A stretch of 64,000 bases of DNA from Kiloniella laminariae. GTDB lineage: Bacteria; Pseudomonadota; Alphaproteobacteria; Kiloniellales; Kiloniellaceae. The translations under genes and the position numbers were made by a program. Under the pieces are notes generated by a model, which was not told the DNA's origin, made no database searches, and worked only from the letters and a program-made list of their open reading frames with translations. Positions 1 through 64,000 of this stretch are shown here, in pieces. Position 1 is the first letter of the stretch, and each line of letters starts with the position of its first letter. The stretch covers positions 558,001 to 622,000 of the forward strand of contig NZ_JAPWGY010000003.1 in the NCBI RefSeq assembly GCF_027214005.1, given 5' to 3'.

Positions 1-1
1 C

Positions 2-1657
2 GAGGCCTATGCCAAGGCACAGGGCATGTGGCGCGAAACCAACACACCTGATCCTGTCTTTACCGCGTCGCTGGAACTTGACCTTTCTACCGTTGAGCCG
101 AGTCTGGCAGGGCCAAAACGTCCTCAAGACAGAATTTCGCTCAGCAACCTGGCTTCAAAATCGATTGCGACGATTAAGGAAGCTGTCGGTGAAGACATCA
201 CCAAAACCGCGGCTGTTGCAGGCAAGGATTATGGCCTGAATCACGGCGATGTAATGATTGCCGCGATCACCAGCTGTACCAATACCTCGAACCCATCTGT
301 TTTGATCGGTGCGGGATTGGTTGCGAAGAAAGCCTATGAACTTGGTCTGACAGTCAAGCCATGGGTCAAGACCTCACTGGCACCGGGGTCACAGGTTGTG
401 ACTGATTATCTTGAAAAAGCCGGTTTGCAGGATTACCTCAACAAACTCGGTTTCGACCTTGTCGGGTATGGTTGTACGACCTGTATCGGCAACTCCGGTC
501 CTCTGGCTGATGAATACATCGATGCGATTGACAAGGAAGGCCTGCAGGTTGCTGCGGTTCTTTCTGGTAACCGTAACTTTGAAGGTCGTGTCAGCCCGCA
601 GACCCGTCTGAACTATCTCGCTTCCCCTCCGCTGGTGGTTGCCTATGCTCTCGCCGGGAATGTCACGCTTGATCTGTTGAACGACCCGATTGGTCAGGAC
701 AAGGCAGGCAAGGATGTCTATCTCAAGGATATCTGGCCGTCTTCTCAGGAAATCGCTGAAGTATCCGGCTATGCTCTGACACCGGAGATGTTCAAAGACC
801 GCTACAGTAACGTCTTTGAAGGTCCGGAAGAGTGGAAGAAGATCGAAACAGCTACCGGTCTGACCTATGACTGGAATGACCAGAGCACCTATGTACAGTA
901 TCCGCCATTTTTTGAAGGGATGAGCCGCGAAGCTGGTGGTTTCAGCGATGTCACTGGTGCGCGGCCTTTGCTGGTCCTGGCAGATAACATCACAACTGAC
1001 CATATCTCACCTGCTGGTTCGATCAAGGCAGACAGCCCGGGCGGCAGTTATCTGACAGAGCATCAGGTTCGTCCGGTTGATTTCAACTCATACGGTTCTC
1101 GTCGCGGCAATCATCATGTGATGATGCGCGGTACCTTCGCCAACATCCGGATCAAGAACGAGATGGTTGACGGTATCGAGGGTGGCTTCTCCAAGTACAA
1201 GGGTGAGACCATGCCGGTCTATGATGCAGCCATGAAGTACATGGCTGACGAGACGCCGCTGGTTGTTTTTGGCGGCAAGGAATACGGTATGGGCTCGTCA
1301 CGTGACTGGGCCGCCAAGGGAACCCGTTTGCTGGGCATTAAAGCGGTTATTGTCGAGAGTTTCGAGCGTATTCACCGTTCCAACCTGGTTGGTATGGGCG
1401 TTCTGCCGCTGCAGTTCAAAGACGGTATGACCCGACAGAGTCTGAAGATCACCGGTGATGAGACCATTGATCTGTCCGGAATTGCGGATGGCATCAAGCC
1501 GGGGATGGATGTGGAGTGCCGGATCAGCCGTCCGGACGGCTCTGTAGAAAATATCAAGCTTCTTTGCCGGATTGATACGGCTGATGAGGTGGAATATTAC
1601 CGTCATGGCGGAATCCTGCATTACGTATTGCGTAACCTGATGAACGACGCCGCCTGA
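2..1657 (+). CDS. acnA: Aconitate hydratase, C-terminal part (5' end outside window)
   Basis: This is the C-terminal ~551 residues of a monomeric aconitase, which interconverts citrate and isocitrate in the TCA cycle using a [4Fe-4S] cluster. The frame is open from base 2, so the true start lies upstream of the window. Cluster-ligand cysteines are visible in the segments [13 protein letters not shown] and [12 protein letters not shown]. The swivelling C-terminal domain follows, with the substrate-loop motif [11 protein letters not shown]. Length and order fit the AcnA/IRP1 type rather than AcnB. A strong terminator follows 23 bases after the stop, so this is the last gene of its unit. The family call is secure; only the N-terminus is missing. 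Confidence 0.97.
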
Positions 1658-1680
1658 CGGCGATTTCATTACTCGTAAAA

Positions 1681-1712
1681 AAGGCAGCCGGGATTTCCCG
1701 GCTGCCTTTTTT
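1681..1712 (+). terminator. Rho-independent terminator of acnA
   Basis: A perfect inverted repeat (AAGGCAGCCGGGA with its complement) around a short loop is followed by a run of T. It lies 23 bases after the aconitase stop. Confidence 0.93.
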
Positions 1713-1774
1713 GATCGCGCAAACTTGAAGGTGAGTGACTGGTGTCGCAGAGGGCCCAAGCTTAATCTGGGCAG

Positions 1775-2644
1775 ATGAAACACTCTTTTTCACCCCTGCT
1801 CAAACATCCCGTTGCCAAGGTTATGGCTGTTATTCTTGGGCTTTCTTCGGCCTGGATCTATCAGGCTGTAAGGGGACCTTCTGCCGAACAGATTGCAGAA
1901 GCAGAAGCCCGACTTGGGCTTGGGCAGATCGTTACCCAGGCTGCCGAGGCATCCGAACTTCCTGCCGGAATTCCGGATAGGACTTCTCCCGTTGTTGTCG
2001 AGCTTTTTACCTCTCAGGGGTGCAGCTCTTGCCCTCCAGCAGATGCCTTGCTTAACGAATTGGCTGACCTGCCGGGTATCATCGTGCTTTCCTATCATGT
2101 GGACTATTGGGATTATATCGGCTGGAAAGATCCTTTCTCCAGTCCTGAGGCCACGGCAAGACAACGGCGATACGCACAGGCACTGGCACTACGCTATGTC
2201 TATACCCCGCAGATTGTGGTTGATGGTGTGGATGAAATGGTTGGATCACGCAGGGGAGATGTTCTGTTGGCAATTGAAGCCGCAGCAAGGAAGGAGAAGC
2301 CGACCAAACTCCAGATCAGGTCTGATCACGGCGCAGGAGGTGGTGATGCGCTCGTTTTTGAAGGCGAATTACCAGAAGCGCAAGGCGTGACATTATGGTT
2401 GGCAACTTTTGACCACAAGCATGAAACCAATATCAGCAGGGGAGAAAATGACGGATTGTTGCTGATCAATCGCCACGTTGTACGCCGCTTGACCCCGGTT
2501 GTTGAATGGAATGGTCGGGACAGGTTACTTCCTCTTGATCGGGTTTTGTCAGGGTTTGATCCAAAACAGGGTTATGCGTTTCTTCTTCAAGAGAAGGGTA
2601 CAAACAGTGTTCTGGGGGCTGTACTTCGAAAGGACCCGCAATAG
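1775..2644 (+). CDS. DUF1223 family thioredoxin-fold protein
   Basis: A 289-residue protein of the DUF1223 family, which has a thioredoxin-like fold and no well-established reaction. Residues ~15-32 form one hydrophobic segment (VMAVILGLSSAWIYQAV), either a membrane anchor or an uncleaved signal. The hallmark VVELFTSQGCSSCPPADALL follows, with a CxxC that could be redox active. The motif SYHVDYWDYIGWKDPF is also typical of the family. The protein probably acts outside the cytoplasm. It stands alone between the acnA terminator and the convergent LysR gene. The ribosome-binding site is weak. Confidence 0.85.
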   Translation: MKHSFSPLLKHPVAKVMAVILGLSSAWIYQAVRGPSAEQIAEAEARLGLGQIVTQAAEASELPAGIPDRTSPVVVELFTSQGCSSCPPADALLNELADLPGIIVLSYHVDYWDYIGWKDPFSSPEATARQRRYAQALALRYVYTPQIVVDGVDEMVGSRRGDVLLAIEAAARKEKPTKLQIRSDHGAGGGDALVFEGELPEAQGVTLWLATFDHKHETNISRGENDGLLLINRHVVRRLTPVVEWNGRDRLLPLDRVLSGFDPKQGYAFLLQEKGTNSVLGAVLRKDPQ

Positions 2645-2664
2645 ACAGGGGGGCGTTTCCTAAA

Positions 2665-3564
2665 TCAGACGTGATCCTGTAATACAGCTGTTTTTGCCAT
2701 ATAGGATTGCATAAAATCCCGCAGGCATTTTGCCCGGGCGCTTAACAGGCGTCCACTGGGCCAGACTGCAAATATATCCCTTTGAGGTCCGTGATAGGGC
2801 GGCAGAATTCTGATTAGCTGATTTGTCTGCAAGGCATTGCTGACCTCGCTGAGAGGCAGAAGCGCAATGCCAATGCCATCAACAGCCATTTGTGTCGCCA
2901 GGGTGATATCATTCACGAAGGTGCCGGGCTGAGGATAAAAGCGTTCCCGGATTTTTGTTTCGGGATTATACAGGTCCCAAACCGGAAGGATATTTCCGGT
3001 GATCAGGTGGTGCTGTTCCAGATCGGCCAGTACCCGGGGCGTGCCCTGCTGTTGAAGATAATCCGGTGCGGCAACCAGAACGGTCGAGACTGATCCCAGG
3101 CGCTTTTGATAGAGCTGGGAGTCTTCTTGCGGCCCGATCCGAAGGGCCAAATCAATCTGTGCCGATAACAAATCTTCCCGCTCATTATTCAACAGCAGAT
3201 GCAGCTGGATAGCCGGATAGCTTTTGATAAAGGCCGACCACATTGGCTGTAGCAGGCCAATGGAAATATTGGTCGGGGCCAGAACCCGGAGCGGACCTTG
3301 CAACTGTTGCAGGTCCTGATTGAGGTTGCGTGTCGCGGCTTCAAGCTGTTCCAGTAAGGGAGCGCAGGATTGATAATAGGCTTCACCCTCGCTGGTCAGG
3401 CTGAATTTCCGGGCTGAACGGTGGATCAATTGATAGCCGAGGGTGGCTTCAAGTTTTTTGAGGCGTCGGGTTACCGTTGCCGGGGGCAGCTTCAGATATT
3501 CAGCCGCTGCGGAAAGGCTCTGGTTTTTTACGATATGGGTAAAAAGGGAGAGGTCGTCAAACAT
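2665..3564 (-). CDS. LysR-family transcriptional regulator
   Basis: A 299-residue LysR-type regulator. The N-terminal winged helix-turn-helix (residues 1-60, with SLSAAAEYLKLPPATVTRRLKKLE) is followed by a substrate-binding-like effector domain. The ATG at 3564 was chosen over an upstream TTG at 3600 because MFDDLSLFTHIV is the normal LysR beginning. The gene is divergent from the ABM-DUF2798-RidA operon, so by the usual LysR arrangement it probably controls that operon through the 122-bp gap. The effector is unknown. Confidence 0.93.
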   Translation of the reverse strand: MFDDLSLFTHIVKNQSLSAAAEYLKLPPATVTRRLKKLEATLGYQLIHRSARKFSLTSEGEAYYQSCAPLLEQLEAATRNLNQDLQQLQGPLRVLAPTNISIGLLQPMWSAFIKSYPAIQLHLLLNNEREDLLSAQIDLALRIGPQEDSQLYQKRLGSVSTVLVAAPDYLQQQGTPRVLADLEQHHLITGNILPVWDLYNPETKIRERFYPQPGTFVNDITLATQMAVDGIGIALLPLSEVSNALQTNQLIRILPPYHGPQRDIFAVWPSGRLLSARAKCLRDFMQSYMAKTAVLQDHV

Positions 3565-3686
3565 GATTCCATTATTGGAATTTATATGATCAATATTCAA
3601 TATATATTTTGCTTATGGAATTTATTACCTCTGGATCTATCGAGTTTAGCCACAGAAACCTAAACACAGAAACAGAGGAAACAGTT
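3565..3686. promoter_or_regulatory. Divergent LysR / ABM promoter region
   Basis: This AT-rich 122-bp spacer separates the LysR gene from the operon it faces. It holds short repeats of the type ATTGGAATTTAT and TTATGGAATTTAT (around 3572-3585 and 3613-3625), possible LysR half sites. GAGGAA at 3675-3680 is the ribosome-binding site of the ABM gene. The operator assignment is inference from layout. Confidence 0.5.
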
Positions 3687-3992
3687 ATGTTATGGATTAG
3701 TGCCGGGATCGAAGTACAGGATCATGCAGAGATAGAGCGGGCCAGAACAGAGTTGGAAAAGCTGGTTGCTGCTACACAGCATGAGCCTGATTGTTTCAAG
3801 TTTGAAATTCTCCAGAATATCGAGAAACCTCAATGTTTCACGCTCTGGGAATGTTGGGCAGATGCAGACGCATTGAAAGCTCATTTCGAAACAACCCATA
3901 CCAAGGCCTATCTGGCGCTGGGGCTGACAGAAGTCAATTATATTGAGCGACTGGAATCCTGTGCCGGGGGGGCGATGGAGCAAGCAGCATGA
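3687..3992 (+). CDS. Antibiotic biosynthesis monooxygenase (ABM) domain protein
   Basis: A 101-residue protein of the ABM/YgiN/LsrG-like dimeric alpha-beta barrel family. Members act as small cofactor-free monooxygenases on quinones or related compounds, or bind small ligands. The sequence runs from MLWISAGIEV to YIERLESC and includes the family region CFTLWECWADADALKAHFETTHTKAY. The ATG at 3687 follows a GAGGAA ribosome-binding site; the longer frame from TTG 3609 would run across the divergent promoter. Its stop overlaps the next start by four bases (ATGA). The substrate is unknown. Confidence 0.85.
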   Translation: MLWISAGIEVQDHAEIERARTELEKLVAATQHEPDCFKFEILQNIEKPQCFTLWECWADADALKAHFETTHTKAYLALGLTEVNYIERLESCAGGAMEQAA

Positions 3993-4234
3993 AACAGCGC
4001 CTGCTTTTTTCCGTTCTTATGTCACTCGTTTTATCCTTCCTGATGTCCTGTTGGGTCACATGGGTGAATCTTGGTCTGAGTGAGGTTTTTGTCGAGCGCT
4101 GGATGAACGCTTTTGTCCTGGCCTGGCCCGCGGCGGCGATCATTTCGTTCTTTTGCGGGCCATCGGTTCAAGGGGTGAGCCAACGTATGCTTTCGTCAAA
4201 AAGCCTTTCCCATAGCGCCAAAAATCGAGGGTGA
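3989..4234 (+). CDS. DUF2798 family small membrane protein
   Basis: An 81-residue protein with two predicted membrane segments (residues ~5-30 and ~42-62), matching the DUF2798 pattern of FSVLMSLVLSFLMSCWVTWVN, then an amphipathic linker and AFVLAWPAAAIISF. Its function is unknown. It overlaps the ABM stop by ATGA and the RidA start follows four bases after its own stop, so the three are translationally coupled. A role in stress or transport is only guessable from the operon. Confidence 0.85.
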   Translation: MKQRLLFSVLMSLVLSFLMSCWVTWVNLGLSEVFVERWMNAFVLAWPAAAIISFFCGPSVQGVSQRMLSSKSLSHSAKNRG

Positions 4235-4238
4235 AATC

Positions 4239-4613
4239 ATGGAGCCAAAACGCATAAACCTGCCGGAACTGGGACTGCCAGTTGGCCCCTACGTACATGC
4301 TGTCCTGCATCAAAGCACGCTCTATACCTCCGGCTTTACCGCTTATGGTACGGATGCCCAGTCGGGTTCGGTTTCTGAACAGGCACGGGCGATCTTTACA
4401 CAGTTATTGACGATTGCGGAGAGCCAGAACACGTCAATCGAGAAACTGGTCAAGGTGACACTCTTTGTCACGGATCTGGAGCGTATCTCCGAACTGAGAG
4501 ATTGTCTGATGGATCTCTATGCTGGCGCAGTTCCGGCCAGTTCACTGGTCAAGGTCGATCAGCTGTTCTCACCGGAATTGCTCATCGAGATCGAGGCGAT
4601 CTTCGCCCTTTGA
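4239..4613 (+). CDS. RidA/YjgF family protein (enamine/imine deaminase type)
   Basis: A 124-residue protein of the RidA/YER057c/UK114 family, which hydrolyses reactive enamine or imine intermediates or serves related degradation roles. Family regions are LYTSGFTAYG near residue 30, the helix EQARAIFTQLLTIAESQNTS, and KVTLFVTDL. A canonical RidA has an arginine in the segment before the C-terminal beta strands; here the region reads VPASSLVKVDQL, so it may belong to a divergent subgroup. It is the last gene of the LysR-facing operon and is followed by a bidirectional terminator. Confidence 0.88.
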   Translation: MEPKRINLPELGLPVGPYVHAVLHQSTLYTSGFTAYGTDAQSGSVSEQARAIFTQLLTIAESQNTSIEKLVKVTLFVTDLERISELRDCLMDLYAGAVPASSLVKVDQLFSPELLIEIEAIFAL

Positions 4614-4631
4614 TCAAAGCGTCAGGCAATA

Positions 4632-4670
4632 AACAGGGGCGATGCCATTGTACATCGCCCCTGTTGTTTT
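4632..4670. terminator. Bidirectional terminator between RidA and htpG
   Basis: A perfect 13-bp inverted repeat (AACAGGGGCGATG and its complement) has an 8-base loop and T-rich sequence on either side. It lies between the convergent ends of the RidA gene and htpG. Confidence 0.9.
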
Positions 4671-4693
4671 GTCGGCGGTCTTGGTTGTGTGGG

Positions 4694-6586
4694 TTAGATC
4701 AGGCCTTTGCCCATAACCCGGGACATCCGCTGGGCAAAGGTCGCGGCGTCTGCAGGGGCCTGGCCCTCCAGAATCCGGGCCTGATCGAGAAGCAGCCAGG
4801 CCACGTCTTCCAGTTCGGAAGCACCACCGTCTTTTTTGATCAGGCTGGAGAGCTGTTTGACCAGGGCATGTTTGGGATTGATTTCCAGAACACGCTTGCT
4901 GATCTGATCAACCTGTTTGTGACTGCGCAAGATACGCTCGAGGTGAATATCCATATCCCCGTCGTCAGCCACCAGACAGACAGCAGAATCTGTCAGACGC
5001 TCAGAGCTGCGAACATCCTTTACTTCCCCTTCAAGGGTCAGTTTCATGAAGCCAAGCAAGGCGCCAAGTTCATCCTTGTTCTCGTCTTTGCTTTCGGCTT
5101 TGTCCTCATCGGATTTCGCCCCGGAGATCTTGCCGAGGTCTGCACCACCACGGGTAACTGATTTGAAGCTCTTGCCTTCAAAATCTGTAATGGTGGTCAT
5201 CCAGAACTCGTCAACAGGATCAAAGAGTACCAGAACGTCAATATCCTTGGCCTTGAAGCCCTCGATCTGCGGGCTGCGGCGCAGGGCCTTTTCATCTTCA
5301 CCAGAGATGTAATAGATGTGTTCCTGGCCTTCTTTCATGCCGGCGATATAATCCGCAAGGCTGATCCAGCCATCGGATTTGATCGAGCGGAAGCGACAGA
5401 GCTTGAGCAGGTCGTCCTTCTGGGCGAGATCTTCATAGAGACCTTCCTTGAGGACCGGGCCGAACTGTTCCCAGAATTTGATATATTCCTCAGCTTCTTT
5501 TTCGGCTTTTTTCTCAAGCAGACCCAGCACGCGTTTGGTGATCCCACTGCGGATTTTCCGCAGGAGCGGGTTATCCTGCAGCATTTCGCGGCTGATGTTC
5601 AACGGCAGGTCTTCGGTATCGATCACACCCTTGAGGAAGCGCAGATACGGCGGGATCAATTCCTGGCAGTCGTCCGTGATGAATACCCGGCGAACATAGA
5701 GTTTGACCCCGTGTTTGCGTTCAGGGTGGAACAGATCAAAGGGTTTGCTGCCGGGGATGAAAAGCAGGCCGGAATATTCATGTACGCCTTCGACCCGGAA
5801 ATGTTCCTGAAGCCAGGGATCGTCATAGGCATGCGCGACGTGATGGTAGAATTCCTTGTACTGCTCATCTGTGACTTCGGATTTGCTCCGGGTCCAGATG
5901 GCTGAGGCGGAGTTCAGTGTTGCCCACTCTTCGCCTGCTTCCTTGTCTTCATCTTTCTTGACTGCCTTGAAACGAATGGGAATCGGAATGTGATCAGAGT
6001 AGGTTTTGATGATGTTACGCAGGCGCAGTTCTTCGCCAAATTCGCCCTGGTCCTCTTTCAGGTGCAGGGTGATTGACGTGCCGCGGGTTTGCTTGTCGGT
6101 TTCGCCGATGGTAAAGGCACCCTTGCCGTCGGAATCCCATTTCCAGCCCTGCTCCTCGCCAGCCTTGCGACTGATCACGCTGACCTTGTCCGAGACCATA
6201 TAGGCCGAATAGAAACCAACACCGAACTGACCGATCAGATTGTTGCCGTCTTTGCTGTTTTCCATCTGTGACATGAAGGCGCTGGTACCGGAGCGGGCAA
6301 TCGTTCCCAGATTGTCTATCAGCTCTTCACGGTTCATGCCGATGCCATTGTCGCTGATGGTCAGCGTTTTTGCGTCCGGGTTTACTTCCAGATCAATCCG
6401 GAAATCCGGGTCGTCTTTCATCAGATCACCATTGGTCAGAGCCAGGTAACGCAGCTTGTCACAGGCGTCGGATGCGTTGGAGATCAACTCGCGCAAGAAG
6501 ATTTCTTTATTGGAATAGAGCGAATGGGCAACGATGTCCAAGAGGCGAGAAACCTCGGCCTGGAAGGAGAGTTGTTCCTCAGACAT
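4694..6586 (-). CDS. htpG: Molecular chaperone HtpG (Hsp90)
   Basis: A 630-residue bacterial Hsp90, an ATP-dependent cytoplasmic chaperone dimer. The N-terminal GHKL ATPase domain shows SNASDACDKLRY, DNGIGM, GTIARSGTSAF and GQFGVGFYSAYMV. The middle domain carries LFIPGSKPFDLF, YVRRVFITDDC and LPLNISREMLQ. The C-terminal dimerisation domain ends in RMSRVMGKGLI, without an MEEVD tail as expected in bacteria. Length is normal and no frameshift is seen. It is monocistronic, with its own terminator shared with the convergent RidA gene. Confidence 0.98.
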   Translation of the reverse strand: MSEEQLSFQAEVSRLLDIVAHSLYSNKEIFLRELISNASDACDKLRYLALTNGDLMKDDPDFRIDLEVNPDAKTLTISDNGIGMNREELIDNLGTIARSGTSAFMSQMENSKDGNNLIGQFGVGFYSAYMVSDKVSVISRKAGEEQGWKWDSDGKGAFTIGETDKQTRGTSITLHLKEDQGEFGEELRLRNIIKTYSDHIPIPIRFKAVKKDEDKEAGEEWATLNSASAIWTRSKSEVTDEQYKEFYHHVAHAYDDPWLQEHFRVEGVHEYSGLLFIPGSKPFDLFHPERKHGVKLYVRRVFITDDCQELIPPYLRFLKGVIDTEDLPLNISREMLQDNPLLRKIRSGITKRVLGLLEKKAEKEAEEYIKFWEQFGPVLKEGLYEDLAQKDDLLKLCRFRSIKSDGWISLADYIAGMKEGQEHIYYISGEDEKALRRSPQIEGFKAKDIDVLVLFDPVDEFWMTTITDFEGKSFKSVTRGGADLGKISGAKSDEDKAESKDENKDELGALLGFMKLTLEGEVKDVRSSERLTDSAVCLVADDGDMDIHLERILRSHKQVDQISKRVLEINPKHALVKQLSSLIKKDGGASELEDVAWLLLDQARILEGQAPADAATFAQRMSRVMGKGLI

Positions 6587-6844
6587 GATTCTTTGTCCAC
6601 CTTTGTTATGCTATGTAATTGATGTTGTTCAGCTCCTGGAAAGATATCTCCAGGAACACAAGAGATATGGCGCAGTCGGGCGGGTTTTTCAAGTTATTAG
6701 GGGAAGGGAGAGGACATCGGGTCCAAAGGATTGTCACCGTGGGTTGCGGCTGGAGATCGGTGCGGGTTTTGCAGATCAGAAGGATCTGGGGTACAAAGTT
6801 GAAAATTTCGACTGTAGATAATCTGAGTACCGTCAGGAGAGGGT

Positions 6845-7489
6845 ATGTTTAGCTTGGCTCAATGGCCTGTTTTTCTGGGTGTTATACTGCTTTTGGGCGG
6901 ATGTGCTGCAGGTCGGAATTCTTCGCCGATGATGATTTTCGAGCGCAAGGGGGTCGCTGAACCAACAATAGAGGCTTTCCAGTACTGTCACGGCTATGGT
7001 TGTCAGACCAAGGTGGAGCTTTCCCTCAATGAACTGGAAAAATCGGGACTTGTTGAAGCTTTCGGGATAGCCGCAACGCCTCGGGAAGAACGCGCGGCCA
7101 TGGCGCGGGCGGTTGCCTATATGGAAAAACTGAACGGCCCGAAAACCGGAACCGACAAGGATATCGGCGGAACTTTCACGGGGTATGGCGAACCCGGGCA
7201 ACTTGATTGTGAGGATGAAGCGACAAACACGACGACGACGCTGATCTTTCTCCGCGACCTTGGTTTATTGAAACATCACCGCCTGCGTTCCCAGGTAACC
7301 AGAGGTTTTTTCTTTGGCGGATGGCCACATACCTCGGCAGCAGTGATCGAGATTTCTTCCGGTAAAAGCTATGTGATTGATTCCTGGTTTGAAAACAGCG
7401 GAGTGGTCCCGCATATCGTGCCCTACGACATATGGTCATCCGGATGGGACCCGGCCAAGGATGGGCCGATCGCTGAAGAGACCTTCTGA
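6845..7489 (+). CDS. Lipoprotein with a transglutaminase/papain-like Cys-His-Asp arrangement
   Basis: A 214-residue protein with a lipoprotein signal: hydrophobic residues 7-17 and the lipobox LGGC with Cys20. I do not recognise a named family. Three motifs in order suggest a transglutaminase-like cysteine hydrolase: DCEDEATNT (Cys122), WPHTSAAVIE (His162) and YVIDSWFEN (Asp179), with the spacing usual in that fold. Function is therefore inferred: an outer-membrane-anchored or periplasmic cysteine hydrolase or amidase. The ribosome-binding site AGGAGAGGGT lies directly upstream. It is a single gene, convergent with the ATPase gene. Confidence 0.7.
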   Translation: MFSLAQWPVFLGVILLLGGCAAGRNSSPMMIFERKGVAEPTIEAFQYCHGYGCQTKVELSLNELEKSGLVEAFGIAATPREERAAMARAVAYMEKLNGPKTGTDKDIGGTFTGYGEPGQLDCEDEATNTTTTLIFLRDLGLLKHHRLRSQVTRGFFFGGWPHTSAAVIEISSGKSYVIDSWFENSGVVPHIVPYDIWSSGWDPAKDGPIAEETF

Positions 7490-7517
7490 TTTGGGATGAA
7501 ATTGTAGTGTGGATCGA

Positions 7518-10322
7518 CTACAGATGAGGAGGAAGGGGGGCTGCCTGGGTTCTGTTTCTCGTCCGTTCCCTATAAAATGATGAAACGATACCCACCAATA
7601 ATTTCTCGAATTCAACGAGGAGCATTAATGCTATCGCGGCTGCGACCACCAACACCCAGTCTTTTAACGCCAAGGAAGATAAACCGAAAATTTGCTGTGA
7701 TAGCGGCAGGTATGTAAAACCCAGTTGTATGAGAATCACCAGTGTGATTGCCAGGAGAGATGGCTGGGCTCCCCGGAACATATTTTTTCTGAAAATGCTC
7801 TGATGCAGATATCTGCAGTTCAGAAGATAAACGGCCTCGATCATGACAAGGGTGTTGACGGAAACTGTCCGTGATAACTCAAGTGAAGCTCCTGAACTTT
7901 GGTAATGGGAAAAAAGGCCAAAGACTACGACGGCTGTCGCGATGCCAACCAGGAATATCCTGAGTAAAAGACTGAAGGTAATCAGGCCCTGTGTTCGCGA
8001 TCGGGGAGGCAACCGCATGATATTTTGATGCGAGCGTTCAAATGCCAAGGCCAGTGCGAGGGTCACTGCGGTGACCATATTTACCCAAAGAATCTGGGCA
8101 GTCGTAATGGGTAAAAGACTGTTCAAGAAAATAGCAGTCATAATGACACCAGCTTCTGCGAGGCTTGTCGGCAGAACGAAAAGAATAGATTTCACAATGT
8201 TGTTATAGACGGTTCGGCCTTCGGCAACGGCGTTGGCGATCGTGTTGAAGTTGTCATCCAGCAACACTATGTCAGCGGCTTCTTTTGCTGCATCTGTCCC
8301 ACTGTGCCCCATGGCGACACCAATATCTGCTTTGCGCAAAGCGGGTGCATCATTTACCCCATCCCCTGTCATTGCAACGATATGTCCACATCGTTGCAAT
8401 GCAGCAACCAATTGGAGCTTGTTTGTCGGGCTCGTTCTGGCAAAAATATCTACTTCAGTGACAATTTTGGTTAAATGTTCGACTGGTAAGCCCTCAAGAT
8501 CCTGCCCAGTGAGGGATTTTTCTGCCTTAAGGCCTAACTCGCGACCGATAGCTACTGCCGTTAAAGCATTGTCTCCGGTGATCATTTTGACTGTGATTCC
8601 GGCAGCATGGCATCGTTTTATACTGTCAATGACTTCTGGTCTTGGGGGGTCGCTAATTCCCACCAGGGCGAGGAGGGTCAGGTTGCTCTGAATGTCGTCG
8701 TGGGATAACTCTGTTCCGTTTCGGGCAGGCGTTTTTTGTGCCAGGGCCATTACACGCATACCGCCCCCGGCGAGCTCTTTTAAGGTGTCTTGCCAAAAGT
8801 CAGGGTTGATGGGTTGCGTTTCGCCGCATTCTGAAAGTTGAAAGCGACTATACTCTATGAGTTTGTCTGGTGCGCCCTTTATAGAAATGATTGCGTGTGT
8901 GGTCGGGTTTTGGTGCAGGGTCGCCATGTAGCGTCGTTCAGTTTCAAAGGGCAACTCATTGATTTTTTGCCATTCCCTGTTGCAGTTTTCGGGACTTAGC
9001 CCGTGCTTTCTGGCGAGGGAGAGTAACGCGCCTTCGGTCGGGTCTCCATGAAGAACCCATTCGCCGTTCTCTTCGGAAAGGTGGGAATCATTACATAACA
9101 GGGCGACAAGTGCGGCATTATCCAGGCTGATATCTCGGCTGTCAGTCGGAAAATTTAACGGCTGTTTATCCGTTGATGTGTTCTCTATGGTGCCGATGGG
9201 TCTGTAGCCTTCTCCTGAAATAGAGTATTGCCCAAATGGTGTTACTATGGCCCGCGCTGTCATCTGGTTCGTGGTGAGAGTACCTGTTTTGTCAGAACAG
9301 ATTACATCGACTGAGCCAAGTACCTCGACGGAGGGAAGGTGTCTTACCAGAGCTTTGTTCTTTGCCATCCGCTGGACCCCAATTGCCAGAGCAATTGTCA
9401 CGACTGCGGGGAGTCCTTCGGGGATTGATGCGACAGCGATGCCGATCGCCGCTTGCAACATTTCCGTCAGGGGCTGGTTCTTGATAAAAAAACCATAGAG
9501 AGTTGTAGAAATAGCGACGAAGAGAATGCCAAGACTGAGCAGGAAAGCAAATTTCTTGAGCTGTTGTTGCAAAGGGGTAAGAGCTAACGTGGTATTCTGA
9601 ACCAGTGTATTTATGGTGCCGATTTCAGTGCTATTGCCTGTGCGGCAAACGATGCCGCGAGCCACCCCAAAAGTACTCATTGTACCAAGGAATGCCATGT
9701 TTGTTCGTTCTGATAGCTCGGTATTCTGCTCCTTTATTCCGGTTGTCTTCCTGACAGGTTTCGACTCACCCGTCAGGGCAGATTCATCGCAACTCAAGTC
9801 TTTGCAATAAAACAGTCTGATATCCGCAGGAACCCGGTCGCCTGCCTGTATCAGTACGACATCCCCAGGCACAAGTTCGGAACTGTTTATGGTGTTGGTG
9901 GCGCCATCGCGAAGGACCAGGCAGCGGGTCTGTGCCATCGACTTTATTGCACGCAATGCGGCTTCAGCCTTACTCTCTTGAACAAAGCCGACGAAACCAT
10001 TGATCAAAATGACTGCAAAGATCACACCGCTATCTACAAAATGCTGCATGGCAAGACTGATTACGCCACTGGCAATCAAGATATAGATCAGCACGTTGTT
10101 GAACTGGGAAACAAAACATTTCCAGGCTGGAAGCGGAGGTGAGACGGGAAGTTCATTCTTCCCATAAATCACACGTCGGTCTTCAGCTTGTTGGAGGGTT
10201 AAACCTTGTTCAGATGTTTCCAGATTCTCAAAGAGCGCTTCTGCAGGGTGTGCATGCGCAAAAACGAGAATATCATCTCCATGTTGCTTTGTTTTGCGAA
10301 GGCCGGGATCATGAGACTGCAT
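7518..10322 (-). CDS. Cation-transporting P-type ATPase (P2, Ca2+-type)
   Basis: A 934-residue P2-type ATPase, a membrane pump that uses an aspartyl-phosphate intermediate. In order: a cation-ATPase N-terminal domain (residues ~20-90), TGES of the actuator domain (184-187), PEGLP in membrane helix 4 (301-305), the phosphorylation motif DKTGTLT (344-350), MTGDGVNDAPAL in the hinge, and a C-terminal block of about six helices. PEGLP and the overall layout resemble SERCA/PMCA and bacterial Ca2+ or Na+/K+ type pumps. The exact ion is not readable. It follows the beta-CASP RNase gene by 49 bases on the same strand, so they may be cotranscribed. Confidence 0.92.
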   Translation of the reverse strand: MQSHDPGLRKTKQHGDDILVFAHAHPAEALFENLETSEQGLTLQQAEDRRVIYGKNELPVSPPLPAWKCFVSQFNNVLIYILIASGVISLAMQHFVDSGVIFAVILINGFVGFVQESKAEAALRAIKSMAQTRCLVLRDGATNTINSSELVPGDVVLIQAGDRVPADIRLFYCKDLSCDESALTGESKPVRKTTGIKEQNTELSERTNMAFLGTMSTFGVARGIVCRTGNSTEIGTINTLVQNTTLALTPLQQQLKKFAFLLSLGILFVAISTTLYGFFIKNQPLTEMLQAAIGIAVASIPEGLPAVVTIALAIGVQRMAKNKALVRHLPSVEVLGSVDVICSDKTGTLTTNQMTARAIVTPFGQYSISGEGYRPIGTIENTSTDKQPLNFPTDSRDISLDNAALVALLCNDSHLSEENGEWVLHGDPTEGALLSLARKHGLSPENCNREWQKINELPFETERRYMATLHQNPTTHAIISIKGAPDKLIEYSRFQLSECGETQPINPDFWQDTLKELAGGGMRVMALAQKTPARNGTELSHDDIQSNLTLLALVGISDPPRPEVIDSIKRCHAAGITVKMITGDNALTAVAIGRELGLKAEKSLTGQDLEGLPVEHLTKIVTEVDIFARTSPTNKLQLVAALQRCGHIVAMTGDGVNDAPALRKADIGVAMGHSGTDAAKEAADIVLLDDNFNTIANAVAEGRTVYNNIVKSILFVLPTSLAEAGVIMTAIFLNSLLPITTAQILWVNMVTAVTLALALAFERSHQNIMRLPPRSRTQGLITFSLLLRIFLVGIATAVVVFGLFSHYQSSGASLELSRTVSVNTLVMIEAVYLLNCRYLHQSIFRKNMFRGAQPSLLAITLVILIQLGFTYLPLSQQIFGLSSLALKDWVLVVAAAIALMLLVEFEKLLVGIVSSFYRERTRNRTQAAPLPPHL

Positions 10323-10371
10323 TGATTATCAAGCTCTTGAATAGAACAGGTGTCTGGGGAGCGGGGTGTTT

Positions 10372-11958
10372 TTATTCAAGTGCTTTGATCAGGCGGGATA
10401 GAATGACCTGCCGTTGTTTGTCGCTGTTGGCTTTGTCGAGAGCTGTGCGAACATCGAGGCTGAACTGTGCAAGATCATTATGCCAATCCGGTTTTTCAAG
10501 TGAACTGGATTCAATTCGGCGGACTGTTTCCTGTTGCCGAGTTTGTTCTCCGATTACGGAGAGATTGTAACAGTCGTCCAGCTGCGGAATGATAACTTTA
10601 TCTGGTGCCAAGCCTGTTTCCAGAAGTGTTTTTTTCATGGCAGCTAAAGCATTTGTATTGCCATGCGTCAGGAATATCCTCTGTTTTACTGGTAAACGAT
10701 CACGGACCCACTCTAGTAATTCTTCTCCATCTGCATGGCCGGAATAGCTGTCTAGTGTCCTGATGTTGGCTCGCACGATGATTTCTTCGCCCTGGATTTT
10801 TACTTTCTCTACACCCTGTTGGAGAAGCCGGCCGAGAGTACCTTCTGCCTGGTATCCGACAAGCAGGATAGTAGACTGCGGGCGCCAGAGGTGGTTTTTT
10901 AGATGATGCCGGATCCGCCCCGCATCACACATGCCTGATGCCGCAAGAATGATTGCGCCACTGGAAAAGCGGGCAATGGCTTTGCTTTCCTCTACCGATT
11001 CAGTGAAGTGAAAGCTTGGATTGTTAAAGAATCCTCTATGACTGCCAACGTCTTCCAGTTGTTGTGCGTGATCTGTGAAAACCGATGTGACGCGGATGGC
11101 AAGCGGACTGTCGATGAAAACCGGTGTAGGTTCTATCACGTCACTTTGAAGGAGAAGTGAGAGATCATTCAGCAGTTCTTGCGTTCGTTCTACGGCAAAG
11201 GAGGGAATAAGCAGACTACCCCCGCCGCTCATTGCATCCTGAATCTCTTTGGCCAGCAGATCCCGGCGTTGTTCGGGGGTATAGTCCGTACGTTTTCTGC
11301 CGCCATAAGTAGATTCACAAAAAACATAATCAAAGTCGCTCGGTGCATCCGGGTCAGGGTGAAAGGATTTGTGTTCAGGCCCTATGTCGCCAGAGAATAA
11401 CAGGTGCAAAGGTTCATCATTTTCCTGGGTATCTGGAATTTTGAGTTCAATCGATGCTGATCCCAGTATGTGTCCTGCATTCCAAAAGCGTGCTTGGATT
11501 CCTGACACTTCAAACCATTTTTCATAAGAAACAGTGTTAATTTGCTGCAGACAGTTTTCGACATCTTCTTTGGTGTAAATAGGTTCGACTACTGGTTTGC
11601 CTCTTTGCCGATTTCGGAAATTGAGCCGCTTTACCTCGCTTTCCTGAATATGCGCGCTATCAGGAAGCATATAGCTGAGTAGATCCCGGCTTCCGGAGGT
11701 CATGAATATTTCGCCCTTGAACCCCAGTTTTGTCAGCTTCGGTAGCAGTCCGGCATGATCTGTATGGGCGTGGGTTAAAAATACAAAATCAATCTCTTCC
11801 GGTTTGAAAGGAAAAGCCCCGTAATTGAGCTCTTTTACGGTCTTGGATCCTTGGAACAGGCCACAATCAACCAAGAACTGGCGCTTTGGAGTCCGGAACC
11901 AGTAACAAGAGCCTGTTACTGTACCTGCTGCACCACAAAATTGGATTTTTACAGACAT
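10372..11958 (-). CDS. Metallo-beta-lactamase / beta-CASP RNase (CPSF-like)
   Basis: A 528-residue protein of the MBL-fold family with beta-CASP and RNA-specificity (RMMBL) domains, related to archaeal and eukaryotic CPSF73 and thought to act as a zinc-dependent RNA nuclease. The metal motif THAHTDHAG lies near residue 65. Others are GDIGPEH, SFAVERTQELL, ASGMCDAGRIRHHL and YSGHADGEELLEW with THG. The ATG at 11958 is preceded by GGAGGAG at nine bases; the longer TTG frame from 11991 would run across that site. Such proteins are sporadic in alphaproteobacteria, often next to transport or stress genes. Confidence 0.9.
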   Translation of the reverse strand: MSVKIQFCGAAGTVTGSCYWFRTPKRQFLVDCGLFQGSKTVKELNYGAFPFKPEEIDFVFLTHAHTDHAGLLPKLTKLGFKGEIFMTSGSRDLLSYMLPDSAHIQESEVKRLNFRNRQRGKPVVEPIYTKEDVENCLQQINTVSYEKWFEVSGIQARFWNAGHILGSASIELKIPDTQENDEPLHLLFSGDIGPEHKSFHPDPDAPSDFDYVFCESTYGGRKRTDYTPEQRRDLLAKEIQDAMSGGGSLLIPSFAVERTQELLNDLSLLLQSDVIEPTPVFIDSPLAIRVTSVFTDHAQQLEDVGSHRGFFNNPSFHFTESVEESKAIARFSSGAIILAASGMCDAGRIRHHLKNHLWRPQSTILLVGYQAEGTLGRLLQQGVEKVKIQGEEIIVRANIRTLDSYSGHADGEELLEWVRDRLPVKQRIFLTHGNTNALAAMKKTLLETGLAPDKVIIPQLDDCYNLSVIGEQTRQQETVRRIESSSLEKPDWHNDLAQFSLDVRTALDKANSDKQRQVILSRLIKALE

Positions 11959-12118
11959 TTTCGCAGGCTCCTCCTTGTAATGTTCGGACAATTCGGCAGA
12001 AGTATTATTGTCAGATATTACCCTGTTACAGGCGGGCTGGCTTTGCGTTATGTCAATTTACGGGATAGGGAGAACAGGAGGTATTTCTTCCTGCGTGGAT
12101 CGTGTCGTCAAAAGGAAG

Positions 12119-13003
12119 TTACATGCGATGACCCAGATTTTCCGGAGGAACGAGCGTTGTAATGCTGGCTGTGGCCAAAAGAATTACAACAACCAACAAT
12201 ATTTCGCACCAGATAGACCGCTGCAGGTGCTGAATTGCAAGCGGGCTTCCCCGACTGATCGAGGGGACCAGATACAATTTGTTCAGTCCAGCAACACCAA
12301 GCAACAGGCCGACTATCCCGATTTTACCCAAGAGTACCCAGCCGTAAGCCGTGTTAAAGAGCCCCTGAAAACCGCCAGCAATAAACCATGCCATCACAGC
12401 GCCGGAAATCAGCAGCAAGGGGATAAGCCAACTGGCAACACGTCCAAAATGTTCAAGGGTTGGAGCGGCACTGGCCGGGGCTTTCTTCAAAAGCATAAGA
12501 AGCGGAGCAAAGCTGCCTGCCCAGAAGCTGGCCACAACGAGATGAAAAAGTATCAGGGTTTTGAGGAGAATTTCCGGGCTGTAGAGGCTAGTGTGCCCGG
12601 TTAATACATAAGAGGTCAGGATTAGCAGCAGGCCAATTATCGAGAGAGACGATATCGCGGTTGTCGTTCCTGATAAGGTGAAGAGCAAAAAACCCAATGC
12701 CAATAACATGGAAAGTTTGCCCGCATCAGAAAACAGGACAAGTTGGACCAGTTGCAGATCAGCAAGCGCGGTGATTTCCCCGCCTCCCAGCCAGATGGTA
12801 TTGGTTGCAAGGCTGAGAGCGACAAAAAGGATGCCACAGAGCGAAAGCCTTCGGATCAGCCTGAATATCTGGTTTTTGATGAGGATGATATCTGCGGAAA
12901 AGATCAAAGAGAAAATCGTGCTGCCACAGGCAAAGAGACTTAGCCCATACAAAACGGCTTTTTCACCTAGTAACAGGAGCTCGATCAGTGTGTCTGAAAA
13001 CAT
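12119..13003 (-). CDS. copD: CopD family copper transport membrane protein
   Basis: A 294-residue polytopic membrane protein of the CopD family, with about eight hydrophobic segments and the core HLVVASFWAGSFAPLLMLL typical of the copper-resistance D domain. It is thought to move copper across the inner membrane with CopC. The ATG at 13003 lies 14 bases after the copC stop; the longer frame would overlap copC by 67 bases. It ends in PPENLGHRM without a further domain. No Cu-responsive regulator is adjacent. Confidence 0.87.
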   Translation of the reverse strand: MFSDTLIELLLLGEKAVLYGLSLFACGSTIFSLIFSADIILIKNQIFRLIRRLSLCGILFVALSLATNTIWLGGGEITALADLQLVQLVLFSDAGKLSMLLALGFLLFTLSGTTTAISSLSIIGLLLILTSYVLTGHTSLYSPEILLKTLILFHLVVASFWAGSFAPLLMLLKKAPASAAPTLEHFGRVASWLIPLLLISGAVMAWFIAGGFQGLFNTAYGWVLLGKIGIVGLLLGVAGLNKLYLVPSISRGSPLAIQHLQRSIWCEILLVVVILLATASITTLVPPENLGHRM

Positions 13004-13017
13004 TCGGGATGTCTTTG

Positions 13018-13374
13018 TTAAGGCTTGATCGTAAAGCTGAATGATCCTTTGGTCGGGTGACCATCGCTTGCCAGACCGCGCCAATTCACCTGGTAGGTGC
13101 CAGTTTCAAGTATGGGCAGGGATACAGAGATGGCCGATGCCGGTTCGATATTCTGCGCGTTCTCCAGGGGGATCTTATCTCCTGCGGCTGTTTCCAGCTT
13201 CAAAGAGGTTAGGCGTACGGGAGCAGGGAAAGTAAGGGTGATCTGTTTTGGGGGAGTTGAAAGGACAGCTTGGTCAGCTGGTTCACTCATCACCATTTTC
13301 CCATGGGCGAAGGTGTGTGTCGGAAGAACAGTGGCAAAAAATAGGATGCAGAGGATCCTGAAGGATTTGAACAA
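13018..13374 (-). CDS. copC: CopC periplasmic copper-binding protein
   Basis: A 118-residue CopC-like cupredoxin-fold protein. A signal peptide precedes TFAHGKMVMSEPADQAVL, so cleavage after Ala would leave an N-terminal His, the classic Cu(II) ligand. The C-terminal SDGHPTKGSFSF supplies the conserved Asp and His. No Met-rich Cu(I) loop is visible, so it looks like a Cu(II)-only member. The start chosen is TTG at 13374 behind AGGAG with seven bases of spacing; the open frame to 13434 has no such site. It forms a two-gene unit with copD. Confidence 0.88.
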   Translation of the reverse strand: MFKSFRILCILFFATVLPTHTFAHGKMVMSEPADQAVLSTPPKQITLTFPAPVRLTSLKLETAAGDKIPLENAQNIEPASAISVSLPILETGTYQVNWRGLASDGHPTKGSFSFTIKP

Positions 13375-13573
13375 TGGGCTTCTCCTGTAAGTCTGGACTA
13401 CCAAGCCTAAACCTTCTCCTAGCGGGAAGGTCAACAGGGGTAAATCTTGTCGGGAACATTTCCATTGCCTGTTTTTCTGTGTATAGAGTGCGCCATTGCA
13501 TCAAGTCATAAATTAAAGATTCGGATTTGCTTCTGTCAGGTTGTTCCCGGGTCCCTTAGTCAGGAGGGATTGT

Positions 13574-16342
13574 ATGAGTTTTCTCGCTTCCAAAAAAATC
13601 ACTGCTGTGCTCGGACCGACCAACACCGGGAAAACCTTTTTGGCCATGGAGCGCATGCTCGGCTACAGCTCGGGCATTATCGGTTTTCCCTTGCGGCTGC
13701 TTGCTCGGGAAAATTATGACAAGGCCGTTGCAATCAAAGGCAAAAATAACTGTGCGCTGGTGACCGGCGAAGAAAAAATTCTGCCCAAAGGAGCACGGTA
13801 TTTTTTCTGTACGGTTGAGTCCATGCCGCTGGACAAGCTGGTGGAGTTTCTGGCTGTCGACGAAATCCAGTTGGCGGCGGATGAAGAACGCGGCCATATC
13901 TTTACTGATCGCTTGCTGCACGCGCGGGGGACGGCCGAGACCATGTTTATGGGATCGAGCACCGTCCTGCCGCTGCTGCGCAAGTTGATCAGGGATATCG
14001 AACTTATCGAGCGGCCCCGCTTTTCAAAATTGACCTATGCCGGGAGCAAAAAAATCATCCGCTTGCCGCCGCGAACGGCAGTTGTGGCATTCTCGGCGGC
14101 TGATGTTTACATCCTTGCCGAGACGATGCGGCAGCACCGGGGAGGGACCGCGGTGGTTCTGGGGGCGTTGAGCCCCCGTACACGCAATGCCCAGGTGGCG
14201 ATGTTCGAGAATGGTGAAGTTGATTATCTGGTCGCAACCGATGCCATAGGCATGGGGCTCAATCTGGATGTCAATCACGTGGCCTTTGCCCGCATGGAAA
14301 AATTTGATGGCCGGGTCTCGCGTAGATTGATGCCATCCGAGATCGGACAGATTGCCGGTCGTGCAGGACGTCACACGCGGGATGGTACCTTTGGGGTGAC
14401 GGGCAATGTCAATTCTTTAAGCGAAGACCTGATCGAACGGGTGGAAAATCATATCTATGATCCGCTTAGAGTTCTCTTCTGGCGCAATAGGGATCTGGAT
14501 TATCGTTCACCAGAAAGCTTGATGCAGTCGCTGGAACAGAGATCAGATGATTCTGTCCTGATGCGGGTTCGTGATGCTGATGATCATCTGGCTCTTGCCG
14601 CACTCATGCAAGAAACAGCCGTTCAGGAGAAGGCAACAACACAAGCATCGGTTAAGTTACTGTGGGAAGTCTGTCAGATCCCGGATTTCAGAAAAATCCT
14701 GACTGATCAACATATTCGGTTGCTTTCTCAGATATATCATTATTTGATGAGCAACCGTGGGCTGTTGCCTGATGACTGGGTTTCGGGACAAATTCGGCGG
14801 TTTGATCGCATTGACGGGGATATCGACACCCTGGTGTCGCGAATATCCCATATCCGTACCTGGACCTACATCAGTCACAGGGCGGACTGGTTAGAGGATA
14901 ACGAGCATTGGCAGGGCGAAAGCCGTGCGATAGAAGATCGGTTATCAGATGCATTACATACCCGTCTCACTCAACGTTTTGTTGACAGGCGGGCAACGAC
15001 ATTAGTGCGGAGCCTCCGCGCGGGAGAGAGTATAGTGGCGGCGGTTAAAGCGAGCGGAGATGTAATTGTCGAGGGAGAACTCCTTGGACGGATTTCCGGA
15101 TTTGCCTTTGTCTTAGACGAAAGTCTGCAGGGCGGTGATATCAAGACGGCCCTTACAGCGGCGCGGAAAACCCTGATGGCGGAAATGCCAGCCCGGGTGA
15201 GCATGCTGGAAGATGACAACGACGGTTCTTTTCTGCTCAACGATGCCGCAGAACTGACCTGGCGTGGCGTGGCGGTTGGCAAGCTTGTTAAAGGCGACAT
15301 TCCGTTAAATCCTCTTGTCGAGGTCTACAGCACAGAGTTTCTTGACGGTCCGATGCGTGAACGCGTGCGGGTCCGCCTGAGCGGGTGGCTTGAGCGCCAT
15401 CTTCGTGCTCAGCTCAAACCGCTGTTCTTCCTGTCGGAGGCAAAGCTCGAAGGGGCTGCCCGCGGTATCTCTTTCCAGGTTCTCGAAGGGCTGGGGCTGG
15501 TGCCACGGCATCTGTTGCGAGATCAGATCAATGGCCTGAGCAAAATTGACCGGAAGGCTTTGGCTGATCTGGGATTGCGGCTGGGCCGTGAAAGCGTTTA
15601 TCTGCCTAATCTTAATCGTCCTCGTCCCTGTCGGATCCGGGCATTGCTTTGGGCGGCCTGGAATGAAATATCTGTGCCAGAGCTGCCGGATTTTGATCTG
15701 GTCAGCTTCGAGCCACAAATGACGCAAAGCGACAGCTTTTGCGGGGCCGTCGGGTATCGTCGGCTTTCTGATCGCAAGGGCAAAGAGCTTGTTCTTCGGG
15801 CCGAAATTCTGGAACGATTGTCTCACGAGGCTTACAAACTGTTGCGCTTGAGCAAGGAAACTGCCGAACCCAAGCCTGAGAAAGCCAAAAAAGAAGCTGT
15901 GGTGACAGGTGTTACGGAAATCGAAGTGCCTGTGGCTGAAGCGCCACTGGTCGAGAATGCAATTGCAAGTGACACCACCCCGCAAACCCCGCTTTCTGAT
16001 GTCGTTGACGAGACGGTCGCAAGTCCGGCCGATGAAGTTGTCTCTGTAAAAAAAGAAGGCAAGCCGGATAGTGCTCTGGAACTTCCTGCTGGCTCTTTTG
16101 TCATTAGCAGTGAAATGCGCAAGGTTTCAGGTCTTGAGGATCAAACAATTGCGTTCGTTCTGAAAACTCTGCGCTTTCAGCCAAACCGGTTGAAAGGTGG
16201 CGTGACAACCTTCAGTCTTCGAGGACCGAAGAAGCAGGATCCCAAGAAGAAAGAGGCCCGCAAGAAACAGGTTGAAGCAGAAAAGGCCCGTATGGCAGAT
16301 TCTCCTTTTGCTGTTTTGCAGGATCTTTCCTTTAACCGCTAA
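13574..16342 (+). CDS. SUV3-like ATP-dependent RNA helicase
   Basis: A 922-residue superfamily 2 helicase of the SUV3/alphaproteobacterial type. Walker A is GPTNTGKT (residues 14-21), motif II is DEIQ (96-99) and motif VI is QIAGRAGR (259-266). These are followed by a long helical region and a Glu/Lys-rich, probably disordered tail from about residue 755 ending KKKEARKKQVEAEKARM. Mitochondrial SUV3 unwinds RNA for the degradosome; a bacterial role in RNA decay is inference. The ATG at 13574 has an AGGAGG six bases upstream. An S4-domain RNA-binding gene follows 11 bases after the stop, suggesting a shared RNA function. Confidence 0.92.
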   Translation: MSFLASKKITAVLGPTNTGKTFLAMERMLGYSSGIIGFPLRLLARENYDKAVAIKGKNNCALVTGEEKILPKGARYFFCTVESMPLDKLVEFLAVDEIQLAADEERGHIFTDRLLHARGTAETMFMGSSTVLPLLRKLIRDIELIERPRFSKLTYAGSKKIIRLPPRTAVVAFSAADVYILAETMRQHRGGTAVVLGALSPRTRNAQVAMFENGEVDYLVATDAIGMGLNLDVNHVAFARMEKFDGRVSRRLMPSEIGQIAGRAGRHTRDGTFGVTGNVNSLSEDLIERVENHIYDPLRVLFWRNRDLDYRSPESLMQSLEQRSDDSVLMRVRDADDHLALAALMQETAVQEKATTQASVKLLWEVCQIPDFRKILTDQHIRLLSQIYHYLMSNRGLLPDDWVSGQIRRFDRIDGDIDTLVSRISHIRTWTYISHRADWLEDNEHWQGESRAIEDRLSDALHTRLTQRFVDRRATTLVRSLRAGESIVAAVKASGDVIVEGELLGRISGFAFVLDESLQGGDIKTALTAARKTLMAEMPARVSMLEDDNDGSFLLNDAAELTWRGVAVGKLVKGDIPLNPLVEVYSTEFLDGPMRERVRVRLSGWLERHLRAQLKPLFFLSEAKLEGAARGISFQVLEGLGLVPRHLLRDQINGLSKIDRKALADLGLRLGRESVYLPNLNRPRPCRIRALLWAAWNEISVPELPDFDLVSFEPQMTQSDSFCGAVGYRRLSDRKGKELVLRAEILERLSHEAYKLLRLSKETAEPKPEKAKKEAVVTGVTEIEVPVAEAPLVENAIASDTTPQTPLSDVVDETVASPADEVVSVKKEGKPDSALELPAGSFVISSEMRKVSGLEDQTIAFVLKTLRFQPNRLKGGVTTFSLRGPKKQDPKKKEARKKQVEAEKARMADSPFAVLQDLSFNR

Positions 16343-16353
16343 GGTCTGTAATC

Positions 16354-16752
16354 GTGCCGGAGACGGGACAGAAAACGGGAGCCGAAACCCTACGGATTGA
16401 TAAGTGGCTGTGGTACGCCCGCTTTTTCAAATCCCGTAGCCTGGCGAGTGAAGCCTGCAACAGCGGGCGGATTCGTGCGGGTGGGGCCGCGGTTCGCAAA
16501 TCTAGTCACGCTGTTCGTATCGGCGAAGTTTTGACCTTTAGTCAAGGCCCCCATATCCGGGTGATCAAGATACTGGCGCTTGGCCAGCGCCGTGGGCCTG
16601 CCCCCGAGGCTCAGCTACTGTATGAAGACCTTGAGCCGCCGCAAAAGAAAACCACAAACACCTTTCCAGCCGAAGGTGGCGTGCGTGAAGCCGGGAGCGG
16701 GCGCCCTACCAAAAAAGATCGCCGAGAGACCGACCGTCTGCGCGGTGAGTGA
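16354..16752 (+). CDS. hslR: S4-domain RNA-binding protein, HslR (Hsp15) family
   Basis: A 132-residue protein with an N-terminal S4 RNA-binding domain (LRIDKWLWYARFFKSRSLASEACNSG, then IRAGG and VRIGEVLTF) and a basic tail. Hsp15 binds stalled 50S subunits carrying nascent chains and helps recycle them. The start is GTG at 16354. It lies 11 bases after the helicase gene and is clearly cotranscribed with it. The C-terminal extension after residue 90 is Lys/Arg-rich and low in complexity. Confidence 0.88.
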   Translation: MPETGQKTGAETLRIDKWLWYARFFKSRSLASEACNSGRIRAGGAAVRKSSHAVRIGEVLTFSQGPHIRVIKILALGQRRGPAPEAQLLYEDLEPPQKKTTNTFPAEGGVREAGSGRPTKKDRRETDRLRGE

Positions 16753-16775
16753 AACTGTTCACGGCGGTTTGTTCT

Positions 16776-17618
16776 CTAGATCCGGGTCATGATGATGCCT
16801 GTTGCAATTGCACAGGCAGAGAGCCATCGCAGAGGCCCGGTCTTTTCTTTCAGGAAAATTACGGCAATTAACATAGCAAAGAGAACGCTGCTTTCTCTTA
16901 ACCCTGAAACCAGAGCAATGGGGGCTTTTGTCATGGCCCATATGGCGATCCAGTAAGAGCCCAGTGACAAGCTCCCTGCAATCAACCCGGTTTTCCATTC
17001 CGGCAGGGTTTTTGTAATGGCTTGTTTGCCCCGGGTTGCTATAGCAAGGATCAGCATGCACATACCGTCCCCGGCAAATAGAACCAGAGTGAATCCTGAG
17101 GCGGTTAGTGCCTCACGTGCGCCGATACCGTCAACCAAAGTGTAGGCCGCGGTAAAAAAGGCAGTACCCAGAGCAAAGAGCAAGGCAATACCGGATAAAC
17201 GGGTGCTGTTTTTCTGGGGGGCAAAAGCCATCACCATAATGCCAAGGCCAATTGCTACGATCCCGAGGCTTTTGGATAGCGTGAGGATCTCGCCAAGAAA
17301 GAGGGCGCTGACGATGGAAACAATCAGAGGTGCTGTGCCACGGGCAAGGGGATAGATCTGGCTGAGATCCCCGAGTTGATAGGCTCTGATCAGAAAGAGT
17401 TTGTAACCGACATGCAGAACGATAGAGGCAAGAAGCCAAGGGAGGGATTGAAGAGAAGGCAGGGGGAAAAAAGCCAGCAGCCCCAGTGAAATGACTCCCT
17501 GGACGAGGGATAGGAGTAGAATAGAGGAAAAGCGATCAAGGCCGACCTTGATGACGGCGTTCCAGCTGGCATGCATTACGGCTCCCAGCATGACAGCAAT
17601 AAAGACATGACTTTCCAT
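16776..17618 (-). CDS. EamA/DMT family transporter
   Basis: A 280-residue membrane protein with ten predicted helices arranged as two EamA repeats (residues ~1-135 and ~145-280), the drug/metabolite transporter fold. Repeat ends show GDLSQIYPLARGTAPLIVSIVSALFLGE and APIALVSGLRESSVLFAMLIAVIFLKE, the conserved helix 3-4 regions. The substrate is not predictable and many members export amino acids or metabolites. The ATG at 17618 was preferred to a GTG at 17648. It is divergent from a GcvA-type LysR gene, its likely regulator. Confidence 0.88.
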   Translation of the reverse strand: MESHVFIAVMLGAVMHASWNAVIKVGLDRFSSILLLSLVQGVISLGLLAFFPLPSLQSLPWLLASIVLHVGYKLFLIRAYQLGDLSQIYPLARGTAPLIVSIVSALFLGEILTLSKSLGIVAIGLGIMVMAFAPQKNSTRLSGIALLFALGTAFFTAAYTLVDGIGAREALTASGFTLVLFAGDGMCMLILAIATRGKQAITKTLPEWKTGLIAGSLSLGSYWIAIWAMTKAPIALVSGLRESSVLFAMLIAVIFLKEKTGPLRWLSACAIATGIIMTRI

Positions 17619-17731
17619 CAGTACATTTCCATCAGGATTTTTTCTCACATTTTTGAGGCTGTCTAGATTTAACGCCTTTGTGTTAAAAGAGGAAATCGAT
17701 AATTATTCTTTCGTATAAGCGAAAAACTCAC

Positions 17732-18670
17732 ATGAATAGATCCGGATTACCTCCGCTCAATGCTTTGCGGGCATTCGAAGCTACTGCCCGTCGGGGGCGC
17801 ATGATTGATGCCGCGAATGAATTGAATGTTACCTATGGCGCCATTAGCAAACAGGTTCGGCATCTGGAGAGTGTCTTGGCTGTTCCTTTGTTCGAGGGCC
17901 CCCGGAATTGTCTGAAATTGACGACAGCAGGGCAAAAGCTGTTGCCGCAGCTGACAATGGCATTCGATCTGCTTGAACAGGCCGTTGAGAGTGTGTCAGA
18001 GCAGAAACCGGAACCCCTTGATATCGCCTGTATCGGAACTTTTATGATGCGCTGGCTTTTGCCACGGCTTCACCGTTTTTCAGTACTGCATCCGGAAACT
18101 GAAGTTCGGATGCGAACCTTGAAAGAACCAGCATCTTTTGGTCCGGGCGGGTATGATCTGGCAATCGTCGTTGGGGCGATGGAAGATTCAGCCCGGTTTA
18201 ACTCAACTCCCCTTTTTGAAGAGACCGTTGGGCCAGTCATGACCGCGGAATTTGCAGAAAGATATTTCGTGGATTGTGCGCGTGTTTTCCCTTCGGAACT
18301 TCCGTTGCTCCATACCCTAACCCGCAAATCAGCCTGGCAGGACTGGGCACTGTTTAGTGGTATCCGGGTGTTGCAGGCAGAGGAAGGGACCGAGTTCGAG
18401 CATTTTTACTTTATGCTCGAGGGGGTTCTGGGGGGCTTGGGCGCAGCTATCGCCCCCTGGGTATTGGTAAGTGAAGATGTTAAAGCCGGGCGGCTTGTCG
18501 CGCCATTTGGTTTTGTCTCAAGTGGGCAGACCTATCGGATATTATCCCGGGCGGGTTCCCGAAGCGAAGAGAAGCAACGGAAAAAACAGGCGTTTGTTTC
18601 ATGGATAGCTGCAGAAGCAGAGGCCTCACCGCTCTGGAGGGGAGAAGGTGCGCTTAAAGATAACGGATAG
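17732..18670 (+). CDS. LysR-family regulator, GcvA-like
   Basis: A 312-residue LysR regulator of the GcvA subgroup, shown by the start LPPLNALRAFEATARRGRMIDAANELNVTYGAISKQVRHLE and by the effector domain. It faces the EamA transporter gene across a 113-bp gap and probably controls it. Its last 45 bases overlap the 3' end of the convergent DUF938 gene. Confidence 0.92.
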   Translation: MNRSGLPPLNALRAFEATARRGRMIDAANELNVTYGAISKQVRHLESVLAVPLFEGPRNCLKLTTAGQKLLPQLTMAFDLLEQAVESVSEQKPEPLDIACIGTFMMRWLLPRLHRFSVLHPETEVRMRTLKEPASFGPGGYDLAIVVGAMEDSARFNSTPLFEETVGPVMTAEFAERYFVDCARVFPSELPLLHTLTRKSAWQDWALFSGIRVLQAEEGTEFEHFYFMLEGVLGGLGAAIAPWVLVSEDVKAGRLVAPFGFVSSGQTYRILSRAGSRSEEKQRKKQAFVSWIAAEAEASPLWRGEGALKDNG

Positions 18671-19294
18671 ATTATTGGCTGGCATCGCGACGACCCGTTC
18701 CAGATCAAATCCCTGTTCGTTCGCCACGCGCTGAACATCTTCCAGTGAGCGGATGCCCCATTCTTTATTCTGATTACGTAAACTTGCATCAAAATTGAGG
18801 TTGGATGGTGCCGTCGGAACGCCATCCTGAAAGAAGGGGCCATAAAGATAAAGCGGGGAGTCCGGCTTCAGAATGCGGGCCATCCCGGCAAATAGCCCAC
18901 AGGTGGCGGCCCATGGCGCTATGTGAAGCATATTGATGCAGGCCGCAGCATCCGCCTGTTCAAGCGGCCAGTGGTTACTTGTTGTATCAATATGGACCGG
19001 AGGCAAAAGATTGTCAGCCCCAGCCTCCTGCAGGTAGGCTGTAATGTCCGGGAAATTGTCGCGACTGTATTCACTGGTTTGCCAGCGCAGGGGAGCAAGC
19101 TGTGGACCAAGCCATGCTGCATGTTCGCCAGTCCCGCTGGCGATTTCAAGCAAGAGACCTTCCTGTGGCAGGATATCACGGAGTACGGCCAGAATAGCCG
19201 CGCGGTTACGTGCGGTTGCCGGGGCATGCCGTCGGGGAATACTCTTTGACGGAAAGTTGTCGCTCGAGGTGTTGCTTCTGGGGGTGTCGGTCAT
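18626..19294 (-). CDS. DUF938 family SAM-dependent methyltransferase
   Basis: A 222-residue class I methyltransferase of the DUF938 type. The SAM-binding glycine motif is EIASGTGEHAAWLGPQL (residues ~49-65), followed by SEYSRDNFPDI, and INMLHIAPWAATCGLFAGMARIL is the core strand and helix. The substrate is unknown. The ATG at 19294 was preferred to the longer frame from 19330. Its 3' end overlaps the preceding LysR gene by 45 bases in the convergent sense. Confidence 0.86.
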   Translation of the reverse strand: MTDTPRSNTSSDNFPSKSIPRRHAPATARNRAAILAVLRDILPQEGLLLEIASGTGEHAAWLGPQLAPLRWQTSEYSRDNFPDITAYLQEAGADNLLPPVHIDTTSNHWPLEQADAAACINMLHIAPWAATCGLFAGMARILKPDSPLYLYGPFFQDGVPTAPSNLNFDASLRNQNKEWGIRSLEDVQRVANEQGFDLERVVAMPANNLSVIFKRTFSPPER

Positions 19295-19385
19295 TAAGTT
19301 TGACTTTAATGGGCTGGTTCGTTTGTGCAAACGAGAGAAGGTCGGGGCGAGAATTTCTGATAAATGATTTTATAAAGGTGACACA

Positions 19386-19850
19386 TTGCTCAACCGTATC
19401 AAGGAACTTTTTACAGGCGCTTCAGAGGCCGCGGGAAAAAATGTCGGACGAACAGGAGATGTCAAAGTAGCGGCTGCAGCCCTGATGGTTGAGGCGGCAC
19501 GAATGGATGAAGATTTTGGCGAAGATGAGCGGAAAAAAATATTCCAGTTGCTGGAAATGCATTTTGGCCTGAGCCGGGAGGAAAGCGAAGATCTTTTGAA
19601 TCTTGCCGAGGAAAAAGCAGGTGAATCCAGCCAGCTTTTTGGTTTCACACGCTTGCTTAAGGAGAGCTATAGTCTGGAAGAACGGATCGGTGTGATGGAA
19701 ATGTTGTGGGAGGTGGCCTATGCAGATGGTGAACTTCACCATTTCGAAGCCAGCTTGATGCGACGAATCGCCGGATTGCTCTATGTGCCTGATCACGATA
19801 ACGGTAACGCCAGAAAAAAAGCACTTGCCCGATTGGGATTGACGGGGTAG
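19386..19850 (+). CDS. TerB-like (tellurite resistance/co-chaperone) protein
   Basis: A 154-residue all-helical protein of the TerB superfamily. The metal-binding signatures are present twice: ALMVEAARMDEDFGEDERKKI and LWEVAYADGELHHFEASLMRRIAGLL. The family is acidic and linked to membrane stress and metal sensing, but the reaction is unknown. The start is a TTG at 19386 after AAGGTGA, with no ATG nearby in frame. It stands alone upstream of fdxA with a 113-bp gap. Confidence 0.87.
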   Translation: MLNRIKELFTGASEAAGKNVGRTGDVKVAAAALMVEAARMDEDFGEDERKKIFQLLEMHFGLSREESEDLLNLAEEKAGESSQLFGFTRLLKESYSLEERIGVMEMLWEVAYADGELHHFEASLMRRIAGLLYVPDHDNGNARKKALARLGLTG

Positions 19851-19963
19851 GGGCTAACGGAATAATCGGGTGTACCCGGAACAGGTGTGATCCTGCAGTG
19901 TGATGTTTCGCAGGAAAAGCGGACCTGGAAGATCTGGTCAGGAGCCAAAGTGGAGATTAGAAG

Positions 19964-20305
19964 ATGACCTATGTCGTCCTCGAAAATTGCATTAAATGCA
20001 AATATATGGACTGTGTGGAAGTTTGCCCGGTAGACTGTTTTTACGAGGGCGAAAACATGCTGGTCATTCATCCTGACGAATGCATTGACTGTGGTGTATG
20101 TGAACCTGAATGCCCGGCAGAGGCCATTTTGCCCGATACAGACCCTGCTTCTGAAGCCTGGATGGATCTGAACCAGAAGTATGCGGAAATCTGGCCAAAC
20201 ATTACCCGGATGGGTGAAAAACCAACCGATGCTGATGAATGGAATGGTGTTGCCGGCAAGTTTGACAAGAACTTCAGCGAGAAGCCGGGAAATACGGACG
20301 GCTAA
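19964..20305 (+). CDS. fdxA: 7Fe ferredoxin FdxA
   Basis: A 113-residue seven-iron ferredoxin carrying [3Fe-4S] and [4Fe-4S] clusters. N-terminal ligands are in [19 protein letters not shown], and the second cluster motif is [16 protein letters not shown]. The C-terminal ~50 residues form the extension usual in FdxA. It acts as a cytoplasmic low-potential electron carrier. The start is the ATG of [13 protein letters not shown]. The placement next to carD is common in alphaproteobacteria. Confidence 0.96.
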
Positions 20306-20743
20306 CCTGATGTTCGGGTCGAATCGGGTTTAAGCGAAGCTATCCGGAAGTATTCTGTTTCAATGCGGTGGGTCACTACAGTGGCTCTGGTCACGTCACC
20401 TCGCGGCGGGACGGGGCGGCGCATGTGCAAAATGCGCGGCAGGCATGCTCTATGCGAATGTTGAATTTCCCCCCAGAATCGTGTATAACAAAGCTGTAAC
20501 GAACGGATAACAGCGGTAAAGTTGTGGGAAAATTTTATATTCCCCAATTCGAACGTTTCCAGGTTTTAGGGTAGTTACTCTCCTCGCCATCTCGAAAAAA
20601 GATGTCGGCGGGGTTTCTATGCGCGTTTGGCATATTGGTTGCGGTGCGATGCTCCGCAACGACGGGGTCTTGAAGCCGTAATGTGCTGATCTGAACATAC
20701 ACCTGAAAGAATTCAGGCGGTCAAAACGGAGAGAAGAGATCTA
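20306..20743 (+). promoter_or_regulatory. 438-bp non-coding region with structured carD leader
   Basis: No convincing gene lies here. Two hairpins are visible on the plus strand. One at 20582-20613 (CCTCGCC-ATCT paired with AGAT-GTC-GGCGGGG) is followed by TTTCT. The other is a perfect 7-bp stem at 20638-20660 (GTTGCGG paired with CCGCAAC, 9-base loop). The carD ribosome-binding region is GGAGAGAAG at 20730-20738. This suggests a long 5' leader, or a small RNA upstream of carD; neither has been shown. Confidence 0.45.
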
Positions 20744-21241
20744 ATGGGCAAGCAAACAGAATACAGTGCCGGTGATTACGTGGTTTATCCTACACATGGT
20801 GTTGGACGTGTTCAGGGCATCGAAACCCAGGAAATTTCTGGTGTTACTCTTGATTTGCTGATTGTAACTTTCGAGCAGGATCGTATGACCTTGCGGGTTC
20901 CGCTGATCCGTGCTGAAAGCTCTGGCCTTCGTAAACTTTCCAGCCGTAAGCTCATGGATGACGCCTTGACGACCCTGAAAGGACGTTCGCGCGCCAAACG
21001 TACCATGTGGAGCCGCCGGGCCCAGGAATATGAAGCCAAGATCAATTCAGGCGATCCTGTTTCTATCGCCGAAGTTGTTCGTGATCTTCACCGTGGTGCC
21101 GACCAGCCGGAGCAATCTTTCAGTGAGCGTCAGATGTATCAGGCTGCTCTTGAGCGTCTTGCACGGGAACTTGCAGCCGTCGAAGAGATCGATGAAGATT
21201 CAGCCGCTGTAAAACTTGAAGAATTGCTTGCAGCAGCCTGA
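20744..21241 (+). CDS. carD: CarD/CdnL family transcription factor
   Basis: A 165-residue CarD-type regulator that binds RNA polymerase beta and stabilises open promoter complexes, chiefly at rRNA and growth genes. The N-terminal Tudor-like RNA polymerase-interaction domain shows FSAGDYVVYPTHGVGRVQGIE-like sequence at the start (here YSAGDYVVYPTHGVGRVQGIE). The C-terminal helical DNA-contacting domain contains TMWSRRAQEYEAKI and RDLHRGADQPEQSFSERQMYQAALERLARELA. The length matches the family. Confidence 0.95.
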   Translation: MGKQTEYSAGDYVVYPTHGVGRVQGIETQEISGVTLDLLIVTFEQDRMTLRVPLIRAESSGLRKLSSRKLMDDALTTLKGRSRAKRTMWSRRAQEYEAKINSGDPVSIAEVVRDLHRGADQPEQSFSERQMYQAALERLARELAAVEEIDEDSAAVKLEELLAAA

Positions 21242-21260
21242 TTTTCCGGGGAACATAGAG

Positions 21261-21297
21261 GCGCGGTTTTCGTTTTGCGGAGCCGCGCTTGATTTTT
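21261..21297 (+). terminator. Terminator of carD
   Basis: A GCGCGG/CCGCGC stem with a 16-base loop is followed by TTGATTTTT, 20 bases after the carD stop. Confidence 0.75.
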
Positions 21298-21539
21298 CTT
21301 CGCTTTAACCGTCCGCAATGTCGGGCATAAAGCCGGAAAGTCAGTTGGTGGCAATCTTGCTGTTCTGAACAGATGTCCCTATTCCTTTTCGCGTTATGCG
21401 TGAAACAGCGCTGGCCGTGGAGTGGCGATAAATCTCAGGGGGATCAAAGCAAGATTGGCAGCTGTCTCTGGAAAGCCAGCCTTTCTGAACAGTTCTGCTT
21501 CTATCCAGCCGATTATTCCTGCTTTAGATCAGGACAGGG

Positions 21540-22355
21540 GTGACCTCCCAGCAAATGGGTGATCTGCAAAAATTCGCAGTTATGACCGCCACTCACCGGA
21601 TGTGGGCTATCAGTGCCATTCATGGCGAAGTCGGGAAATTGCGGCATATCCATTCAGCCTTGGAAGGCCGTCTCAAACGCGGCGATAGAGTGGTCTATCT
21701 CGGAAATTTCATGGGGCGGGGTGCCCATATCAGTGAAACCTTGGATGAACTTGTTTCTTTCAGGCGGTTTTTCCTTGCCCGGTTTCAGAATTTTACCCGT
21801 GATATTGTCTATCTGCGCGGGGCGCAGGAAGAGATGTGGCAAAAGCTGCTCCAGCTGCAGTTTGCAACAGATCCCCGGGGGGTTTTGAGCTGGATGATTG
21901 ATCAGGGGGTCGGAGCTTCGTTGTCTGCCTATGGCTTTGACCCAGACGAAGGTTTTCATGAAGCGGCTGCAGGCGCCATGCAGCTGACCCGCTGGACCAA
22001 CAAGGTACGCAGGGCCATGCAGGAAAGGCCCGGGCACTATCAGATCATGGGTGAACTCAAACGCGCGGCCTATCCCGACAATGGGACAACACTTTATGTG
22101 AACAGCGGCATCAACCCGACGCGTCCACTGGAAACCCAGAAAGATAGCTTTTGGTGGGCCAGTAATGGCTTTCTGAAGCTGAACGAGAATTTTGGCCCCT
22201 TCACGCGAGTATTCAGGGGCTATGATCCTGCCCAGGCAGGGGTCACTTATAACAAGCATGCCGTAAGTCTGGATGGAGGGTGCGGTTTTGGCGGAAATCT
22301 TGTCGCAGCCTGTATCCATCTTGACGGAGAGGTTGTCGAAATACTAGAGAGCTGA
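21540..22355 (+). CDS. Metallophosphatase-like protein with degenerate metal site
   Basis: A 271-residue protein that resembles the Ser/Thr protein phosphatase (calcineurin-like) fold but lacks its key residues. Where active enzymes have GDIHG, GDYIDRG and GNHE, this one has SAIHGEVGKL (Asp changed to Ala), LGNFMGRGAH (Asp changed to Asn and Gly) and RGAQEEMW (His changed to Gln). Secondary-structure order and spacing still match, so it is probably a pseudophosphatase with a binding or scaffold role. The start is a GTG at 21540 behind AGGA; the in-frame ATG at 21582 is an alternative. It is a single gene with a 298-bp upstream gap that holds the carD terminator and nothing else seen. Confidence 0.72.
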   Translation: MTSQQMGDLQKFAVMTATHRMWAISAIHGEVGKLRHIHSALEGRLKRGDRVVYLGNFMGRGAHISETLDELVSFRRFFLARFQNFTRDIVYLRGAQEEMWQKLLQLQFATDPRGVLSWMIDQGVGASLSAYGFDPDEGFHEAAAGAMQLTRWTNKVRRAMQERPGHYQIMGELKRAAYPDNGTTLYVNSGINPTRPLETQKDSFWWASNGFLKLNENFGPFTRVFRGYDPAQAGVTYNKHAVSLDGGCGFGGNLVAACIHLDGEVVEILES

Positions 22356-22510
22356 TGCCCCGCCTTGACCAAATCTGTTCTGGTCAACGATCAGATTTTC
22401 AGGCAACAGCTATCCTTTCAGGCCCGAGGGTTATCGACGCGTCTGGCGTCGGCTGAGTGGCGGGACGGACCCGACCGTCTAGGGGTGTGTTCTCTTGCTT
22501 TTTGAAGAAG

Positions 22511-24451
22511 CTAATCGTTGCGGGGAGAGGGGGGTGAGGTCAGCTCATAAACTTCTGTTGTGTTTTCCCGCCCGCGCAAGGCAAAGGTGCCTTTCAGTGT
22601 AGTGATCAGTGTTGTGGTGTTGGCAAGAAGATCCCGTGTTGCCGAGGAAATCAGTATTTTGGCCGAATGTGTGCTGTCCGAGAGAGTCTCTTTTGCCAGT
22701 GCTTCCAGGCGTTGGGCCGTATTGACGGTATCACCGATCAGGGTGTAGTTCACCCGCCCCTTTGCGCCGATATTCCCGGCAATAGCGGTTCCACTGTGAA
22801 TGCCGATCCGGATCTGGATTGGCAAGAGGCCAGCTTTCTCACGCGCAGCATTATCCCTGGCCAGAGCGGACTCGATTTTAATCGCCGCACGACAGGCGAG
22901 AGCGGCGTGGTCTTCCTGATTGGAGGGGGCGCCCCAGAAGGCCATGATCGAATCACCAATGTATTTATCGATGGTGCCTGCCTCGCTTTCGATACACTCG
23001 CCCAGCAGGCTGAAATGATGATTGAGCAGCTCGGCCAGCTCGGCAGGTGGCATGGATTCACTCAGGCTGGTGAAGCTGACAATGTCGGTGAACATAACGG
23101 TGGTGTCCCGTTCCTGGGAAAGGATACCTTCGCCATCAAGTTCCATCAGCTGTTTGACCAGCGTTTTGGGAACATAGTTCTCGAACCACTTGAGGCCACC
23201 CAGCATGGAGTTATAGGCATTGGCTGCGATGTCGAGCTCGCGGAACATGCTGCCGGGCAAACGCTCGGCATGTATCAGATCAAGATTGCTGATCTGCTGT
23301 GATGCCCGGGACAGGCGCAACAGGGGCTGGGCAATAAAACGTCCGGAGAGAAATATCAGGGCAACGGAAATCAGGGCAATTGCCAATGCAGTGAAGCCGG
23401 TGAGGTAGAGGCGCTCATAATAGCCTTCAAGCTCTCCCTCCTTGAAATAGATGCCCAGCGTCAGGTCGTCAAAGCCGTAGTCGGAAAAACTGGTGTGGAG
23501 AAAGGTAATCTCGCCGGAGAAAGAGTCGACCAGGTGCCCTTTGATCGTTCCGTCCCCGAGGATCTCGTTAAACTCGACCAGGGGTTCATCCCAGATAAGG
23601 CGCAGGTTGCCGTCGATCACCTGGTCCAGGTTGGGCAGGGGATTGGCAGCCGTCAAACCGGAGCGGCTCATATCAATCAGCGATGGATGGGCTAGTACCA
23701 TACGTTTGTTCAACAACAAATAGGTGTGGTTCCCCGTATCCTTGTCCAATTTGTCCAGATACTCCGAGAGCGAACTGATCGAGATAATGGCCGCAATAAC
23801 CCCGATGTATTCTTTATTTTGATAAAGCGGATGATAGACAGCGATATGAGGTTCTGCTTTTTCTTCTATCCAGACGATCCCCCCCCACTGAACGCCTTTT
23901 GCGGTGCTCATTTCATAAAGTGTCTGGGTGAAAAGGTCGTCGTAGGCTTGCCGATTTTTGTCGTTCTGGCTGAGGAAGGCATTCTTGCTGAGCCACCCGG
24001 CCCTGATGGAGGTTCCATCCAGCTTCATGATTGCCATCCCGGTGACCTGGGGCGTTGCTGCCAAAGCCCCCTTGATGGTCTGGATCACGGCGCTGCTGTC
24101 ATCCGGATCGAGCAACCCCTGTTCGACCAGATTGGCCATATAGGCAACCTGGTTGGCGGCTGTGTTCAGCTTGTTGTCAAGGTGCGAGCGGATAGAACCA
24201 AAACTGATTTCCGTAATCTCTTGCGTGAGGGAAAAGGTATTGTCTCTGGCGGTATGCAGTGAAAGCCAGATAACAATTGCCAGTGCCAGCATGGTGATAC
24301 CACCAAAGCCGAAGGAAAGCGCAACTGCAATTGATGGACGCCATCCCTGACTGCCGATAGCACAGTCTATTTTTGGGGTCGGTTTGTCCTTGCCCGATTG
24401 GTCTCTATAGCGGGTGTTTTTATCGGGTGGTGTATCGATGACAGTTGCCAA
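22511..24451 (-). CDS. Membrane adenylate cyclase with dCache/HAMP-type sensor
   Basis: A 646-residue class III cyclase. A membrane segment at ~40-65 is followed by an extracellular Cache-like region to ~345, then a second membrane segment ~350-372, a HAMP-like linker and a cyclase domain at ~449-630. Metal-binding aspartates are Asp456 (FTDIVSF) and Asp500 (YIGDSIMAFWG). Lys496 in TIDKYIGD and the later GDTVNTAQRLE carry the lysine and Asp/Thr pattern of adenylate rather than guanylate cyclases, so the product is probably cAMP. The periplasmic domain should sense a small ligand. A M48 protease gene lies 18 bases upstream on the same strand. Confidence 0.88.
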   Translation of the reverse strand: MATVIDTPPDKNTRYRDQSGKDKPTPKIDCAIGSQGWRPSIAVALSFGFGGITMLALAIVIWLSLHTARDNTFSLTQEITEISFGSIRSHLDNKLNTAANQVAYMANLVEQGLLDPDDSSAVIQTIKGALAATPQVTGMAIMKLDGTSIRAGWLSKNAFLSQNDKNRQAYDDLFTQTLYEMSTAKGVQWGGIVWIEEKAEPHIAVYHPLYQNKEYIGVIAAIISISSLSEYLDKLDKDTGNHTYLLLNKRMVLAHPSLIDMSRSGLTAANPLPNLDQVIDGNLRLIWDEPLVEFNEILGDGTIKGHLVDSFSGEITFLHTSFSDYGFDDLTLGIYFKEGELEGYYERLYLTGFTALAIALISVALIFLSGRFIAQPLLRLSRASQQISNLDLIHAERLPGSMFRELDIAANAYNSMLGGLKWFENYVPKTLVKQLMELDGEGILSQERDTTVMFTDIVSFTSLSESMPPAELAELLNHHFSLLGECIESEAGTIDKYIGDSIMAFWGAPSNQEDHAALACRAAIKIESALARDNAAREKAGLLPIQIRIGIHSGTAIAGNIGAKGRVNYTLIGDTVNTAQRLEALAKETLSDSTHSAKILISSATRDLLANTTTLITTLKGTFALRGRENTTEVYELTSPPSPRND

Positions 24452-24468
24452 GAGGATTTCCTGCGTTG

Positions 24469-25953
24469 TTATTCAGTGACCAGTTTGACTTTCTGACCGA
24501 TCGTGAGGGGACTTTGTTCGTTCAGGCCGTTGAGAACCAGAAACCGCTCAAGTGGATAGTCGCTAAAGGGCATCTTTCTGGAGAGGCTGTGGACGGTATC
24601 ACCGGATCGGACCGTGTGTATCCGGAGGCGATAGGGTTTGAGTTTGGCGGCTTCCGCTTTGGACAGGCGGTTGAAGCTGTATGTGGTGCGGCGGAAGTCC
24701 TCTGACAAGGCGGTGGTGCGGTCAGGGTTAGAGATAAAGGTCAGGCGGTAGACCTTGTCAGCATCAAAGCGGATCGCGACAAGCCGGATATCCCGGGGAC
24801 CGCTTTTCCCCTGCACCCGGGCTTGCCCGGTGGCTGCGTCCATCCCGTTGATGGTGATGTTTTCTACGCCATTCAAGGAAATGTTCTTGGCCCAGACGCC
24901 GGTCATATAGTTCTTGAGGCTGCCACTGACCTTGCCTTTGGCGCCGTCAAAAATAATCACGGAATCATCCTGTGCCACAGCGGCAACCTGGGTCTTCCCG
25001 TTTATCAGACGAAAGCCATCCGGGGCGGTAAAGGTCAGCTCAAGATCGGGATGGGAAAAGCGCTGTCCGCGCACATAACCTTGTGCAGGGCTGTCGCCGT
25101 AGAGAATGCCATCAATTTTGCCAAGATAGACATCGCGACCGACAATCGGGTCCTTGACCGTGACGGTGCCGGCCTGTTTGATGGCGCGATCAATCCGGTC
25201 GGCGGTTCTGGGGTGTGTCTGCATGATGTTGAACTGGTCGGCCCGATCGGGATCGCCAGCAATTTTTGCATCCAGCCTGCTGCTGGCCTGAAGCTGGGTC
25301 AGGAAATCGCCCATGCCGTTGGGATCAAACTGTCCGCGCGAGAGATAACGCACGCCGAGCAAATCAGCCTCGAATTCCTGATCGCGGGAGAAACCCTGCA
25401 CCGCCAGGGCCCCGGCAGAGCTTGCAGCCTGGGCAACCTCGCCGCTGCCCGTCAGGATACCCAGACCTGCTGCCAAAACGCTTGCTGCGACGGTCGAGCC
25501 ATAGCGTTCGGCGGAGTGTTTGGCGGTGACATGACCGATCTCGTGAGCCAGAACACCGGCAACCTCTGCCTCATCGTTGGCTAGGGCCAGCAGGCCGCGG
25601 GTGGTGTAGACGTATCCACCGGGCAGGGCAAAAGCATTGACAATCGGGCTGTCGAGAACGGTAAAGGTGAATTGCTGATCAGGTGTTTCCGAGGTCTTGG
25701 CCAGAAAGTTTCCGATGCTGCTGATATAGCTGGTCAGTGCGGGGTCTTCGTCATAGGCACCGCCAAATTCCTCGAGGATCTTGCCGTGCTGTTCCCGGCC
25801 GACCTGCTGTTCCTGTTCGGCAGACATGCCGCCGTTAAAGAAGGTTCGTCCGGTGGCTTCCGAAGTGGAACAAGCGGAAAGCAGCGGTCCGGCTGCCAGT
25901 AGGGCAAGGGCGAGAAGGGGGCGTTTGAAACGAGAAAAGCTGTGCTGTGTCAT
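24469..25953 (-). CDS. M48 metalloprotease lipoprotein with C-terminal LysM domain
   Basis: A 494-residue periplasmic or outer-membrane lipoprotein protease. The lipobox is LLSAC with Cys28. The M48 zinc motif HEIGH lies at 137-141 with a downstream EFEADLLGVRYL supplying the third ligand. A C-terminal LysM domain (~445-492, HTVRSGDTVHSLSRKM) binds peptidoglycan. The overall scheme resembles BepA-like proteases that police outer-membrane protein assembly. It sits upstream of the cyclase gene on the same strand. Confidence 0.93.
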   Translation of the reverse strand: MTQHSFSRFKRPLLALALLAAGPLLSACSTSEATGRTFFNGGMSAEQEQQVGREQHGKILEEFGGAYDEDPALTSYISSIGNFLAKTSETPDQQFTFTVLDSPIVNAFALPGGYVYTTRGLLALANDEAEVAGVLAHEIGHVTAKHSAERYGSTVAASVLAAGLGILTGSGEVAQAASSAGALAVQGFSRDQEFEADLLGVRYLSRGQFDPNGMGDFLTQLQASSRLDAKIAGDPDRADQFNIMQTHPRTADRIDRAIKQAGTVTVKDPIVGRDVYLGKIDGILYGDSPAQGYVRGQRFSHPDLELTFTAPDGFRLINGKTQVAAVAQDDSVIIFDGAKGKVSGSLKNYMTGVWAKNISLNGVENITINGMDAATGQARVQGKSGPRDIRLVAIRFDADKVYRLTFISNPDRTTALSEDFRRTTYSFNRLSKAEAAKLKPYRLRIHTVRSGDTVHSLSRKMPFSDYPLERFLVLNGLNEQSPLTIGQKVKLVTE

Positions 25954-26028
25954 GATCGGCTATATCTGTCAGGCTATGTTATTGTTATCTTTGGTGATAT
26001 ACAGGGTTTGATGCAGTTTATGCAGGGA

Positions 26029-26439
26029 TTATGTCTTTTCTTCGACCTTGTTGCCACTTTCCTTCCAGGCGGTAAAGCCCCCGGCAAGATGGCTGACACG
26101 GGGGCAGCCCATATCCTGCAGGGTTTTGGCGGCAAGTGCCGAGCGCCAGCCAGAGGCGCAGTGCAAAATCAGGTGCTTGTCCGGTGAAAGCGCTGGTTTG
26201 TGATAGGGGCTGTCCGGGGCAATCCAGAATTCGAGCATGCCGCGCGGGCAATGAAAACTGCCGGGAATCACGCCTTCGCGGGTCAGTTCCCGGATGTCGC
26301 GGATATCAATGAGCAAAACATCGTCCTGTCCCAGCAATTGCTGCAGCTCTTGCGGTGTTTTTTCTGTGATTTCAGCGCGGGCGGTTTCAAGCAGCCTTGT
26401 CAGGCTGATCAAGCGGGGTTCTGTGGGATTGTTCTTCAT
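26029..26439 (-). CDS. Rhodanese-domain protein
   Basis: A 136-residue single rhodanese domain. The catalytic cysteine sits in the loop LILHCASGWRSALAAKTL, matching the active-site loop of a sulfurtransferase. The motifs LIDIRDIRELTREGVIPGSFHCPRGMLEF are also typical. It may transfer sulfur to thiol or cyanide acceptors. It is followed closely on the same strand by the M48 gene (75-base gap) and preceded by the SNase-like gene. Confidence 0.9.
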   Translation of the reverse strand: MKNNPTEPRLISLTRLLETARAEITEKTPQELQQLLGQDDVLLIDIRDIRELTREGVIPGSFHCPRGMLEFWIAPDSPYHKPALSPDKHLILHCASGWRSALAAKTLQDMGCPRVSHLAGGFTAWKESGNKVEEKT

Positions 26440-26464
26440 CGGCTTCCCTGTTTTGTCCGCCAGC

Positions 26465-27301
26465 TTATTCCGGCTCGGTTGTTTTGATCTCGGGCGAAAA
26501 AAGTATCTCCAGCTGCAGAGGGCTGTAGAGTGATATCATAGGCCCGTTTTCCCAGAACAGCCAGCCTCGCACACGCAATCTGGTGCCGGAAAGTGTCAGC
26601 AGGCCAGCGCCCTTGTCAGGAAAACTGTTCCAGGCATCCCGGTTCAGTTTGATGGTGAAGTCCTGGCGCCAGTCATCCCCGAAATTCAGATAGAGGCTAT
26701 CCCGGACTTTTGCGGTGCGGATCACCAGCCCTTCAACCAGTTGATAGTGATCCAGTCCCTGGCGGGCGTTTTCTGCGGTGAAAGGCTGGAAAGGACGATG
26801 GGCCCAGAGGCCACGGTTTTCCTGACGGGCAAGAGCTTCAAGCGACAAAAGATGCCGGATAATTGCCGGGTCGCCCTGCTGGGGCATGACCCGGGCGTAG
26901 CCTTTGCTGATCAAATCTTCCTGCAGCCAGAGCCCCCGGGATGTGGCGATCTGGGCCAGGTGGCGGCCATAGCGGTCGCGCTGCGCCCCTGTTTCACTGG
27001 TGATCAGTCCGTCGGGGATGAAATTTTCGAGCCTTTGCCTGCTGTCCTGTCGTAACGGGCAGATGTCGGGAACATCCTCGCAGTCGCGCGCGTTCAGCAG
27101 GCGGATATCGGCAAGGCCGAGCAAACTTTTGTTGGCCAGCAGATAGTATCCGGACTCTTCCAGCGCCGTTGCGGTTACAGGGGCCGTGAAATCAGGGCGC
27201 GGGAAAACGGCGTGGTGTTGCGGAACTTCCTGCGCCCGGACCTGCTGGAGGGAAATCCAGAGAAAATATGACAAAAAGAATATGGCTTTTAATGACTTCA
27301 T
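26465..27301 (-). CDS. Secreted SNase-like (thermonuclease fold) protein
   Basis: A 278-residue protein with a signal peptide (MKSLKAIFFLSYFLWISLQQVRAQ) and an OB-fold nuclease-like domain. The Arg of the canonical motif remains (DIRLLNARDCEDV) and so does DRYGRHL, but the metal Asp of RLxGID is replaced by Arg here (by eye). It may therefore be a weak or inactive nuclease. The C-terminal ~100 residues carry an extra beta-rich domain. The ATG at 27301 was chosen because it begins the signal peptide; the frame continues upstream to 27370. Confidence 0.75.
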   Translation of the reverse strand: MKSLKAIFFLSYFLWISLQQVRAQEVPQHHAVFPRPDFTAPVTATALEESGYYLLANKSLLGLADIRLLNARDCEDVPDICPLRQDSRQRLENFIPDGLITSETGAQRDRYGRHLAQIATSRGLWLQEDLISKGYARVMPQQGDPAIIRHLLSLEALARQENRGLWAHRPFQPFTAENARQGLDHYQLVEGLVIRTAKVRDSLYLNFGDDWRQDFTIKLNRDAWNSFPDKGAGLLTLSGTRLRVRGWLFWENGPMISLYSPLQLEILFSPEIKTTEPE

Positions 27302-27368
27302 GACAGCGGCATAGTGGGGGCGCGTTTTTGCGAGGTGGCAACCTTTGCGGGTGAAATGGGAAGATATC

Positions 27369-28325
27369 ATGGAACAAACACAACTCTATCCTGAAATAGA
27401 ACCTCATGAAACCGGGTTCCTGTCTGTCGGGGATGGGCACGAGATCTATTGGGAAGTATCCGGCAACCCGCAGGGCAAGCCGGTGCTGTTTGTCCATGGC
27501 GGGCCGGGGGGCGGCACCGGGCCCAACCAGCGCCGCTTTTTTGATCCGGCGCACTATCGCATTGTCCTGTTTGATCAGCGCGGCTGTGGCAAGTCCACCC
27601 CGCTGGGCGGGCTGTTCAACAACGACACGCCGCATCTGGTGGCCGATATGGAACAGCTGCGCGATGTCCTGGGCATCGAGCGCTGGATTGTATTCGGCGG
27701 CTCCTGGGGTTCGACCCTGTCGCTGGCCTATGCCCAGGCCCACCCCGAGCGGACAGTTGCCCTGGTCTTGCGCGGGATCTTTCTGTCCCGGCCCCAGGAA
27801 ATCGACTGGTTCATGAGCAAGACGGGCATGGGCGCGATCTTCCCCGAAGCCTACGCCGCTTTCGAAGCCACCCTGCCGGAAGCAGAGCGCGACAATGTCT
27901 TTGATGCCTTCTATGCCCGTTTGACCGACCCTGATCCGGCAATCCACCTGCCCGTCGCCAAGGCCTGGAGCGGCTATGAAGGCAGCTGTGTCTCCCTGTT
28001 GCCCAACCCGCAGATCGTCGAAGATTCCCGCGAAGACGGCCGCGCGCTCAGCACCGCAAGGATTGAGGCGCATTATTTCAAACACGGCAGTTTCCTGCCC
28101 GCCGAAGGCCTGTTGGGCGGGATCGAGCGCATCCGCCATATCCCGGCGGTGATCGTACAGGGGCGCTATGACATCGTCTGCCCCATGACCTCGGCCTACG
28201 ATTTACATCTGGCCTGGCCGGAAGCCGAATTCTGCGTGATTCCTGCCGCCGGGCATTCGGCATCAGAACCGGATATCGCTGCCGCGCTGGTCGAGGCGAC
28301 GAATAGATTCAGGGCCCTTGCCTGA
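27369..28325 (+). CDS. pip: Prolyl aminopeptidase
   Basis: A 318-residue alpha/beta-hydrolase of the S33 proline iminopeptidase type, removing N-terminal proline from peptides. The oxyanion motif is HGGPGGG (residues ~43-49), the nucleophile motif is GGSWGSTL (~106-113), and the C-terminal Asp and His lie in GRYDIVCP and AAGHSASEP. The ATG at 27369 sits after GGGAAG. Third codon positions are markedly richer in G and C than in flanking genes such as the MBL gene at 28.8 kb. tRNA-Arg follows 116 bases after the stop. Confidence 0.95.
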   Translation: MEQTQLYPEIEPHETGFLSVGDGHEIYWEVSGNPQGKPVLFVHGGPGGGTGPNQRRFFDPAHYRIVLFDQRGCGKSTPLGGLFNNDTPHLVADMEQLRDVLGIERWIVFGGSWGSTLSLAYAQAHPERTVALVLRGIFLSRPQEIDWFMSKTGMGAIFPEAYAAFEATLPEAERDNVFDAFYARLTDPDPAIHLPVAKAWSGYEGSCVSLLPNPQIVEDSREDGRALSTARIEAHYFKHGSFLPAEGLLGGIERIRHIPAVIVQGRYDIVCPMTSAYDLHLAWPEAEFCVIPAAGHSASEPDIAAALVEATNRFRALA

Positions 28326-28441
28326 TTTGTATCTGCCTGATCTGTATCGTGGCGTAAGGGCAGGCTGTCTGACCTGATCAATCAGGAAGGGCATCTGCCC
28401 CCTTGGCAGGTCGATAACTGTCAATTATACAGGGAACCAGT

Positions 28442-28518
28442 GGTCCCGTAGCTCAGCAGGATAGAGCGACAGATTCCTAATCTGTAGGTCACGTGTTCGA
28501 ATCACGTCGGGATCACCA
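28442..28518 (+). tRNA. tRNA-Arg (anticodon CCT)
   Basis: The 77-base cloverleaf includes the encoded CCA. Acceptor GGTCCCG pairs with CGGGATC (one G-T pair), the D arm is GCTCAGCAGGATAGAGC, the anticodon arm is ACAGA-TTCCTAA-TCTGT with CCT in the loop, and the T arm is ACGTG-TTCGAAT-CACGT. CCT reads AGG arginine codons. An AT-rich insert begins directly after it, as is common at tRNA attachment sites. Confidence 0.96.
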
Positions 28519-28847
28519 TTTATTATAGGGCGTCAAAGAAGGCGTCGTCGAAATCGATGCTAAGTTATTGATTTTGTGTAAGTGGACGACTCATAAGTTG
28601 CCATTTCACTGAAAACGCCAGATTTTCCCTATCTGAATAACTAAGTCGTTTCTCAGGTGTTCTGATCCATTATTCAGCCAATCTGTTCAAGTTTACTTCG
28701 TTAGAATTTTTTCTGAGCTTTAGAAACATGAGCACCCCATGGTCAAATTCAATCAAGTAATATGTTTTGTACGCACGATATATTTATTCGCGTAATAGTA
28801 GATGGTAAGTTTTGATGCTACCTAATTACGAGCAGCGGGAGTGAAGA
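28519..28847. other. AT-rich non-coding stretch after tRNA-Arg
   Basis: This 329-bp stretch is visibly AT-rich and contains no convincing gene. I see no integrase fragment and no second copy of the tRNA 3' end that would mark an attR. It probably belongs to the insert that also holds the following MBL gene. Confidence 0.4.
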
Positions 28848-30176
28848 TTGAAAGACAAATTAACGGCTTTGCCAGTTAGAGGTGATTCATTTGTTCTCCA
28901 AAGGGCTGGGCGGACAATAATGGTCGACAGCGGTTGGGAAGGGTTGGAGTTAGCTAAATCGCTGGATAGTTACCTTCCTGAAGTTGATAAAATCAATATT
29001 GCTGTCTGCACCCATAATGATATGGATCACGCAGGAGGATTTACTTCGCTACTTGATCATTGGAGCCCTTGTTTTACAGGTACTTCCGACGACCTTATCG
29101 AGGAGTTTTGGCTTCCGGGAAAATGGGTGGAAGTCGTTCCTGATTTACTCACAAAAGCTCATGAATTTGCGGATTGTTTGATTCAAGAACTGGATGATTT
29201 CATTGAGGATAATCCAAATTTAGCATTGGACATTAAAGGTTCTAATTCAGCAGATGATTTTTTTTATTCTCCTGAGAAGAGTTATCAGGGAAAATATCAG
29301 GCAGAAGTTAACTTACAAAAAGGTGCTGATTACTCCAAAAAAGAGGATGCAACTCAACAAGATCTACAAGAGTCTGAGTGGATGGAGGATTTAAGAGCTT
29401 TAGCCGAAGACATTATCGCCGAAGAGGCCGCATCTTTACGAGCTTTGGCAAATGCACGTGCTAGAGTTCGATACCGTAAAAGAAAAAATAAAATAAGCCC
29501 TGCTTTTTCTGAATTCTGGCTTTCGTTAATAGATGCAGCTGACCGTATCCGCAAAATTGCTCATACAGCTATCAAGTACTCTATAAAAATACGTTGGTTT
29601 GATTTTGATGAATTTTTAAATTTAGGAGATTCTTCAGGGGGGGTGCCCAATATTCTCATTCCTGTAAACGCTGTTGAGCAAACACCAATCCCTACAGGAT
29701 TTTCATTGGGGCATATACTTTTTCTGTCCATGCACAACAGGAAATGTTTATCATTTTTCTCACCTCCAAATACTTCTCAAATTGCTCAATTCTGCCCAGG
29801 AGTTCTATTTTGTGGTGATTCGCCTATGGGATCAGGTAGGGATTACAAAAATTCATTTTTATCATCCCTTAAGTCACCACAGTGGCCTTGGTTACCAGTA
29901 TATGTGACAGCTCCTCACCATGGGTCTGAATCAAATGCTGTAGCTTATGATCATATTTCAAACTGGCTAGGTAACAATGAAATCGTCTGGTTACGTAGTG
30001 GAGGAGGAGCAAAGCATCCAGGTACGACCTATCGCACCTTGTCTCAGGGAATTAGACTTTGTACTCACTGTCCCCGTAAAAATTTACCTAAAGCCTTAAT
30101 TGATATAACATTTAAATACGGTATTACGTGGCCATTTTCCCCAATTTTACAGGTAGGGCACAAATGTAACTGCTAG
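28848..30176 (+). CDS. Divergent MBL-fold hydrolase (ComEC-like) in AT-rich island
   Basis: A 442-residue metallo-beta-lactamase-fold protein. Motifs resemble the ComEC/Rec2-like MBL group: GDSFVLQRAGRTIMVDSGW at the start, the metal motif CTHNDMDHAGG (HxDxDH), FCGDSP, and APHHGSESNA near residue 352. Between the first motif and the end of the fold lies an extra ~180-residue charged insert (roughly 105-285) rich in Glu, Asp and Arg, partly helical. A Cys/His-rich tail (CTHCPRK and GHKCNC) follows. The start is a TTG with GGGAG upstream; the only nearby ATG runs into a stop. Codons are AT-rich and unlike the neighbours, so it was probably acquired. Its role is unknown, and a defence-type role is only a guess. 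Confidence 0.65.
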   Translation: MKDKLTALPVRGDSFVLQRAGRTIMVDSGWEGLELAKSLDSYLPEVDKINIAVCTHNDMDHAGGFTSLLDHWSPCFTGTSDDLIEEFWLPGKWVEVVPDLLTKAHEFADCLIQELDDFIEDNPNLALDIKGSNSADDFFYSPEKSYQGKYQAEVNLQKGADYSKKEDATQQDLQESEWMEDLRALAEDIIAEEAASLRALANARARVRYRKRKNKISPAFSEFWLSLIDAADRIRKIAHTAIKYSIKIRWFDFDEFLNLGDSSGGVPNILIPVNAVEQTPIPTGFSLGHILFLSMHNRKCLSFFSPPNTSQIAQFCPGVLFCGDSPMGSGRDYKNSFLSSLKSPQWPWLPVYVTAPHHGSESNAVAYDHISNWLGNNEIVWLRSGGGAKHPGTTYRTLSQGIRLCTHCPRKNLPKALIDITFKYGITWPFSPILQVGHKCNC

Positions 30177-30236
30177 AAGTTAGCTTGCGCAGAGATGGTA
30201 ATTGACTAACAGTCGTTGTTTTTAGCGTGTTGTCAT

Positions 30237-30932
30237 TTAGGCGACCTTTTCTGATTTTTCCTTCCCACCAAACACCTTGTTCAGCAGAAACAGACTGCCT
30301 GCGACCGAGGGGCCGATCAGCAGGGCGAAGAGCAGGGTGCCGAGGCCGACGACACCGCCGAGGGTCCATCCGGCGATAACCGCGGTCAGCTCTATACCGC
30401 TTCTGATCCAGGCAATCGGAAAGTTTGTTTGTTGCTGGAGCCCGGTCATCAGGCCGTCTCTGGGGCCAGGGCCCAGATTGGCGATCAGATAAATACCGCT
30501 GCCCAATCCGGTGACAAGAATGCCCGACAGGGTGAGCAGGACCTTAAAAATATAGGCGTCAGGTGTTGGAATCCAGGGCAGGAGGAATTCCAGGACCAGG
30601 GCGATAATGATGGCGTTCAGGATTGTCCCGATACCCGGTACCTGTTTAAGCGGCCACCACAGTATCAGCACGGTGATGCTGATCATAAAGGTCGAGAGGC
30701 CGATGCTCCAGCCCGCCTGTTGGCTCACCCCCTGCGCCAGGACAGTCCAGGGGCTTACCCCTGTTCCGGCCGCGATAAGCAGCGCTTCACCCAGACCGAA
30801 TATTGTCAGGCCAAGCACTAGCAGAATCACAGTGATCAGATCAGGCCGCAAATTCAGGGGTTTTGGCGAGCTCCAGGACAGGGAGGGGACGCCCTTGACC
30901 GAGAGAAAGGAGAGACTGGATAATATTTTCAT
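30237..30932 (-). CDS. YitT/YczE-like integral membrane protein
   Basis: A 231-residue membrane protein with about six hydrophobic segments. The pattern GLGEALLIAAGTGVSPWTVLAQGVSQ and GIYLIANLGPGPRDGLMTGL matches the YitT/YczE-type family, whose function is unsettled. The ATG at 30932 was chosen; the frame extends upstream across the end of the radical SAM gene. It ends close to the AT-rich insert. It may be cotranscribed with the radical SAM gene, which ends 13 bases upstream. Confidence 0.75.
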   Translation of the reverse strand: MKILSSLSFLSVKGVPSLSWSSPKPLNLRPDLITVILLVLGLTIFGLGEALLIAAGTGVSPWTVLAQGVSQQAGWSIGLSTFMISITVLILWWPLKQVPGIGTILNAIIIALVLEFLLPWIPTPDAYIFKVLLTLSGILVTGLGSGIYLIANLGPGPRDGLMTGLQQQTNFPIAWIRSGIELTAVIAGWTLGGVVGLGTLLFALLIGPSVAGSLFLLNKVFGGKEKSEKVA

Positions 30933-30945
30933 CACAGATCTCGTA

Positions 30946-31914
30946 TCAGAGGCCGCGCATGAAAGGGGAGCGGCGCAGGTGGGTCTGGTCTTTTGCCGCC
31001 GCAATAACGTCCAATAAACTGTTGCGGTCTTTTGGCAGATTGCCCGCCAGCGGCAAACAGTTCGAGGCGTGGTTGGAGCGGAAAATCACCGGCTTGGGCG
31101 GGTCGAGAAGTTTGATCAGCTGTTCCTGTTCCAGCAGGATCGCATCGTCATCCTGAAACTCGAAACCTTCTTCCTGCTCGGCCATGAATTCCTCAAGGGT
31201 TGTCTCATCCAGCGTGAGCTGCAGGGTGGAAAGATAGGTCGGCGGATGTTCATTGATCAGCCTGGCTGTGCTGGCAATATGGTCTTGCCAGCCTACTTTT
31301 CCAGCCAGCCCGAGGATCACCGTCGCGGATACCTTCAGCCCCGCCGCATTGGCATTGTCCAGTGCCATGCCATGGGTCTTGTGCGAGGCACCTTTGATCA
31401 CGCGTTTGAGGACCTGGGTCGAGCCTGATTCGATGCCCATATAGACGAGACTGAGTTTCATAGCTTTCAGCTCGCGCAATTCATCAACAGACTTGTCGAT
31501 CAGGTTCTTGGGTGTGGCATAGGCCGATACACGTGTCAGGGCGGGAAAGGTTTCGTGGAGTTTGTTTAAAATCGCCCGCAGATTGTCCATCGACAGGGTC
31601 AGCGCATCGCCATCTGCGAGGAAAACACGGCTTGCTGTGGGCCACTCCTGCGCGGCGCGGTCGATATCGGCGAAGACTTGATCAAGCGGTCTGGCCCGGT
31701 AGCTTTTGGTCTTGTACATCGAACAAAAGGTGCAGTAATTCGCCGAGCAGCCAAGCGTTGCCTGTATGATCAGGTTGTTGCCTTCACTGGGAGGGCGATA
31801 GAGCGGCATATCGTAATAAATGGTGCTTCCTCCGAAGGGGACGTTTGGCTTCGTGTGTTGAGTGTTGGTTATTGTATCGGCTATAGCCTGGTCAGGGTTC
31901 TGCTTCCTTTTCAA
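30946..31914 (-). CDS. Radical SAM protein
   Basis: A 322-residue radical SAM enzyme binding a [4Fe-4S] cluster through LGCSANYCTFC, the C-x4-C-x2-C variant of a known subgroup with CTFCSMYK. It also has YRPPSEGNNLIIQATLGC before it and ESGSTQVLKRVIKGASHKT later. The reaction is unknown. The longest frame starts at TTG 31914 without a ribosome-binding site. A better-placed GGAGGA at 31828-31833 precedes an ATT at 31821, which could be the real start (see findings). A 19-bp near-repeat flanks the gene. Confidence 0.85.
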   Translation of the reverse strand: MKRKQNPDQAIADTITNTQHTKPNVPFGGSTIYYDMPLYRPPSEGNNLIIQATLGCSANYCTFCSMYKTKSYRARPLDQVFADIDRAAQEWPTASRVFLADGDALTLSMDNLRAILNKLHETFPALTRVSAYATPKNLIDKSVDELRELKAMKLSLVYMGIESGSTQVLKRVIKGASHKTHGMALDNANAAGLKVSATVILGLAGKVGWQDHIASTARLINEHPPTYLSTLQLTLDETTLEEFMAEQEEGFEFQDDDAILLEQEQLIKLLDPPKPVIFRSNHASNCLPLAGNLPKDRNSLLDVIAAAKDQTHLRRSPFMRGL

Positions 31915-31970
31915 GCCAAATTATTATCAGAGGCCGCATGAAATACCCGCGGGATATAAACCTGAAAACC

Positions 31971-32459
31971 TTATCCGGCTGCCTTCCGCTGAATACTATA
32001 GAGCATGACCATATTCACAAATTCTCCGTCCTGGGAGAGCGGAACAAATATTGTCTCGTCGCCGACCATGACACCGTTTGAATTCGGCATGTCAGAATCA
32101 TCAAAGGCGACGCCTTTGTTTTTGATCACATGACTGTAATTACCCCAGACGTCTTCCCAGTTATTGGCGAGGAAAGTGTCTTTTACCTTTTTCCCTGTTG
32201 GGTCATTTCCCCTGACCGCAACTTCGTTTGTACCGACCAGCCTGTAAGTAAGCTCTAGTGTGTCTCTTTCAACATCGACCAGGGTTATGCCCGGCAAAAA
32301 TTTAACCATATCAAGCGGATCAAAATCGCTACGGGCGGGAATGCGACCTTCTTTGCACTTTGCTTTCCACATCAGATAAAAGGCGGAGATGCGTTCATCG
32401 CATTGATCCAGGAAGCTTTCGTCAAAAATCCGGGCATTAAATCGCATGGGGTTGGTCAT
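31971..32459 (-). CDS. PAS-domain protein (PAS_5 type), copy 1
   Basis: A 162-residue protein that is almost entirely one PAS domain of the PF07310-like type. It contains the FDPLDMVKFLPGITLVDVERDTLELTYRLVGT region shared with the copy at 47.2 kb. Such proteins appear to be sensory modules without an output domain. The ligand and partner are unknown. It has an ATG start and stands alone. Confidence 0.8.
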   Translation of the reverse strand: MTNPMRFNARIFDESFLDQCDERISAFYLMWKAKCKEGRIPARSDFDPLDMVKFLPGITLVDVERDTLELTYRLVGTNEVAVRGNDPTGKKVKDTFLANNWEDVWGNYSHVIKNKGVAFDDSDMPNSNGVMVGDETIFVPLSQDGEFVNMVMLYSIQRKAAG

Positions 32460-32643
32460 TGATTAACGCGCTTTCATTGGGGAAGCCGGATTGATGGAAC
32501 GGATGTCATATGACTGATAATATGCGAGCACTGTAAGCCTAACAACTTTTACGTAGCGTAATTAACAGTTGATGCGGATGGCACTTCCGGTTTTGATGGA
32601 CAAGGAATTTTTTCTCGTTAACCAGCAACAGTGACCGCCCCCC

Positions 32644-33492
32644 ATGGATGAAGAATTGAGAACTGTACAGGCGCTTGTAGAGAAGCTGATCGAATTTTCT
32701 GTGGCCTATGGCTTTCAGATTCTTGGCGGAATTATTGTTCTGCTGATCGGTCTGAAGGTTGCCAGCTGGATGGGACGCAAGGTCAGCGGGCTGTGCCTGA
32801 AAAAAGATCTGGACCAGACGCTGGCGTTATTTATCGGCAATATCGTCAAGCTTGTCATCGTCGCCTTTGTCATCATCATCACCCTGGGTAATTTCGGCAT
32901 CAGCACCGCGCCGCTGATCGCGCTGGCCGGGGCCAGCGCCTTTGGCGCGACGCTGGCGTTGCAGGGGCCGCTGTCCAACTATGGCGCGGGGCTGTCGATC
33001 ATTCTGGCCCGGCCCTTTACCATCGGCGATACCATCGAGGTAAAAGGCGGCAGCGGTGTGGTGCAGGAGATCAAGCTGGCCCATACCCAGCTGATCGGCG
33101 AAGACGGCGAACTGATCACCATTCCGAACAAACGCATTGTCGGCGAGGTCATTGTCAACTCGCACAGCAACCGCATTGTCGAGGCGCGCATCCCGCTGGC
33201 CCAGGCAGATGATGCAGACCGCGCGATTGCCCTGTTGCGTGAGGTGCTGGAGGCCGACGAGACTGTGCCGGGCGAGCCGCGTCCGCAGGTCGGGGTGCAT
33301 GACTTTACCTATGGCGGCGTGATCATCGGCCTGCGCTATTGGGTGCCGAGCCAGCGCTATTTCCAGGAACGCTATCGCCTGAATACCGCGTTGTTGTCGG
33401 CACTGAAAAAAGGCGGCGTGGCCTTGCTGGAAGCCAGAGGCGCTGGTCTCCCCGTTGCGCCGACCAGCGCCGATCCCGAAGAAAGGGCCTAG
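32644..33492 (+). CDS. MscS-family mechanosensitive channel
   Basis: A 282-residue small-conductance mechanosensitive channel. Three membrane helices run to about residue 105, with helix 3 showing the Ala/Gly packing ALAGASAFGATLALQGPLSNYGAGLSI. The cytoplasmic beta domain carries PFTIGDTIEVKGGSGVVQEI and IPNKRIVGEVIVN. It releases osmolytes on hypo-osmotic shock. G and C are enriched at third codon positions. It is convergent with the sodium-channel gene. Confidence 0.95.
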   Translation: MDEELRTVQALVEKLIEFSVAYGFQILGGIIVLLIGLKVASWMGRKVSGLCLKKDLDQTLALFIGNIVKLVIVAFVIIITLGNFGISTAPLIALAGASAFGATLALQGPLSNYGAGLSIILARPFTIGDTIEVKGGSGVVQEIKLAHTQLIGEDGELITIPNKRIVGEVIVNSHSNRIVEARIPLAQADDADRAIALLREVLEADETVPGEPRPQVGVHDFTYGGVIIGLRYWVPSQRYFQERYRLNTALLSALKKGGVALLEARGAGLPVAPTSADPEERA

Positions 33493-33535
33493 CGTCCCGA
33501 GGGGATGAACGCTGTCTCCGTCTCCTCTGCCGGGC

Positions 33536-34390
33536 CTAGTTCTTTTTTATGGAGCCGGAAAGGGCGTCAATCTTGGTTTCCAGCCGGTCAAAGCGGTGAA
33601 GCAGGGCGCGCAGATCGTCATGGGTGACGTTTGCCATCTCGGCAATCTTTTCATCCGTATCGCTTTCGTGCGAGCTCTGCATGGCATCGACAATAATACC
33701 GATGAACAGGTTGAGCACGGCAAAGCTGGTGATGATGATAAAGGGGATGAAAAAGATCCATGCGTTGGGAAAAATCTCCATGGTCGGACGCACAATGCCC
33801 ATGGACCAGCTTTCCAGCGTCATGACCTGGAACAGGGTATAGGCAGAGGCTGAAACCGACCCGAACCATTCCTGCATATCAGGGTTGGGATGTTGTCCAA
33901 AAAGTGTGGTGGTAAGAACCGCGGCGACATAAAAGACGATGCTGAGCACACCGATCACAGAGAGCATGCCGGGAATGGAGGTCATGATCGCCCCGATAAC
34001 CCGACGCATCTGCGGAATAACCGAGATCAGACGCAGGACACGGAGAATTCGCAAGGCCCGGAGAACGGCAAAGGCACCGCTGGCGGGAACCCAGGCGATG
34101 GTGACAATCAGCAGATCAAAGATTTTCCAGCCGGATTTGAAGAAATCCAGTCGATAGGCGTAAAACTTTATCGCCAATTCCAGCGAAAAGATAATCAGAA
34201 CCGTTTTATCGATCCAGAAGAGCAGTCGGGCATTTTCAGGACTCAGGTCCGGATTGGTTTCCATGCCCAGGGTGATGGCATTTATGACGATCAGGGCCGC
34301 GATCCCGAAAGTGAATCTGTCACTTTCCAGAAAATTCCTGAGCTTCTCTGTAAAGGGAAGTTGTACATCCAGAGTATGCGTGCTGTTCAT
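33536..34390 (-). CDS. Bacterial voltage-gated sodium channel (NaChBac-type)
   Basis: A 284-residue six-helix voltage-gated channel subunit. The S4 segment RALRILRVLRLISVIPQMRR (residues ~111-130) carries regularly spaced arginines, and the pore helix and selectivity filter are TLESWSM (191-197), of the NaChBac type TLESW. A helical cytoplasmic tail with DDLRALLHRFDRLETKIDAL could form a coiled coil for tetramer assembly. The ATG at 34390 was chosen; a longer frame reaches 34435. Such channels can support motility or pH response. It is convergent with mscS. Confidence 0.94.
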   Translation of the reverse strand: MNSTHTLDVQLPFTEKLRNFLESDRFTFGIAALIVINAITLGMETNPDLSPENARLLFWIDKTVLIIFSLELAIKFYAYRLDFFKSGWKIFDLLIVTIAWVPASGAFAVLRALRILRVLRLISVIPQMRRVIGAIMTSIPGMLSVIGVLSIVFYVAAVLTTTLFGQHPNPDMQEWFGSVSASAYTLFQVMTLESWSMGIVRPTMEIFPNAWIFFIPFIIITSFAVLNLFIGIIVDAMQSSHESDTDEKIAEMANVTHDDLRALLHRFDRLETKIDALSGSIKKN

Positions 34391-34508
34391 CGTGACGACC
34401 AAAGCCTGTTCATGGGGTTTAACGCTTTTAACCAAGAACTATATTTGGTCAAGAGCCGTGAATTCAATGGGCAGCGGATTTTAAACCTGCACACGACGAA
34501 ATCCCCTG

Positions 34509-34542
34509 AAAAAAGGGCTCTCTGGTTGATGCAAAGAGCCCT
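34509..34542 (-). terminator. Minus-strand terminator after chemoreceptor remnant
   Basis: A perfect 8-bp stem (AGGGCTCT with AGAGCCCT) is followed on the minus strand by a T run (the A run at 34509-34514). It lies downstream of the decayed chemoreceptor fragment, not of the sodium channel, which starts beyond it. Confidence 0.7.
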
Positions 34543-34618
34543 GTTTCCGGATTGTGCCGGAACTGATTTTACCTTCCGGAATTTCTTCTGGCAGTTCCGG
34601 ATTTTACTGAGCAGCAGA

Positions 34619-34753
34619 TTAACTGGCCCGGACTGTCGCAAGGAAACTTTTGACTTCTGAACGCAGGTTTTCAGCCAGAGCCTGCATCTCGCTGGATGAA
34701 TCCAGTAGATGCTTTGCTTCGGTACTGACCTGGGGCAGGATATCACCCGTTGC
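34619..34753 (-). pseudogene. Remnant of a methyl-accepting chemotaxis protein C-terminus
   Basis: The minus-strand frame ending at 34619 encodes 38 residues identical but for one to the end of the intact chemoreceptor at 44966 ([15 protein letters not shown] through LATVRAS, ending at the same stop). By eye about 13 of ~117 bases differ. Beyond 34728 the sequence fits a more upstream part of that gene (around 45294-45319) rather than the adjacent part, suggesting an internal deletion. No start or upstream domain survives, so it is a relic. Confidence 0.85.
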
Positions 34754-34894
34754 AGTGCGGCAGTCCGTGGGGCGGCAAGTTGGACTGGTGTCTGCTTATC
34801 TGCCCCCTTGATGCGTCCGGGAGTTTCGTCACCCAGCTTGCCCGGTGTTATATTCTGCGCAGATGATGGTTTGTTGCGCTTTGAGAGAGGGGCG

Positions 34895-35179
34895 CTAGAT
34901 CCGCTCTAAAAAACGGACCTTCTTGTCGCTGATCCAGTCGCTGACTAACTGATTAAAAGCAGCAAAGTGATCTGATTTGAGATGAAGGTTAAAGTCCTGG
35001 GCTGTGCTGTAGAGTTCATAGAGAAAGAACCTCAGTTTGTCTTGGGGGTCGACACAAACATCAAAGACCTTGCAGTTGTTTTCCTTGTGCAGGGAGGCCT
35101 GGGCCTGGATCAGAACTGCGGCGCGAAACTTTTCCTCACAGCCGGGTTTGATCGTGAAGTCGACAAGAACTGTGTACAT
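34895..35179 (-). CDS. ABM-domain protein, LsrG-like
   Basis: A 94-residue dimeric alpha-beta barrel protein. The sequence runs MYTVLVDFTIKPGCEEKFRAAV to SDWISDKKVRFLERI, with CVDPQDKLRFFLYELYSTAQDFNLHLKSDHFAAF in the middle. The start is the ATG at 35179 with GGGAAAA upstream; the longer frame overlaps the aldolase gene. It is the last gene after the kinase and aldolase on the minus strand. LsrG-like enzymes break down modified sugar phosphates, so a related step in this locus is plausible. Confidence 0.82.
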   Translation of the reverse strand: MYTVLVDFTIKPGCEEKFRAAVLIQAQASLHKENNCKVFDVCVDPQDKLRFFLYELYSTAQDFNLHLKSDHFAAFNQLVSDWISDKKVRFLERI

Positions 35180-35258
35180 GATTGTTTTCCCGAGTTGGTT
35201 TGGTTTTGGGATATTGCTTCTGATGTTGTGAGAACTGTGAGTTTTTTCTTTGCGGGCT

Positions 35259-35957
35259 TTAGTCCGGGGAGGAATTGGCAAAGGCCTTTCCACTGCCATA
35301 GCCTTTGTTGAATTTTTCCAGGGCTTCATCCATTTCGTTCTTGCCGAGAATAACCGCCCCACCTGCAACCAGGGTGCGCCAGTAAACATCACATAGTGTT
35401 TCGACTTCCATAGCCATGGAGAGGGCCTGTTTTAATGTTCCACCCAGGGCGATGAGCCCGTGATTGGCAAGCAGGCAGGCCTTGCGGTCCTGCAGAGCTG
35501 TAACGGCAAGATCGGACAGTTCTTTGGTCGCGAAGGTCGCATAGGGTGCACAGCGAATGGTATCTCCGCCGGTAATGCCGATCATGTAGTGAAAGGACGG
35601 AACATCCTTTCGCAGGCAGGCGATGGTCATGGCGGCTTTGCCATGGGTATGGACGATGGCATTTATTTCGGGGCGGGCGGTGAAAATATCCTGGTGAAAG
35701 CGCCATTCACTGGAGGGCTTTCGCAACCTGTTTGGGCTTTCATGGCTGCCATCAGGGTGTTTGAGAACGATGTCTTCGGGGGTGATGTCCTCATAGGCGA
35801 TGCCTGAAGGAGTGATGAGAAAACCGTCTTGGACCCGTATACTGGCGTTGCCAGAGGTTCCCTGGTTGATGCCGATCCGGTTCATCTCAAGAACTGTATT
35901 GATCAGTTCCTGGCGTTGTTCGTTCGATTGACTGTTCATCTTGTCAGACCTGTTCAT
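35259..35957 (-). CDS. otnC: Class II aldolase/adducin family (3-oxo-tetronate-4-phosphate decarboxylase-like)
   Basis: A 232-residue FucA/AraD-fold protein. Zn-binding His residues are visible in HTHGKAAMTIACL and in ANHGLIALGG. In acid-sugar pathways the close relatives decarboxylate 3-oxo-tetronate 4-phosphate made by the DUF1537 kinase, which is the preceding gene here. Its ATG overlaps the kinase stop by four bases (ATGA), showing translational coupling. The otnC name rests on this context; other class II aldolases are possible. Confidence 0.82.
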   Translation of the reverse strand: MNRSDKMNSQSNEQRQELINTVLEMNRIGINQGTSGNASIRVQDGFLITPSGIAYEDITPEDIVLKHPDGSHESPNRLRKPSSEWRFHQDIFTARPEINAIVHTHGKAAMTIACLRKDVPSFHYMIGITGGDTIRCAPYATFATKELSDLAVTALQDRKACLLANHGLIALGGTLKQALSMAMEVETLCDVYWRTLVAGGAVILGKNEMDEALEKFNKGYGSGKAFANSSPD

Positions 35958-37234
35958 TTCACTGAATTGGCAATGGCAAAGGCCTTGAGGAAAAAATTTT
36001 CACCACCAAAATTACCGGATTTCAGGGCAAGAGCGAGAGGATCGGGGCCCGTGCTTCTGGTCCAGGGAACACCGGGATCTATTTCTGGTCCGATTTCCAT
36101 GGATGATATACCCAGAGCATTTATGACGGCCCCGGAAGTCTCCCCTCCGGCAACAACAAAACGTTTGACGCCGCTGTTTCTCAAGCATTTTGCAATCTGC
36201 CCTAGGGTTTGTTCAATCATGTCTCCACTTTCCATCCTGCCATGGGTATGTTGGGTTTCGGCCACCTGTGCTGCAGGGGCCGAAGAGTAAATCATGACCG
36301 GTGTTCCTGGTTCTATTACTGCCTGTGCCCAGTGCAGGGCTTGCTCCACGACTGGCGCGCCATCAAGAATGGCCCGGGGATCAAGCTGAAAATGGGGCAG
36401 GTGGGCTTTGGCAAATTCAATCTGTGCCAAAGTGGCTTCTGAACAACTGCCGGAGAGGATTGCTTCTGTACCTGCTGGGAAAACAAATCGGGGCGCCCTT
36501 TGTTGGTGAGGCATCAACCCTGCGGCGCGGTAATTGTCGGGCAGGCCCTGTGCAAGAGCTGAGCCGCCAGTCACCAGAATCATATCCTTGCAGGCCTGTC
36601 CGATAGATCTGAGATGATGATCGTCCAGGGCGTCAATAATTGCGATTGTCCGGCCTGTTCCCTGATTTTGTGTGAGAGCATCGACAATCGCGCCGGGACC
36701 TCTGCTAACATCTTCAAAGGTAATATTGTTGATGTAAGAGGTTGATTGACTGGAAAGGACCCGGTTGAGGTTTGGATCGGTCATGGGAGTCAGGGGGTGA
36801 TTGCGCAGAGATGATTCTGATAAGAGGCCTTCATTAACGAAGAGATATCCCTTGTAAACGCTGCGACCGTTTTCCGGAAAAGCAGGACAGGCGATGGTGC
36901 TATTGCAGGACAGTTTCTCCATGAGTGCATCGGTTACAGGGCCGATGTTTCCTTCGGAAGTGGAATCAAAGGTCGAGCAATACTTGAAGAAGATCTGCCC
37001 TGCCCCTGCTGCGCGGAGCCAAGCGCAGGTTTTGACTGACATCTCGATAGCTTTGGCAGCGGGGATCGTACGTGATTTTAACGCAACAACAACGGCTTCA
37101 GCACTAGGAAGTGGTGTGTTTTCATCGGGAACGCCAACAATCTGTACTGTTTTCATGCCTTCACGGACCAGAATCATGGCCAGATCGGTCGCCCCGGTCA
37201 GGTCATCAGCAATACAGCCGAGTATAATGCTCAT
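35954..37234 (-). CDS. otnK: Four-carbon acid-sugar kinase (DUF1537)
   Basis: A 426-residue kinase of the DUF1537 family that phosphorylates acid sugars such as 3-oxo-tetronate. The N-terminal domain starts with CIADDLTGATDLAM (about residues 7-20) and the C-terminal nucleotide-binding domain has GGETSGAV (363-370). The start has AAGGTGAAAA upstream. Related kinases act on D-threonate or 3-oxo-isoapionate, so the true substrate is open. It is coupled to otnC, then the ABM gene, and faces the lactonase gene across the shared operator. Confidence 0.88.
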   Translation of the reverse strand: MSIILGCIADDLTGATDLAMILVREGMKTVQIVGVPDENTPLPSAEAVVVALKSRTIPAAKAIEMSVKTCAWLRAAGAGQIFFKYCSTFDSTSEGNIGPVTDALMEKLSCNSTIACPAFPENGRSVYKGYLFVNEGLLSESSLRNHPLTPMTDPNLNRVLSSQSTSYINNITFEDVSRGPGAIVDALTQNQGTGRTIAIIDALDDHHLRSIGQACKDMILVTGGSALAQGLPDNYRAAGLMPHQQRAPRFVFPAGTEAILSGSCSEATLAQIEFAKAHLPHFQLDPRAILDGAPVVEQALHWAQAVIEPGTPVMIYSSAPAAQVAETQHTHGRMESGDMIEQTLGQIAKCLRNSGVKRFVVAGGETSGAVINALGISSMEIGPEIDPGVPWTRSTGPDPLALALKSGNFGGENFFLKAFAIANSVK

Positions 37235-37404
37235 TTTTCACCTTTTGTCGTCATTTTGTGCGTCGGGTTGTGCGTCGGGTTTCTTTTTTCTTTTCTTGCT
37301 GCCTTCTGTGGGCATCGCCCTATAGTGTGCCTAAAGAGCTGTATCAAAAGATTGGCAAGGGTAAGGCGTAGCACAGTGTATTGAACGGTAATTATTCACT
37401 GTAA

Positions 37405-37422
37405 ATTAATGTATACGTTAAT
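37405..37422. promoter_or_regulatory. Palindromic operator between otnK and the lactonase gene
   Basis: An 18-bp near-perfect palindrome ATTAATGTATACGTTAAT lies in the 310-bp divergent spacer. A near-identical site occurs at 43484-43501 in the other divergent spacer of the locus. It fits the size and symmetry of a GntR/FadR-type operator, probably for the regulator at 39665. Confidence 0.75.
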
Positions 37423-37544
37423 AAATATGTTTTGCAATTTATTTTTGCCGGGTTTAGGCTGCTGTCAAGAAAGAGAATAGAGAAAGTCAGGTGTGCTCTG
37501 TTACCTGGAGCCCGCTATAACAGAGGTAGAGAAAGCAGCTGAAA

Positions 37545-38570
37545 ATGATTCCACTTGATTCCATCACTCGAGTTGGCAACGGGTTAAACCGCCCGGAATG
37601 TGTCTTGGCAACGGCAAACGGGCGACTGTATACGGCAAGTTGGAAGGGGGGGGTGAATATTATTGAGGCCGATGGCAGTCAATGGGATCTTCTGCCTCGG
37701 GACAGGAACCTGGATCTGAAGCCGAACGGTATTTGTCTCATGCCTGACGGAGCAGTCCTGATTGCTCACCTTGGGTCGACAGATGGGGGAGTGTACCGGA
37801 TTGATGATGCAGGAGAAGTTACGCCCTTTTGTCTGGAGGTTGATGGAGAGCCACTGCCGCCGACGAATTATGTTCATCTTGACGATAAGGGACGGGTGTG
37901 GATCACCGTCAGCACACGCCAAATTCCGCGGGCGCTGGGATATCGGCCAGATGTCAGAGACGGTTTTGTGGTGCTGGTGGATAAGGGTATCGCCCGCATT
38001 GTGGCAGATGGTCTGGGCTATACCAATGAATGTTTGGTGCATCCGGATGGCAAGCGTCTGCTGGTGAACGAGACTTTTGCCCGCAAGCTGGTCAGTTTTG
38101 ATATTGATGAGCAGGGTAATTTGTCCGACAAGACTACCCTTGCTGAATTTTCGGCCGGGACCTATCCCGACGGAATGACTTTTGATACCGACGGCGGGAT
38201 CTGGATTACCTCTATTGTCAGTAACAGGGTGATCCGTATTGCGATAGATGGCACCCAGACAATTGTTATAGAAGATAATGATCCGGAAAAGATCTTGTGG
38301 ATCGAAGAAGCTTTCCAGAAGGGCGAGATGGGACGCCCCCATCTGGACAATGTCTTCAGCCGGAAACTAAAAAATGTTTCGAGCCTGGCGTTTGGTGGTC
38401 AGGACCTTAAAACGGGATACCTCGGGTGCTTGCTGGATAATTGCATCTATAGCTTTGTTTCTGATCACAGCGGCCATACCCCAACGCACTGGAACTTTGT
38501 CGGACCAGAACATAAAGGCAATGCCGACATCGACGCCAGCATCAAAGAGGGGGTGAAGCTTGAGGGTTAA
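37545..38570 (+). CDS. SMP-30/gluconolactonase-like lactonase
   Basis: A 341-residue six-bladed beta-propeller of the SMP-30/LRE family. Repeats and metal ligands show in GNGLNRPECVL, NGICLMPDGAVLIAHLG, YTNECLVHPDGKRLLVNETF and AGTYPDGMTFDTDGGIWI. Such enzymes open sugar lactones to aldonates, using divalent metal. The start is ATG 37545. The dehydrogenase gene overlaps its end by 11 bases, so lactone formation and hydrolysis are paired here. Confidence 0.88.
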   Translation: MIPLDSITRVGNGLNRPECVLATANGRLYTASWKGGVNIIEADGSQWDLLPRDRNLDLKPNGICLMPDGAVLIAHLGSTDGGVYRIDDAGEVTPFCLEVDGEPLPPTNYVHLDDKGRVWITVSTRQIPRALGYRPDVRDGFVVLVDKGIARIVADGLGYTNECLVHPDGKRLLVNETFARKLVSFDIDEQGNLSDKTTLAEFSAGTYPDGMTFDTDGGIWITSIVSNRVIRIAIDGTQTIVIEDNDPEKILWIEEAFQKGEMGRPHLDNVFSRKLKNVSSLAFGGQDLKTGYLGCLLDNCIYSFVSDHSGHTPTHWNFVGPEHKGNADIDASIKEGVKLEG

Positions 38571-39600
38571 GTCGGAAAAGCTTCGTGTTGCAACCGTCGG
38601 CACCGGTTATTTCAGTCGCTTCCAGTATGCGGCCTGGGACAGACTTCCGGAAGTAGAACTGGTCGCGATCTGTAACCGCAGTCCTGAAGCCGCCCGGGAA
38701 CTGGCGGAGAGATACAGTATCGGCAAAACCTATCAGGATTTTGAATTGATGCTGGATGAAGTCTGGCCGGATCTGGTGGATATCATTACACCGCCAACAA
38801 CCCATACAGCCTATGTTCGTGCTGCCGTTCAGCGGGGGATTCCCGTGATCTGCCAGAAGCCTTTCACACCATCGATTTCCGAAGCGCGCGTGTTGACAGA
38901 ATTCATTGAAAGCAAACAGGCAAAAGTTATTATTCACGAGAATTTTCGTTTCCAGCCTTGGTATCTCAAGCTGAAAGAGCTATTGAATCGGGATGTTCTG
39001 GGGGAACTCTATCAGATCAGCTATTGCCTGAGGCCAGGCGATGGGCAGGGACCTGAGGCTTATCTGGACCGACAGCCATATTTCCAGCAGATGGAACGGT
39101 TACTGGTGCATGAAACAGCCGTGCACCTGATTGATGTATTCCGTTTTCTTTTCGGGGAAATCAGCTCGATCTATGCTGATTTGCGTCGAATTAATCCTGT
39201 CATCAGGGGGGAGGATGCCGGTATTCTTTTGTTTGAGTTTCAGAACACAACTCGTGGTGTGTTCGATGGAAACCGTTTGAGTGATCATGCGGCGCAGAAC
39301 CACCGCCTGACCATGGGGGAGATGTGTATTGAGGGGGCGGCAGGCACTCTGTCACTTGATGGCAGCGGCGACCTCTTTTTGCGTAAACATGGTGCAAGGG
39401 GGCGTGTTCGTGTTGATTATGACTGGCAGGATCGGGATTTCGGTGGTGATTGTGTTTTTAATCTACAGCGTCACGTGGTCGATCATCTGTTACGGGGCAC
39501 CGAGGTTATGAACGTGGCCCGTGATTACCTTGTTAATGTGGAAATAGCTGAAGCAGCCTATCTCTCACACGCGCAAGGGAAGAGAATCTCTTTGCCATGA
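38560..39600 (+). CDS. Gfo/Idh/MocA-type oxidoreductase
   Basis: A 346-residue NAD(P)-dependent sugar or polyol dehydrogenase. The Rossmann motif is VGTGYFSRFQYAAW (near residue 12), the conserved Lys is in QKPFTPSISEA, and the later HETAVHLIDVFRFLFGEI is the family's catalytic helix. It starts with TTG at 38560 (GGGGG with six bases of spacing), overlapping the lactonase stop. It probably oxidises a sugar to the lactone that the preceding enzyme opens. Confidence 0.88.
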   Translation: MRVKSEKLRVATVGTGYFSRFQYAAWDRLPEVELVAICNRSPEAARELAERYSIGKTYQDFELMLDEVWPDLVDIITPPTTHTAYVRAAVQRGIPVICQKPFTPSISEARVLTEFIESKQAKVIIHENFRFQPWYLKLKELLNRDVLGELYQISYCLRPGDGQGPEAYLDRQPYFQQMERLLVHETAVHLIDVFRFLFGEISSIYADLRRINPVIRGEDAGILLFEFQNTTRGVFDGNRLSDHAAQNHRLTMGEMCIEGAAGTLSLDGSGDLFLRKHGARGRVRVDYDWQDRDFGGDCVFNLQRHVVDHLLRGTEVMNVARDYLVNVEIAEAAYLSHAQGKRISLP

Positions 39601-39664
39601 TCGGTTGAGGCTCTTGATTTTAGGTATTTACTTGTTAAAACAAAGAAACAGGGAGAGGAAGTGA

Positions 39665-40360
39665 ATGCCAGGAAAAGCTGTCAGAAAAAAAGTCAAGGCA
39701 CCCAAAGTATCCCTTACAGACAAGGCCTATGCCGATCTCAAGCGACGGATTTTGGATAACGAGATCATGGCTGGCGAACAGCTGCTTGAATCTGAACTGG
39801 CTGACCTTTTGAAAATGAGCCGGACACCAACCCGCGAGGCGATGATGCGTCTGGAGGCGGAAGGATTCGTCGAGGTGCGCCCGCGCCATGGTATGAAGGT
39901 CAAGCCGATCTCGATCCTGGATATGAAAGAGATCTATGCACTGCTGACCGGGCTTGAATCTACCGCGGCCTGGCAGGCGGCAGAACGTGATCAGACGGAT
40001 GCAGATATCAAGGCGTTGCGTGATAGTGTTGCAGAGATGGATCTGGCGCTGAAGAACCATGATCTTCGGGCTTGGGCTGTGGCTGATGAAACCTTTCACA
40101 AGTTACTGGTCAATATGAGTGGCAACCGGAGACTGATCGAGTTGGTCAGCCGATTCATTGATCAATCACACCGAGTCAGGATGTTAACGCTTAAATTGCG
40201 TCCTTTGCCGTCCCAATCGAATGAGGACCATGGGGCTGTTGTCTCGGCAATCGAGAACAAGGATTCTGAGTTGGCCCGTCGGATCCACCGCATTCACCGT
40301 GAAAAAGCGGGGCGACTCATGGTAGAACTGCTTGAAAGCCACGGTCTGACCCAACTGTGA
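39665..40360 (+). CDS. GntR-family (FadR subfamily) regulator
   Basis: A 231-residue GntR regulator. The winged helix-turn-helix (residues ~18-85) includes ESELADLLKMSRTPTREAMMRLEAEGFVEVRPRHGMKV. The C-terminal all-helical FCD ligand domain has the DETFHKLLVNMSGN metal/ligand region. It lies at the centre of the acid-sugar locus, 65 bases after the dehydrogenase gene, and is the natural candidate to bind the two matched palindromes. An acid-sugar or phosphate intermediate is the likely ligand. Confidence 0.92.
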   Translation: MPGKAVRKKVKAPKVSLTDKAYADLKRRILDNEIMAGEQLLESELADLLKMSRTPTREAMMRLEAEGFVEVRPRHGMKVKPISILDMKEIYALLTGLESTAAWQAAERDQTDADIKALRDSVAEMDLALKNHDLRAWAVADETFHKLLVNMSGNRRLIELVSRFIDQSHRVRMLTLKLRPLPSQSNEDHGAVVSAIENKDSELARRIHRIHREKAGRLMVELLESHGLTQL

Positions 40361-40375
40361 AATTGATTTTATTGT

Positions 40376-40413
40376 AAAAAGGCCCTGCAAGCTTCATCTT
40401 GCAGGGCCTTTTT
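40376..40413. terminator. Bidirectional terminator between GntR gene and dctM
   Basis: A perfect 15-bp inverted repeat (AAAAAGGCCCTGCAA and its complement, 8-base loop) gives a T run on either strand. It lies between convergent gene ends. Confidence 0.93.
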
Positions 40414-40431
40414 ACGTGGCTTTTTTACGGG

Positions 40432-41715
40432 TTATCTAAAAAAGTGGACTAATGTCATCGAGACTGCAGGAACATATGTCACCAGCAGCAATGCAGAGAT
40501 GGCAACAAGATAAAGTGGTGCCATTGCGCGGGCAATGGAGAGCACACCGACACCTGAAATCCGGGAGGCAACATAGAGGGTTGCGCCAACGGGTGGTGTA
40601 AAGAGGCCAACAGCGACATTACAGGTCATGATGACGCCGAGATGAACCGGATCAACCCCGAACGTTAGTGCCGTGGGGATGAATAGCGGTGCTGTCAAAA
40701 GGATGGCAGGTACGGGATCCAACACCAGCCCGAGAACCAGTAAAACGAGGTTTACAAGGAGAAGAAAGGTAAAGGGACTGGACGAGACAGCTTGAACAAA
40801 TTCCACAAGGATCTGCGGCAGTTGTTCGAGTGTGATCAACCAGCCCAGAACACTTGTTGCGCCGATCACTACCATGACAATGGCACTGGTGACAAAGGAA
40901 TCAATCATTAGCTTGGGAAGGTCACGCAGACTAAAATCCCGATAGATAACGACTGTCACGATGAAACCATAGACCACGGCAACGGCTGCGGCTTCAGTCG
41001 GGGTGACGAGACCACCGAAAATGCCGCCAAGGATAAGAACCGGCATAAAAAGCGCGGGCGCCGAGCCAGTGAAGGCGTGCCAAAGTTCTTTCTGGCTTGT
41101 TTTTAATCCGCCGGGGTCGCAGCCGGTTTTCTTACCCACATGATAACAAACGCCCATAAAAAACAGGCCAAAAATTAAACCCGGGATAATACCGGCAATA
41201 AAAAGATCTGCGACCGAGACATTACCGACAAAACCATAAATCAGCATGGGGATTGAAGGTGGAATAATGATTCCGATCGTGCCGGCTGCGGCAACCAGTC
41301 CGCCCGCGAAAGCCTTTGAATAGCCCTGCTTTGCCATGTTGGGGATCATTACCGAGCCGATAGCTGCAGAATCGGCGATTGCAGAGCCTGAAATTCCGCC
41401 AAAAAGCATGGAAGCGCCAACAACAACAAAACCAAGGCCACCGGGGAGGAAACCAAAGGCGGCTTTGGCGAAGTCGATAATTCTTTGTCCGACCCCGCCA
41501 CGTCCCATGAGTTCCCCGGCGACAATGAATAGGGGAATGGCGATAAAGTGGTTTGGTTCAACGCCGCCGATGAGGTTTAGAAATACTGCCTGCAAGGGAT
41601 ATCCCAGATCAAAGACAAAAATGGGCAAGATGGCTGTGACGATGATGGCCCAAACCAGAGGTACGCCTAAAAAGATCGTGCCAAGGAAAACCAGGCAAAT
41701 AAATAGTAAGATCAC
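40432..41715 (-). CDS. dctM: TRAP transporter large permease DctM
   Basis: A 427-residue integral membrane protein of the TRAP-T large subunit (DctM) type, with about 12 helices. Conserved segments include PLFIVAGELMGRGG, GGISGSAIADSAAIGSVMIPNM and the internal AAAGTIGIIIPPSIPMLIYG. It works with DctQ and the binding protein in Na+-driven uptake of acidic sugars or carboxylates. The GTG at 41715 overlaps the dctQ stop (GTGA). Confidence 0.95.
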   Translation of the reverse strand: MILLFICLVFLGTIFLGVPLVWAIIVTAILPIFVFDLGYPLQAVFLNLIGGVEPNHFIAIPLFIVAGELMGRGGVGQRIIDFAKAAFGFLPGGLGFVVVGASMLFGGISGSAIADSAAIGSVMIPNMAKQGYSKAFAGGLVAAAGTIGIIIPPSIPMLIYGFVGNVSVADLFIAGIIPGLIFGLFFMGVCYHVGKKTGCDPGGLKTSQKELWHAFTGSAPALFMPVLILGGIFGGLVTPTEAAAVAVVYGFIVTVVIYRDFSLRDLPKLMIDSFVTSAIVMVVIGATSVLGWLITLEQLPQILVEFVQAVSSSPFTFLLLVNLVLLVLGLVLDPVPAILLTAPLFIPTALTFGVDPVHLGVIMTCNVAVGLFTPPVGATLYVASRISGVGVLSIARAMAPLYLVAISALLLVTYVPAVSMTLVHFFR

Positions 41716-42251
41716 TCGTAATCCTCCCAATCCCGGGTGCCGGTGTTTTTTACACAGACCGGGCCTGCGCCATGACGTATATCGAGGTAAAAATTGTAGA
41801 GGTGAAAAATCAGGGTGAACAAAATACCGACAGGCAAGGCTGCATACAGAAAGCCGACAGGCCAGTAGAGAACCGTGGTTTTTTGCGCCCAGGTATGCAG
41901 CGAGATATTGTACCCGTGATAAATGAGGCTGATCAGCAACAAGGTGATGAACAGATTGATTGCAATTTCCAGCAAATGCTTAAATTTTGGAGAGAAGAGG
42001 TTGTCAACAATTTCGGTGACACGCATATGCGCACCGCGTGCCGTTGCCGCTGCGCATCCCATGAAGGTCAGCCACAGTAGTAGAAAAGCAGTAATTTCCA
42101 GCGACCAGGCCAGGTCGAAACCTGCCGCACCACGCAAGACCACATTTGTGAAAATGAGGATGAGGACAGCCAACCCGCCGATGGCGAGAAACAGGTCAAT
42201 AAATGTACTGAGATTTTTCAGTACCAATGGGTATCTGTCTCGATAGTCCAC
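41712..42251 (-). CDS. dctQ: TRAP transporter small permease DctQ
   Basis: A 179-residue four-helix membrane protein of the DctQ family. It contains WSLEITAFLLLWLTFMGCAAATARGAHMRVTEIVDNL, typical of the small subunit. The start is a GTG at 42251 with GGGAGCTATCACT upstream; an upstream ATG at 42320 lies inside the stem of the attenuator and was rejected. It couples to dctM by a four-base overlap. Confidence 0.9.
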   Translation of the reverse strand: MDYRDRYPLVLKNLSTFIDLFLAIGGLAVLILIFTNVVLRGAAGFDLAWSLEITAFLLLWLTFMGCAAATARGAHMRVTEIVDNLFSPKFKHLLEIAINLFITLLLISLIYHGYNISLHTWAQKTTVLYWPVGFLYAALPVGILFTLIFHLYNFYLDIRHGAGPVCVKNTGTRDWEDYE

Positions 42252-42281
42252 AGTGATAGCTCCCGACGACTTTTCTGGGTG

Positions 42282-42321
42282 AAAAAATGCGCGCCCGTTT
42301 TCCGAATAACAGGCGCGCATT
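42282..42321 (-). terminator. Terminator or attenuator between dctP and dctQ
   Basis: On the minus strand a perfect 10-bp GC-rich stem (AATGCGCGCC with its complement, 16-base loop) is followed by TTTTTTC. It sits inside the dctPQM operon after dctP, so it should lower dctQM expression relative to dctP, as is common for binding-protein operons. Confidence 0.88.
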
Positions 42322-42331
42322 GTTCATTGTG

Positions 42332-43354
42332 CTATTGAGTAGGGAATTTGGTGCGAATGGCTTCTGCATCGGCAAGAATCTTGGCAACATCATCGCCGTA
42401 GATGTCTTTGGCTTTTGCGTAGACGGACTTGACGGCTTCACGGAAAGGGCCAATTTCTGGGGCGACGACAGTAGCGCCTGCAGCTTTCATTTCCTCTATC
42501 TGGCTATCGACAGAATCACGTACCAGCTTACGGCTGAACTCAGAAGATTCTTTCGCGGCTTTTTTGATGGCTTTCCGGTCTTCTTCGGAAAGTTTCTGCC
42601 AGGTCTGTTCGGAAATCGTTAACGGGAGCGGACTGTATACATGGCGAGTTAGCGTGATGTATGGAGCTACTTCATAAAATCTCAGGGATTTGATGGTGTC
42701 TACCGGGTTTTCCTGTCCATTTACTACACCTTGTTGGATCGAGAGATAGACGTCAGTGATTGGCATGACAACAGTTTGGAAGCCGATTGCTTCCATGGTC
42801 CAGCGGATCATGTCGTTTGGATAGACACGCATCTTCTGACCTTCTGCATCTTTGGGTGAATTCAGAGGTGATGTAGTGGTGAAGCTTCTGAAGCCAGCTT
42901 CCCAAGTTGAAAGTACGCGAAAACCTTTTTCCGGCAGCTTGTCAAACTCGCCTTTTAACCAGGCCGAATTATCATAAAGCTCCCAACCTTGCTCGTAACT
43001 ATCAACGAGAAATGGCATAGCTGTCAGATTGAGCGTTGGCATGTGAGTTGCGTAACTGCCTGTTGCGGAAACTGTAAAATCGACACCGCCGAGTTGAAGT
43101 TGTTCGATTGCTTTGGGATCATTTGCCAATTGACCTGCAGGATAGATCCGAACTTTATACCGTCCTTCGGTATACTCGCTGACCTTTGCAGCAAAGACCT
43201 CTGCTGCGGCCTGTCTGGACCCTCCGGGGTTGTCAGTATGGCTGAAGCGCAGGATTGTTTCTGCAGATGCAGTCCCCGACATCAGCAAGGCAGATCCGAG
43301 GATCGTTGCGGCAGTAACTGTCCCGATCGTGATTTTCTTCCAGTCTTTAAACAT
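42332..43354 (-). CDS. dctP: TRAP transporter substrate-binding protein DctP
   Basis: A 340-residue periplasmic binding protein of the DctP family. A signal peptide ends at SGTASA before ETILRFSHTDNPGG. The fold region SIQQGVVNGQENPVDTI carries the conserved central helix, and the Arg-binding region for carboxylates is in MRVYPNDMIRWTMEAIG. The ligand should be the acid sugar or precursor fed into the locus. The start has GGGAGGAAACAC. It is transcribed from the divergent spacer that holds the second palindrome. Confidence 0.94.
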   Translation of the reverse strand: MFKDWKKITIGTVTAATILGSALLMSGTASAETILRFSHTDNPGGSRQAAAEVFAAKVSEYTEGRYKVRIYPAGQLANDPKAIEQLQLGGVDFTVSATGSYATHMPTLNLTAMPFLVDSYEQGWELYDNSAWLKGEFDKLPEKGFRVLSTWEAGFRSFTTTSPLNSPKDAEGQKMRVYPNDMIRWTMEAIGFQTVVMPITDVYLSIQQGVVNGQENPVDTIKSLRFYEVAPYITLTRHVYSPLPLTISEQTWQKLSEEDRKAIKKAAKESSEFSRKLVRDSVDSQIEEMKAAGATVVAPEIGPFREAVKSVYAKAKDIYGDDVAKILADAEAIRTKFPTQ

Positions 43355-43483
43355 GTGTTTCCTCCCTTGGTAACGGCTTTTTGCCGCCTGTTTTGAATCG
43401 TGAATTGGGGTGTTGAATTGAGCCCGGCGTCTTTATGACTTCATAATTACAGTATATTTGATAAAAAATATGTCAATGAATAT

Positions 43484-43501
43484 GTTGACGTATACATTAA
43501 T
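43484..43501. promoter_or_regulatory. Palindromic operator between dctP and the dehydrogenase gene
   Basis: GTTGACGTATACATTAAT, in the 389-bp divergent spacer, matches 16 of 18 bases to the reverse complement of the palindrome at 37405-37422. A partial third copy (ATTAATAGTATAC) lies at 43509-43521. This supports joint control of transport and catabolism by one regulator. The rest of the spacer holds no gene. Confidence 0.75.
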
Positions 43502-43743
43502 TGTTTTATTAATAGTATACAGACAGAGCAACAGCGGAAATCAGGTTTGAAACAGCCGCGTTGTGTTTTTGTGGAAATCTTGGCCGGAGCCGGGGGAATA
43601 CAGTTATAGAACAGGCTTTATTATCGCCATTAATCAAAAAGGCCGTACAAGAAACCAGATGGCCTGTTCTGTAAGGTTTCAAAGTCAGAATTGTATTACG
43701 TGGATTTCCATTCTTTATTTATACAACAAGCAGGATACCGACT

Positions 43744-44844
43744 ATGAGCTCATCTGTTTTTCAAGTAGCTGTCATTAAAGGCGATGGAATAGGAATAGAT
43801 GTTACAGATGCTGCACTTCACATCGTGGAAGTTGCCCTTGAAAAAGCAGGAAACACTGCTCTGGAGTTTCTTCCGATTCAAGCGGGGGCAGGATATTTCA
43901 AAGAAACGGGACAAGATATAGAGCCAGGAGGGGAAGAGGCTGCGGGGCGAGCAGATGCGATTTTCCTAGGTGCGATAGGTCTTCCTTCTGTTCGTCAGAA
44001 AGATGGAACAGAGATATCACCACATCTGAGATTACGTGAAAAATTCAATCTGTATGCTGGTGTCCGCCCGGCAAGAGCTTATCCCAATGCGCCACAACGG
44101 CTTGCAGATCCGCGTGCTGCAGAAATAGACATGGTGATCTTAAGGGAGTCTACGGAAGGATTGTTCTATTCTGCAGCTGTTCATAACCGTTGTCCGGTAG
44201 ATACAGGCGATGAGGTTCAGGAGCTTCTGCGTATTACGCGTACAACGACGGAAAAGTTGCATGATTTTGCCTTCAAACTGGCGCAAAAACGTCAGGAGCG
44301 CAGAGGTAAGAGTAAAGTTACCTGTGTGGATAAGGCTAATGTTTTCAGGTCGATGGCATTTTTTAGGAAAATTTTTGACGAACGAAGTGTCCGATTCCCA
44401 GAGATAGAAAAGGGATATAACTATGTCGATGCACAAGCTCTGGATTTTATCCGCAAACCCTGGGAGTTCGATGTGCTGGTCATGGAAAACATGTTCGGGG
44501 ATATTCTATCAGATCTGGCTGGGGGATTGGTGGGTGGCATGGGGATGGCGGCCTGTGGAGAGATAGGTGATAATCACGGACTGTTCCAACCCGCGCATGG
44601 CTCTGCCCCGGACATTATGGGACAGGACAAAGCCAATCCGCTTGCCGCGATCCTTAGCGGTGCCTTGATGCTGGATTATCTTGCTGATAAGGCTTCAAAC
44701 GATACTCTGGCGCTGGCAGCAAAGATAATTGACGATGCGATTTATCATGGCTTTGCCACAAAGCGTATCCGTCCGCAGGAATTTGGCGGGGATATGGGAA
44801 CCAAGGCAATCACACGAGAAGTGATCAATCTTATTCGAGGATAA
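43744..44844 (+). CDS. Isocitrate/isopropylmalate dehydrogenase-family enzyme
   Basis: A 366-residue NAD-dependent beta-hydroxyacid oxidative decarboxylase. Motifs are [11 protein letters not shown] at the start, [21 protein letters not shown] with the catalytic Lys, and [12 protein letters not shown] followed by [15 protein letters not shown]. Relatives include tartrate, D-malate and isopropylmalate dehydrogenases; it is not the leucine LeuB in this context. It probably decarboxylates an oxidised acid-sugar intermediate in this locus. The ATG at 43744 is the natural start. Confidence 0.87.
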
Positions 44845-44887
44845 GTTCGGGTTGAGAGACCTGTTTAATCAATCTCTGAGCACACTG

Positions 44888-44931
44888 TAATCAGAAGGCC
44901 TGTGAAAATGTTTCCACAGGCCTTCTGATTA
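44888..44931. terminator. Shared terminator between dehydrogenase and chemoreceptor
   Basis: A perfect 17-bp inverted repeat (TAATCAGAAGGCCTGTG with its complement, 10-base loop) lies between two convergent genes. Neither strand has a strong T run, so it may be a structural or weak terminator. Confidence 0.7.
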
Positions 44932-44965
44932 CTTGAATAGTGTAAACGGCTTGAATCCTTGCGTT

Positions 44966-46909
44966 TTAACTGGCTCGAACCGTCGCAAGGAAGTCTTTGA
45001 CTTCGCTCCGCAGGTTTTCAGCCAGAGCCTGCATCTCGCTGGATGAATCCAGCAGATGTTTAGCTTCGGTACTGACCTGGGTCGAGGTATCGGTAACCGC
45101 TGCGACGTTGCTGGAAACCTCCTGGGTACCGGCAGCAGCTTTCTGGACACTGCTGGCGATTTCCTGGGTGGCGGCGCTCTGTTCCTCAATCGCAGCAGCG
45201 ATGGCATTGGCAAACTCGTTAATCCGGCCAATGGTCTTGCTGATCTGGGTGATTTCCTGAACCGAGAGGCTGCTTGAACTCTGGATCCCTTCAACCTGGG
45301 TCTGGATGTCACCTGTTGCCTTGTCGGTCTGGTTGGCCAGAGCCTTGACCTCCGAGGCAACAACAGCAAAGCCCTTGCCCGCATCTCCGGCCCGTGCGGC
45401 CTCGATGGTGGCGTTCAGGGCCAGGAGATTGGTTTGTCCAGCGACATCCTGAATCATATTGACCACTTCGCCAATGCGTTGCGCGGCCTCTGCCAGATTG
45501 GTCACGGTGGTATTGGTTCGTCCGACACCCTCCACGGCTTCACTGGCAACCTGAATTGACTGGGTCACCTGCATGCCGATTTCACGGATGGCCGCGGAAA
45601 GTTCTTCGGTTGCGGCTGCAACCGTCTGGACGTTGGCTGTTGTTTCAGTCGCGGCGTTGGAAACGGCAATGGCGCGGGCGTTTGATTCCTCGGCACTGGC
45701 AGAGAGTTTCTTGGCGACGGTCTGGGTCTGTTGCGATGCCTGGGCCACTGTTTCGACAATGGACAGCACAGTCTGCTCAAAAGAAGAAGCCATCTGGTGC
45801 AAGGCATTGCGCCTTTCTGTCGCCATGCGTTCGGCGGTCTGTTCGTTCTCGCGGGCGAGGCGTTCAATTTCGACAGCGTTATTCTTAAAAACCAGAACTG
45901 CCGCGGCCATCTGGCCGATCTCGTCAGTCTTGTCGCTGCCAGGTATCGGGACATCAAGATTGCCGTCTGCCAGACTGGTCATGGCGCCGGTCATGGTCAG
46001 GACAGGCTGGGAAACCCAGAGGCGAACCAGCACACCCAGAAGCCCCATAATTGCAAGGACGGAGATCAGGGCGGTTATGGAGGCGGTCAGACGGAATTTT
46101 GTCAGATTTGCGAAAGCCGCATCCCGGTCGATGGCAAAGCCCAGATACCATTTCACGCTGGGGAGGCCTTCAATCGGGAAAAAGGCAAACATCTGATCCC
46201 CGGAACCTGCATCAATGTTTGCCAGATCCGTGTTGATGGTCGGCGTTGACTCAGGAAAGACCTCACTCATGGGGCGGAGAGTAAACTCCTTGTCGCGGTG
46301 GATCAGAACGGTGCCCTGGTCGTTGACCAGAAATCCATAGCCAATGCCACCAAGATCAACACTGCGGACAATATCGCCCAGCACAGTAATTTCAATATCG
46401 CCACCGGCGGTACCGACAATCTGGCTGCCGTTGAGGACAGGTGTGGCAAGGGTAACAATCAGGTTTCCGGTAGAAGCGTCTTCATAAGGTTCTGTCAGCG
46501 TGCTGGCTTTTGCCGCGATGGCGTCTATATACCAGGGACGTTTCCGGGGATCGTACCCGTCAGGGAGTTCGTCGGGGGGGGACATGATCATTTCCCCGGT
46601 GGCACTGCCGAAATAGGTGAACATGAAGTTTTTTTGCAGCACAGAGCGATCAACAATGCTTTTGACTGACTCGGTCTCGCTGTTTATGGCAATGTTCTGC
46701 CCGACATTCTCAATCAGAATCTGACGACCGACGACCCAGTTGGAGATAGAAGCCGTCGCAAGATTGCCAGTCTCCGATAGTTTTGACTTTAGCGAGGCTT
46801 GAATGGAATCGCTCTGATTGAAGTCGAAGTAAATAATAAAAGCGGAAAAGGTCACAACCACAATCAATGCTGCGGCAGCCAGAATGCGGCTTCCGATGTT
46901 TAGTGTCAT
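44966..46909 (-). CDS. Methyl-accepting chemotaxis protein with dCache domain
   Basis: A 647-residue chemoreceptor. A membrane segment ~8-30 is followed by a dCache-type ligand domain to about 275 (KRPWYIDAI and [18 protein letters not shown]), a second membrane segment ~280-302, HAMP, and a cytoplasmic signalling domain with the tip [31 protein letters not shown]. The protein ends in LATVRAS without an NWETF pentapeptide. It guides motility toward a small ligand. A decayed copy of its end lies at 34619. The 296-bp upstream gap is AT-rich and likely holds the promoter. Confidence 0.95.
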
Positions 46910-47205
46910 CGCTCAAGCTCCTTAGGTCGCCCTGTCCCAGCCACAGATGCCAGATCAGGGGCCAGATCGGGATAAAAACCGGAGAGGTGACCGCAATACG
47001 CTCTCCTTAGTGAAGAACCAGAGCCCATTATTCTATTAATTAATAAACAAAATTATAATAATTCTGTCATTTTGCTGATTAGATTACTTGGGCTGCCGCG
47101 AATTAAACAAAACAACGATGTTCTGATCTTGATCTTGTGCGAAGATCAGGAGATTTCCGCCCTGTTGTTCTGAAATCATTTATCTGTGCCTTGCAGAGAC
47201 AGGGT

Positions 47206-47673
47206 TTAACTGTAGACCGAAATTCCCAACAGGATCTGACAACGGTTCTCTGCATCGACCAGTGGCATCAAAAGGCGTTCGATCTTTTTATGTTCAGGGA
47301 CAAAGTATTGTGGTTTGCCGAGGCGATAGAGAACCTTGTTGGTTTCCGCGACGTAGCTGTAGTCTTCATAGACACCGCTTGAGACCAGGTCAGGGAAAGC
47401 TTCGTCGAGCCACTGTCCTCCGGCATCTTTTCCGACAATGGTTGCGATTTCTGTTCCCATCAGACGGAACTTAAAGCGGGTTGGGTTGTGATGGACGTCA
47501 AACATCCAGACGATTGGCAACAGTCGTGGGATATCCATGGGGTCAAAGTGCTGACGGGAGGGCAACTGACCTTTTGCAGGATGAATCGACAGCCAGTAGT
47601 TATACATCTGCTGGATTTTCCTGTCCCAGTTGTCTGGGCGAAGCGGGAGGTTGAAATCGGTTCTTCCTGTCAT
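47206..47673 (-). CDS. PAS-domain protein (PAS_5 type), copy 2
   Basis: A 155-residue single PAS domain sharing the pattern HFDPMDIPRLLPIVWMFDVHHNPTRFKFRLMGTEIA with the copy at 31971. Probably a sensory protein without an output domain; its proximity to the chemoreceptor is suggestive but may be chance. The start is an ATG. The 305-bp gap to the next gene holds nothing that I can support. Confidence 0.78.
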   Translation of the reverse strand: MTGRTDFNLPLRPDNWDRKIQQMYNYWLSIHPAKGQLPSRQHFDPMDIPRLLPIVWMFDVHHNPTRFKFRLMGTEIATIVGKDAGGQWLDEAFPDLVSSGVYEDYSYVAETNKVLYRLGKPQYFVPEHKKIERLLMPLVDAENRCQILLGISVYS

Positions 47674-47978
47674 GGGCGATTAATCTTCTGTATTCTGTCT
47701 TGTGACAACCAGTCCTCTGGTTATCTTGTGGGAGCGGCCAGCGGTATAGCATAACATGAGCTTCTTAACAGCGCATGAAATCAGGCAAAGTAGCGAATAG
47801 CGGTCTACTTCATCCTGAGAATGGGGCAAGCAATTCTGACGGGATGGAAAGACTGCTGACAAAACGCTGTCAGTAACCCTCTGGTATCAAGACTGACAGA
47901 ATTTTTCTGTGGCGGAATTTTAGCGCTTCTTGTGTCTGCTCCGGCCTTCTTTATTGCGACGAACCGAGGAACACCAAT

Positions 47979-48584
47979 ATGTACATTCTTTATCACTACC
48001 CCTATTCCCAGCATGCCCGCCGCGTGGTTTCTCTTTTGGAAGCAGCGGAACTTCCTTATGAAATACGCCACATAGACATGGAAAAGCAGGAATATCTCTC
48101 CCCGGAATATCTGGCGATTAATCCCAATCACCAGCTGCCAACACTGCTGGATGGCGACATCAAGATCCATGAATCCAATGCAATTCTCCGGTATCTTTGT
48201 TTTAAACATGAACTGAACGACTGGTATCCTGCTGATCTGGCGGCGCGCGCAGGCGTAGAGCAGTGGCTGGACTGGAACCAGTGCCGTTTGGGCCCTGCCA
48301 TCGTCGATGTTGTGCTGAACAAGGTTTTTATGGGCGAGCATGGAGATAAGGCAGCAGTTGCCCGGGGCGAAGCCAAGCTGAAAGAACTGTTGCCAATCTT
48401 GGCCAGTGGCTTGAAGGGGAAAGCTTTCCTGGCCAGTGACAAGCCTAGTATCGCTGATCTGTCTGTGGCCTCAAACATATTCCATCTCGGTTTTGCCGAG
48501 GCCTCGCCACAGGAGCCCGAGATCGTCAGCTGGTTTGGCAGAGTATCTGCGTTAAAAGGCTTTGTCGCGTCCTTGCCGCAATAG
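47979..48584 (+). CDS. Glutathione S-transferase
   Basis: A 201-residue GST. The N-terminal thioredoxin-like domain begins YHYPYSQHARRVVSLLEAA, with a probable catalytic Ser near residue 9, and contains the GSH-binding NPNHQLPTLLDGDIKIHESNAILRYL. The C-terminal helical domain follows, with ASDKPSIADLSVASNI. It conjugates or reduces substrates with glutathione. A WYL-type regulator gene follows 17 bases later and may control it. Confidence 0.92.
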   Translation: MYILYHYPYSQHARRVVSLLEAAELPYEIRHIDMEKQEYLSPEYLAINPNHQLPTLLDGDIKIHESNAILRYLCFKHELNDWYPADLAARAGVEQWLDWNQCRLGPAIVDVVLNKVFMGEHGDKAAVARGEAKLKELLPILASGLKGKAFLASDKPSIADLSVASNIFHLGFAEASPQEPEIVSWFGRVSALKGFVASLPQ

Positions 48585-48601
48585 CTGAAGCAGGATCCGC
48601 T

Positions 48602-49330
48602 ATGCGCAGAACCGACCGCCTGTTCCAGATTATCCAGATCCTGCGGGGAGCACGCCAGCCAGTGACCGGAGCCTGGCTGGCTGAGGAACTGGAGGTCTCG
48701 CCCCGGACAGTTTACCGGGATATTGCCGAGCTGATGGCCCAGAACGTCCCGATCCGGGGAGAGGCCGGAATCGGGTATGTTCTGGATCAGGGCTATGACA
48801 TGCCGCCTTTGATGCTGACATCTTCCGAGATCGAGGCGGCGGTATTGGGCGCCCAGTGGGTCGCGACCAGAGGGGATCCCGAACTGGCACGTAGCGCCCG
48901 GGATCTGATTTCGAAAATCAATGCTGTGATGCCCGAAGAACTTCGTCCGACCGTCCTGGAATCCTCTGTCATGGCACCAGATCTGCTGACGTTATCGCAG
49001 CATATCATCAACATGGAAGCTGTCCGGGACTGGGTCCGTCAGGGTCGGAAGCTGAAACTGGGTTATCGTGATCCGCAAGGCCGGGACAGCTCACGTGTGA
49101 TCTGGCCAGTCGCCGTGGCCTATTTTGAGGCAGTGCGGGTTATTGCCAGCTGGTGCGAACTGCGCCAGGGTTTTCGGCATTTCCGGGTTGATCGTATCCA
49201 GTCACTGGACTTCTTGCCGGAAAAGTTTCCTGGTGATCGACGGCAGCTTTTTGTCACCTGGAAGAAGGGGGAAGAAGCAAAGACAGCCCCTTGCAAAGAC
49301 CTGTCGGCCTCACCGGTTCGACCCGATTGA
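48602..49330 (+). CDS. YafY-type regulator with HTH and WYL domain
   Basis: A 242-residue DeoR-like/WYL regulator. The N-terminal HTH_11 domain shows RTDRLFQIIQILRGARQPVTGAWLAEELEVSPRTVYRDIAEL. The WYL domain begins around RKLKLGYRDPQGR and ends in SLDFLPEKF. It is closely linked to the GST gene and probably regulates a local oxidative or detoxification response. The final ~20 residues are variable. Confidence 0.88.
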   Translation: MRRTDRLFQIIQILRGARQPVTGAWLAEELEVSPRTVYRDIAELMAQNVPIRGEAGIGYVLDQGYDMPPLMLTSSEIEAAVLGAQWVATRGDPELARSARDLISKINAVMPEELRPTVLESSVMAPDLLTLSQHIINMEAVRDWVRQGRKLKLGYRDPQGRDSSRVIWPVAVAYFEAVRVIASWCELRQGFRHFRVDRIQSLDFLPEKFPGDRRQLFVTWKKGEEAKTAPCKDLSASPVRPD

Positions 49331-49357
49331 AACGGGATGAAGTCGCACAGGACAGGA

Positions 49358-50281
49358 TCAGGTCTCTTGTGAGCCAATATCCGGCTCTGACGCAGAGAAT
49401 GCCTTCACCAGAGCAATGCCAATGTCGCTTTGTAAAAAATCTGGAGGGGTAACGAGCCAGTATCCTCTGTCGGACAGGAGTGGCTTGTGGTGCAGGGGCA
49501 CCAGAGCCTGACTTTCCAGCAGATCCTGAACAACGCCAAGCCATCCGAGGGTCACACCCTGTCCCATTATAGCCTGATGAATGGCCAGTCCGTGATTTGT
49601 AACCCGGATACCCTCAGCTTCAGCTGACAAGGTGGAATCCCTGTCCGGGATGAAGTATTGCGCCCAGTCTGACCAGTCAAACCAGCGATGCTCCGGATCT
49701 TCCTGATGTATAAGGGGGGCTTTTTTCAAAAGCTGAGCCGGGGTCAGGCCTTTTAGTTTGCCGGCAAGTCCGGGGGCAGCAAGGGGGACAACTTCTTCGG
49801 AAATAAGTTTGATGCAATCCCGCCCGGGCCAGTTGCCACGGCCAAAGAGGATGGCGCAGTCAGTCTGGTTCAGTTCGATATCCGCATCCCGTTCGGCCGT
49901 TATCACCCGGACCGGGAGTTTTTTACCCTTGTGTATGAGGTTCCCCAATCGGGGCAGAGCCCAGTAAGCGGCAATGCCGGGATAGGTCGCGAGAGTGAGC
50001 AGGGGAGCGGTGGATTTCTGACGCAGGTTTCTGCTGGCATCAGCTATAATCCCGAGAGCGGGGGCAATTTTCTCATAATAGAGGTCAGCCGTGACCGTCG
50101 GAAATATCAAGGAACCTTTTTTGGTGAAAAAGCTGAAACCGAGATCCCGTTCCAACTGGCGTATCTGGTGGCTGATTGCCGGTTGTCCGACATTCAGCTG
50201 TGCTGCTGCGCGGGTGAAGCTGCGCAATCGGTAACAGGCTTCGAAAGCCCGGAGAGCTTTCAGGGGTGGGAGGTCACGCAT
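49358..50281 (-). CDS. LysR-family regulator, GcvA-like
   Basis: A 307-residue LysR regulator of the GcvA subgroup with LPPLKALRAFEACYRLRSFTRAAAQLNVGQPAISHQIRQLE. The ATG at 50281 was chosen rather than a TTG at 50290. It is divergent from the AcuI-like gene across 190 bp and probably regulates it. Its stop lies convergent with the WYL gene. Confidence 0.92.
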   Translation of the reverse strand: MRDLPPLKALRAFEACYRLRSFTRAAAQLNVGQPAISHQIRQLERDLGFSFFTKKGSLIFPTVTADLYYEKIAPALGIIADASRNLRQKSTAPLLTLATYPGIAAYWALPRLGNLIHKGKKLPVRVITAERDADIELNQTDCAILFGRGNWPGRDCIKLISEEVVPLAAPGLAGKLKGLTPAQLLKKAPLIHQEDPEHRWFDWSDWAQYFIPDRDSTLSAEAEGIRVTNHGLAIHQAIMGQGVTLGWLGVVQDLLESQALVPLHHKPLLSDRGYWLVTPPDFLQSDIGIALVKAFSASEPDIGSQET

Positions 50282-50471
50282 TGTTATCAATTTATTTGAT
50301 GATGATATGAGTTTTATAGACCTTTCTGGCGCTTATGGCATCTGCTTTATTTTTCGGGTCGGCCAAGAGTTTTCTGGGCTGGATCTATTTGTCCTGCCTT
50401 GCCACAATACTGGTAGAAGCGATCTCAGACTTAAAAAACAGCCATATCAAAATCATTAATTGGGAGCAGCC

Positions 50472-51464
50472 ATGTTTAAGGCCTTAATTGTCGAAAAATC
50501 AGAAGATGGAGCCATTTCATCCGGCGTGCAGCAACTGGATGACAGCCAGCTTCCCAAAGAGGGCGATGTCACTGTTGCGGTCGACTATTCTACGGTAAAT
50601 TACAAGGATGGTCTGTGTCTGACCGGGGGCGGTGGTCTTGTTCGCGCCTATCCTCATGTGCCGGGAATTGATTTTGCAGGGACAGTCGAACAATCGGATG
50701 ATGCCCGTTATAAAGCAGGTGACAAGGTTGTTCTGACCGGTTGGCGTGTCGGCGAGGCCTGGTGGGGCGGCTACGCTCAAAAGGCCAGAGTCAAAGGGGA
50801 CTGGCTGGTGCCGCTTCCTGCCGGAATGACGACCCGTCAGGCGATGGCGGTCGGAACGGCAGGCTTTACAGCAATGTTGGCCGTAATGGCCCTGGAAGAT
50901 CACGGTCTGACGCCAAAACAGGGGGAGATCCTGGTGACCGGTGCGGCAGGAGGTGTTGGGTCGGTTGCGACAGCTATACTGGCAAAGCGAGGTTATTCTG
51001 TTGCCGCTGTCACAGGGCGCCCGGAAACAGCTGATTATCTCCGGAGCCTCGGGGCGAGCCGGATTGTCGCGCGCGAGGAGCTGAATGAAACTGTGAAGCG
51101 ACCGCTTGAGAGTGAAAACTGGGCCGGCTGTGTCGATGCTGTTGGCGGCGCAATGCTGGCACGGGTTCTCGGGCAGATGAAATACGGAGCATCAGTTGCA
51201 GCTGTTGGGCTGGCAGGGGGGGCAGCTCTGCCAGCGACGGTCATTCCTTTTCTGCTGCGCGGTGTGAATTTGCTGGGTATTGATTCCGTGATGCAGCCCT
51301 TTGCCAACCGGGAGCGTGCCTGGAAAAGGATACTTTCCGATTTGCCGATGGATAAACTCGAAGCTATAAGCAAGACAGTCGCTCTTGGCGATTTACCGGA
51401 TCTTGGATCTGCGATCCTAAAGGGAGCGGTTCAGGGGCGGATTGTCGTTGATGTTAATAAGTAA
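50472..51464 (+). CDS. acuI: AcuI-like acrylyl-CoA reductase / quinone oxidoreductase
   Basis: A 330-residue zinc-independent medium-chain reductase of the YhdH/AcuI type. Motifs are NYKDGLCLTGGGGLVR, HVPGIDFAGTVE and the NADPH-binding GAAGGVGSVATAIL. AcuI reduces acryloyl-CoA, for example in 3-hydroxypropionate or DMSP catabolism. The ATG at 50472 follows GGGAGC. Divergent control by the preceding LysR gene is likely. The acuI name is from motif similarity only. Confidence 0.86.
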   Translation: MFKALIVEKSEDGAISSGVQQLDDSQLPKEGDVTVAVDYSTVNYKDGLCLTGGGGLVRAYPHVPGIDFAGTVEQSDDARYKAGDKVVLTGWRVGEAWWGGYAQKARVKGDWLVPLPAGMTTRQAMAVGTAGFTAMLAVMALEDHGLTPKQGEILVTGAAGGVGSVATAILAKRGYSVAAVTGRPETADYLRSLGASRIVAREELNETVKRPLESENWAGCVDAVGGAMLARVLGQMKYGASVAAVGLAGGAALPATVIPFLLRGVNLLGIDSVMQPFANRERAWKRILSDLPMDKLEAISKTVALGDLPDLGSAILKGAVQGRIVVDVNK

Positions 51465-51565
51465 ACAGAAAACGAGTGCCTGATCACGCAAGAATTTTTC
51501 CACAGCCATAAAATGGCAATAAAAAATCAGGAGCAACGGGATTGTGGTCCTGTGCCCCTGATCTG

Positions 51566-52024
51566 TCAGGATATATGAACGGGAGAGGGGAAGTTTGGCG
51601 GGCCTCTGACCGGAGGTAAAGGCGCAAGGACAGTGAAAGCCGGGGTCGAGTGATCAGGTGCAGAAATACAGCGGACAATAATTTGCCGACATGGTAGGGG
51701 ATCACTGACTGGTTGAGGAGCCTGTGTTACCGAAGTCAGAGAACAGGCCGGACAAGAAAGGTCCGTGATGTTTTCGTACGGTTGACCATCATCGCCTGTT
51801 ACCAGAGAGATGATTTTTAATCCGGAAGCTGTACAGATGACATAACGGTCTTTGAAATCTGTTTCAAATTCCTGGATGGACAAGGCCCAGCTTTGTCCAA
51901 GCGGCAAAAGCGCCTGAAGCAACAGGGAAAGAACTGCGAGATACGAGAGAACCGGACGCAGCAGTCTAAAGCGGGGTGAGAGGCCGCCTTTGCTGTCTTG
52001 TCTCGGTGTTGTCGTTACCAGCAC
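51566..52024 (-). CDS. DUF2946-like small membrane/secreted protein
   Basis: A 152-residue protein with an N-terminal hydrophobic segment (YLAVLSLLLQALLPLGQSWA), then the DUF2946 pattern VICTASGLKI and CPACS further on. The family is seen near copper or cation genes, but its role is unknown; the CPAC might bind metal. The Pro-rich tail is low in complexity. It is a single gene, convergent with acuI. Confidence 0.65.
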   Translation of the reverse strand: MLVTTTPRQDSKGGLSPRFRLLRPVLSYLAVLSLLLQALLPLGQSWALSIQEFETDFKDRYVICTASGLKIISLVTGDDGQPYENITDLSCPACSLTSVTQAPQPVSDPLPCRQIIVRCISAPDHSTPAFTVLAPLPPVRGPPNFPSPVHIS

Positions 52025-52165
52025 CCACTATTCCTGTTTAAGAGTGTTAAAGGCCAGAGCATGTTTTGCGTCAACCCGACCCATCAAGCAATGAGACAGG
52101 GCAGGATTGAAACGCGGACGCAATGATGCGTCTGAGGACGCTAAGTCAGGGAGGTTCCGGTTTCA

Positions 52166-52179
52166 TTGATTTCGATCAA
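52166..52179. promoter_or_regulatory. FNR/FixK-type box upstream of psuK
   Basis: TTGATttcgATCAA, a perfect TTGAT-N4-ATCAA site, matches the FNR/FixK consensus. It lies 96 bases before the psuK start. Low-oxygen control of pseudouridine salvage is inference. Confidence 0.65.
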
Positions 52180-52274
52180 TCCCGAGGATATTAAAAGCTG
52201 TTTCTTCAAGGCATATAAATCGCTATTGCTGTGTGTCGTTATAAATATTCCTTTCCAGATCAGAGACAAATTCC

Positions 52275-53213
52275 TTGCAAGACCATAATCATTCTCCTGT
52301 CTTATGTATTGGTGCAGCCCATTGGGATGTCCGCTCGCAGTGCAGCGCCCCGGTGCGCAGAGGGACCTCCAATCCTGTGAGTGTGTCCCGGTTTCCGGGA
52401 GGGGTGGCACATAATGTGGCTATGAACCTCTGCCGTTTAGGGGGGAAGGTTGGGCTGGCCAGTCGTTGGGGGGATGATCCTGCGGGCGATGCCATAGCCA
52501 GACATCTTTCTGCCAGTGGGCTCAACCTACTGGCTTTACCCCGATCAGCGAACGCCCCGACAGCGACCTATACCGCTGTATTGGAGCCGGACGGAGAGTT
52601 GGCTGTCGGGTTGGCCGATATGGCAATATATGACGAATTAACGCCCGATCTTCTGGAGCCCTTGCACAGAGACCTGTCCTCTTTCCCAATCTGGTTTGTC
52701 GATACAAATATTCCGGCAAAAACACTAGAATCCCTTGCGGACTGGCAGCAGGGGCACGGATTGTTGACGGCAGATGCGGTATCCGTTGCCAAGTCAACCC
52801 GGCTGCTCAATCTGCTGGATCGTCTCGGGCTGCTTTTCTGTAACTGCGACGAAGCTGCCGAATTGAGCGGTGTAACCATCCGTGACGTTGGCGATATCCA
52901 GAACGCAGGTGCAGCCCTGGTTGCCAGGGGTGTTGGAGCGGTGATGATTTCGGCTGGCAAGGAAGGGGCATTTCTGTTCCAGAAAGGAATACAGGAGCAT
53001 TTCCCCGCCCGAAAAGTCGAGGTTGTGGATGTGACCGGGGCAGGAGACGCCCTGATTGCAGGAACACTACACGGGATTGCCAGAGGATTTGACTTTGCCA
53101 AAGCCGTTCAGCGTGGTGTGGCGGCAGCGGCTTTGACCCTGGAAAAACACGGTGCGACATTTGAGGGCTTGCATGAAAAGGACCTTGATGCTTTTGTCGC
53201 GGGCTTGAAATAA
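52275..53213 (+). CDS. psuK: Pseudouridine kinase (PfkB family)
   Basis: A 312-residue PfkB-family sugar kinase. The N-terminal motif FPGGVAHNVAMNLCRLGGKVGLAS and the C-terminal DVTGAGDALIAGTLHGI (anion hole and catalytic Asp) are intact. Next to psuG it should phosphorylate pseudouridine to pseudouridine 5'-phosphate. The start is a TTG at 52275; no ribosome-binding site is strong, so a later start is possible. Confidence 0.9.
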   Translation: MQDHNHSPVLCIGAAHWDVRSQCSAPVRRGTSNPVSVSRFPGGVAHNVAMNLCRLGGKVGLASRWGDDPAGDAIARHLSASGLNLLALPRSANAPTATYTAVLEPDGELAVGLADMAIYDELTPDLLEPLHRDLSSFPIWFVDTNIPAKTLESLADWQQGHGLLTADAVSVAKSTRLLNLLDRLGLLFCNCDEAAELSGVTIRDVGDIQNAGAALVARGVGAVMISAGKEGAFLFQKGIQEHFPARKVEVVDVTGAGDALIAGTLHGIARGFDFAKAVQRGVAAAALTLEKHGATFEGLHEKDLDAFVAGLK

Positions 53214-53225
53214 GTTGGTGAGATA

Positions 53226-54152
53226 ATGAATTCTGATTTGAAAAAATATATTGATATCGCTCCTGAAGTTGCCAAGGCACTTGCTACGGGAGAGGCTGTT
53301 GTGGCACTTGAATCGACAATCATTGCACATGGTATGCCTTATCCGCAGAACGTTGAAACCGCACGGGAAGTTGAAAATATTATCCGGGCTGAAGGCGCGG
53401 TGCCTGCAACCATTGCTGTTCTTGATGGACGCATCTGTATCGGACTGGATGACGCAGCTCTCGAACGTCTGGGGCAAGCCAGGGATGTGGCAAAGCTAAG
53501 TCGTCGGGATCTGCCGATGATTGTGGCACGCAAGGGCGATGGGGCAACGACTGTTGCCGCAACGATGATTTGTGCAGCTATGGCAGGGATTGCCGTTTTT
53601 GCCACAGGTGGCATCGGTGGTGTACATCGCGGTGCGGAAGATGATTTTGATATTTCTGCTGACCTGGACGAACTGGCAAAAACCCCGGTTTCTGTCATCT
53701 GTGCCGGTGCGAAGTCGATTCTCGATCTTCCCAAAACCCTCGAATATCTTGAAACGCGTGGCGTGCCTGTTGTTGGTTATCAAACCGACCAGTTTCCGGC
53801 ATTCTATTGTCGGGAAAGTGGTCTTGCTGCACCGTTGCGGGCTGATGACCCCCAGACAATAGCTGCAATGATTCGTGTCCAGCGTGAACTTGGTTATGCA
53901 AGCGGATCGGTCATTGCCAATCCGATTCCGGCCGAATTTGCCATGGAAGCAGCAGAGATGGACCGGGTTATCGCGTCCGCCCTTTCTGCTGCTGGTCAAC
54001 AGGGTATCAAGGGCAAGGCTGTCACGCCGTTTCTACTTTCGAAAATCGTTGAGATGACAGAGGGGCGCAGTCTGGAGGCAAATATTGCATTGGTGAAGAA
54101 CAATGCTGTTCTTGCTGCCCGGATTGCCAAGGGGTTAAGTGCAGGAGCTTGA
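53226..54152 (+). CDS. psuG: Pseudouridine-5'-phosphate glycosidase
   Basis: A 308-residue PsuG that cleaves pseudouridine 5'-phosphate to uracil and ribose 5-phosphate. Motifs include ALESTIIAHGMPYPQNVE, GDGATTVAATMICAAMAGIAVFATGGIGGVHRG and YQTDQFPAFYCRESGLAAPLR. It starts 12 bases after psuK with GGTGAG upstream. A strong terminator follows. Confidence 0.96.
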   Translation: MNSDLKKYIDIAPEVAKALATGEAVVALESTIIAHGMPYPQNVETAREVENIIRAEGAVPATIAVLDGRICIGLDDAALERLGQARDVAKLSRRDLPMIVARKGDGATTVAATMICAAMAGIAVFATGGIGGVHRGAEDDFDISADLDELAKTPVSVICAGAKSILDLPKTLEYLETRGVPVVGYQTDQFPAFYCRESGLAAPLRADDPQTIAAMIRVQRELGYASGSVIANPIPAEFAMEAAEMDRVIASALSAAGQQGIKGKAVTPFLLSKIVEMTEGRSLEANIALVKNNAVLAARIAKGLSAGA

Positions 54153-54206
54153 TAACAAGCTGTTAATCTCGACCAAACAGGCATGAGCCCGATACAATCT
54201 TGAAAG

Positions 54207-54253
54207 ATCCCCCCGGCGAGTATTTTTTAAATCTTGTCCGGGGGGATTTTTTT
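54207..54253 (+). terminator. Terminator after psuG
   Basis: A perfect 10-bp stem ATCCCCCCGG with its complement CCGGGGGGAT is followed by TTTTTTC, 54 bases after the psuG stop. Confidence 0.92.
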
Positions 54254-54312
54254 CTTGAATTTTGAACAGTGTTCATTATTTTATACCTGGTTCTTATCAG
54301 ATTGGAGTTTTC

Positions 54313-54933
54313 ATGGCCCGGCGGGTTGATCACAGTCATGAAGAGTTGTTCAAGATGACGATAGATGCTGCAAAAAGTCTTGTTGTCGAACAGGGGTATC
54401 GAGCGATTTCCATTCGCAAAATTGCCGATGTGATCGGTTATGCGCCGGGGACGATCTATAACGTCTTCAAGAATTTTGATGACTTGATGCTGAGGGTGAA
54501 CGGGCAAACACTGGACGCCTTGCATGGAGAGCTTCCCAAGAGATCTGCAACGCGCACGGTTGAGGAAAATATTGATGCCCTGGTGGAGAGCTATCTGGGA
54601 TTTGTCAGCAACAACAGCACACTCTGGCAGGCTTTGTTCGAACATAGTCTGCCCCGGGAACAGGAACTTCCGGGGTGGTATCAGGATAAAATTGAGAGAC
54701 TTCTTTTGTGTATTGACGAGTGTCTCGAACCGCTTTTTAGCGAAACACCCAAGCGTGAACAGCGATTGGTGTCTGCAACACTTTGGGCCAGTCTGCATGG
54801 GATCAGCTCTCTGGCGTATGCAGGGAAACTAGGCATCGTTTCCCGGGTATCCATGGAAGAAATGTCCCGTCTTCTGGTGAAGAATTTTATCCGAGGGCTG
54901 GAGCACCCGCATCAGCCCAACCGACATTCGTAA
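54313..54933 (+). CDS. TetR-family transcriptional regulator
   Basis: A 206-residue TetR regulator. The HTH region is GYRAISIRKIADVIGYAPGTIYNVFKNFDDLML. The C-terminal ligand domain is helical and shows no named subfamily. The start chosen is the ATG at 54313, preceded by TGGAG. It lies directly upstream of the lipase-ceramidase pair (42-base gap) on the same strand and may control that lipid unit. Confidence 0.92.
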   Translation: MARRVDHSHEELFKMTIDAAKSLVVEQGYRAISIRKIADVIGYAPGTIYNVFKNFDDLMLRVNGQTLDALHGELPKRSATRTVEENIDALVESYLGFVSNNSTLWQALFEHSLPREQELPGWYQDKIERLLLCIDECLEPLFSETPKREQRLVSATLWASLHGISSLAYAGKLGIVSRVSMEEMSRLLVKNFIRGLEHPHQPNRHS

Positions 54934-54975
54934 TATTCGCAGCGTATTTATGGTCTTAGGGAAAGGGCCCTCTAG

Positions 54976-56001
54976 ATGGAGAAACTGGAAAACAGGTTGC
55001 GACAGGGGATGAGTCTGGCTGCAAAGCTCTTGCGGGCCGAAAAGGGTCTGCCGCTGAATATCCAGATGCCGACTCTGGGGGGGAAGCAGTTCTGGCTGGA
55101 TGAATTCGTTTTTGCAGGATGGCGTATACAATCCAATCTCTACAGCGGGCACTGCCGCTTGCTGAATCCGGATGACGAGCGTCTGGCCTGGGGCAGCTAT
55201 GAGAACTGCGAACAGGCTTTTGGAGCAATTCGTAAAGAGCAAAAAATTCTTCAACCTCACCTTTCGGGGACAGGAGAAAAACATCTCATCGTCATGGTGC
55301 ACGGTATCACCCGTTCTGGTGATACCTTTGACCATATGCGGAAACCTTTCGAGGCTCTCGGTTATGAAGTGGCGGCAATTACCTATCCCTCTACCCGGGC
55401 ATTTATCGTCGAACATGCGCAGCAGCTGGCAAGATTGCTGGGACGCCGCCCTGATATAGAACGGGTATCATTCGTAACCCATAGCATGGGCGGGCTTGTG
55501 GTGCGGTATCTGCTGGCGCGTGCCAAAGAATGGGGTCTGGATTTAAAGCTGGGAAGGGTCGTAATGATTGCCCCGCCGAATCAGGGATCGGCAATCGCAC
55601 AATGGATGCGGGATCATTCCTATTATCGACTGATCTATGGCAAGTCAGGTCAGGAACTGGTGCCGCAGGTGGTCAGTCAAATTCCCATTCCTGACTGTGA
55701 TGTCGCCGTGATCGCCGGTGGCCTCTCGGACGGTAAGGGGTACAATCCCCTATTGCCAGGAGATGACGACGGCATCGTATCTGTCGAGGAAGCCCGCTTG
55801 ACCAACTGTGTTGATTTTATCGTCATGCCGGGATTGCATTCCATCATCTGCAGGCAGCAGGCGATTATTTCCGCCACGTTTAATTATATCCGCCAGGGAC
55901 AGTTCGAGCAGGGACAACTCGAACCGGGACAGTTCGAAAGCACTCCGGAATATTCAGGGCAGTTACCGGGTTACAGGGATGAAAGTGATCGCCTGAGATG
56001 A
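54976..56001 (+). CDS. Alpha/beta-hydrolase (lipase/esterase-like)
   Basis: A 341-residue protein. The oxyanion motif is MVHGITRSG, the nucleophile is in VTHSMGGLVV (Ser170), and the acid and His are probably in PGDDDGIVS and MPGLHSIIC. About the first 95 residues form an extra N-terminal domain of unknown type. A 15-bp triplet repeat encodes a GQFE-type tail near the end. The gene overlaps the ceramidase start by four bases (ATGA), so the two enzymes are coupled. A lipid substrate is likely; the specificity is not readable. Confidence 0.8.
   Translation: MEKLENRLRQGMSLAAKLLRAEKGLPLNIQMPTLGGKQFWLDEFVFAGWRIQSNLYSGHCRLLNPDDERLAWGSYENCEQAFGAIRKEQKILQPHLSGTGEKHLIVMVHGITRSGDTFDHMRKPFEALGYEVAAITYPSTRAFIVEHAQQLARLLGRRPDIERVSFVTHSMGGLVVRYLLARAKEWGLDLKLGRVVMIAPPNQGSAIAQWMRDHSYYRLIYGKSGQELVPQVVSQIPIPDCDVAVIAGGLSDGKGYNPLLPGDDDGIVSVEEARLTNCVDFIVMPGLHSIICRQQAIISATFNYIRQGQFEQGQLEPGQFESTPEYSGQLPGYRDESDRLR
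55894..55938 (+). repeat. Three-copy 15-bp in-frame repeat in the lipase tail
   Basis: Three units of CAGGGACAGTTCGAG and variants encode QGQFE, QGQLE and PGQFE. The tract lies in the C-terminal tail of the lipase and could expand or shrink by slippage without a frameshift. Confidence 0.9.
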
Positions 56002-56789
56002 ACGGCGGACTGAAAAACTATCGGGCCGGGTTATTGGTTCTCAGTCTTCTGGGGGCTTCTGTCGGAATGCTCATGATCCCGCCGATCCCTCAGGATCCCC
56101 TCTATCACCTTTTTGCTGATACACGCAGCTGCCTGGGACTTCTCAATTTTGGAGATGTCACATCCAACCTGGGGTTTGTTGTTGCTGGTTTCTGGGGGCT
56201 ATTCAAAACTTCCAGAGCAGGAAAAAGCGGACTGGCTTTAGCCCCTGATTTGCGCAACGCATTTATGTGCTTTTTTCTTGCGATTATCCTGATTGCTCCG
56301 GGGTCAGCCTATTACCATTCTGCCCCGGATAACACGCGGTTGTTTTGGGACCGTTTGCCCATGATACTGGCTTTTATGTCGCTGTTTGCTGTGATCCTTG
56401 GTGACAGAATTAATCCGGCCTTTGTCCGAAAGAACGCTCTCGCAGGTTTTTTGCTGCTGGGGATTGCGGCACTTGGGTACTGGTATGTGACCGAACTGAC
56501 CGGGGGTGGAGATCTCAGGCCATATTTTCTGGTGCAGTTCTATCCAATGTTGGCGATTCCCCTGATCTGTTGGCTTTATCCGGCAGGCAGGCACACAAAA
56601 GGAAAATATCTTGTCTGGATGTATTTCTGGTATGTCCTGGCGAAAATCCTGGAATATTTTGATGCAGAAATCTTTGCATCTTTTGGCTCGCTGATCAGCG
56701 GGCACAGCCTGAAACATCTGGCTGCGGCGCTGGCTGTTCTTATGGTGGCGGGTATGTTGGGCAATTGCCCGAAAAAGCAGGCAAGCTAA
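55998..56789 (+). CDS. Ceramidase-like (CREST superfamily) membrane protein
   Basis: A 263-residue membrane protein with about seven helices of the alkaline-ceramidase/CREST type. Ligands to the catalytic metal are visible: Asp41 (FADTRSC), S103-x3-H107 (SAYYH), Asp118 (WDRLPM) and H236-x3-H240 (HSLKH). It should hydrolyse an amide lipid, such as ceramide or a related lipid. ATGA coupling to the lipase gene suggests joint lipid breakdown. Confidence 0.85.
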   Translation: MNGGLKNYRAGLLVLSLLGASVGMLMIPPIPQDPLYHLFADTRSCLGLLNFGDVTSNLGFVVAGFWGLFKTSRAGKSGLALAPDLRNAFMCFFLAIILIAPGSAYYHSAPDNTRLFWDRLPMILAFMSLFAVILGDRINPAFVRKNALAGFLLLGIAALGYWYVTELTGGGDLRPYFLVQFYPMLAIPLICWLYPAGRHTKGKYLVWMYFWYVLAKILEYFDAEIFASFGSLISGHSLKHLAAALAVLMVAGMLGNCPKKQAS

Positions 56790-56879
56790 GCCAGTGTTAT
56801 AGCCTTGATTGTTGCGGCAGAGATTGTCGCAGAAAAAAGGGAGCCCGTTTGAGGCTCCCTTTGTCTTCAGGTCTGGGGG

Positions 56880-58331
56880 CTAAATCCCGCCCATGCAGAG
56901 GTATTTGATTTCGAGGAAATCTTCCATGCCGTATTTGGAGCCTTCACGGCCGACGCCACTTTCCTTGACGCCGCCAAAGGGGGCGACTTCGTTGGAAATG
57001 ATCCCTTCGTTAATTCCAACGATACCATATTCAAGTGCGCGCGATACACGCCACACACGTCCAATGTCCCGGCTGTAGAAATAGGAAGCCAGGCCAAAGG
57101 GGGTGTCGTTGGCCATCCTGACGGCTTCCTCTTCGGTCTTGAATTTGTAGAGCGGCGCAACAGGGCCGAAAATTTCTTCGCTGAAGATGCGCATGTCATC
57201 GGTGACACCGGTGATAACTGTCGGTGCAAAGAAGTTTCCACCGAGGTCATGTGGTTTGCCGCCGATAACTGTTTTGGCGCCTTTGCCCACGGCGTCATTG
57301 ATCAATTCGCTGACCTTGGTTGCTGCAGCGGTGTTGATCAAGGGGCCCTGCTGGGAGCCTTCGGTGGTGCCGGGTGCCACTTTCAGTTCGGAAACGCGTT
57401 TGGTCAGTTTCTCGGCAAAAGCGTCGTAGACACCTTCTTGAACCAGGATACGGTTGGCACAGACACAGGTCTGACCAGCATTCCGGAACTTGCTGAGCAT
57501 GGCGCCTTCGACGGCGGCGTCGAGATCAGCATCATCAAAGACGATAAAGGGTGCATTGCCCCCCAGTTCCATCGAGGTCTTCTTGACGGTATCTGCGCAC
57601 TGTTTCATGAGCAGCTTGCCGATCGGGGTTGAGCCGGTGAAGGTCAGCTTCCGGACCAGCGTGCTTTCAGTCATGGCTTTGCCAATCTGCTTGGCAACAC
57701 CGGTGACGATATTCAGAACCCCTTTGGGGATTCCGGCGCGGTGCGCCAGTTCAGCCAGCGCGAAGGCGCAAAGTGGAGTGTCTTCCGCTGGCTTGACGAC
57801 CACAGTGCAACCAGCGGCAATCGCGGGGGCACATTTGCGGGTGATCATGGCAATGGGGAAGTTCCAGGGCGTAATTGCCGCGACAACGCCAATGGGTTCC
57901 TTGGTCACAACCAGACGTCGGCCGGGGAGATGTTCGGGGATGGTATCGCCGTAGACCCGTTTACATTCTTCGGCAAACCACTCGACAAAGGACGCGCCAT
58001 ACGCCACTTCGCCTTTGGCTTCGGCGAGAGGCTTTCCCTGCTCCATGGTCATCAGAAGAGCCAGATCATCCTGATTGGCCATGATCAGTTCATACCACTT
58101 CCGCACGATATTGGCGCGTTCTTTTGCTGTGCGGTCTTTCCAGCTGGAGAAAGCAGCCTGGGCTGCCTCAATGGCGCGATGTGTTTCTGCTTCACCCATG
58201 CGGGGAACCGACGCAATGGTTTCGCCGTTTGCCGGATTGGTAACGGGAAAGATTTCACCGCTGTCAGCCGAAATCCAGCTGCCATCAATGTAGCATTTGT
58301 CTCGCAGTAATGACGGGTCTTTCAGTTTCAT
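56880..58331 (-). CDS. gabD: NAD(P)-dependent succinate-semialdehyde dehydrogenase
   Basis: A 483-residue aldehyde dehydrogenase of the GabD type, which oxidises succinate semialdehyde to succinate. Motifs are TPWNFPIAMI, the catalytic Glu in MELGGNAPFIVFDDADLD, and Cys in FRNAGQTCVCANRILV. The ATG at 58331 is the natural start. It is divergent from the que operon and shares the structured spacer with it. Confidence 0.9.
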   Translation of the reverse strand: MKLKDPSLLRDKCYIDGSWISADSGEIFPVTNPANGETIASVPRMGEAETHRAIEAAQAAFSSWKDRTAKERANIVRKWYELIMANQDDLALLMTMEQGKPLAEAKGEVAYGASFVEWFAEECKRVYGDTIPEHLPGRRLVVTKEPIGVVAAITPWNFPIAMITRKCAPAIAAGCTVVVKPAEDTPLCAFALAELAHRAGIPKGVLNIVTGVAKQIGKAMTESTLVRKLTFTGSTPIGKLLMKQCADTVKKTSMELGGNAPFIVFDDADLDAAVEGAMLSKFRNAGQTCVCANRILVQEGVYDAFAEKLTKRVSELKVAPGTTEGSQQGPLINTAAATKVSELINDAVGKGAKTVIGGKPHDLGGNFFAPTVITGVTDDMRIFSEEIFGPVAPLYKFKTEEEAVRMANDTPFGLASYFYSRDIGRVWRVSRALEYGIVGINEGIISNEVAPFGGVKESGVGREGSKYGMEDFLEIKYLCMGGI

Positions 58332-58418
58332 AGCGGCCTCGCGAACAGGATTTAGTAAAAATGAGGAGCATCATAGACACAGCATTATGCGTTGGACAAC
58401 GGCTATTCCCCTGTTTTC

Positions 58419-58506
58419 TGACAGCCCGGAGGGGAATATCCGCCCCCTTGCAACAGCCGCAGGGGTGGGTTTCCCCTCTGTCAGGGCTTGAAGCCTTTGC
58501 TTTTTT
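58419..58506 (+). ncRNA. Structured leader or small RNA upstream of queC
   Basis: On the plus strand a long imperfect hairpin is formed by nested stems: CTGACA/TGTCAG at 58419-58424 and 58479-58484, AGGGGAA/TTCCCCT at 58430-58436 and 58471-58477, and CCGCCCC/GGGGTGG at 58440-58446 and 58462-58468. A small stem at 58484-58498 and a T6 run at 58501-58506 then resemble a terminator. This could be a riboswitch or attenuator for queC, a small RNA, or a leader for the divergent gabD. The A-rich tail of the known preQ1-I aptamer is not visible. Confidence 0.5.
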
Positions 58507-58617
58507 GCGCTCTTGCGGTATACCAGTGCCGCGCTTTTACGAAAAACTGGAGCCATCAGCGCACTGTCAGGTTCCCCGGTCGCAGCCTACCCGGTAGAAA
58601 AACAAGGATTGGAATGT

Positions 58618-59337
58618 ATGAAAACACTCGTCATCTGTTCAGGTGGCTTGGACTCGGTCACGCTTGCGCACAAGGTTGCTGCGGAGGCTGAGTTGACGCG
58701 CCTGATTTCTTTCGATTATGGCCAACGCCACAAGAAAGAACTCGATTATGCCCGCCGCTGCGCTGAGCGCCTGGGTGTTCCACATAACATCATTGATATT
58801 GCCAATGTTGGCGCCCTGTTGTCAGGTTCTGCCCTGACCGATGATCTGGATGTCCCGGACGGGCACTATGCCGAAGAAAACATGCGTGTGACGGTGGTGC
58901 CGAACCGCAATGCCATTATGTTGGCCATTGCTTTTGGGGCCGCTGCTGCCGAAGGGGCTGATGCTGTTGCAGCTGCGGTTCATGGTGGTGACCATTTTAT
59001 CTATCCCGATTGCCGCCCGACCTTTATCGATTCTTTCGAAGAGATGCAACGGCATGCCCTTGAGGGCTATGCTTCGGTGAAGCTCTATACCCCGTTTGTT
59101 CATATTCCGAAAAGCGACATCGCTGCGGAAGGCGCCCGGTTGGGGGTTCCCTTTGCCGACACCTGGTCCTGTTATAAAGGCTATGAACAGCACTGTGGGC
59201 GCTGTGGTACCTGTGTTGAGCGACGCGAGGCCTTTCATCTGGCCGGGGTTAAGGATCCAACGGTGTATCAGGACCCGGACTATTGGCAGGAAGCTGTTGC
59301 CCGCGAAGCGACCTCACGTGCGGGGGAGTCTGATTAA
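58618..59337 (+). CDS. queC: 7-cyano-7-deazaguanine synthase QueC
   Basis: A 239-residue QueC that uses ATP to convert CDG to preQ0. The P-loop SGGLDS is at about residues 8-13, and Zn is bound by the C-terminal CYKGYEQHCGRCGTCVERREAF. The ATG at 58618 was chosen; an upstream frame to 58513 lacks family similarity. The stop overlaps the queD start (TAATG). First gene of queC-queD-queE-queF. Confidence 0.97.
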   Translation: MKTLVICSGGLDSVTLAHKVAAEAELTRLISFDYGQRHKKELDYARRCAERLGVPHNIIDIANVGALLSGSALTDDLDVPDGHYAEENMRVTVVPNRNAIMLAIAFGAAAAEGADAVAAAVHGGDHFIYPDCRPTFIDSFEEMQRHALEGYASVKLYTPFVHIPKSDIAAEGARLGVPFADTWSCYKGYEQHCGRCGTCVERREAFHLAGVKDPTVYQDPDYWQEAVAREATSRAGESD

Positions 59338-59693
59338 TGTACCGGATTTCCAAACAATTTGCCTTTTCTGCATCACATCAGCTTTTTGGCGTGCCCGCAG
59401 GACATCCCTGTTCGCGGCTGCACGGGCATAACTATATCGTCGAGATCGAGCTTTCAGGAGCCACGTTGAATCAGGCCGGTTTTGTCCGGGATTATCTGGA
59501 ACTGGGAATCCTGAAGCAATATATCGATGATGAGCTGGACCATCGGCATCTCAACGAGGTGCTTGGAGATGATCTGGTTACGGCAGAGCGGCTGGCAAAA
59601 CATCTGTTTGACTGGGCGCGGGCGCATTGGCCGGAAGTGACGGCCATGAGGGTCAGTGAAACCCCGAAGACCTGGGCCGAGTACCGGCCATGA
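59337..59693 (+). CDS. queD: 6-carboxy-tetrahydropterin synthase QueD
   Basis: A 118-residue QueD/PTPS-type enzyme that makes 6-carboxy-tetrahydropterin from GTP-derived dihydroneopterin triphosphate. Metal-binding His residues lie in FSASHQLFG and [11 protein letters not shown], and the Cys nucleophile is probably in [14 protein letters not shown]. The ATGA overlap with queE indicates coupled translation. It sits between queC and queE as usual. Confidence 0.95.
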
Positions 59694-60478
59694 TCAGCCG
59701 TTGTTCCAACGATAACTCATCCGAGATGAGACTTTCTGCTTCGGAACGCCCGAACGCAGGAACGATCCGGGTCAGTGAAATATTTGGCCCGACGATTCAG
59801 GGCGAGGGTGCCGTTATCGGTCAGCCAACGGTTTTTGTTCGTACGGGGGGATGCGACTATCGCTGCAGCTGGTGCGATACGCTTTATGCTGTTGATTCGA
59901 GCTTCCGTGATCTGTGGAAGCCGCTTTCGCCAGAAGCGATCATGGCGGAAGTGATCAAGTTGTCGGGTAACAAGCCGTTACTGGTTTCCCTTTCAGGTGG
60001 AAATCCGGCGATCCAGCCGCTGGGCGGGCTGATTGATATGGGCCATGAGCAGGGATATCGATTTGCTCTGGAGACCCAGGGCAGTGTGGCCAAAGACTGG
60101 TTTGCAAAACTTGATAATCTGACGCTGAGCCCAAAACCGCCGTCTTCGGAGATGGAAACGGACTGGGATATTCTGGGGAGTTGCGTCGCTGCGGCTGGCC
60201 CTGATACAGACACTGCGCTCAAGATTGTTGTCTTCGATGACCTTGACTATGCCTATGCAAAGGAGGTCAGCAGACGCTATCCGCAGCTGCCTGTTTTCCT
60301 GCAGCCAGGGAACCACACGCCGGGAACAGTTGATGAAGAAGCTCCGGGTGTTGACATGAAAGGCATTCTTGAGCGGATGCGCTGGCTGGTTGACAAAGTG
60401 GTCGAAGATCAGTGGTTCGAAGCAACCGTACTGCCTCAGTTACATGTGCTGATCTGGGGCAACGAACGCGGCGTTTAA
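59690..60478 (+). CDS. queE: 7-carboxy-7-deazaguanine synthase QueE (radical SAM)
   Basis: A 262-residue radical SAM enzyme that turns 6-carboxy-tetrahydropterin to CDG. The cluster motif [12 protein letters not shown] is the expected C-x3-C-x2-C, with [11 protein letters not shown] just before it. The N-terminal ~25 residues are unusually long, so an internal start at the ATG of MRLSASERP is possible. Its stop lies 75 bases before queF. Confidence 0.95.
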
Positions 60479-60553
60479 GGCTTCCGCGCGTTCCTGTTTC
60501 GTTAAAGAAGAGTTCTCGACAGGTAAACGCCTGCTTTTGGAGTTGAGATTAAA

Positions 60554-61021
60554 ATGAACGAAGAAAATATCTATGCCAACCTCACCCAACTGGGTGGTGA
60601 GAGCAAACTGCCAACCTCGCCTGAAGAAGCTGTGCTTGAGCGGGTGCGCAATCCCCAACAGGGCACGGGGTATCTGGTTCGCTTTACCGCGCCGGAATTT
60701 ACATCCCTTTGCCCGATTACCGGGCAGCCGGATTTTGCTCATCTGATGATTGATTACGTACCGGGGGACTGGCTGGTTGAAAGTAAATCCCTGAAACTTT
60801 TCCTGGGATCTTTCCGTAACCATGGGGCGTTCCATGAGGATTGCACGGTTTCCATTGGCAAGAAGCTCGAAGAGTTTTTGAAACCACAATGGCTGCGGAT
60901 CGGGGGGTATTGGTATCCTCGCGGAGGTATTCCGATTGATGTCTTTTATCAAAGCGGGCCTGCCCCAGCGGGTGTATGGATCCCAGAACAGGGTGTCCCG
61001 CCGTATCGGGGACGTGGTTAG
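60554..61021 (+). CDS. queF: NADPH-dependent preQ0 reductase QueF
   Basis: A 155-residue type I QueF that reduces preQ0 to preQ1, the queuosine precursor. The active-site Cys and Asp lie in [20 protein letters not shown], and the motif [22 protein letters not shown] is the family signature. It completes the preQ1 pathway in this locus. A terminator follows. Confidence 0.96.
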
Positions 61022-61041
61022 GATTTCCTGGATGGATAAAT

Positions 61042-61068
61042 AAGGGCTCTGCATTGGCAGGGCCCTTT
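61042..61068 (+). terminator. Terminator after queF
   Basis: An imperfect AAGGGC-T-CTGC/GCAG-G-GCCCTT stem is followed by TTTG, 21 bases after the queF stop. Confidence 0.75.
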
Positions 61069-61137
61069 GTCATGCGCCTTATGAATTATTCTGTTAAGAG
61101 AATAGTGAGGAAGGTTCGCTCCCCCAATTGTTCCCGC

Positions 61138-61800
61138 TCACTCAAGGCCGGCTTCCCTGTTGTTCAGCGTGGGGACGGTCAGATGCCAATCCCGATATTC
61201 GCCAGACATTGCGCGGTGGTAAAGGGAAGCCAGGTCCAACAAAGGGCTCTGGCTGTAATCAATACGTAAGTTGGTGGGCGCTTCATCTGCCGACAGGACC
61301 AGCATAGCAGCGGATAAAAGTCCACGTTTGTCGCCCCCGGATTCTTGTGCAGCATTGAGCGCGGCCAACAGGCGTTCGCCCATCGGCCCTACGCATTTTT
61401 GGTAGGCGTTTATTGCAACCGAAAGAACGGCTTTGCTCGCCAGAAGATTACCGGAGATGATGCCATTCTCGAATAGTACGGCAGAGGCAATCGGGGTGTT
61501 TTTCCTGCCGGTAAAGGCCGCAGCATTCCCCTGCGAATCAAGGGCCGCCAGCTGTCGGGAATCGCGCCCCTTATCGGCATCTGTGAGTGTTTTGACGGCG
61601 GCCTCGACAGCTGTGCCGCCTTGCAAGAGATTCAATGTCTCTTCCCCCCAAAAAGTGCTGGGGGCAGCACCCTGACTGGCAGAAAGGCCCACATTGACGC
61701 GCCCGCGCAAGACCCATCCACCCACACAGAGTGAACCGGTTGCTGCCGCAGCGCCAAGTTGTCTGGTCTCGGGATCGAACACTAGAATTGAATATGTCAT
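61138..61800 (-). CDS. DUF1028 family (Ntn-hydrolase-like) protein
   Basis: A 220-residue protein of the DUF1028 family, an Ntn-hydrolase-like fold. The start MTYSILVFDPETRQLGAAAATGSLCVGGWV matches the family, and AAGGAGCAATA precedes the ATG at 61800. Relatives are found near peptide or amino-acid transport genes, as here. The substrate is unknown. It is divergent from the ABC transporter genes, sharing two identical palindromes. Confidence 0.87.
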   Translation of the reverse strand: MTYSILVFDPETRQLGAAAATGSLCVGGWVLRGRVNVGLSASQGAAPSTFWGEETLNLLQGGTAVEAAVKTLTDADKGRDSRQLAALDSQGNAAAFTGRKNTPIASAVLFENGIISGNLLASKAVLSVAINAYQKCVGPMGERLLAALNAAQESGGDKRGLLSAAMLVLSADEAPTNLRIDYSQSPLLDLASLYHRAMSGEYRDWHLTVPTLNNREAGLE

Positions 61801-61818
61801 TATTGCTCCTTGCGATCT

Positions 61819-61861
61819 ATTTATCATGATAAATTGACGATTGCAATTTATCATGATAAAT
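61819..61861. promoter_or_regulatory. Twin 16-bp palindromes in the DUF1028 / ABC spacer
   Basis: Two identical perfect palindromes ATTTATCATGATAAAT, at 61819-61834 and 61846-61861, are centred 27 bp apart. They lie in the 88-bp spacer between the divergent starts, a typical layout for a dimeric repressor or activator acting on both promoters. The regulator is not in the window. Confidence 0.85.
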
Positions 61862-61888
61862 ACAGCTTGATCCTAAAGGGAGGTCAGC

Positions 61889-63466
61889 ATGCAAATCATA
61901 AAAACAACGTGCCGCGCATTTGTCGCGGTTTCCATGACAGTGTTGGGGCTGTTTTCCACACTCTCGAGCACCCATGCACAAACGCCAGCAGATGTGCTGG
62001 TGGTTGGTCAAATTGCAGAACCAAAATCACTGGATCCGGCGGCGGTCACCGCGGTGAATGATTTCCGAATTCTGGTGAATATCTATGAAGGCCTGGTGCG
62101 CTATAAGCCCGGTACATTGGAAGTGGCCCCGGCATTGGCTGAAAGCTGGGAAATCAGCGAAGATGGTACCGAATACACTTTTAGACTGCGCGAAGGTATC
62201 AGTTTCCATGATGGCGCACCATTTAACGCAGAAGCGGTGAAGTTTAACTTTGACCGGATGTTGAATGAGGATCATCCCTATCACAAGACGGGCCCGTTCC
62301 CGCTGGCGTTTTTCTTTTCTGCCGTGCAAAAAACCACTGCCGTTGATGCGCTGACTGTAAAGTTCAGCTTGAACGAGCCTTATGCGCCGTTCCTGTCAAA
62401 TCTGGCGTATCCGACAGGTTTGCTGGTGTCTCCAGAAGCGGTGAAAGAACATGGCGAAGATGTTGGGCGTCACCCAACAGGCACAGGGCCGTTCAAATTT
62501 GTTGAATGGATATCTAACGAGCGTGTGGTTGTGGACCGTAACGATGAGTATTGGGGGGAAGCCGCAGGGGTGAACGCCGTGGTGTTTCGTCCGATCACTG
62601 ATGCCAACACCCGTGTAGCGGAAATGCTGGCCGGGGGAATCGATATGATGGTGGAAGTGCCGCCAACGGCTTTGTCCCAGTTTCAGAGTGATGAATTCAC
62701 AATTAAAGAACAGGCGGGACCCCACGTCTGGTTTTTGATTTTGAACGCCAAGGAAGGCCCCTTTGCCGACAAGCGTGTACGTCAGGCAGCGAACTATGCG
62801 ATCAATAAAGAAGCACTGGTGAATGATGTGCTGGAAGGCACTGCGGCTGTGGCTGCCGGGCCGACGCCCCCCGCATTTGCCTGGGCATACAATAAAGAAC
62901 TGGCGCCCTATCCCTATGATCCGGAGAAAGCCAAAGCGCTTTTGGCTGAAGCGGGTGTGGAAGGTGCCGAGCTGACATTCTTTGTCACAGAAGGCGGATC
63001 AGGGATGCTTGATCCGGTATCCATGGGAACAGCTATTCAGGCAGATCTCGCCGCCGTGGGTCTTGATGTGAAAATTGAAACCTATGAGTGGAACACCTTC
63101 TTGGGTGAAGTGAACCCCGGACTTGAAGGCAAAGCCGATCTGGCCGAAATGGCCTGGATGACAAATGATCCGGATACGCTCCCCTATCTGGCACTACGCA
63201 CAGATGCCTGGCCTGAAAAGGGCGGGTTTAACTCCGGGTATTATTCCAATGTAAAAGTTGATGAACTGCTTGAGCAGGCGCGTACATCAACCAGCCAGGA
63301 TGAACGGGCAAAGCTCTATCGCGAGATGCAGAGCATTGTTCAAGAAGATGCACCCTGGGTTTTTGTGGCCAACTGGAAGCAAAATGCAGTGACCAATGAC
63401 CGGGTGAAAAGCTTTGATCTTGAACCCTCCTTCTTGCTTCACTTGCAGAATGTGACCAAGAATTAA
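61889..63466 (+). CDS. ABC transporter periplasmic substrate-binding protein (family 5)
   Basis: A 525-residue peptide/oligopeptide-type binding protein. A signal peptide ends around THAQTPADV. Family-5 motifs are VGQIAEPKSLDPAAVTAVND, LVRYKPGTLEVAPALAESWEIS and TEYTFRLREGISFHDGAPFNAEAVKFNFDRM. The ligand may be a peptide, opine or similar compound. It is followed 55 bases later by a DppB-type permease, and is divergent from DUF1028. Confidence 0.93.
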   Translation: MQIIKTTCRAFVAVSMTVLGLFSTLSSTHAQTPADVLVVGQIAEPKSLDPAAVTAVNDFRILVNIYEGLVRYKPGTLEVAPALAESWEISEDGTEYTFRLREGISFHDGAPFNAEAVKFNFDRMLNEDHPYHKTGPFPLAFFFSAVQKTTAVDALTVKFSLNEPYAPFLSNLAYPTGLLVSPEAVKEHGEDVGRHPTGTGPFKFVEWISNERVVVDRNDEYWGEAAGVNAVVFRPITDANTRVAEMLAGGIDMMVEVPPTALSQFQSDEFTIKEQAGPHVWFLILNAKEGPFADKRVRQAANYAINKEALVNDVLEGTAAVAAGPTPPAFAWAYNKELAPYPYDPEKAKALLAEAGVEGAELTFFVTEGGSGMLDPVSMGTAIQADLAAVGLDVKIETYEWNTFLGEVNPGLEGKADLAEMAWMTNDPDTLPYLALRTDAWPEKGGFNSGYYSNVKVDELLEQARTSTSQDERAKLYREMQSIVQEDAPWVFVANWKQNAVTNDRVKSFDLEPSFLLHLQNVTKN

Positions 63467-63521
63467 ATGATCGAACTGGCGGGTGGGGTGCCCGCCAGTT
63501 CGTTTTCTCGGGGAGGAAAGA

Positions 63522-64000
63522 ATGGCTGCCTATATTCTGAAAAGACTGATTTCGGCCATTCCAGTTTTGTTCGGTATTACGCTGATTGTTTTTTTGATCA
63601 TGGCAATGATACCGGGTGACCCGGCAACCGCGATCCTGGGGGCCTATGCAACGCCGGAAAACGTGGCAAAAATCAACCGTGATCTTGGATTGGATGCACC
63701 GTTATTTCAGCGTTATTTTATTTGGCTGGGAAATCTGTTTACGGGTGATCTGGGCAGATCCTATTCGCTCAACCGGCCTGTTCTCCACGAAATTATAGAG
63801 CGGTTTCATGCCACGCTTGTTCTGGCGGGGAGCAGTTTTGTCTTGTGCGCGGTCTTTGGCATTCTGGCCGGGGTTGTTTCTGCTGCACGCCAGTATGGCT
63901 GGGCGGACAAAGCCATCACCTTCACGGTTTTGATCGGTATTTCCATTCCATCATTCTTTTTGGGGATGGTGATGATTCTGGTATTTGCCGTGCGCCTGCG
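63522..64000 (+). CDS. ABC transporter permease, DppB type (cut by window end)
   Basis: The first 159 residues of an inner-membrane permease follow GGGAGGAAAG. The frame starts MAAYILKRLISAIPVLFGIT and continues with GDPATAILGAYATPENVAKINRDLGLD and TGDLGRSYS, typical of DppB-family permeases. The C-terminal part and further transporter genes lie beyond 64000. Confidence 0.93.
   Translation, partial: MAAYILKRLISAIPVLFGITLIVFLIMAMIPGDPATAILGAYATPENVAKINRDLGLDAPLFQRYFIWLGNLFTGDLGRSYSLNRPVLHEIIERFHATLVLAGSSFVLCAVFGILAGVVSAARQYGWADKAITFTVLIGISIPSFFLGMVMILVFAVRL

Follow-up and report, generated by a model that had tools for sequence, protein, structure and literature searches.

Among the closest described systems is Atu1419 of Agrobacterium fabrum, a regulator of the FCD/VanR group whose operator, ATGTATACAT, has been shown biochemically, with Arg45 touching its G; according to the accessible part of that study, Atu1419 governs hydroxycinnamate genes through sites at the promoter of its own gene and at a neighbouring one, and acts as a tetramer with a 10-bp site, its two palindromes being separated by 190 bp and the DNA between them looped (PMC7797058). 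The available portion of a comparative-genomic collection of GntR regulons describes GT-N2-AC palindromes, lying singly near the middle of divergons, with additional, weaker boxes at 7-12 nt from the centre of the site (PMC4494728). As for catabolism, L-threonate and D-erythronate are degraded by LtnD or DenD, OtnI, OtnK and OtnC, with dihydroxyacetone phosphate as the likely product and with the DeoR regulator VdtR in Brucella (PMC12540250, PMC10580937, in excerpt); the D-apiose/D-apionate pathway brings together a lactonase, an oxidoreductase and a kinase of the OtnK family (PMC11747546, in excerpt). Here we analyzed a locus of Kiloniella laminariae within a window of 64,000 nucleotides, the whole stretch of DNA examined, in which two 18-bp palindromes are candidate operators of an FCD-type GntR protein. 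Together they would define a single regulon for C4 acids or their precursors, a reading to which we assign a probability of about 0.8. A regulon with this gene set is not named in the available text of PMC4494728, and a search of one literature library returned no published account of it among the matches listed.

The regulator gene (39665..40360, plus strand) is the third gene of a lactonase operon. Its product has a GntR winged HTH (PF00392, 59.5 bits, cut-off 27) and, C-terminal to it, an FCD domain (PF07729, 86.3 bits, cut-off 24.3), as in Atu1419. The operon begins with an SMP-30/gluconolactonase-family lactonase (37545..38570, plus; PF08450) and a Gfo/Idh/MocA oxidoreductase (38560..39600, plus). 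On the minus strand lie the 3-oxo-tetronate kinase gene otnK (35954..37234; NF043035, 581 bits, cut-off 350), a class II aldolase-family gene at the place of otnC (35259..35957) and a gene for a small ABM-domain protein, distantly LsrG-like (34895..35179; PF03992, 59.3 bits; NF007791, 34.4 bits, under the cut-off of 135). The aldolase is FucA-like, scoring 231 bits with the fuculose-phosphate aldolase model NF005984, under its cut-off of 264, and is not OtnC by model (NF043034, 78.6 bits, cut-off 250). A complete DctP-type TRAP transporter follows, also on the minus strand: the large permease DctM (40432..41730; PF06808), the small permease DctQ (41712..42320; PF04290, under the YiaM cut-off) and the solute-binding protein DctP (42332..43354; PF03480), assigned by profile and structure comparison. 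Between the convergent gntR and dctM genes, a hairpin of 19 pairs with a T-run (40373..40416) is a probable terminator. The last member, an isopropylmalate/tartrate-dehydrogenase-family enzyme (43744..44844, plus; PF00180; IPMDH-like hereafter), scored above no cut-off among the 16 NCBIfam models listed.

Candidate operator 1, ATTAATGTATACGTTAAT (37405..37422), lies in the divergent spacer between otnK (start 37234) and the lactonase gene (start 37545); candidate operator 2, GTTGACGTATACATTAAT (43484..43501), lies between dctP (start 43354) and the IPMDH-like gene (start 43744). These are the neighbours given in the preliminary description, and its identity of 16 of 18 positions also holds, GTTGACGTATACATTAAT differing from the reversed ATTAATGTATACGTTAAT by two mismatches. 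The two sites scored 29.3 and 23.0 with a PWM whose training set included both of them. That they are chance AT-rich palindromes is a very remote prospect. The spacers are AT-rich, the consensus consists mostly of A and T, and loose patterns are frequent: the 10-base core with one mismatch gave five matches in the window, three of them outside the two sites. At up to three mismatches, however, only two places in the 64 kb matched, one of them read on both strands, against 0.02 expected. The symmetrical form at the same tolerance found three places in the whole genome (4,381,464 bases), namely the window pair and a match on another contig (C22) with a GAATAC core, which we take for chance; a looser pattern built from both sites found six places at two mismatches and the window pair alone at zero. 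The window pair are the only good copies found in the 4.38 Mb genome. Sigma-70-like promoter matches were no commoner than in shuffles (6 versus 7.1), so there was no support for promoter overlap.

The palindrome was then sought near orthologues in related genomes, the check proposed in the preliminary description, which named lack of conservation as refuting; the prediction withstood this check. Among the searched genomes, seven genera keep the palindrome near the orthologous GntR gene, as does one Rhodobacteraceae assembly, and in most cases it occupies a divergent spacer. At 22 of 26 GntR-orthologue loci, no more than 1 of 200 dinucleotide shuffles produced a match as good as the best one within 6 kb; the chance reading is contradicted because the site is conserved in relatives. 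No significant site was found at the other four (L050, L067, L023 and L028). L050 is an orphan gene beside a transposase, and L023 was examined over 3.6 kb only. From 23 more distant loci, two entered the shuffle test, where the L027 site was significant and L028 was not; L029 and L030, looked at separately, had no good site, and the remaining 19 lay outside the sample. Operator 2 aligns with the operator of a same-genus genome (G004). There and in G006, where the assembly is cut before gntR, the gene set stands on one divergent promoter with one operator; in the window the same set is divided between two such promoters, each with its own operator. The TRAP transporter adjoins the site in the window, G004 and G006, and where it is replaced, an ABC ATPase gene carries the site (G023, G037, G046, G030 and G018). 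Orthologues of the ABC genes in two genomes lacking the GntR orthologue (G042 and G047) had promoters without a site at a score of at least 10. The proposal of one regulon for transport and catabolism is supported in that both share the site, even where the transporter type has changed.

An improbable alternative is that the palindrome belongs to another GntR protein and that the local gntR regulates something else. GT-Nx-AC operators are common to FCD proteins; a first look gave 21 GntR-like candidates in the K. laminariae genome (G000), all ten orthologue-less genomes searched with an alignment hold other related regulators, and genus g4 has a paralogue with a comparable site (L022, L024 and L025). 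By our reading of the sequences, this paralogue site lies at an apparent tripartite tricarboxylate transporter. Against this reading, a strict motif tracks the orthologue, occurring in 14/19 genomes with the regulator and 1/39 without it (Fisher p 1.5e-8, kinship ignored), with the pattern and site list picked after the relatives had been inspected. Nineteen of its 25 places are no more than 5 kb from a GntR orthologue. Four share a common 17-mer at a remote place in g4 genomes, three of them annotated and representing one operon; one of the last two lies beside pilus genes (G035), and the other is an ABC promoter from a short contig. The strict pattern fails to match operator 2 itself and the G004 and G017 sites. 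A loose pattern fixed beforehand from the window alone was rejected as too unspecific and counts against the motif: with two mismatches it matched 41/58 genomes, and control counts were equal or higher in several. At nine loci with a Gfo gene and no GntR orthologue, the site was absent from six, and a site-like match was present at three (L142, L144 and L149).

The regulator itself is consistent with operator recognition of the Atu1419 kind. Its residues S52, R53, T54, D141, H145, H189 and H211 are invariant in 24 aligned sequences, the first three forming the helix 3 DNA-contact Ser-Arg-Thr and the others being metal ligands. From the alignment and the accessible part of PMC7797058, the equivalents in Atu1419 appear to be S44/R45/T46 and N137/H141/H192/H214, so that the two proteins would share the Arg-to-G contact and the metal-ligand set; the Atu1419 structure, 6z74, ranks second by E-value among 14 relatives in the PDB. 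The window cores ATGTATACGT and ACGTATACAT are each one base off ATGTATACAT, and the contacted G is present in 32/32 sites, a conservation that is partly built in because the sites were picked by their core. The GT-AT-AC core also fits the FCD-type GT-Nx-AC palindrome near a regulator's own divergon, as in the excerpted regulons of PMC4494728, and, like the Atu1419 sites, the window sites lie at the regulator's own and a neighbouring promoter. Single sites near the middle of divergons and weaker additional boxes are further likenesses to those regulons. In contrast to the 10-bp site of Atu1419, the dyads here span 18 bp, and many are accompanied by a second half-site at a distance of 12 bp; the associated genes are those of a sugar-acid locus, where Atu1419 governs hydroxycinnamate genes.

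That second half-site was examined by an offset scan (offsets 9-30, better of two sides) of 20 sites chosen by hand. Eleven (the cluster sites of genera g1, g2 and g4, L027 and the g4 paralogue) averaged 6.2 of 9 at 12 bp and 2.6-4.1 at other offsets; the nine others, including the same-family L066, L099 and L183, lacked the 12-bp peak (means 2.0-3.4). A spacing of 12 bp between main dyad and second half-site is the usual arrangement in g1, g2 and g4. Operator 1 scored 4 of 9 at this offset and operator 2 scored 7. An overlapping dyad, GTCAATGAATATGTTGAC (43472..43489), is centred 12 bp left of operator 2; it is weaker (11/18 to the consensus) and is the better-matching window dyad at this offset, judged by half-arm symmetry with G004. 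The partial third copy noted previously (43509..43521) does have a GTATAC core, centred 25 bp from operator 2; that offset is unremarkable in relatives, and with the scan peaking at 12 bp only, it was rejected as a conserved element. The 43472..43489 dyad falls on the opposite side of operator 2 from it.

The 3-oxo-tetronate kinase in the pathway suggests that the acid sugar, unnamed in the preliminary description, is a C4 (tetronate) compound or a precursor of one. In the excerpted accounts of the L-threonate/D-erythronate route (PMC12540250, PMC10580937), OtnK is central, as in the window; further likenesses are OtnC in the relatives and dihydroxyacetone phosphate as the likely product. The window locus differs in that none of ten window proteins matched OtnI, LtnD or DenD, a FucA-like protein stands at OtnC's place, the regulator is a GntR protein, and Gfo, IPMDH-like, ABM and lactonase genes are added. 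In G000 as a whole, no OtnC scored over the cut-off in the profile search and the best DenD match reached 68 bits (cut-off 325); an OtnI-family gene over its cut-off lies in contig C1.

A serious though lesser possibility, which we place somewhat below even odds, is that the palindromes are operators of this GntR protein for a substrate that is not C4, such as an apionate-like sugar acid, or its lactone, that is branched or has a longer chain; the Gfo, IPMDH-like and ABM proteins would then act before OtnK. Those three genes stay close to gntR in most cluster loci and are conserved extras beside the kinase pathway; both g4 genomes that were examined carry otnK and otnC elsewhere, without a site (L100 of G016 and L147 of G018), and several relatives rely on an ABC importer, sugar-type by our reading, whose binding protein is of the SBP_bac type. 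Gfo is closest to 5uhw (an NAD+ and Mg complex) in both sequence and fold: its model (pLDDT 90.1) matched 5uhw best (Z 38.8, rmsd 2.4, 332 aligned), followed by 4gqa (Z 34.9, rmsd 2.5, 332 aligned). We take 5uhw to be an apionate-type oxidoisomerase. The kinase argues the other way: although lactonase, oxidoreductase and a same-family kinase occur together as in the D-apionate pathway, it scored 140.4 bits as OiaK, with a cut-off of 700, against 581 bits as OtnK. OtnC over the cut-off also lies beside otnK in 4/7 genomes searched (G013, G016, G023 and G046) and at L027, and a 3-hydroxyisobutyrate/threonate-family dehydrogenase joins the cluster (threonate model, 186.1 bits, cut-off 350). DenD-family genes over the cut-off occur in four of six genomes searched; G023 has a weaker site about 44 bp upstream of its gene, and no upstream site was found in G013 (two genes), G016 or G046. 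An identical site to that of G023 occurs at a contig end in G030.

The fold of DctP was compared as well. Its AlphaFold model (pLDDT 76.2, six sequences) resembles many TRAP binding proteins, with 4p47 best (Z 31.5, rmsd 2.6, 298 aligned) and 7bbr, DctPAm, titled a sugar acid binding protein, ranking 20th (Z 28.2, rmsd 3.5, 290 aligned). No C4 ligand was named in the titles of the 50 matches listed, many of them partial, and derivation of a substrate from these matches was abandoned.

Conservation of the site near the same regulator in relatives makes an ordinary repressor regulon very probable, one that serves four-carbon sugar acids or their precursors. We infer its binding, repression, C4 acid-sugar ligand and enzyme order as follows. 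Each 18-bp dyad (core AYGTATACRT) would be occupied by a GntR dimer, with repression as the likeliest effect, and four transcripts would be controlled from the two sites: otnK-aldolase-ABM and lactonase-Gfo-gntR from site 1, entailing autoregulation, and dctPQM and the IPMDH-like gene from site 2. A carboxylate ligand, probably at the FCD metal site, would release GntR. The sugar acid would be imported, its lactone opened and the product oxidised, and 3-oxo-tetronate would be converted by OtnK and the aldolase-family enzyme to dihydroxyacetone phosphate. Quite speculatively, the regulon may mark an undescribed variant of C4 or branched acid-sugar catabolism in which LtnD/DenD and OtnI are replaced by two of the extra proteins, Gfo/Idh functioning as an oxidoisomerase and the LsrG-like ABM protein isomerising a keto acid. 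The FucA-like aldolase would perform the OtnC decarboxylation in the window genus, and in several genera two dimers would occupy a pair of overlapping dyads offset by 12 bp.

The regulation itself is ordinary, and the novelty lies in this regulon as a member of the GntR group. Regulator, operator and gene set are now concrete and jointly testable, and in several bacterial families the Gfo/Idh, IPMDH-like and ABM enzyme types are tied to a 3-oxo-tetronate kinase. In relatives, the site offers a way to look for missing transporters and dehydrogenases.

Both copies of the 18-bp palindrome reported in the preliminary description (operator 1, 37405-37422; operator 2, 43484-43501) are present, and reversing one of them brings 16 of the 18 positions into agreement. 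No third place turns up in the 64 kb when as many as three mismatches are allowed (0.02 expected), and a whole-genome search with the symmetrical form ATTAATGTATACATTAAT at the same tolerance returned both sites and one GAATAC-core match in contig C22. Operator 1 is the sole genomic match to a stricter degenerate form, while the 10-mer core with one mismatch gave three further matches in the window besides the operators. A position weight matrix trained on 18 sites from relatives and on both window sites scored operator 1 at 29.3, operator 2 at 23.0 and the window's next best place at 13.5. Left of operator 1, on the minus strand, lie genes for an ABM-domain protein (34895-35179), a class II aldolase-family protein (35259-35957) and the 3-oxo-tetronate kinase OtnK (35954-37234); right of it, on the plus strand, lie those for an SMP-30-type lactonase (37545-38570), a Gfo/Idh oxidoreductase (38560-39600) and the GntR/FCD regulator (39665-40360). 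Between gntR and the TRAP genes dctM (40432-41730), dctQ (41712-42320) and dctP (42332-43354), which converge on it, lies a hairpin of 19 pairs with a T run (40373-40416), and a gene of the isopropylmalate dehydrogenase (IPMDH) family (43744-44844, plus) lies beyond operator 2. Given this gene order, the two sites could serve four transcripts, the regulator's own included, with operons predicted from gene spacing.

Matches to the GntR protein at E ≤ 1e-40 numbered 25, in 19 of 58 genomes with the window's own counted; their neighbourhoods were fetched and the genes mapped. At most loci with catabolic genes beside gntR, the site falls between two divergent genes: otnK and the IPMDH-like gene in genus g2, the ABM and lactonase genes in genus g4, otnK and a dehydrogenase gene in genomes G023 and G046, and the IPMDH-like gene and dctP in the same-genus genomes G004 and G006. 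We tested 26 loci, i.e., the 24 non-own matches plus L027 and L028 from a more distant set; at 22 of them no more than one in 200 dinucleotide shuffles equalled the best consensus match within 6 kb of GntR, although many tested loci are drawn from a handful of genera and the counts are thus not independent. The positive loci represent seven genera (g1, g2, g4, g5, g6, g18 and g22) and an uncultured Rhodobacteraceae assembly (L027), and include three g4 paralogues outside clusters of this kind (L022, L024, L025) and two more distant loci with weaker sites (L068 and L069, 42% and 39% identity). The shuffle test failed within 6 kb of GntR at L050, L067, L023 and L028, and L029 and L030, two scanned from 21 further loci of ≤33% identity, were without a good site. 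The regulon that had been predicted is backed by this comparative evidence.

A strict form of the motif, drawn up only after the orthologue loci had been inspected, was found in 15 of the 58 genomes: among the 19 that have an orthologue it occurs in 14, among the 39 that lack one in a single genome (Fisher p 1.5e-8, uncorrected for kinship). It was absent from the orthologue genomes G004 and G017, where the sites fail the pattern, and G007, G036 and G048, and it also missed operator 2. Its 25 distinct places include 19 no more than 5 kb from a GntR orthologue. Another four, all in g4, have a 17-mer in common; three of these are annotated (G011, G016, G018) and represent a single remote ABC/amidohydrolase operon. 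The remaining two are a short-contig ABC promoter (G030) and a place next to pilus genes (G035). The remote operon (L099:9856, L102:9962, L106:9387) encodes an amidohydrolase, an ABC importer, an IolE-like TIM barrel and a second Gfo, with a sugar kinase nearby; its site has a perfect 12-bp core in all three genomes, and the identical 17-mer is present in G014. The regulator, or its paralogue, may have a second target here. The g4 paralogue (L101:10706, L022, L024, L025) has a near-identical site and adjoins a putative tripartite tricarboxylate transporter, suggesting a motif common to a subfamily. Other 18-bp palindromes with a GTATAC core recur in relatives outside the cluster (L185:8252, L186:2149, L187:8028, L191:8798), with GTTAACGTATACGTTAGT in G033 and G042 and ATTGACGTATACGTCAAC in G016 and G011, and are perhaps operators of other FCD regulators.

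Among nine loci with a Gfo gene and no GntR orthologue, six had no site and three had a site-like match (L142, L144 and L149, the last a same-genus locus ending at a contig end). At L149:1-825 (G006:C417) the Gfo match stops close to the end of the contig, at residue 288, and the 0.8 kb left holds no GntR. A looser pattern, set on the basis of the window only, did not separate the genomes at two mismatches (41/58, and in several genomes the controls matched as often or more often); its specificity is too low at this stringency. The same-genus genome G007 (L050/L192, G007:C56:1-3000) carries an orphan GntR orthologue of 74% identity with a transposase gene directly adjoining, and otnK and Gfo were not found genome-wide at the cut-offs used, as if the catabolic genes had been lost.

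The transporter varies: the window, G004 and G006 have TRAP genes, G023, G037, G030 and G046 have an ABC importer instead, and G018 has a further ABC copy apart from the cluster. In each of these five ABC-bearing genomes the site lies immediately upstream of the ABC ATPase gene, whereas the ABC orthologues in G042 and G047, genomes without a GntR orthologue, have none. G004 has the same ten genes with one divergent promoter (IPMDH-like/dctP) and one operator, and G006 shares this layout up to a contig end within gfo, before gntR. In the window the IPMDH-dctPQM block is inverted and placed beyond gntR, resulting in two divergent promoters with one operator each. Aligned with its counterparts in G004 and G006, the IPMDH/dctP spacer of the window scores 39 and 34, values that none of 300 plain shuffles equals, and the G004 alignment takes in the operator together with its 12-bp box. 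For the otnK/lactonase spacer the alignments are poorer (26 and 30, equalled by 6 and 3 of 300 shuffles). We infer that operator 2 is the older.

Many FCD-group GntR proteins bind GT-Nx-AC palindromes. All 32 sites of a set chosen by core and including near-identical loci have the G and C of GTATAC, with A-T half-arms to about 8 bp. In 11 sites (g1, g2, g4, L027 and the g4 paralogue) a further half-site exactly 12 bp away is prominent, giving two overlapping dyads; nine other sites, three from the same family, have no prominent one. In the window a second dyad (43472-43489) accompanies operator 2, but not clearly operator 1. Extra boxes 7-12 nt away are described for GntR regulators generally (PMC4494728). 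Among 14 solved relatives of the window GntR, Atu1419 (6z74) ranks second by E-value. It binds ATGTATACAT, with the G read by Arg45, and no longer binds once this G and the base paired to it in the palindrome are changed (PMC7797058); this operator and the window cores ATGTATACGT and ACGTATACAT are one base apart. Helix 3 Ser-Arg-Thr and four metal ligands are invariant across 24 aligned proteins. Because of the likeness to Atu1419 and these conserved contact and metal residues, GntR would bind the operators as dimers and would presumably act as a repressor, with a carboxylate as the putative ligand releasing it.

OtnK scores 581 bits against its own model (cut-off 350), and 140.4 bits, under the cut-off of 700, against the apionate kinase model. 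In relatives, OtnC above cut-off adjoins otnK, and a 3-hydroxyisobutyrate/threonate-family dehydrogenase, under curated cut-offs, joins the cluster; G023 has a weaker site (score 17.5; L178:6356-6373, G023:C1:94855-94872) some 44 bp upstream from a gene of the DenD (D-erythronate dehydrogenase) family. Taken together, these sequence matches point to C4 acid sugars as the substrate class. Against this, the window locus has no OtnI, LtnD or DenD, its aldolase is FucA-like, and three other DenD-bearing genomes lack a site at DenD. In the two g4 genomes examined, moreover, GntR keeps Gfo, IPMDH-like, ABM and lactonase beside it, and otnK-otnC lies apart from the cluster and has no site. Among solved structures the Gfo protein is closest to 5uhw, an NAD+/Mg complex that we take to be apionate-type. 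The pathway substrate may also be a branched or longer precursor.

The palindrome upstream of DenD in G023 recurs identically at a G030 contig end. The FucA-like class II aldolase (35259-35957) occupies the place of OtnC in relatives; its homologues in G004 and G006 share 78-79% identity with it, so all three genomes of the genus in which the cluster was seen have the replacement. The ABM-domain protein (34895-35179), a distant LsrG relative, belongs to the GntR cluster also at loci whose cluster has no otnK (L058-L061). A GntR/FCD divergon regulon is a known kind of system, of which this is a further case; the enzymology is its less ordinary side.
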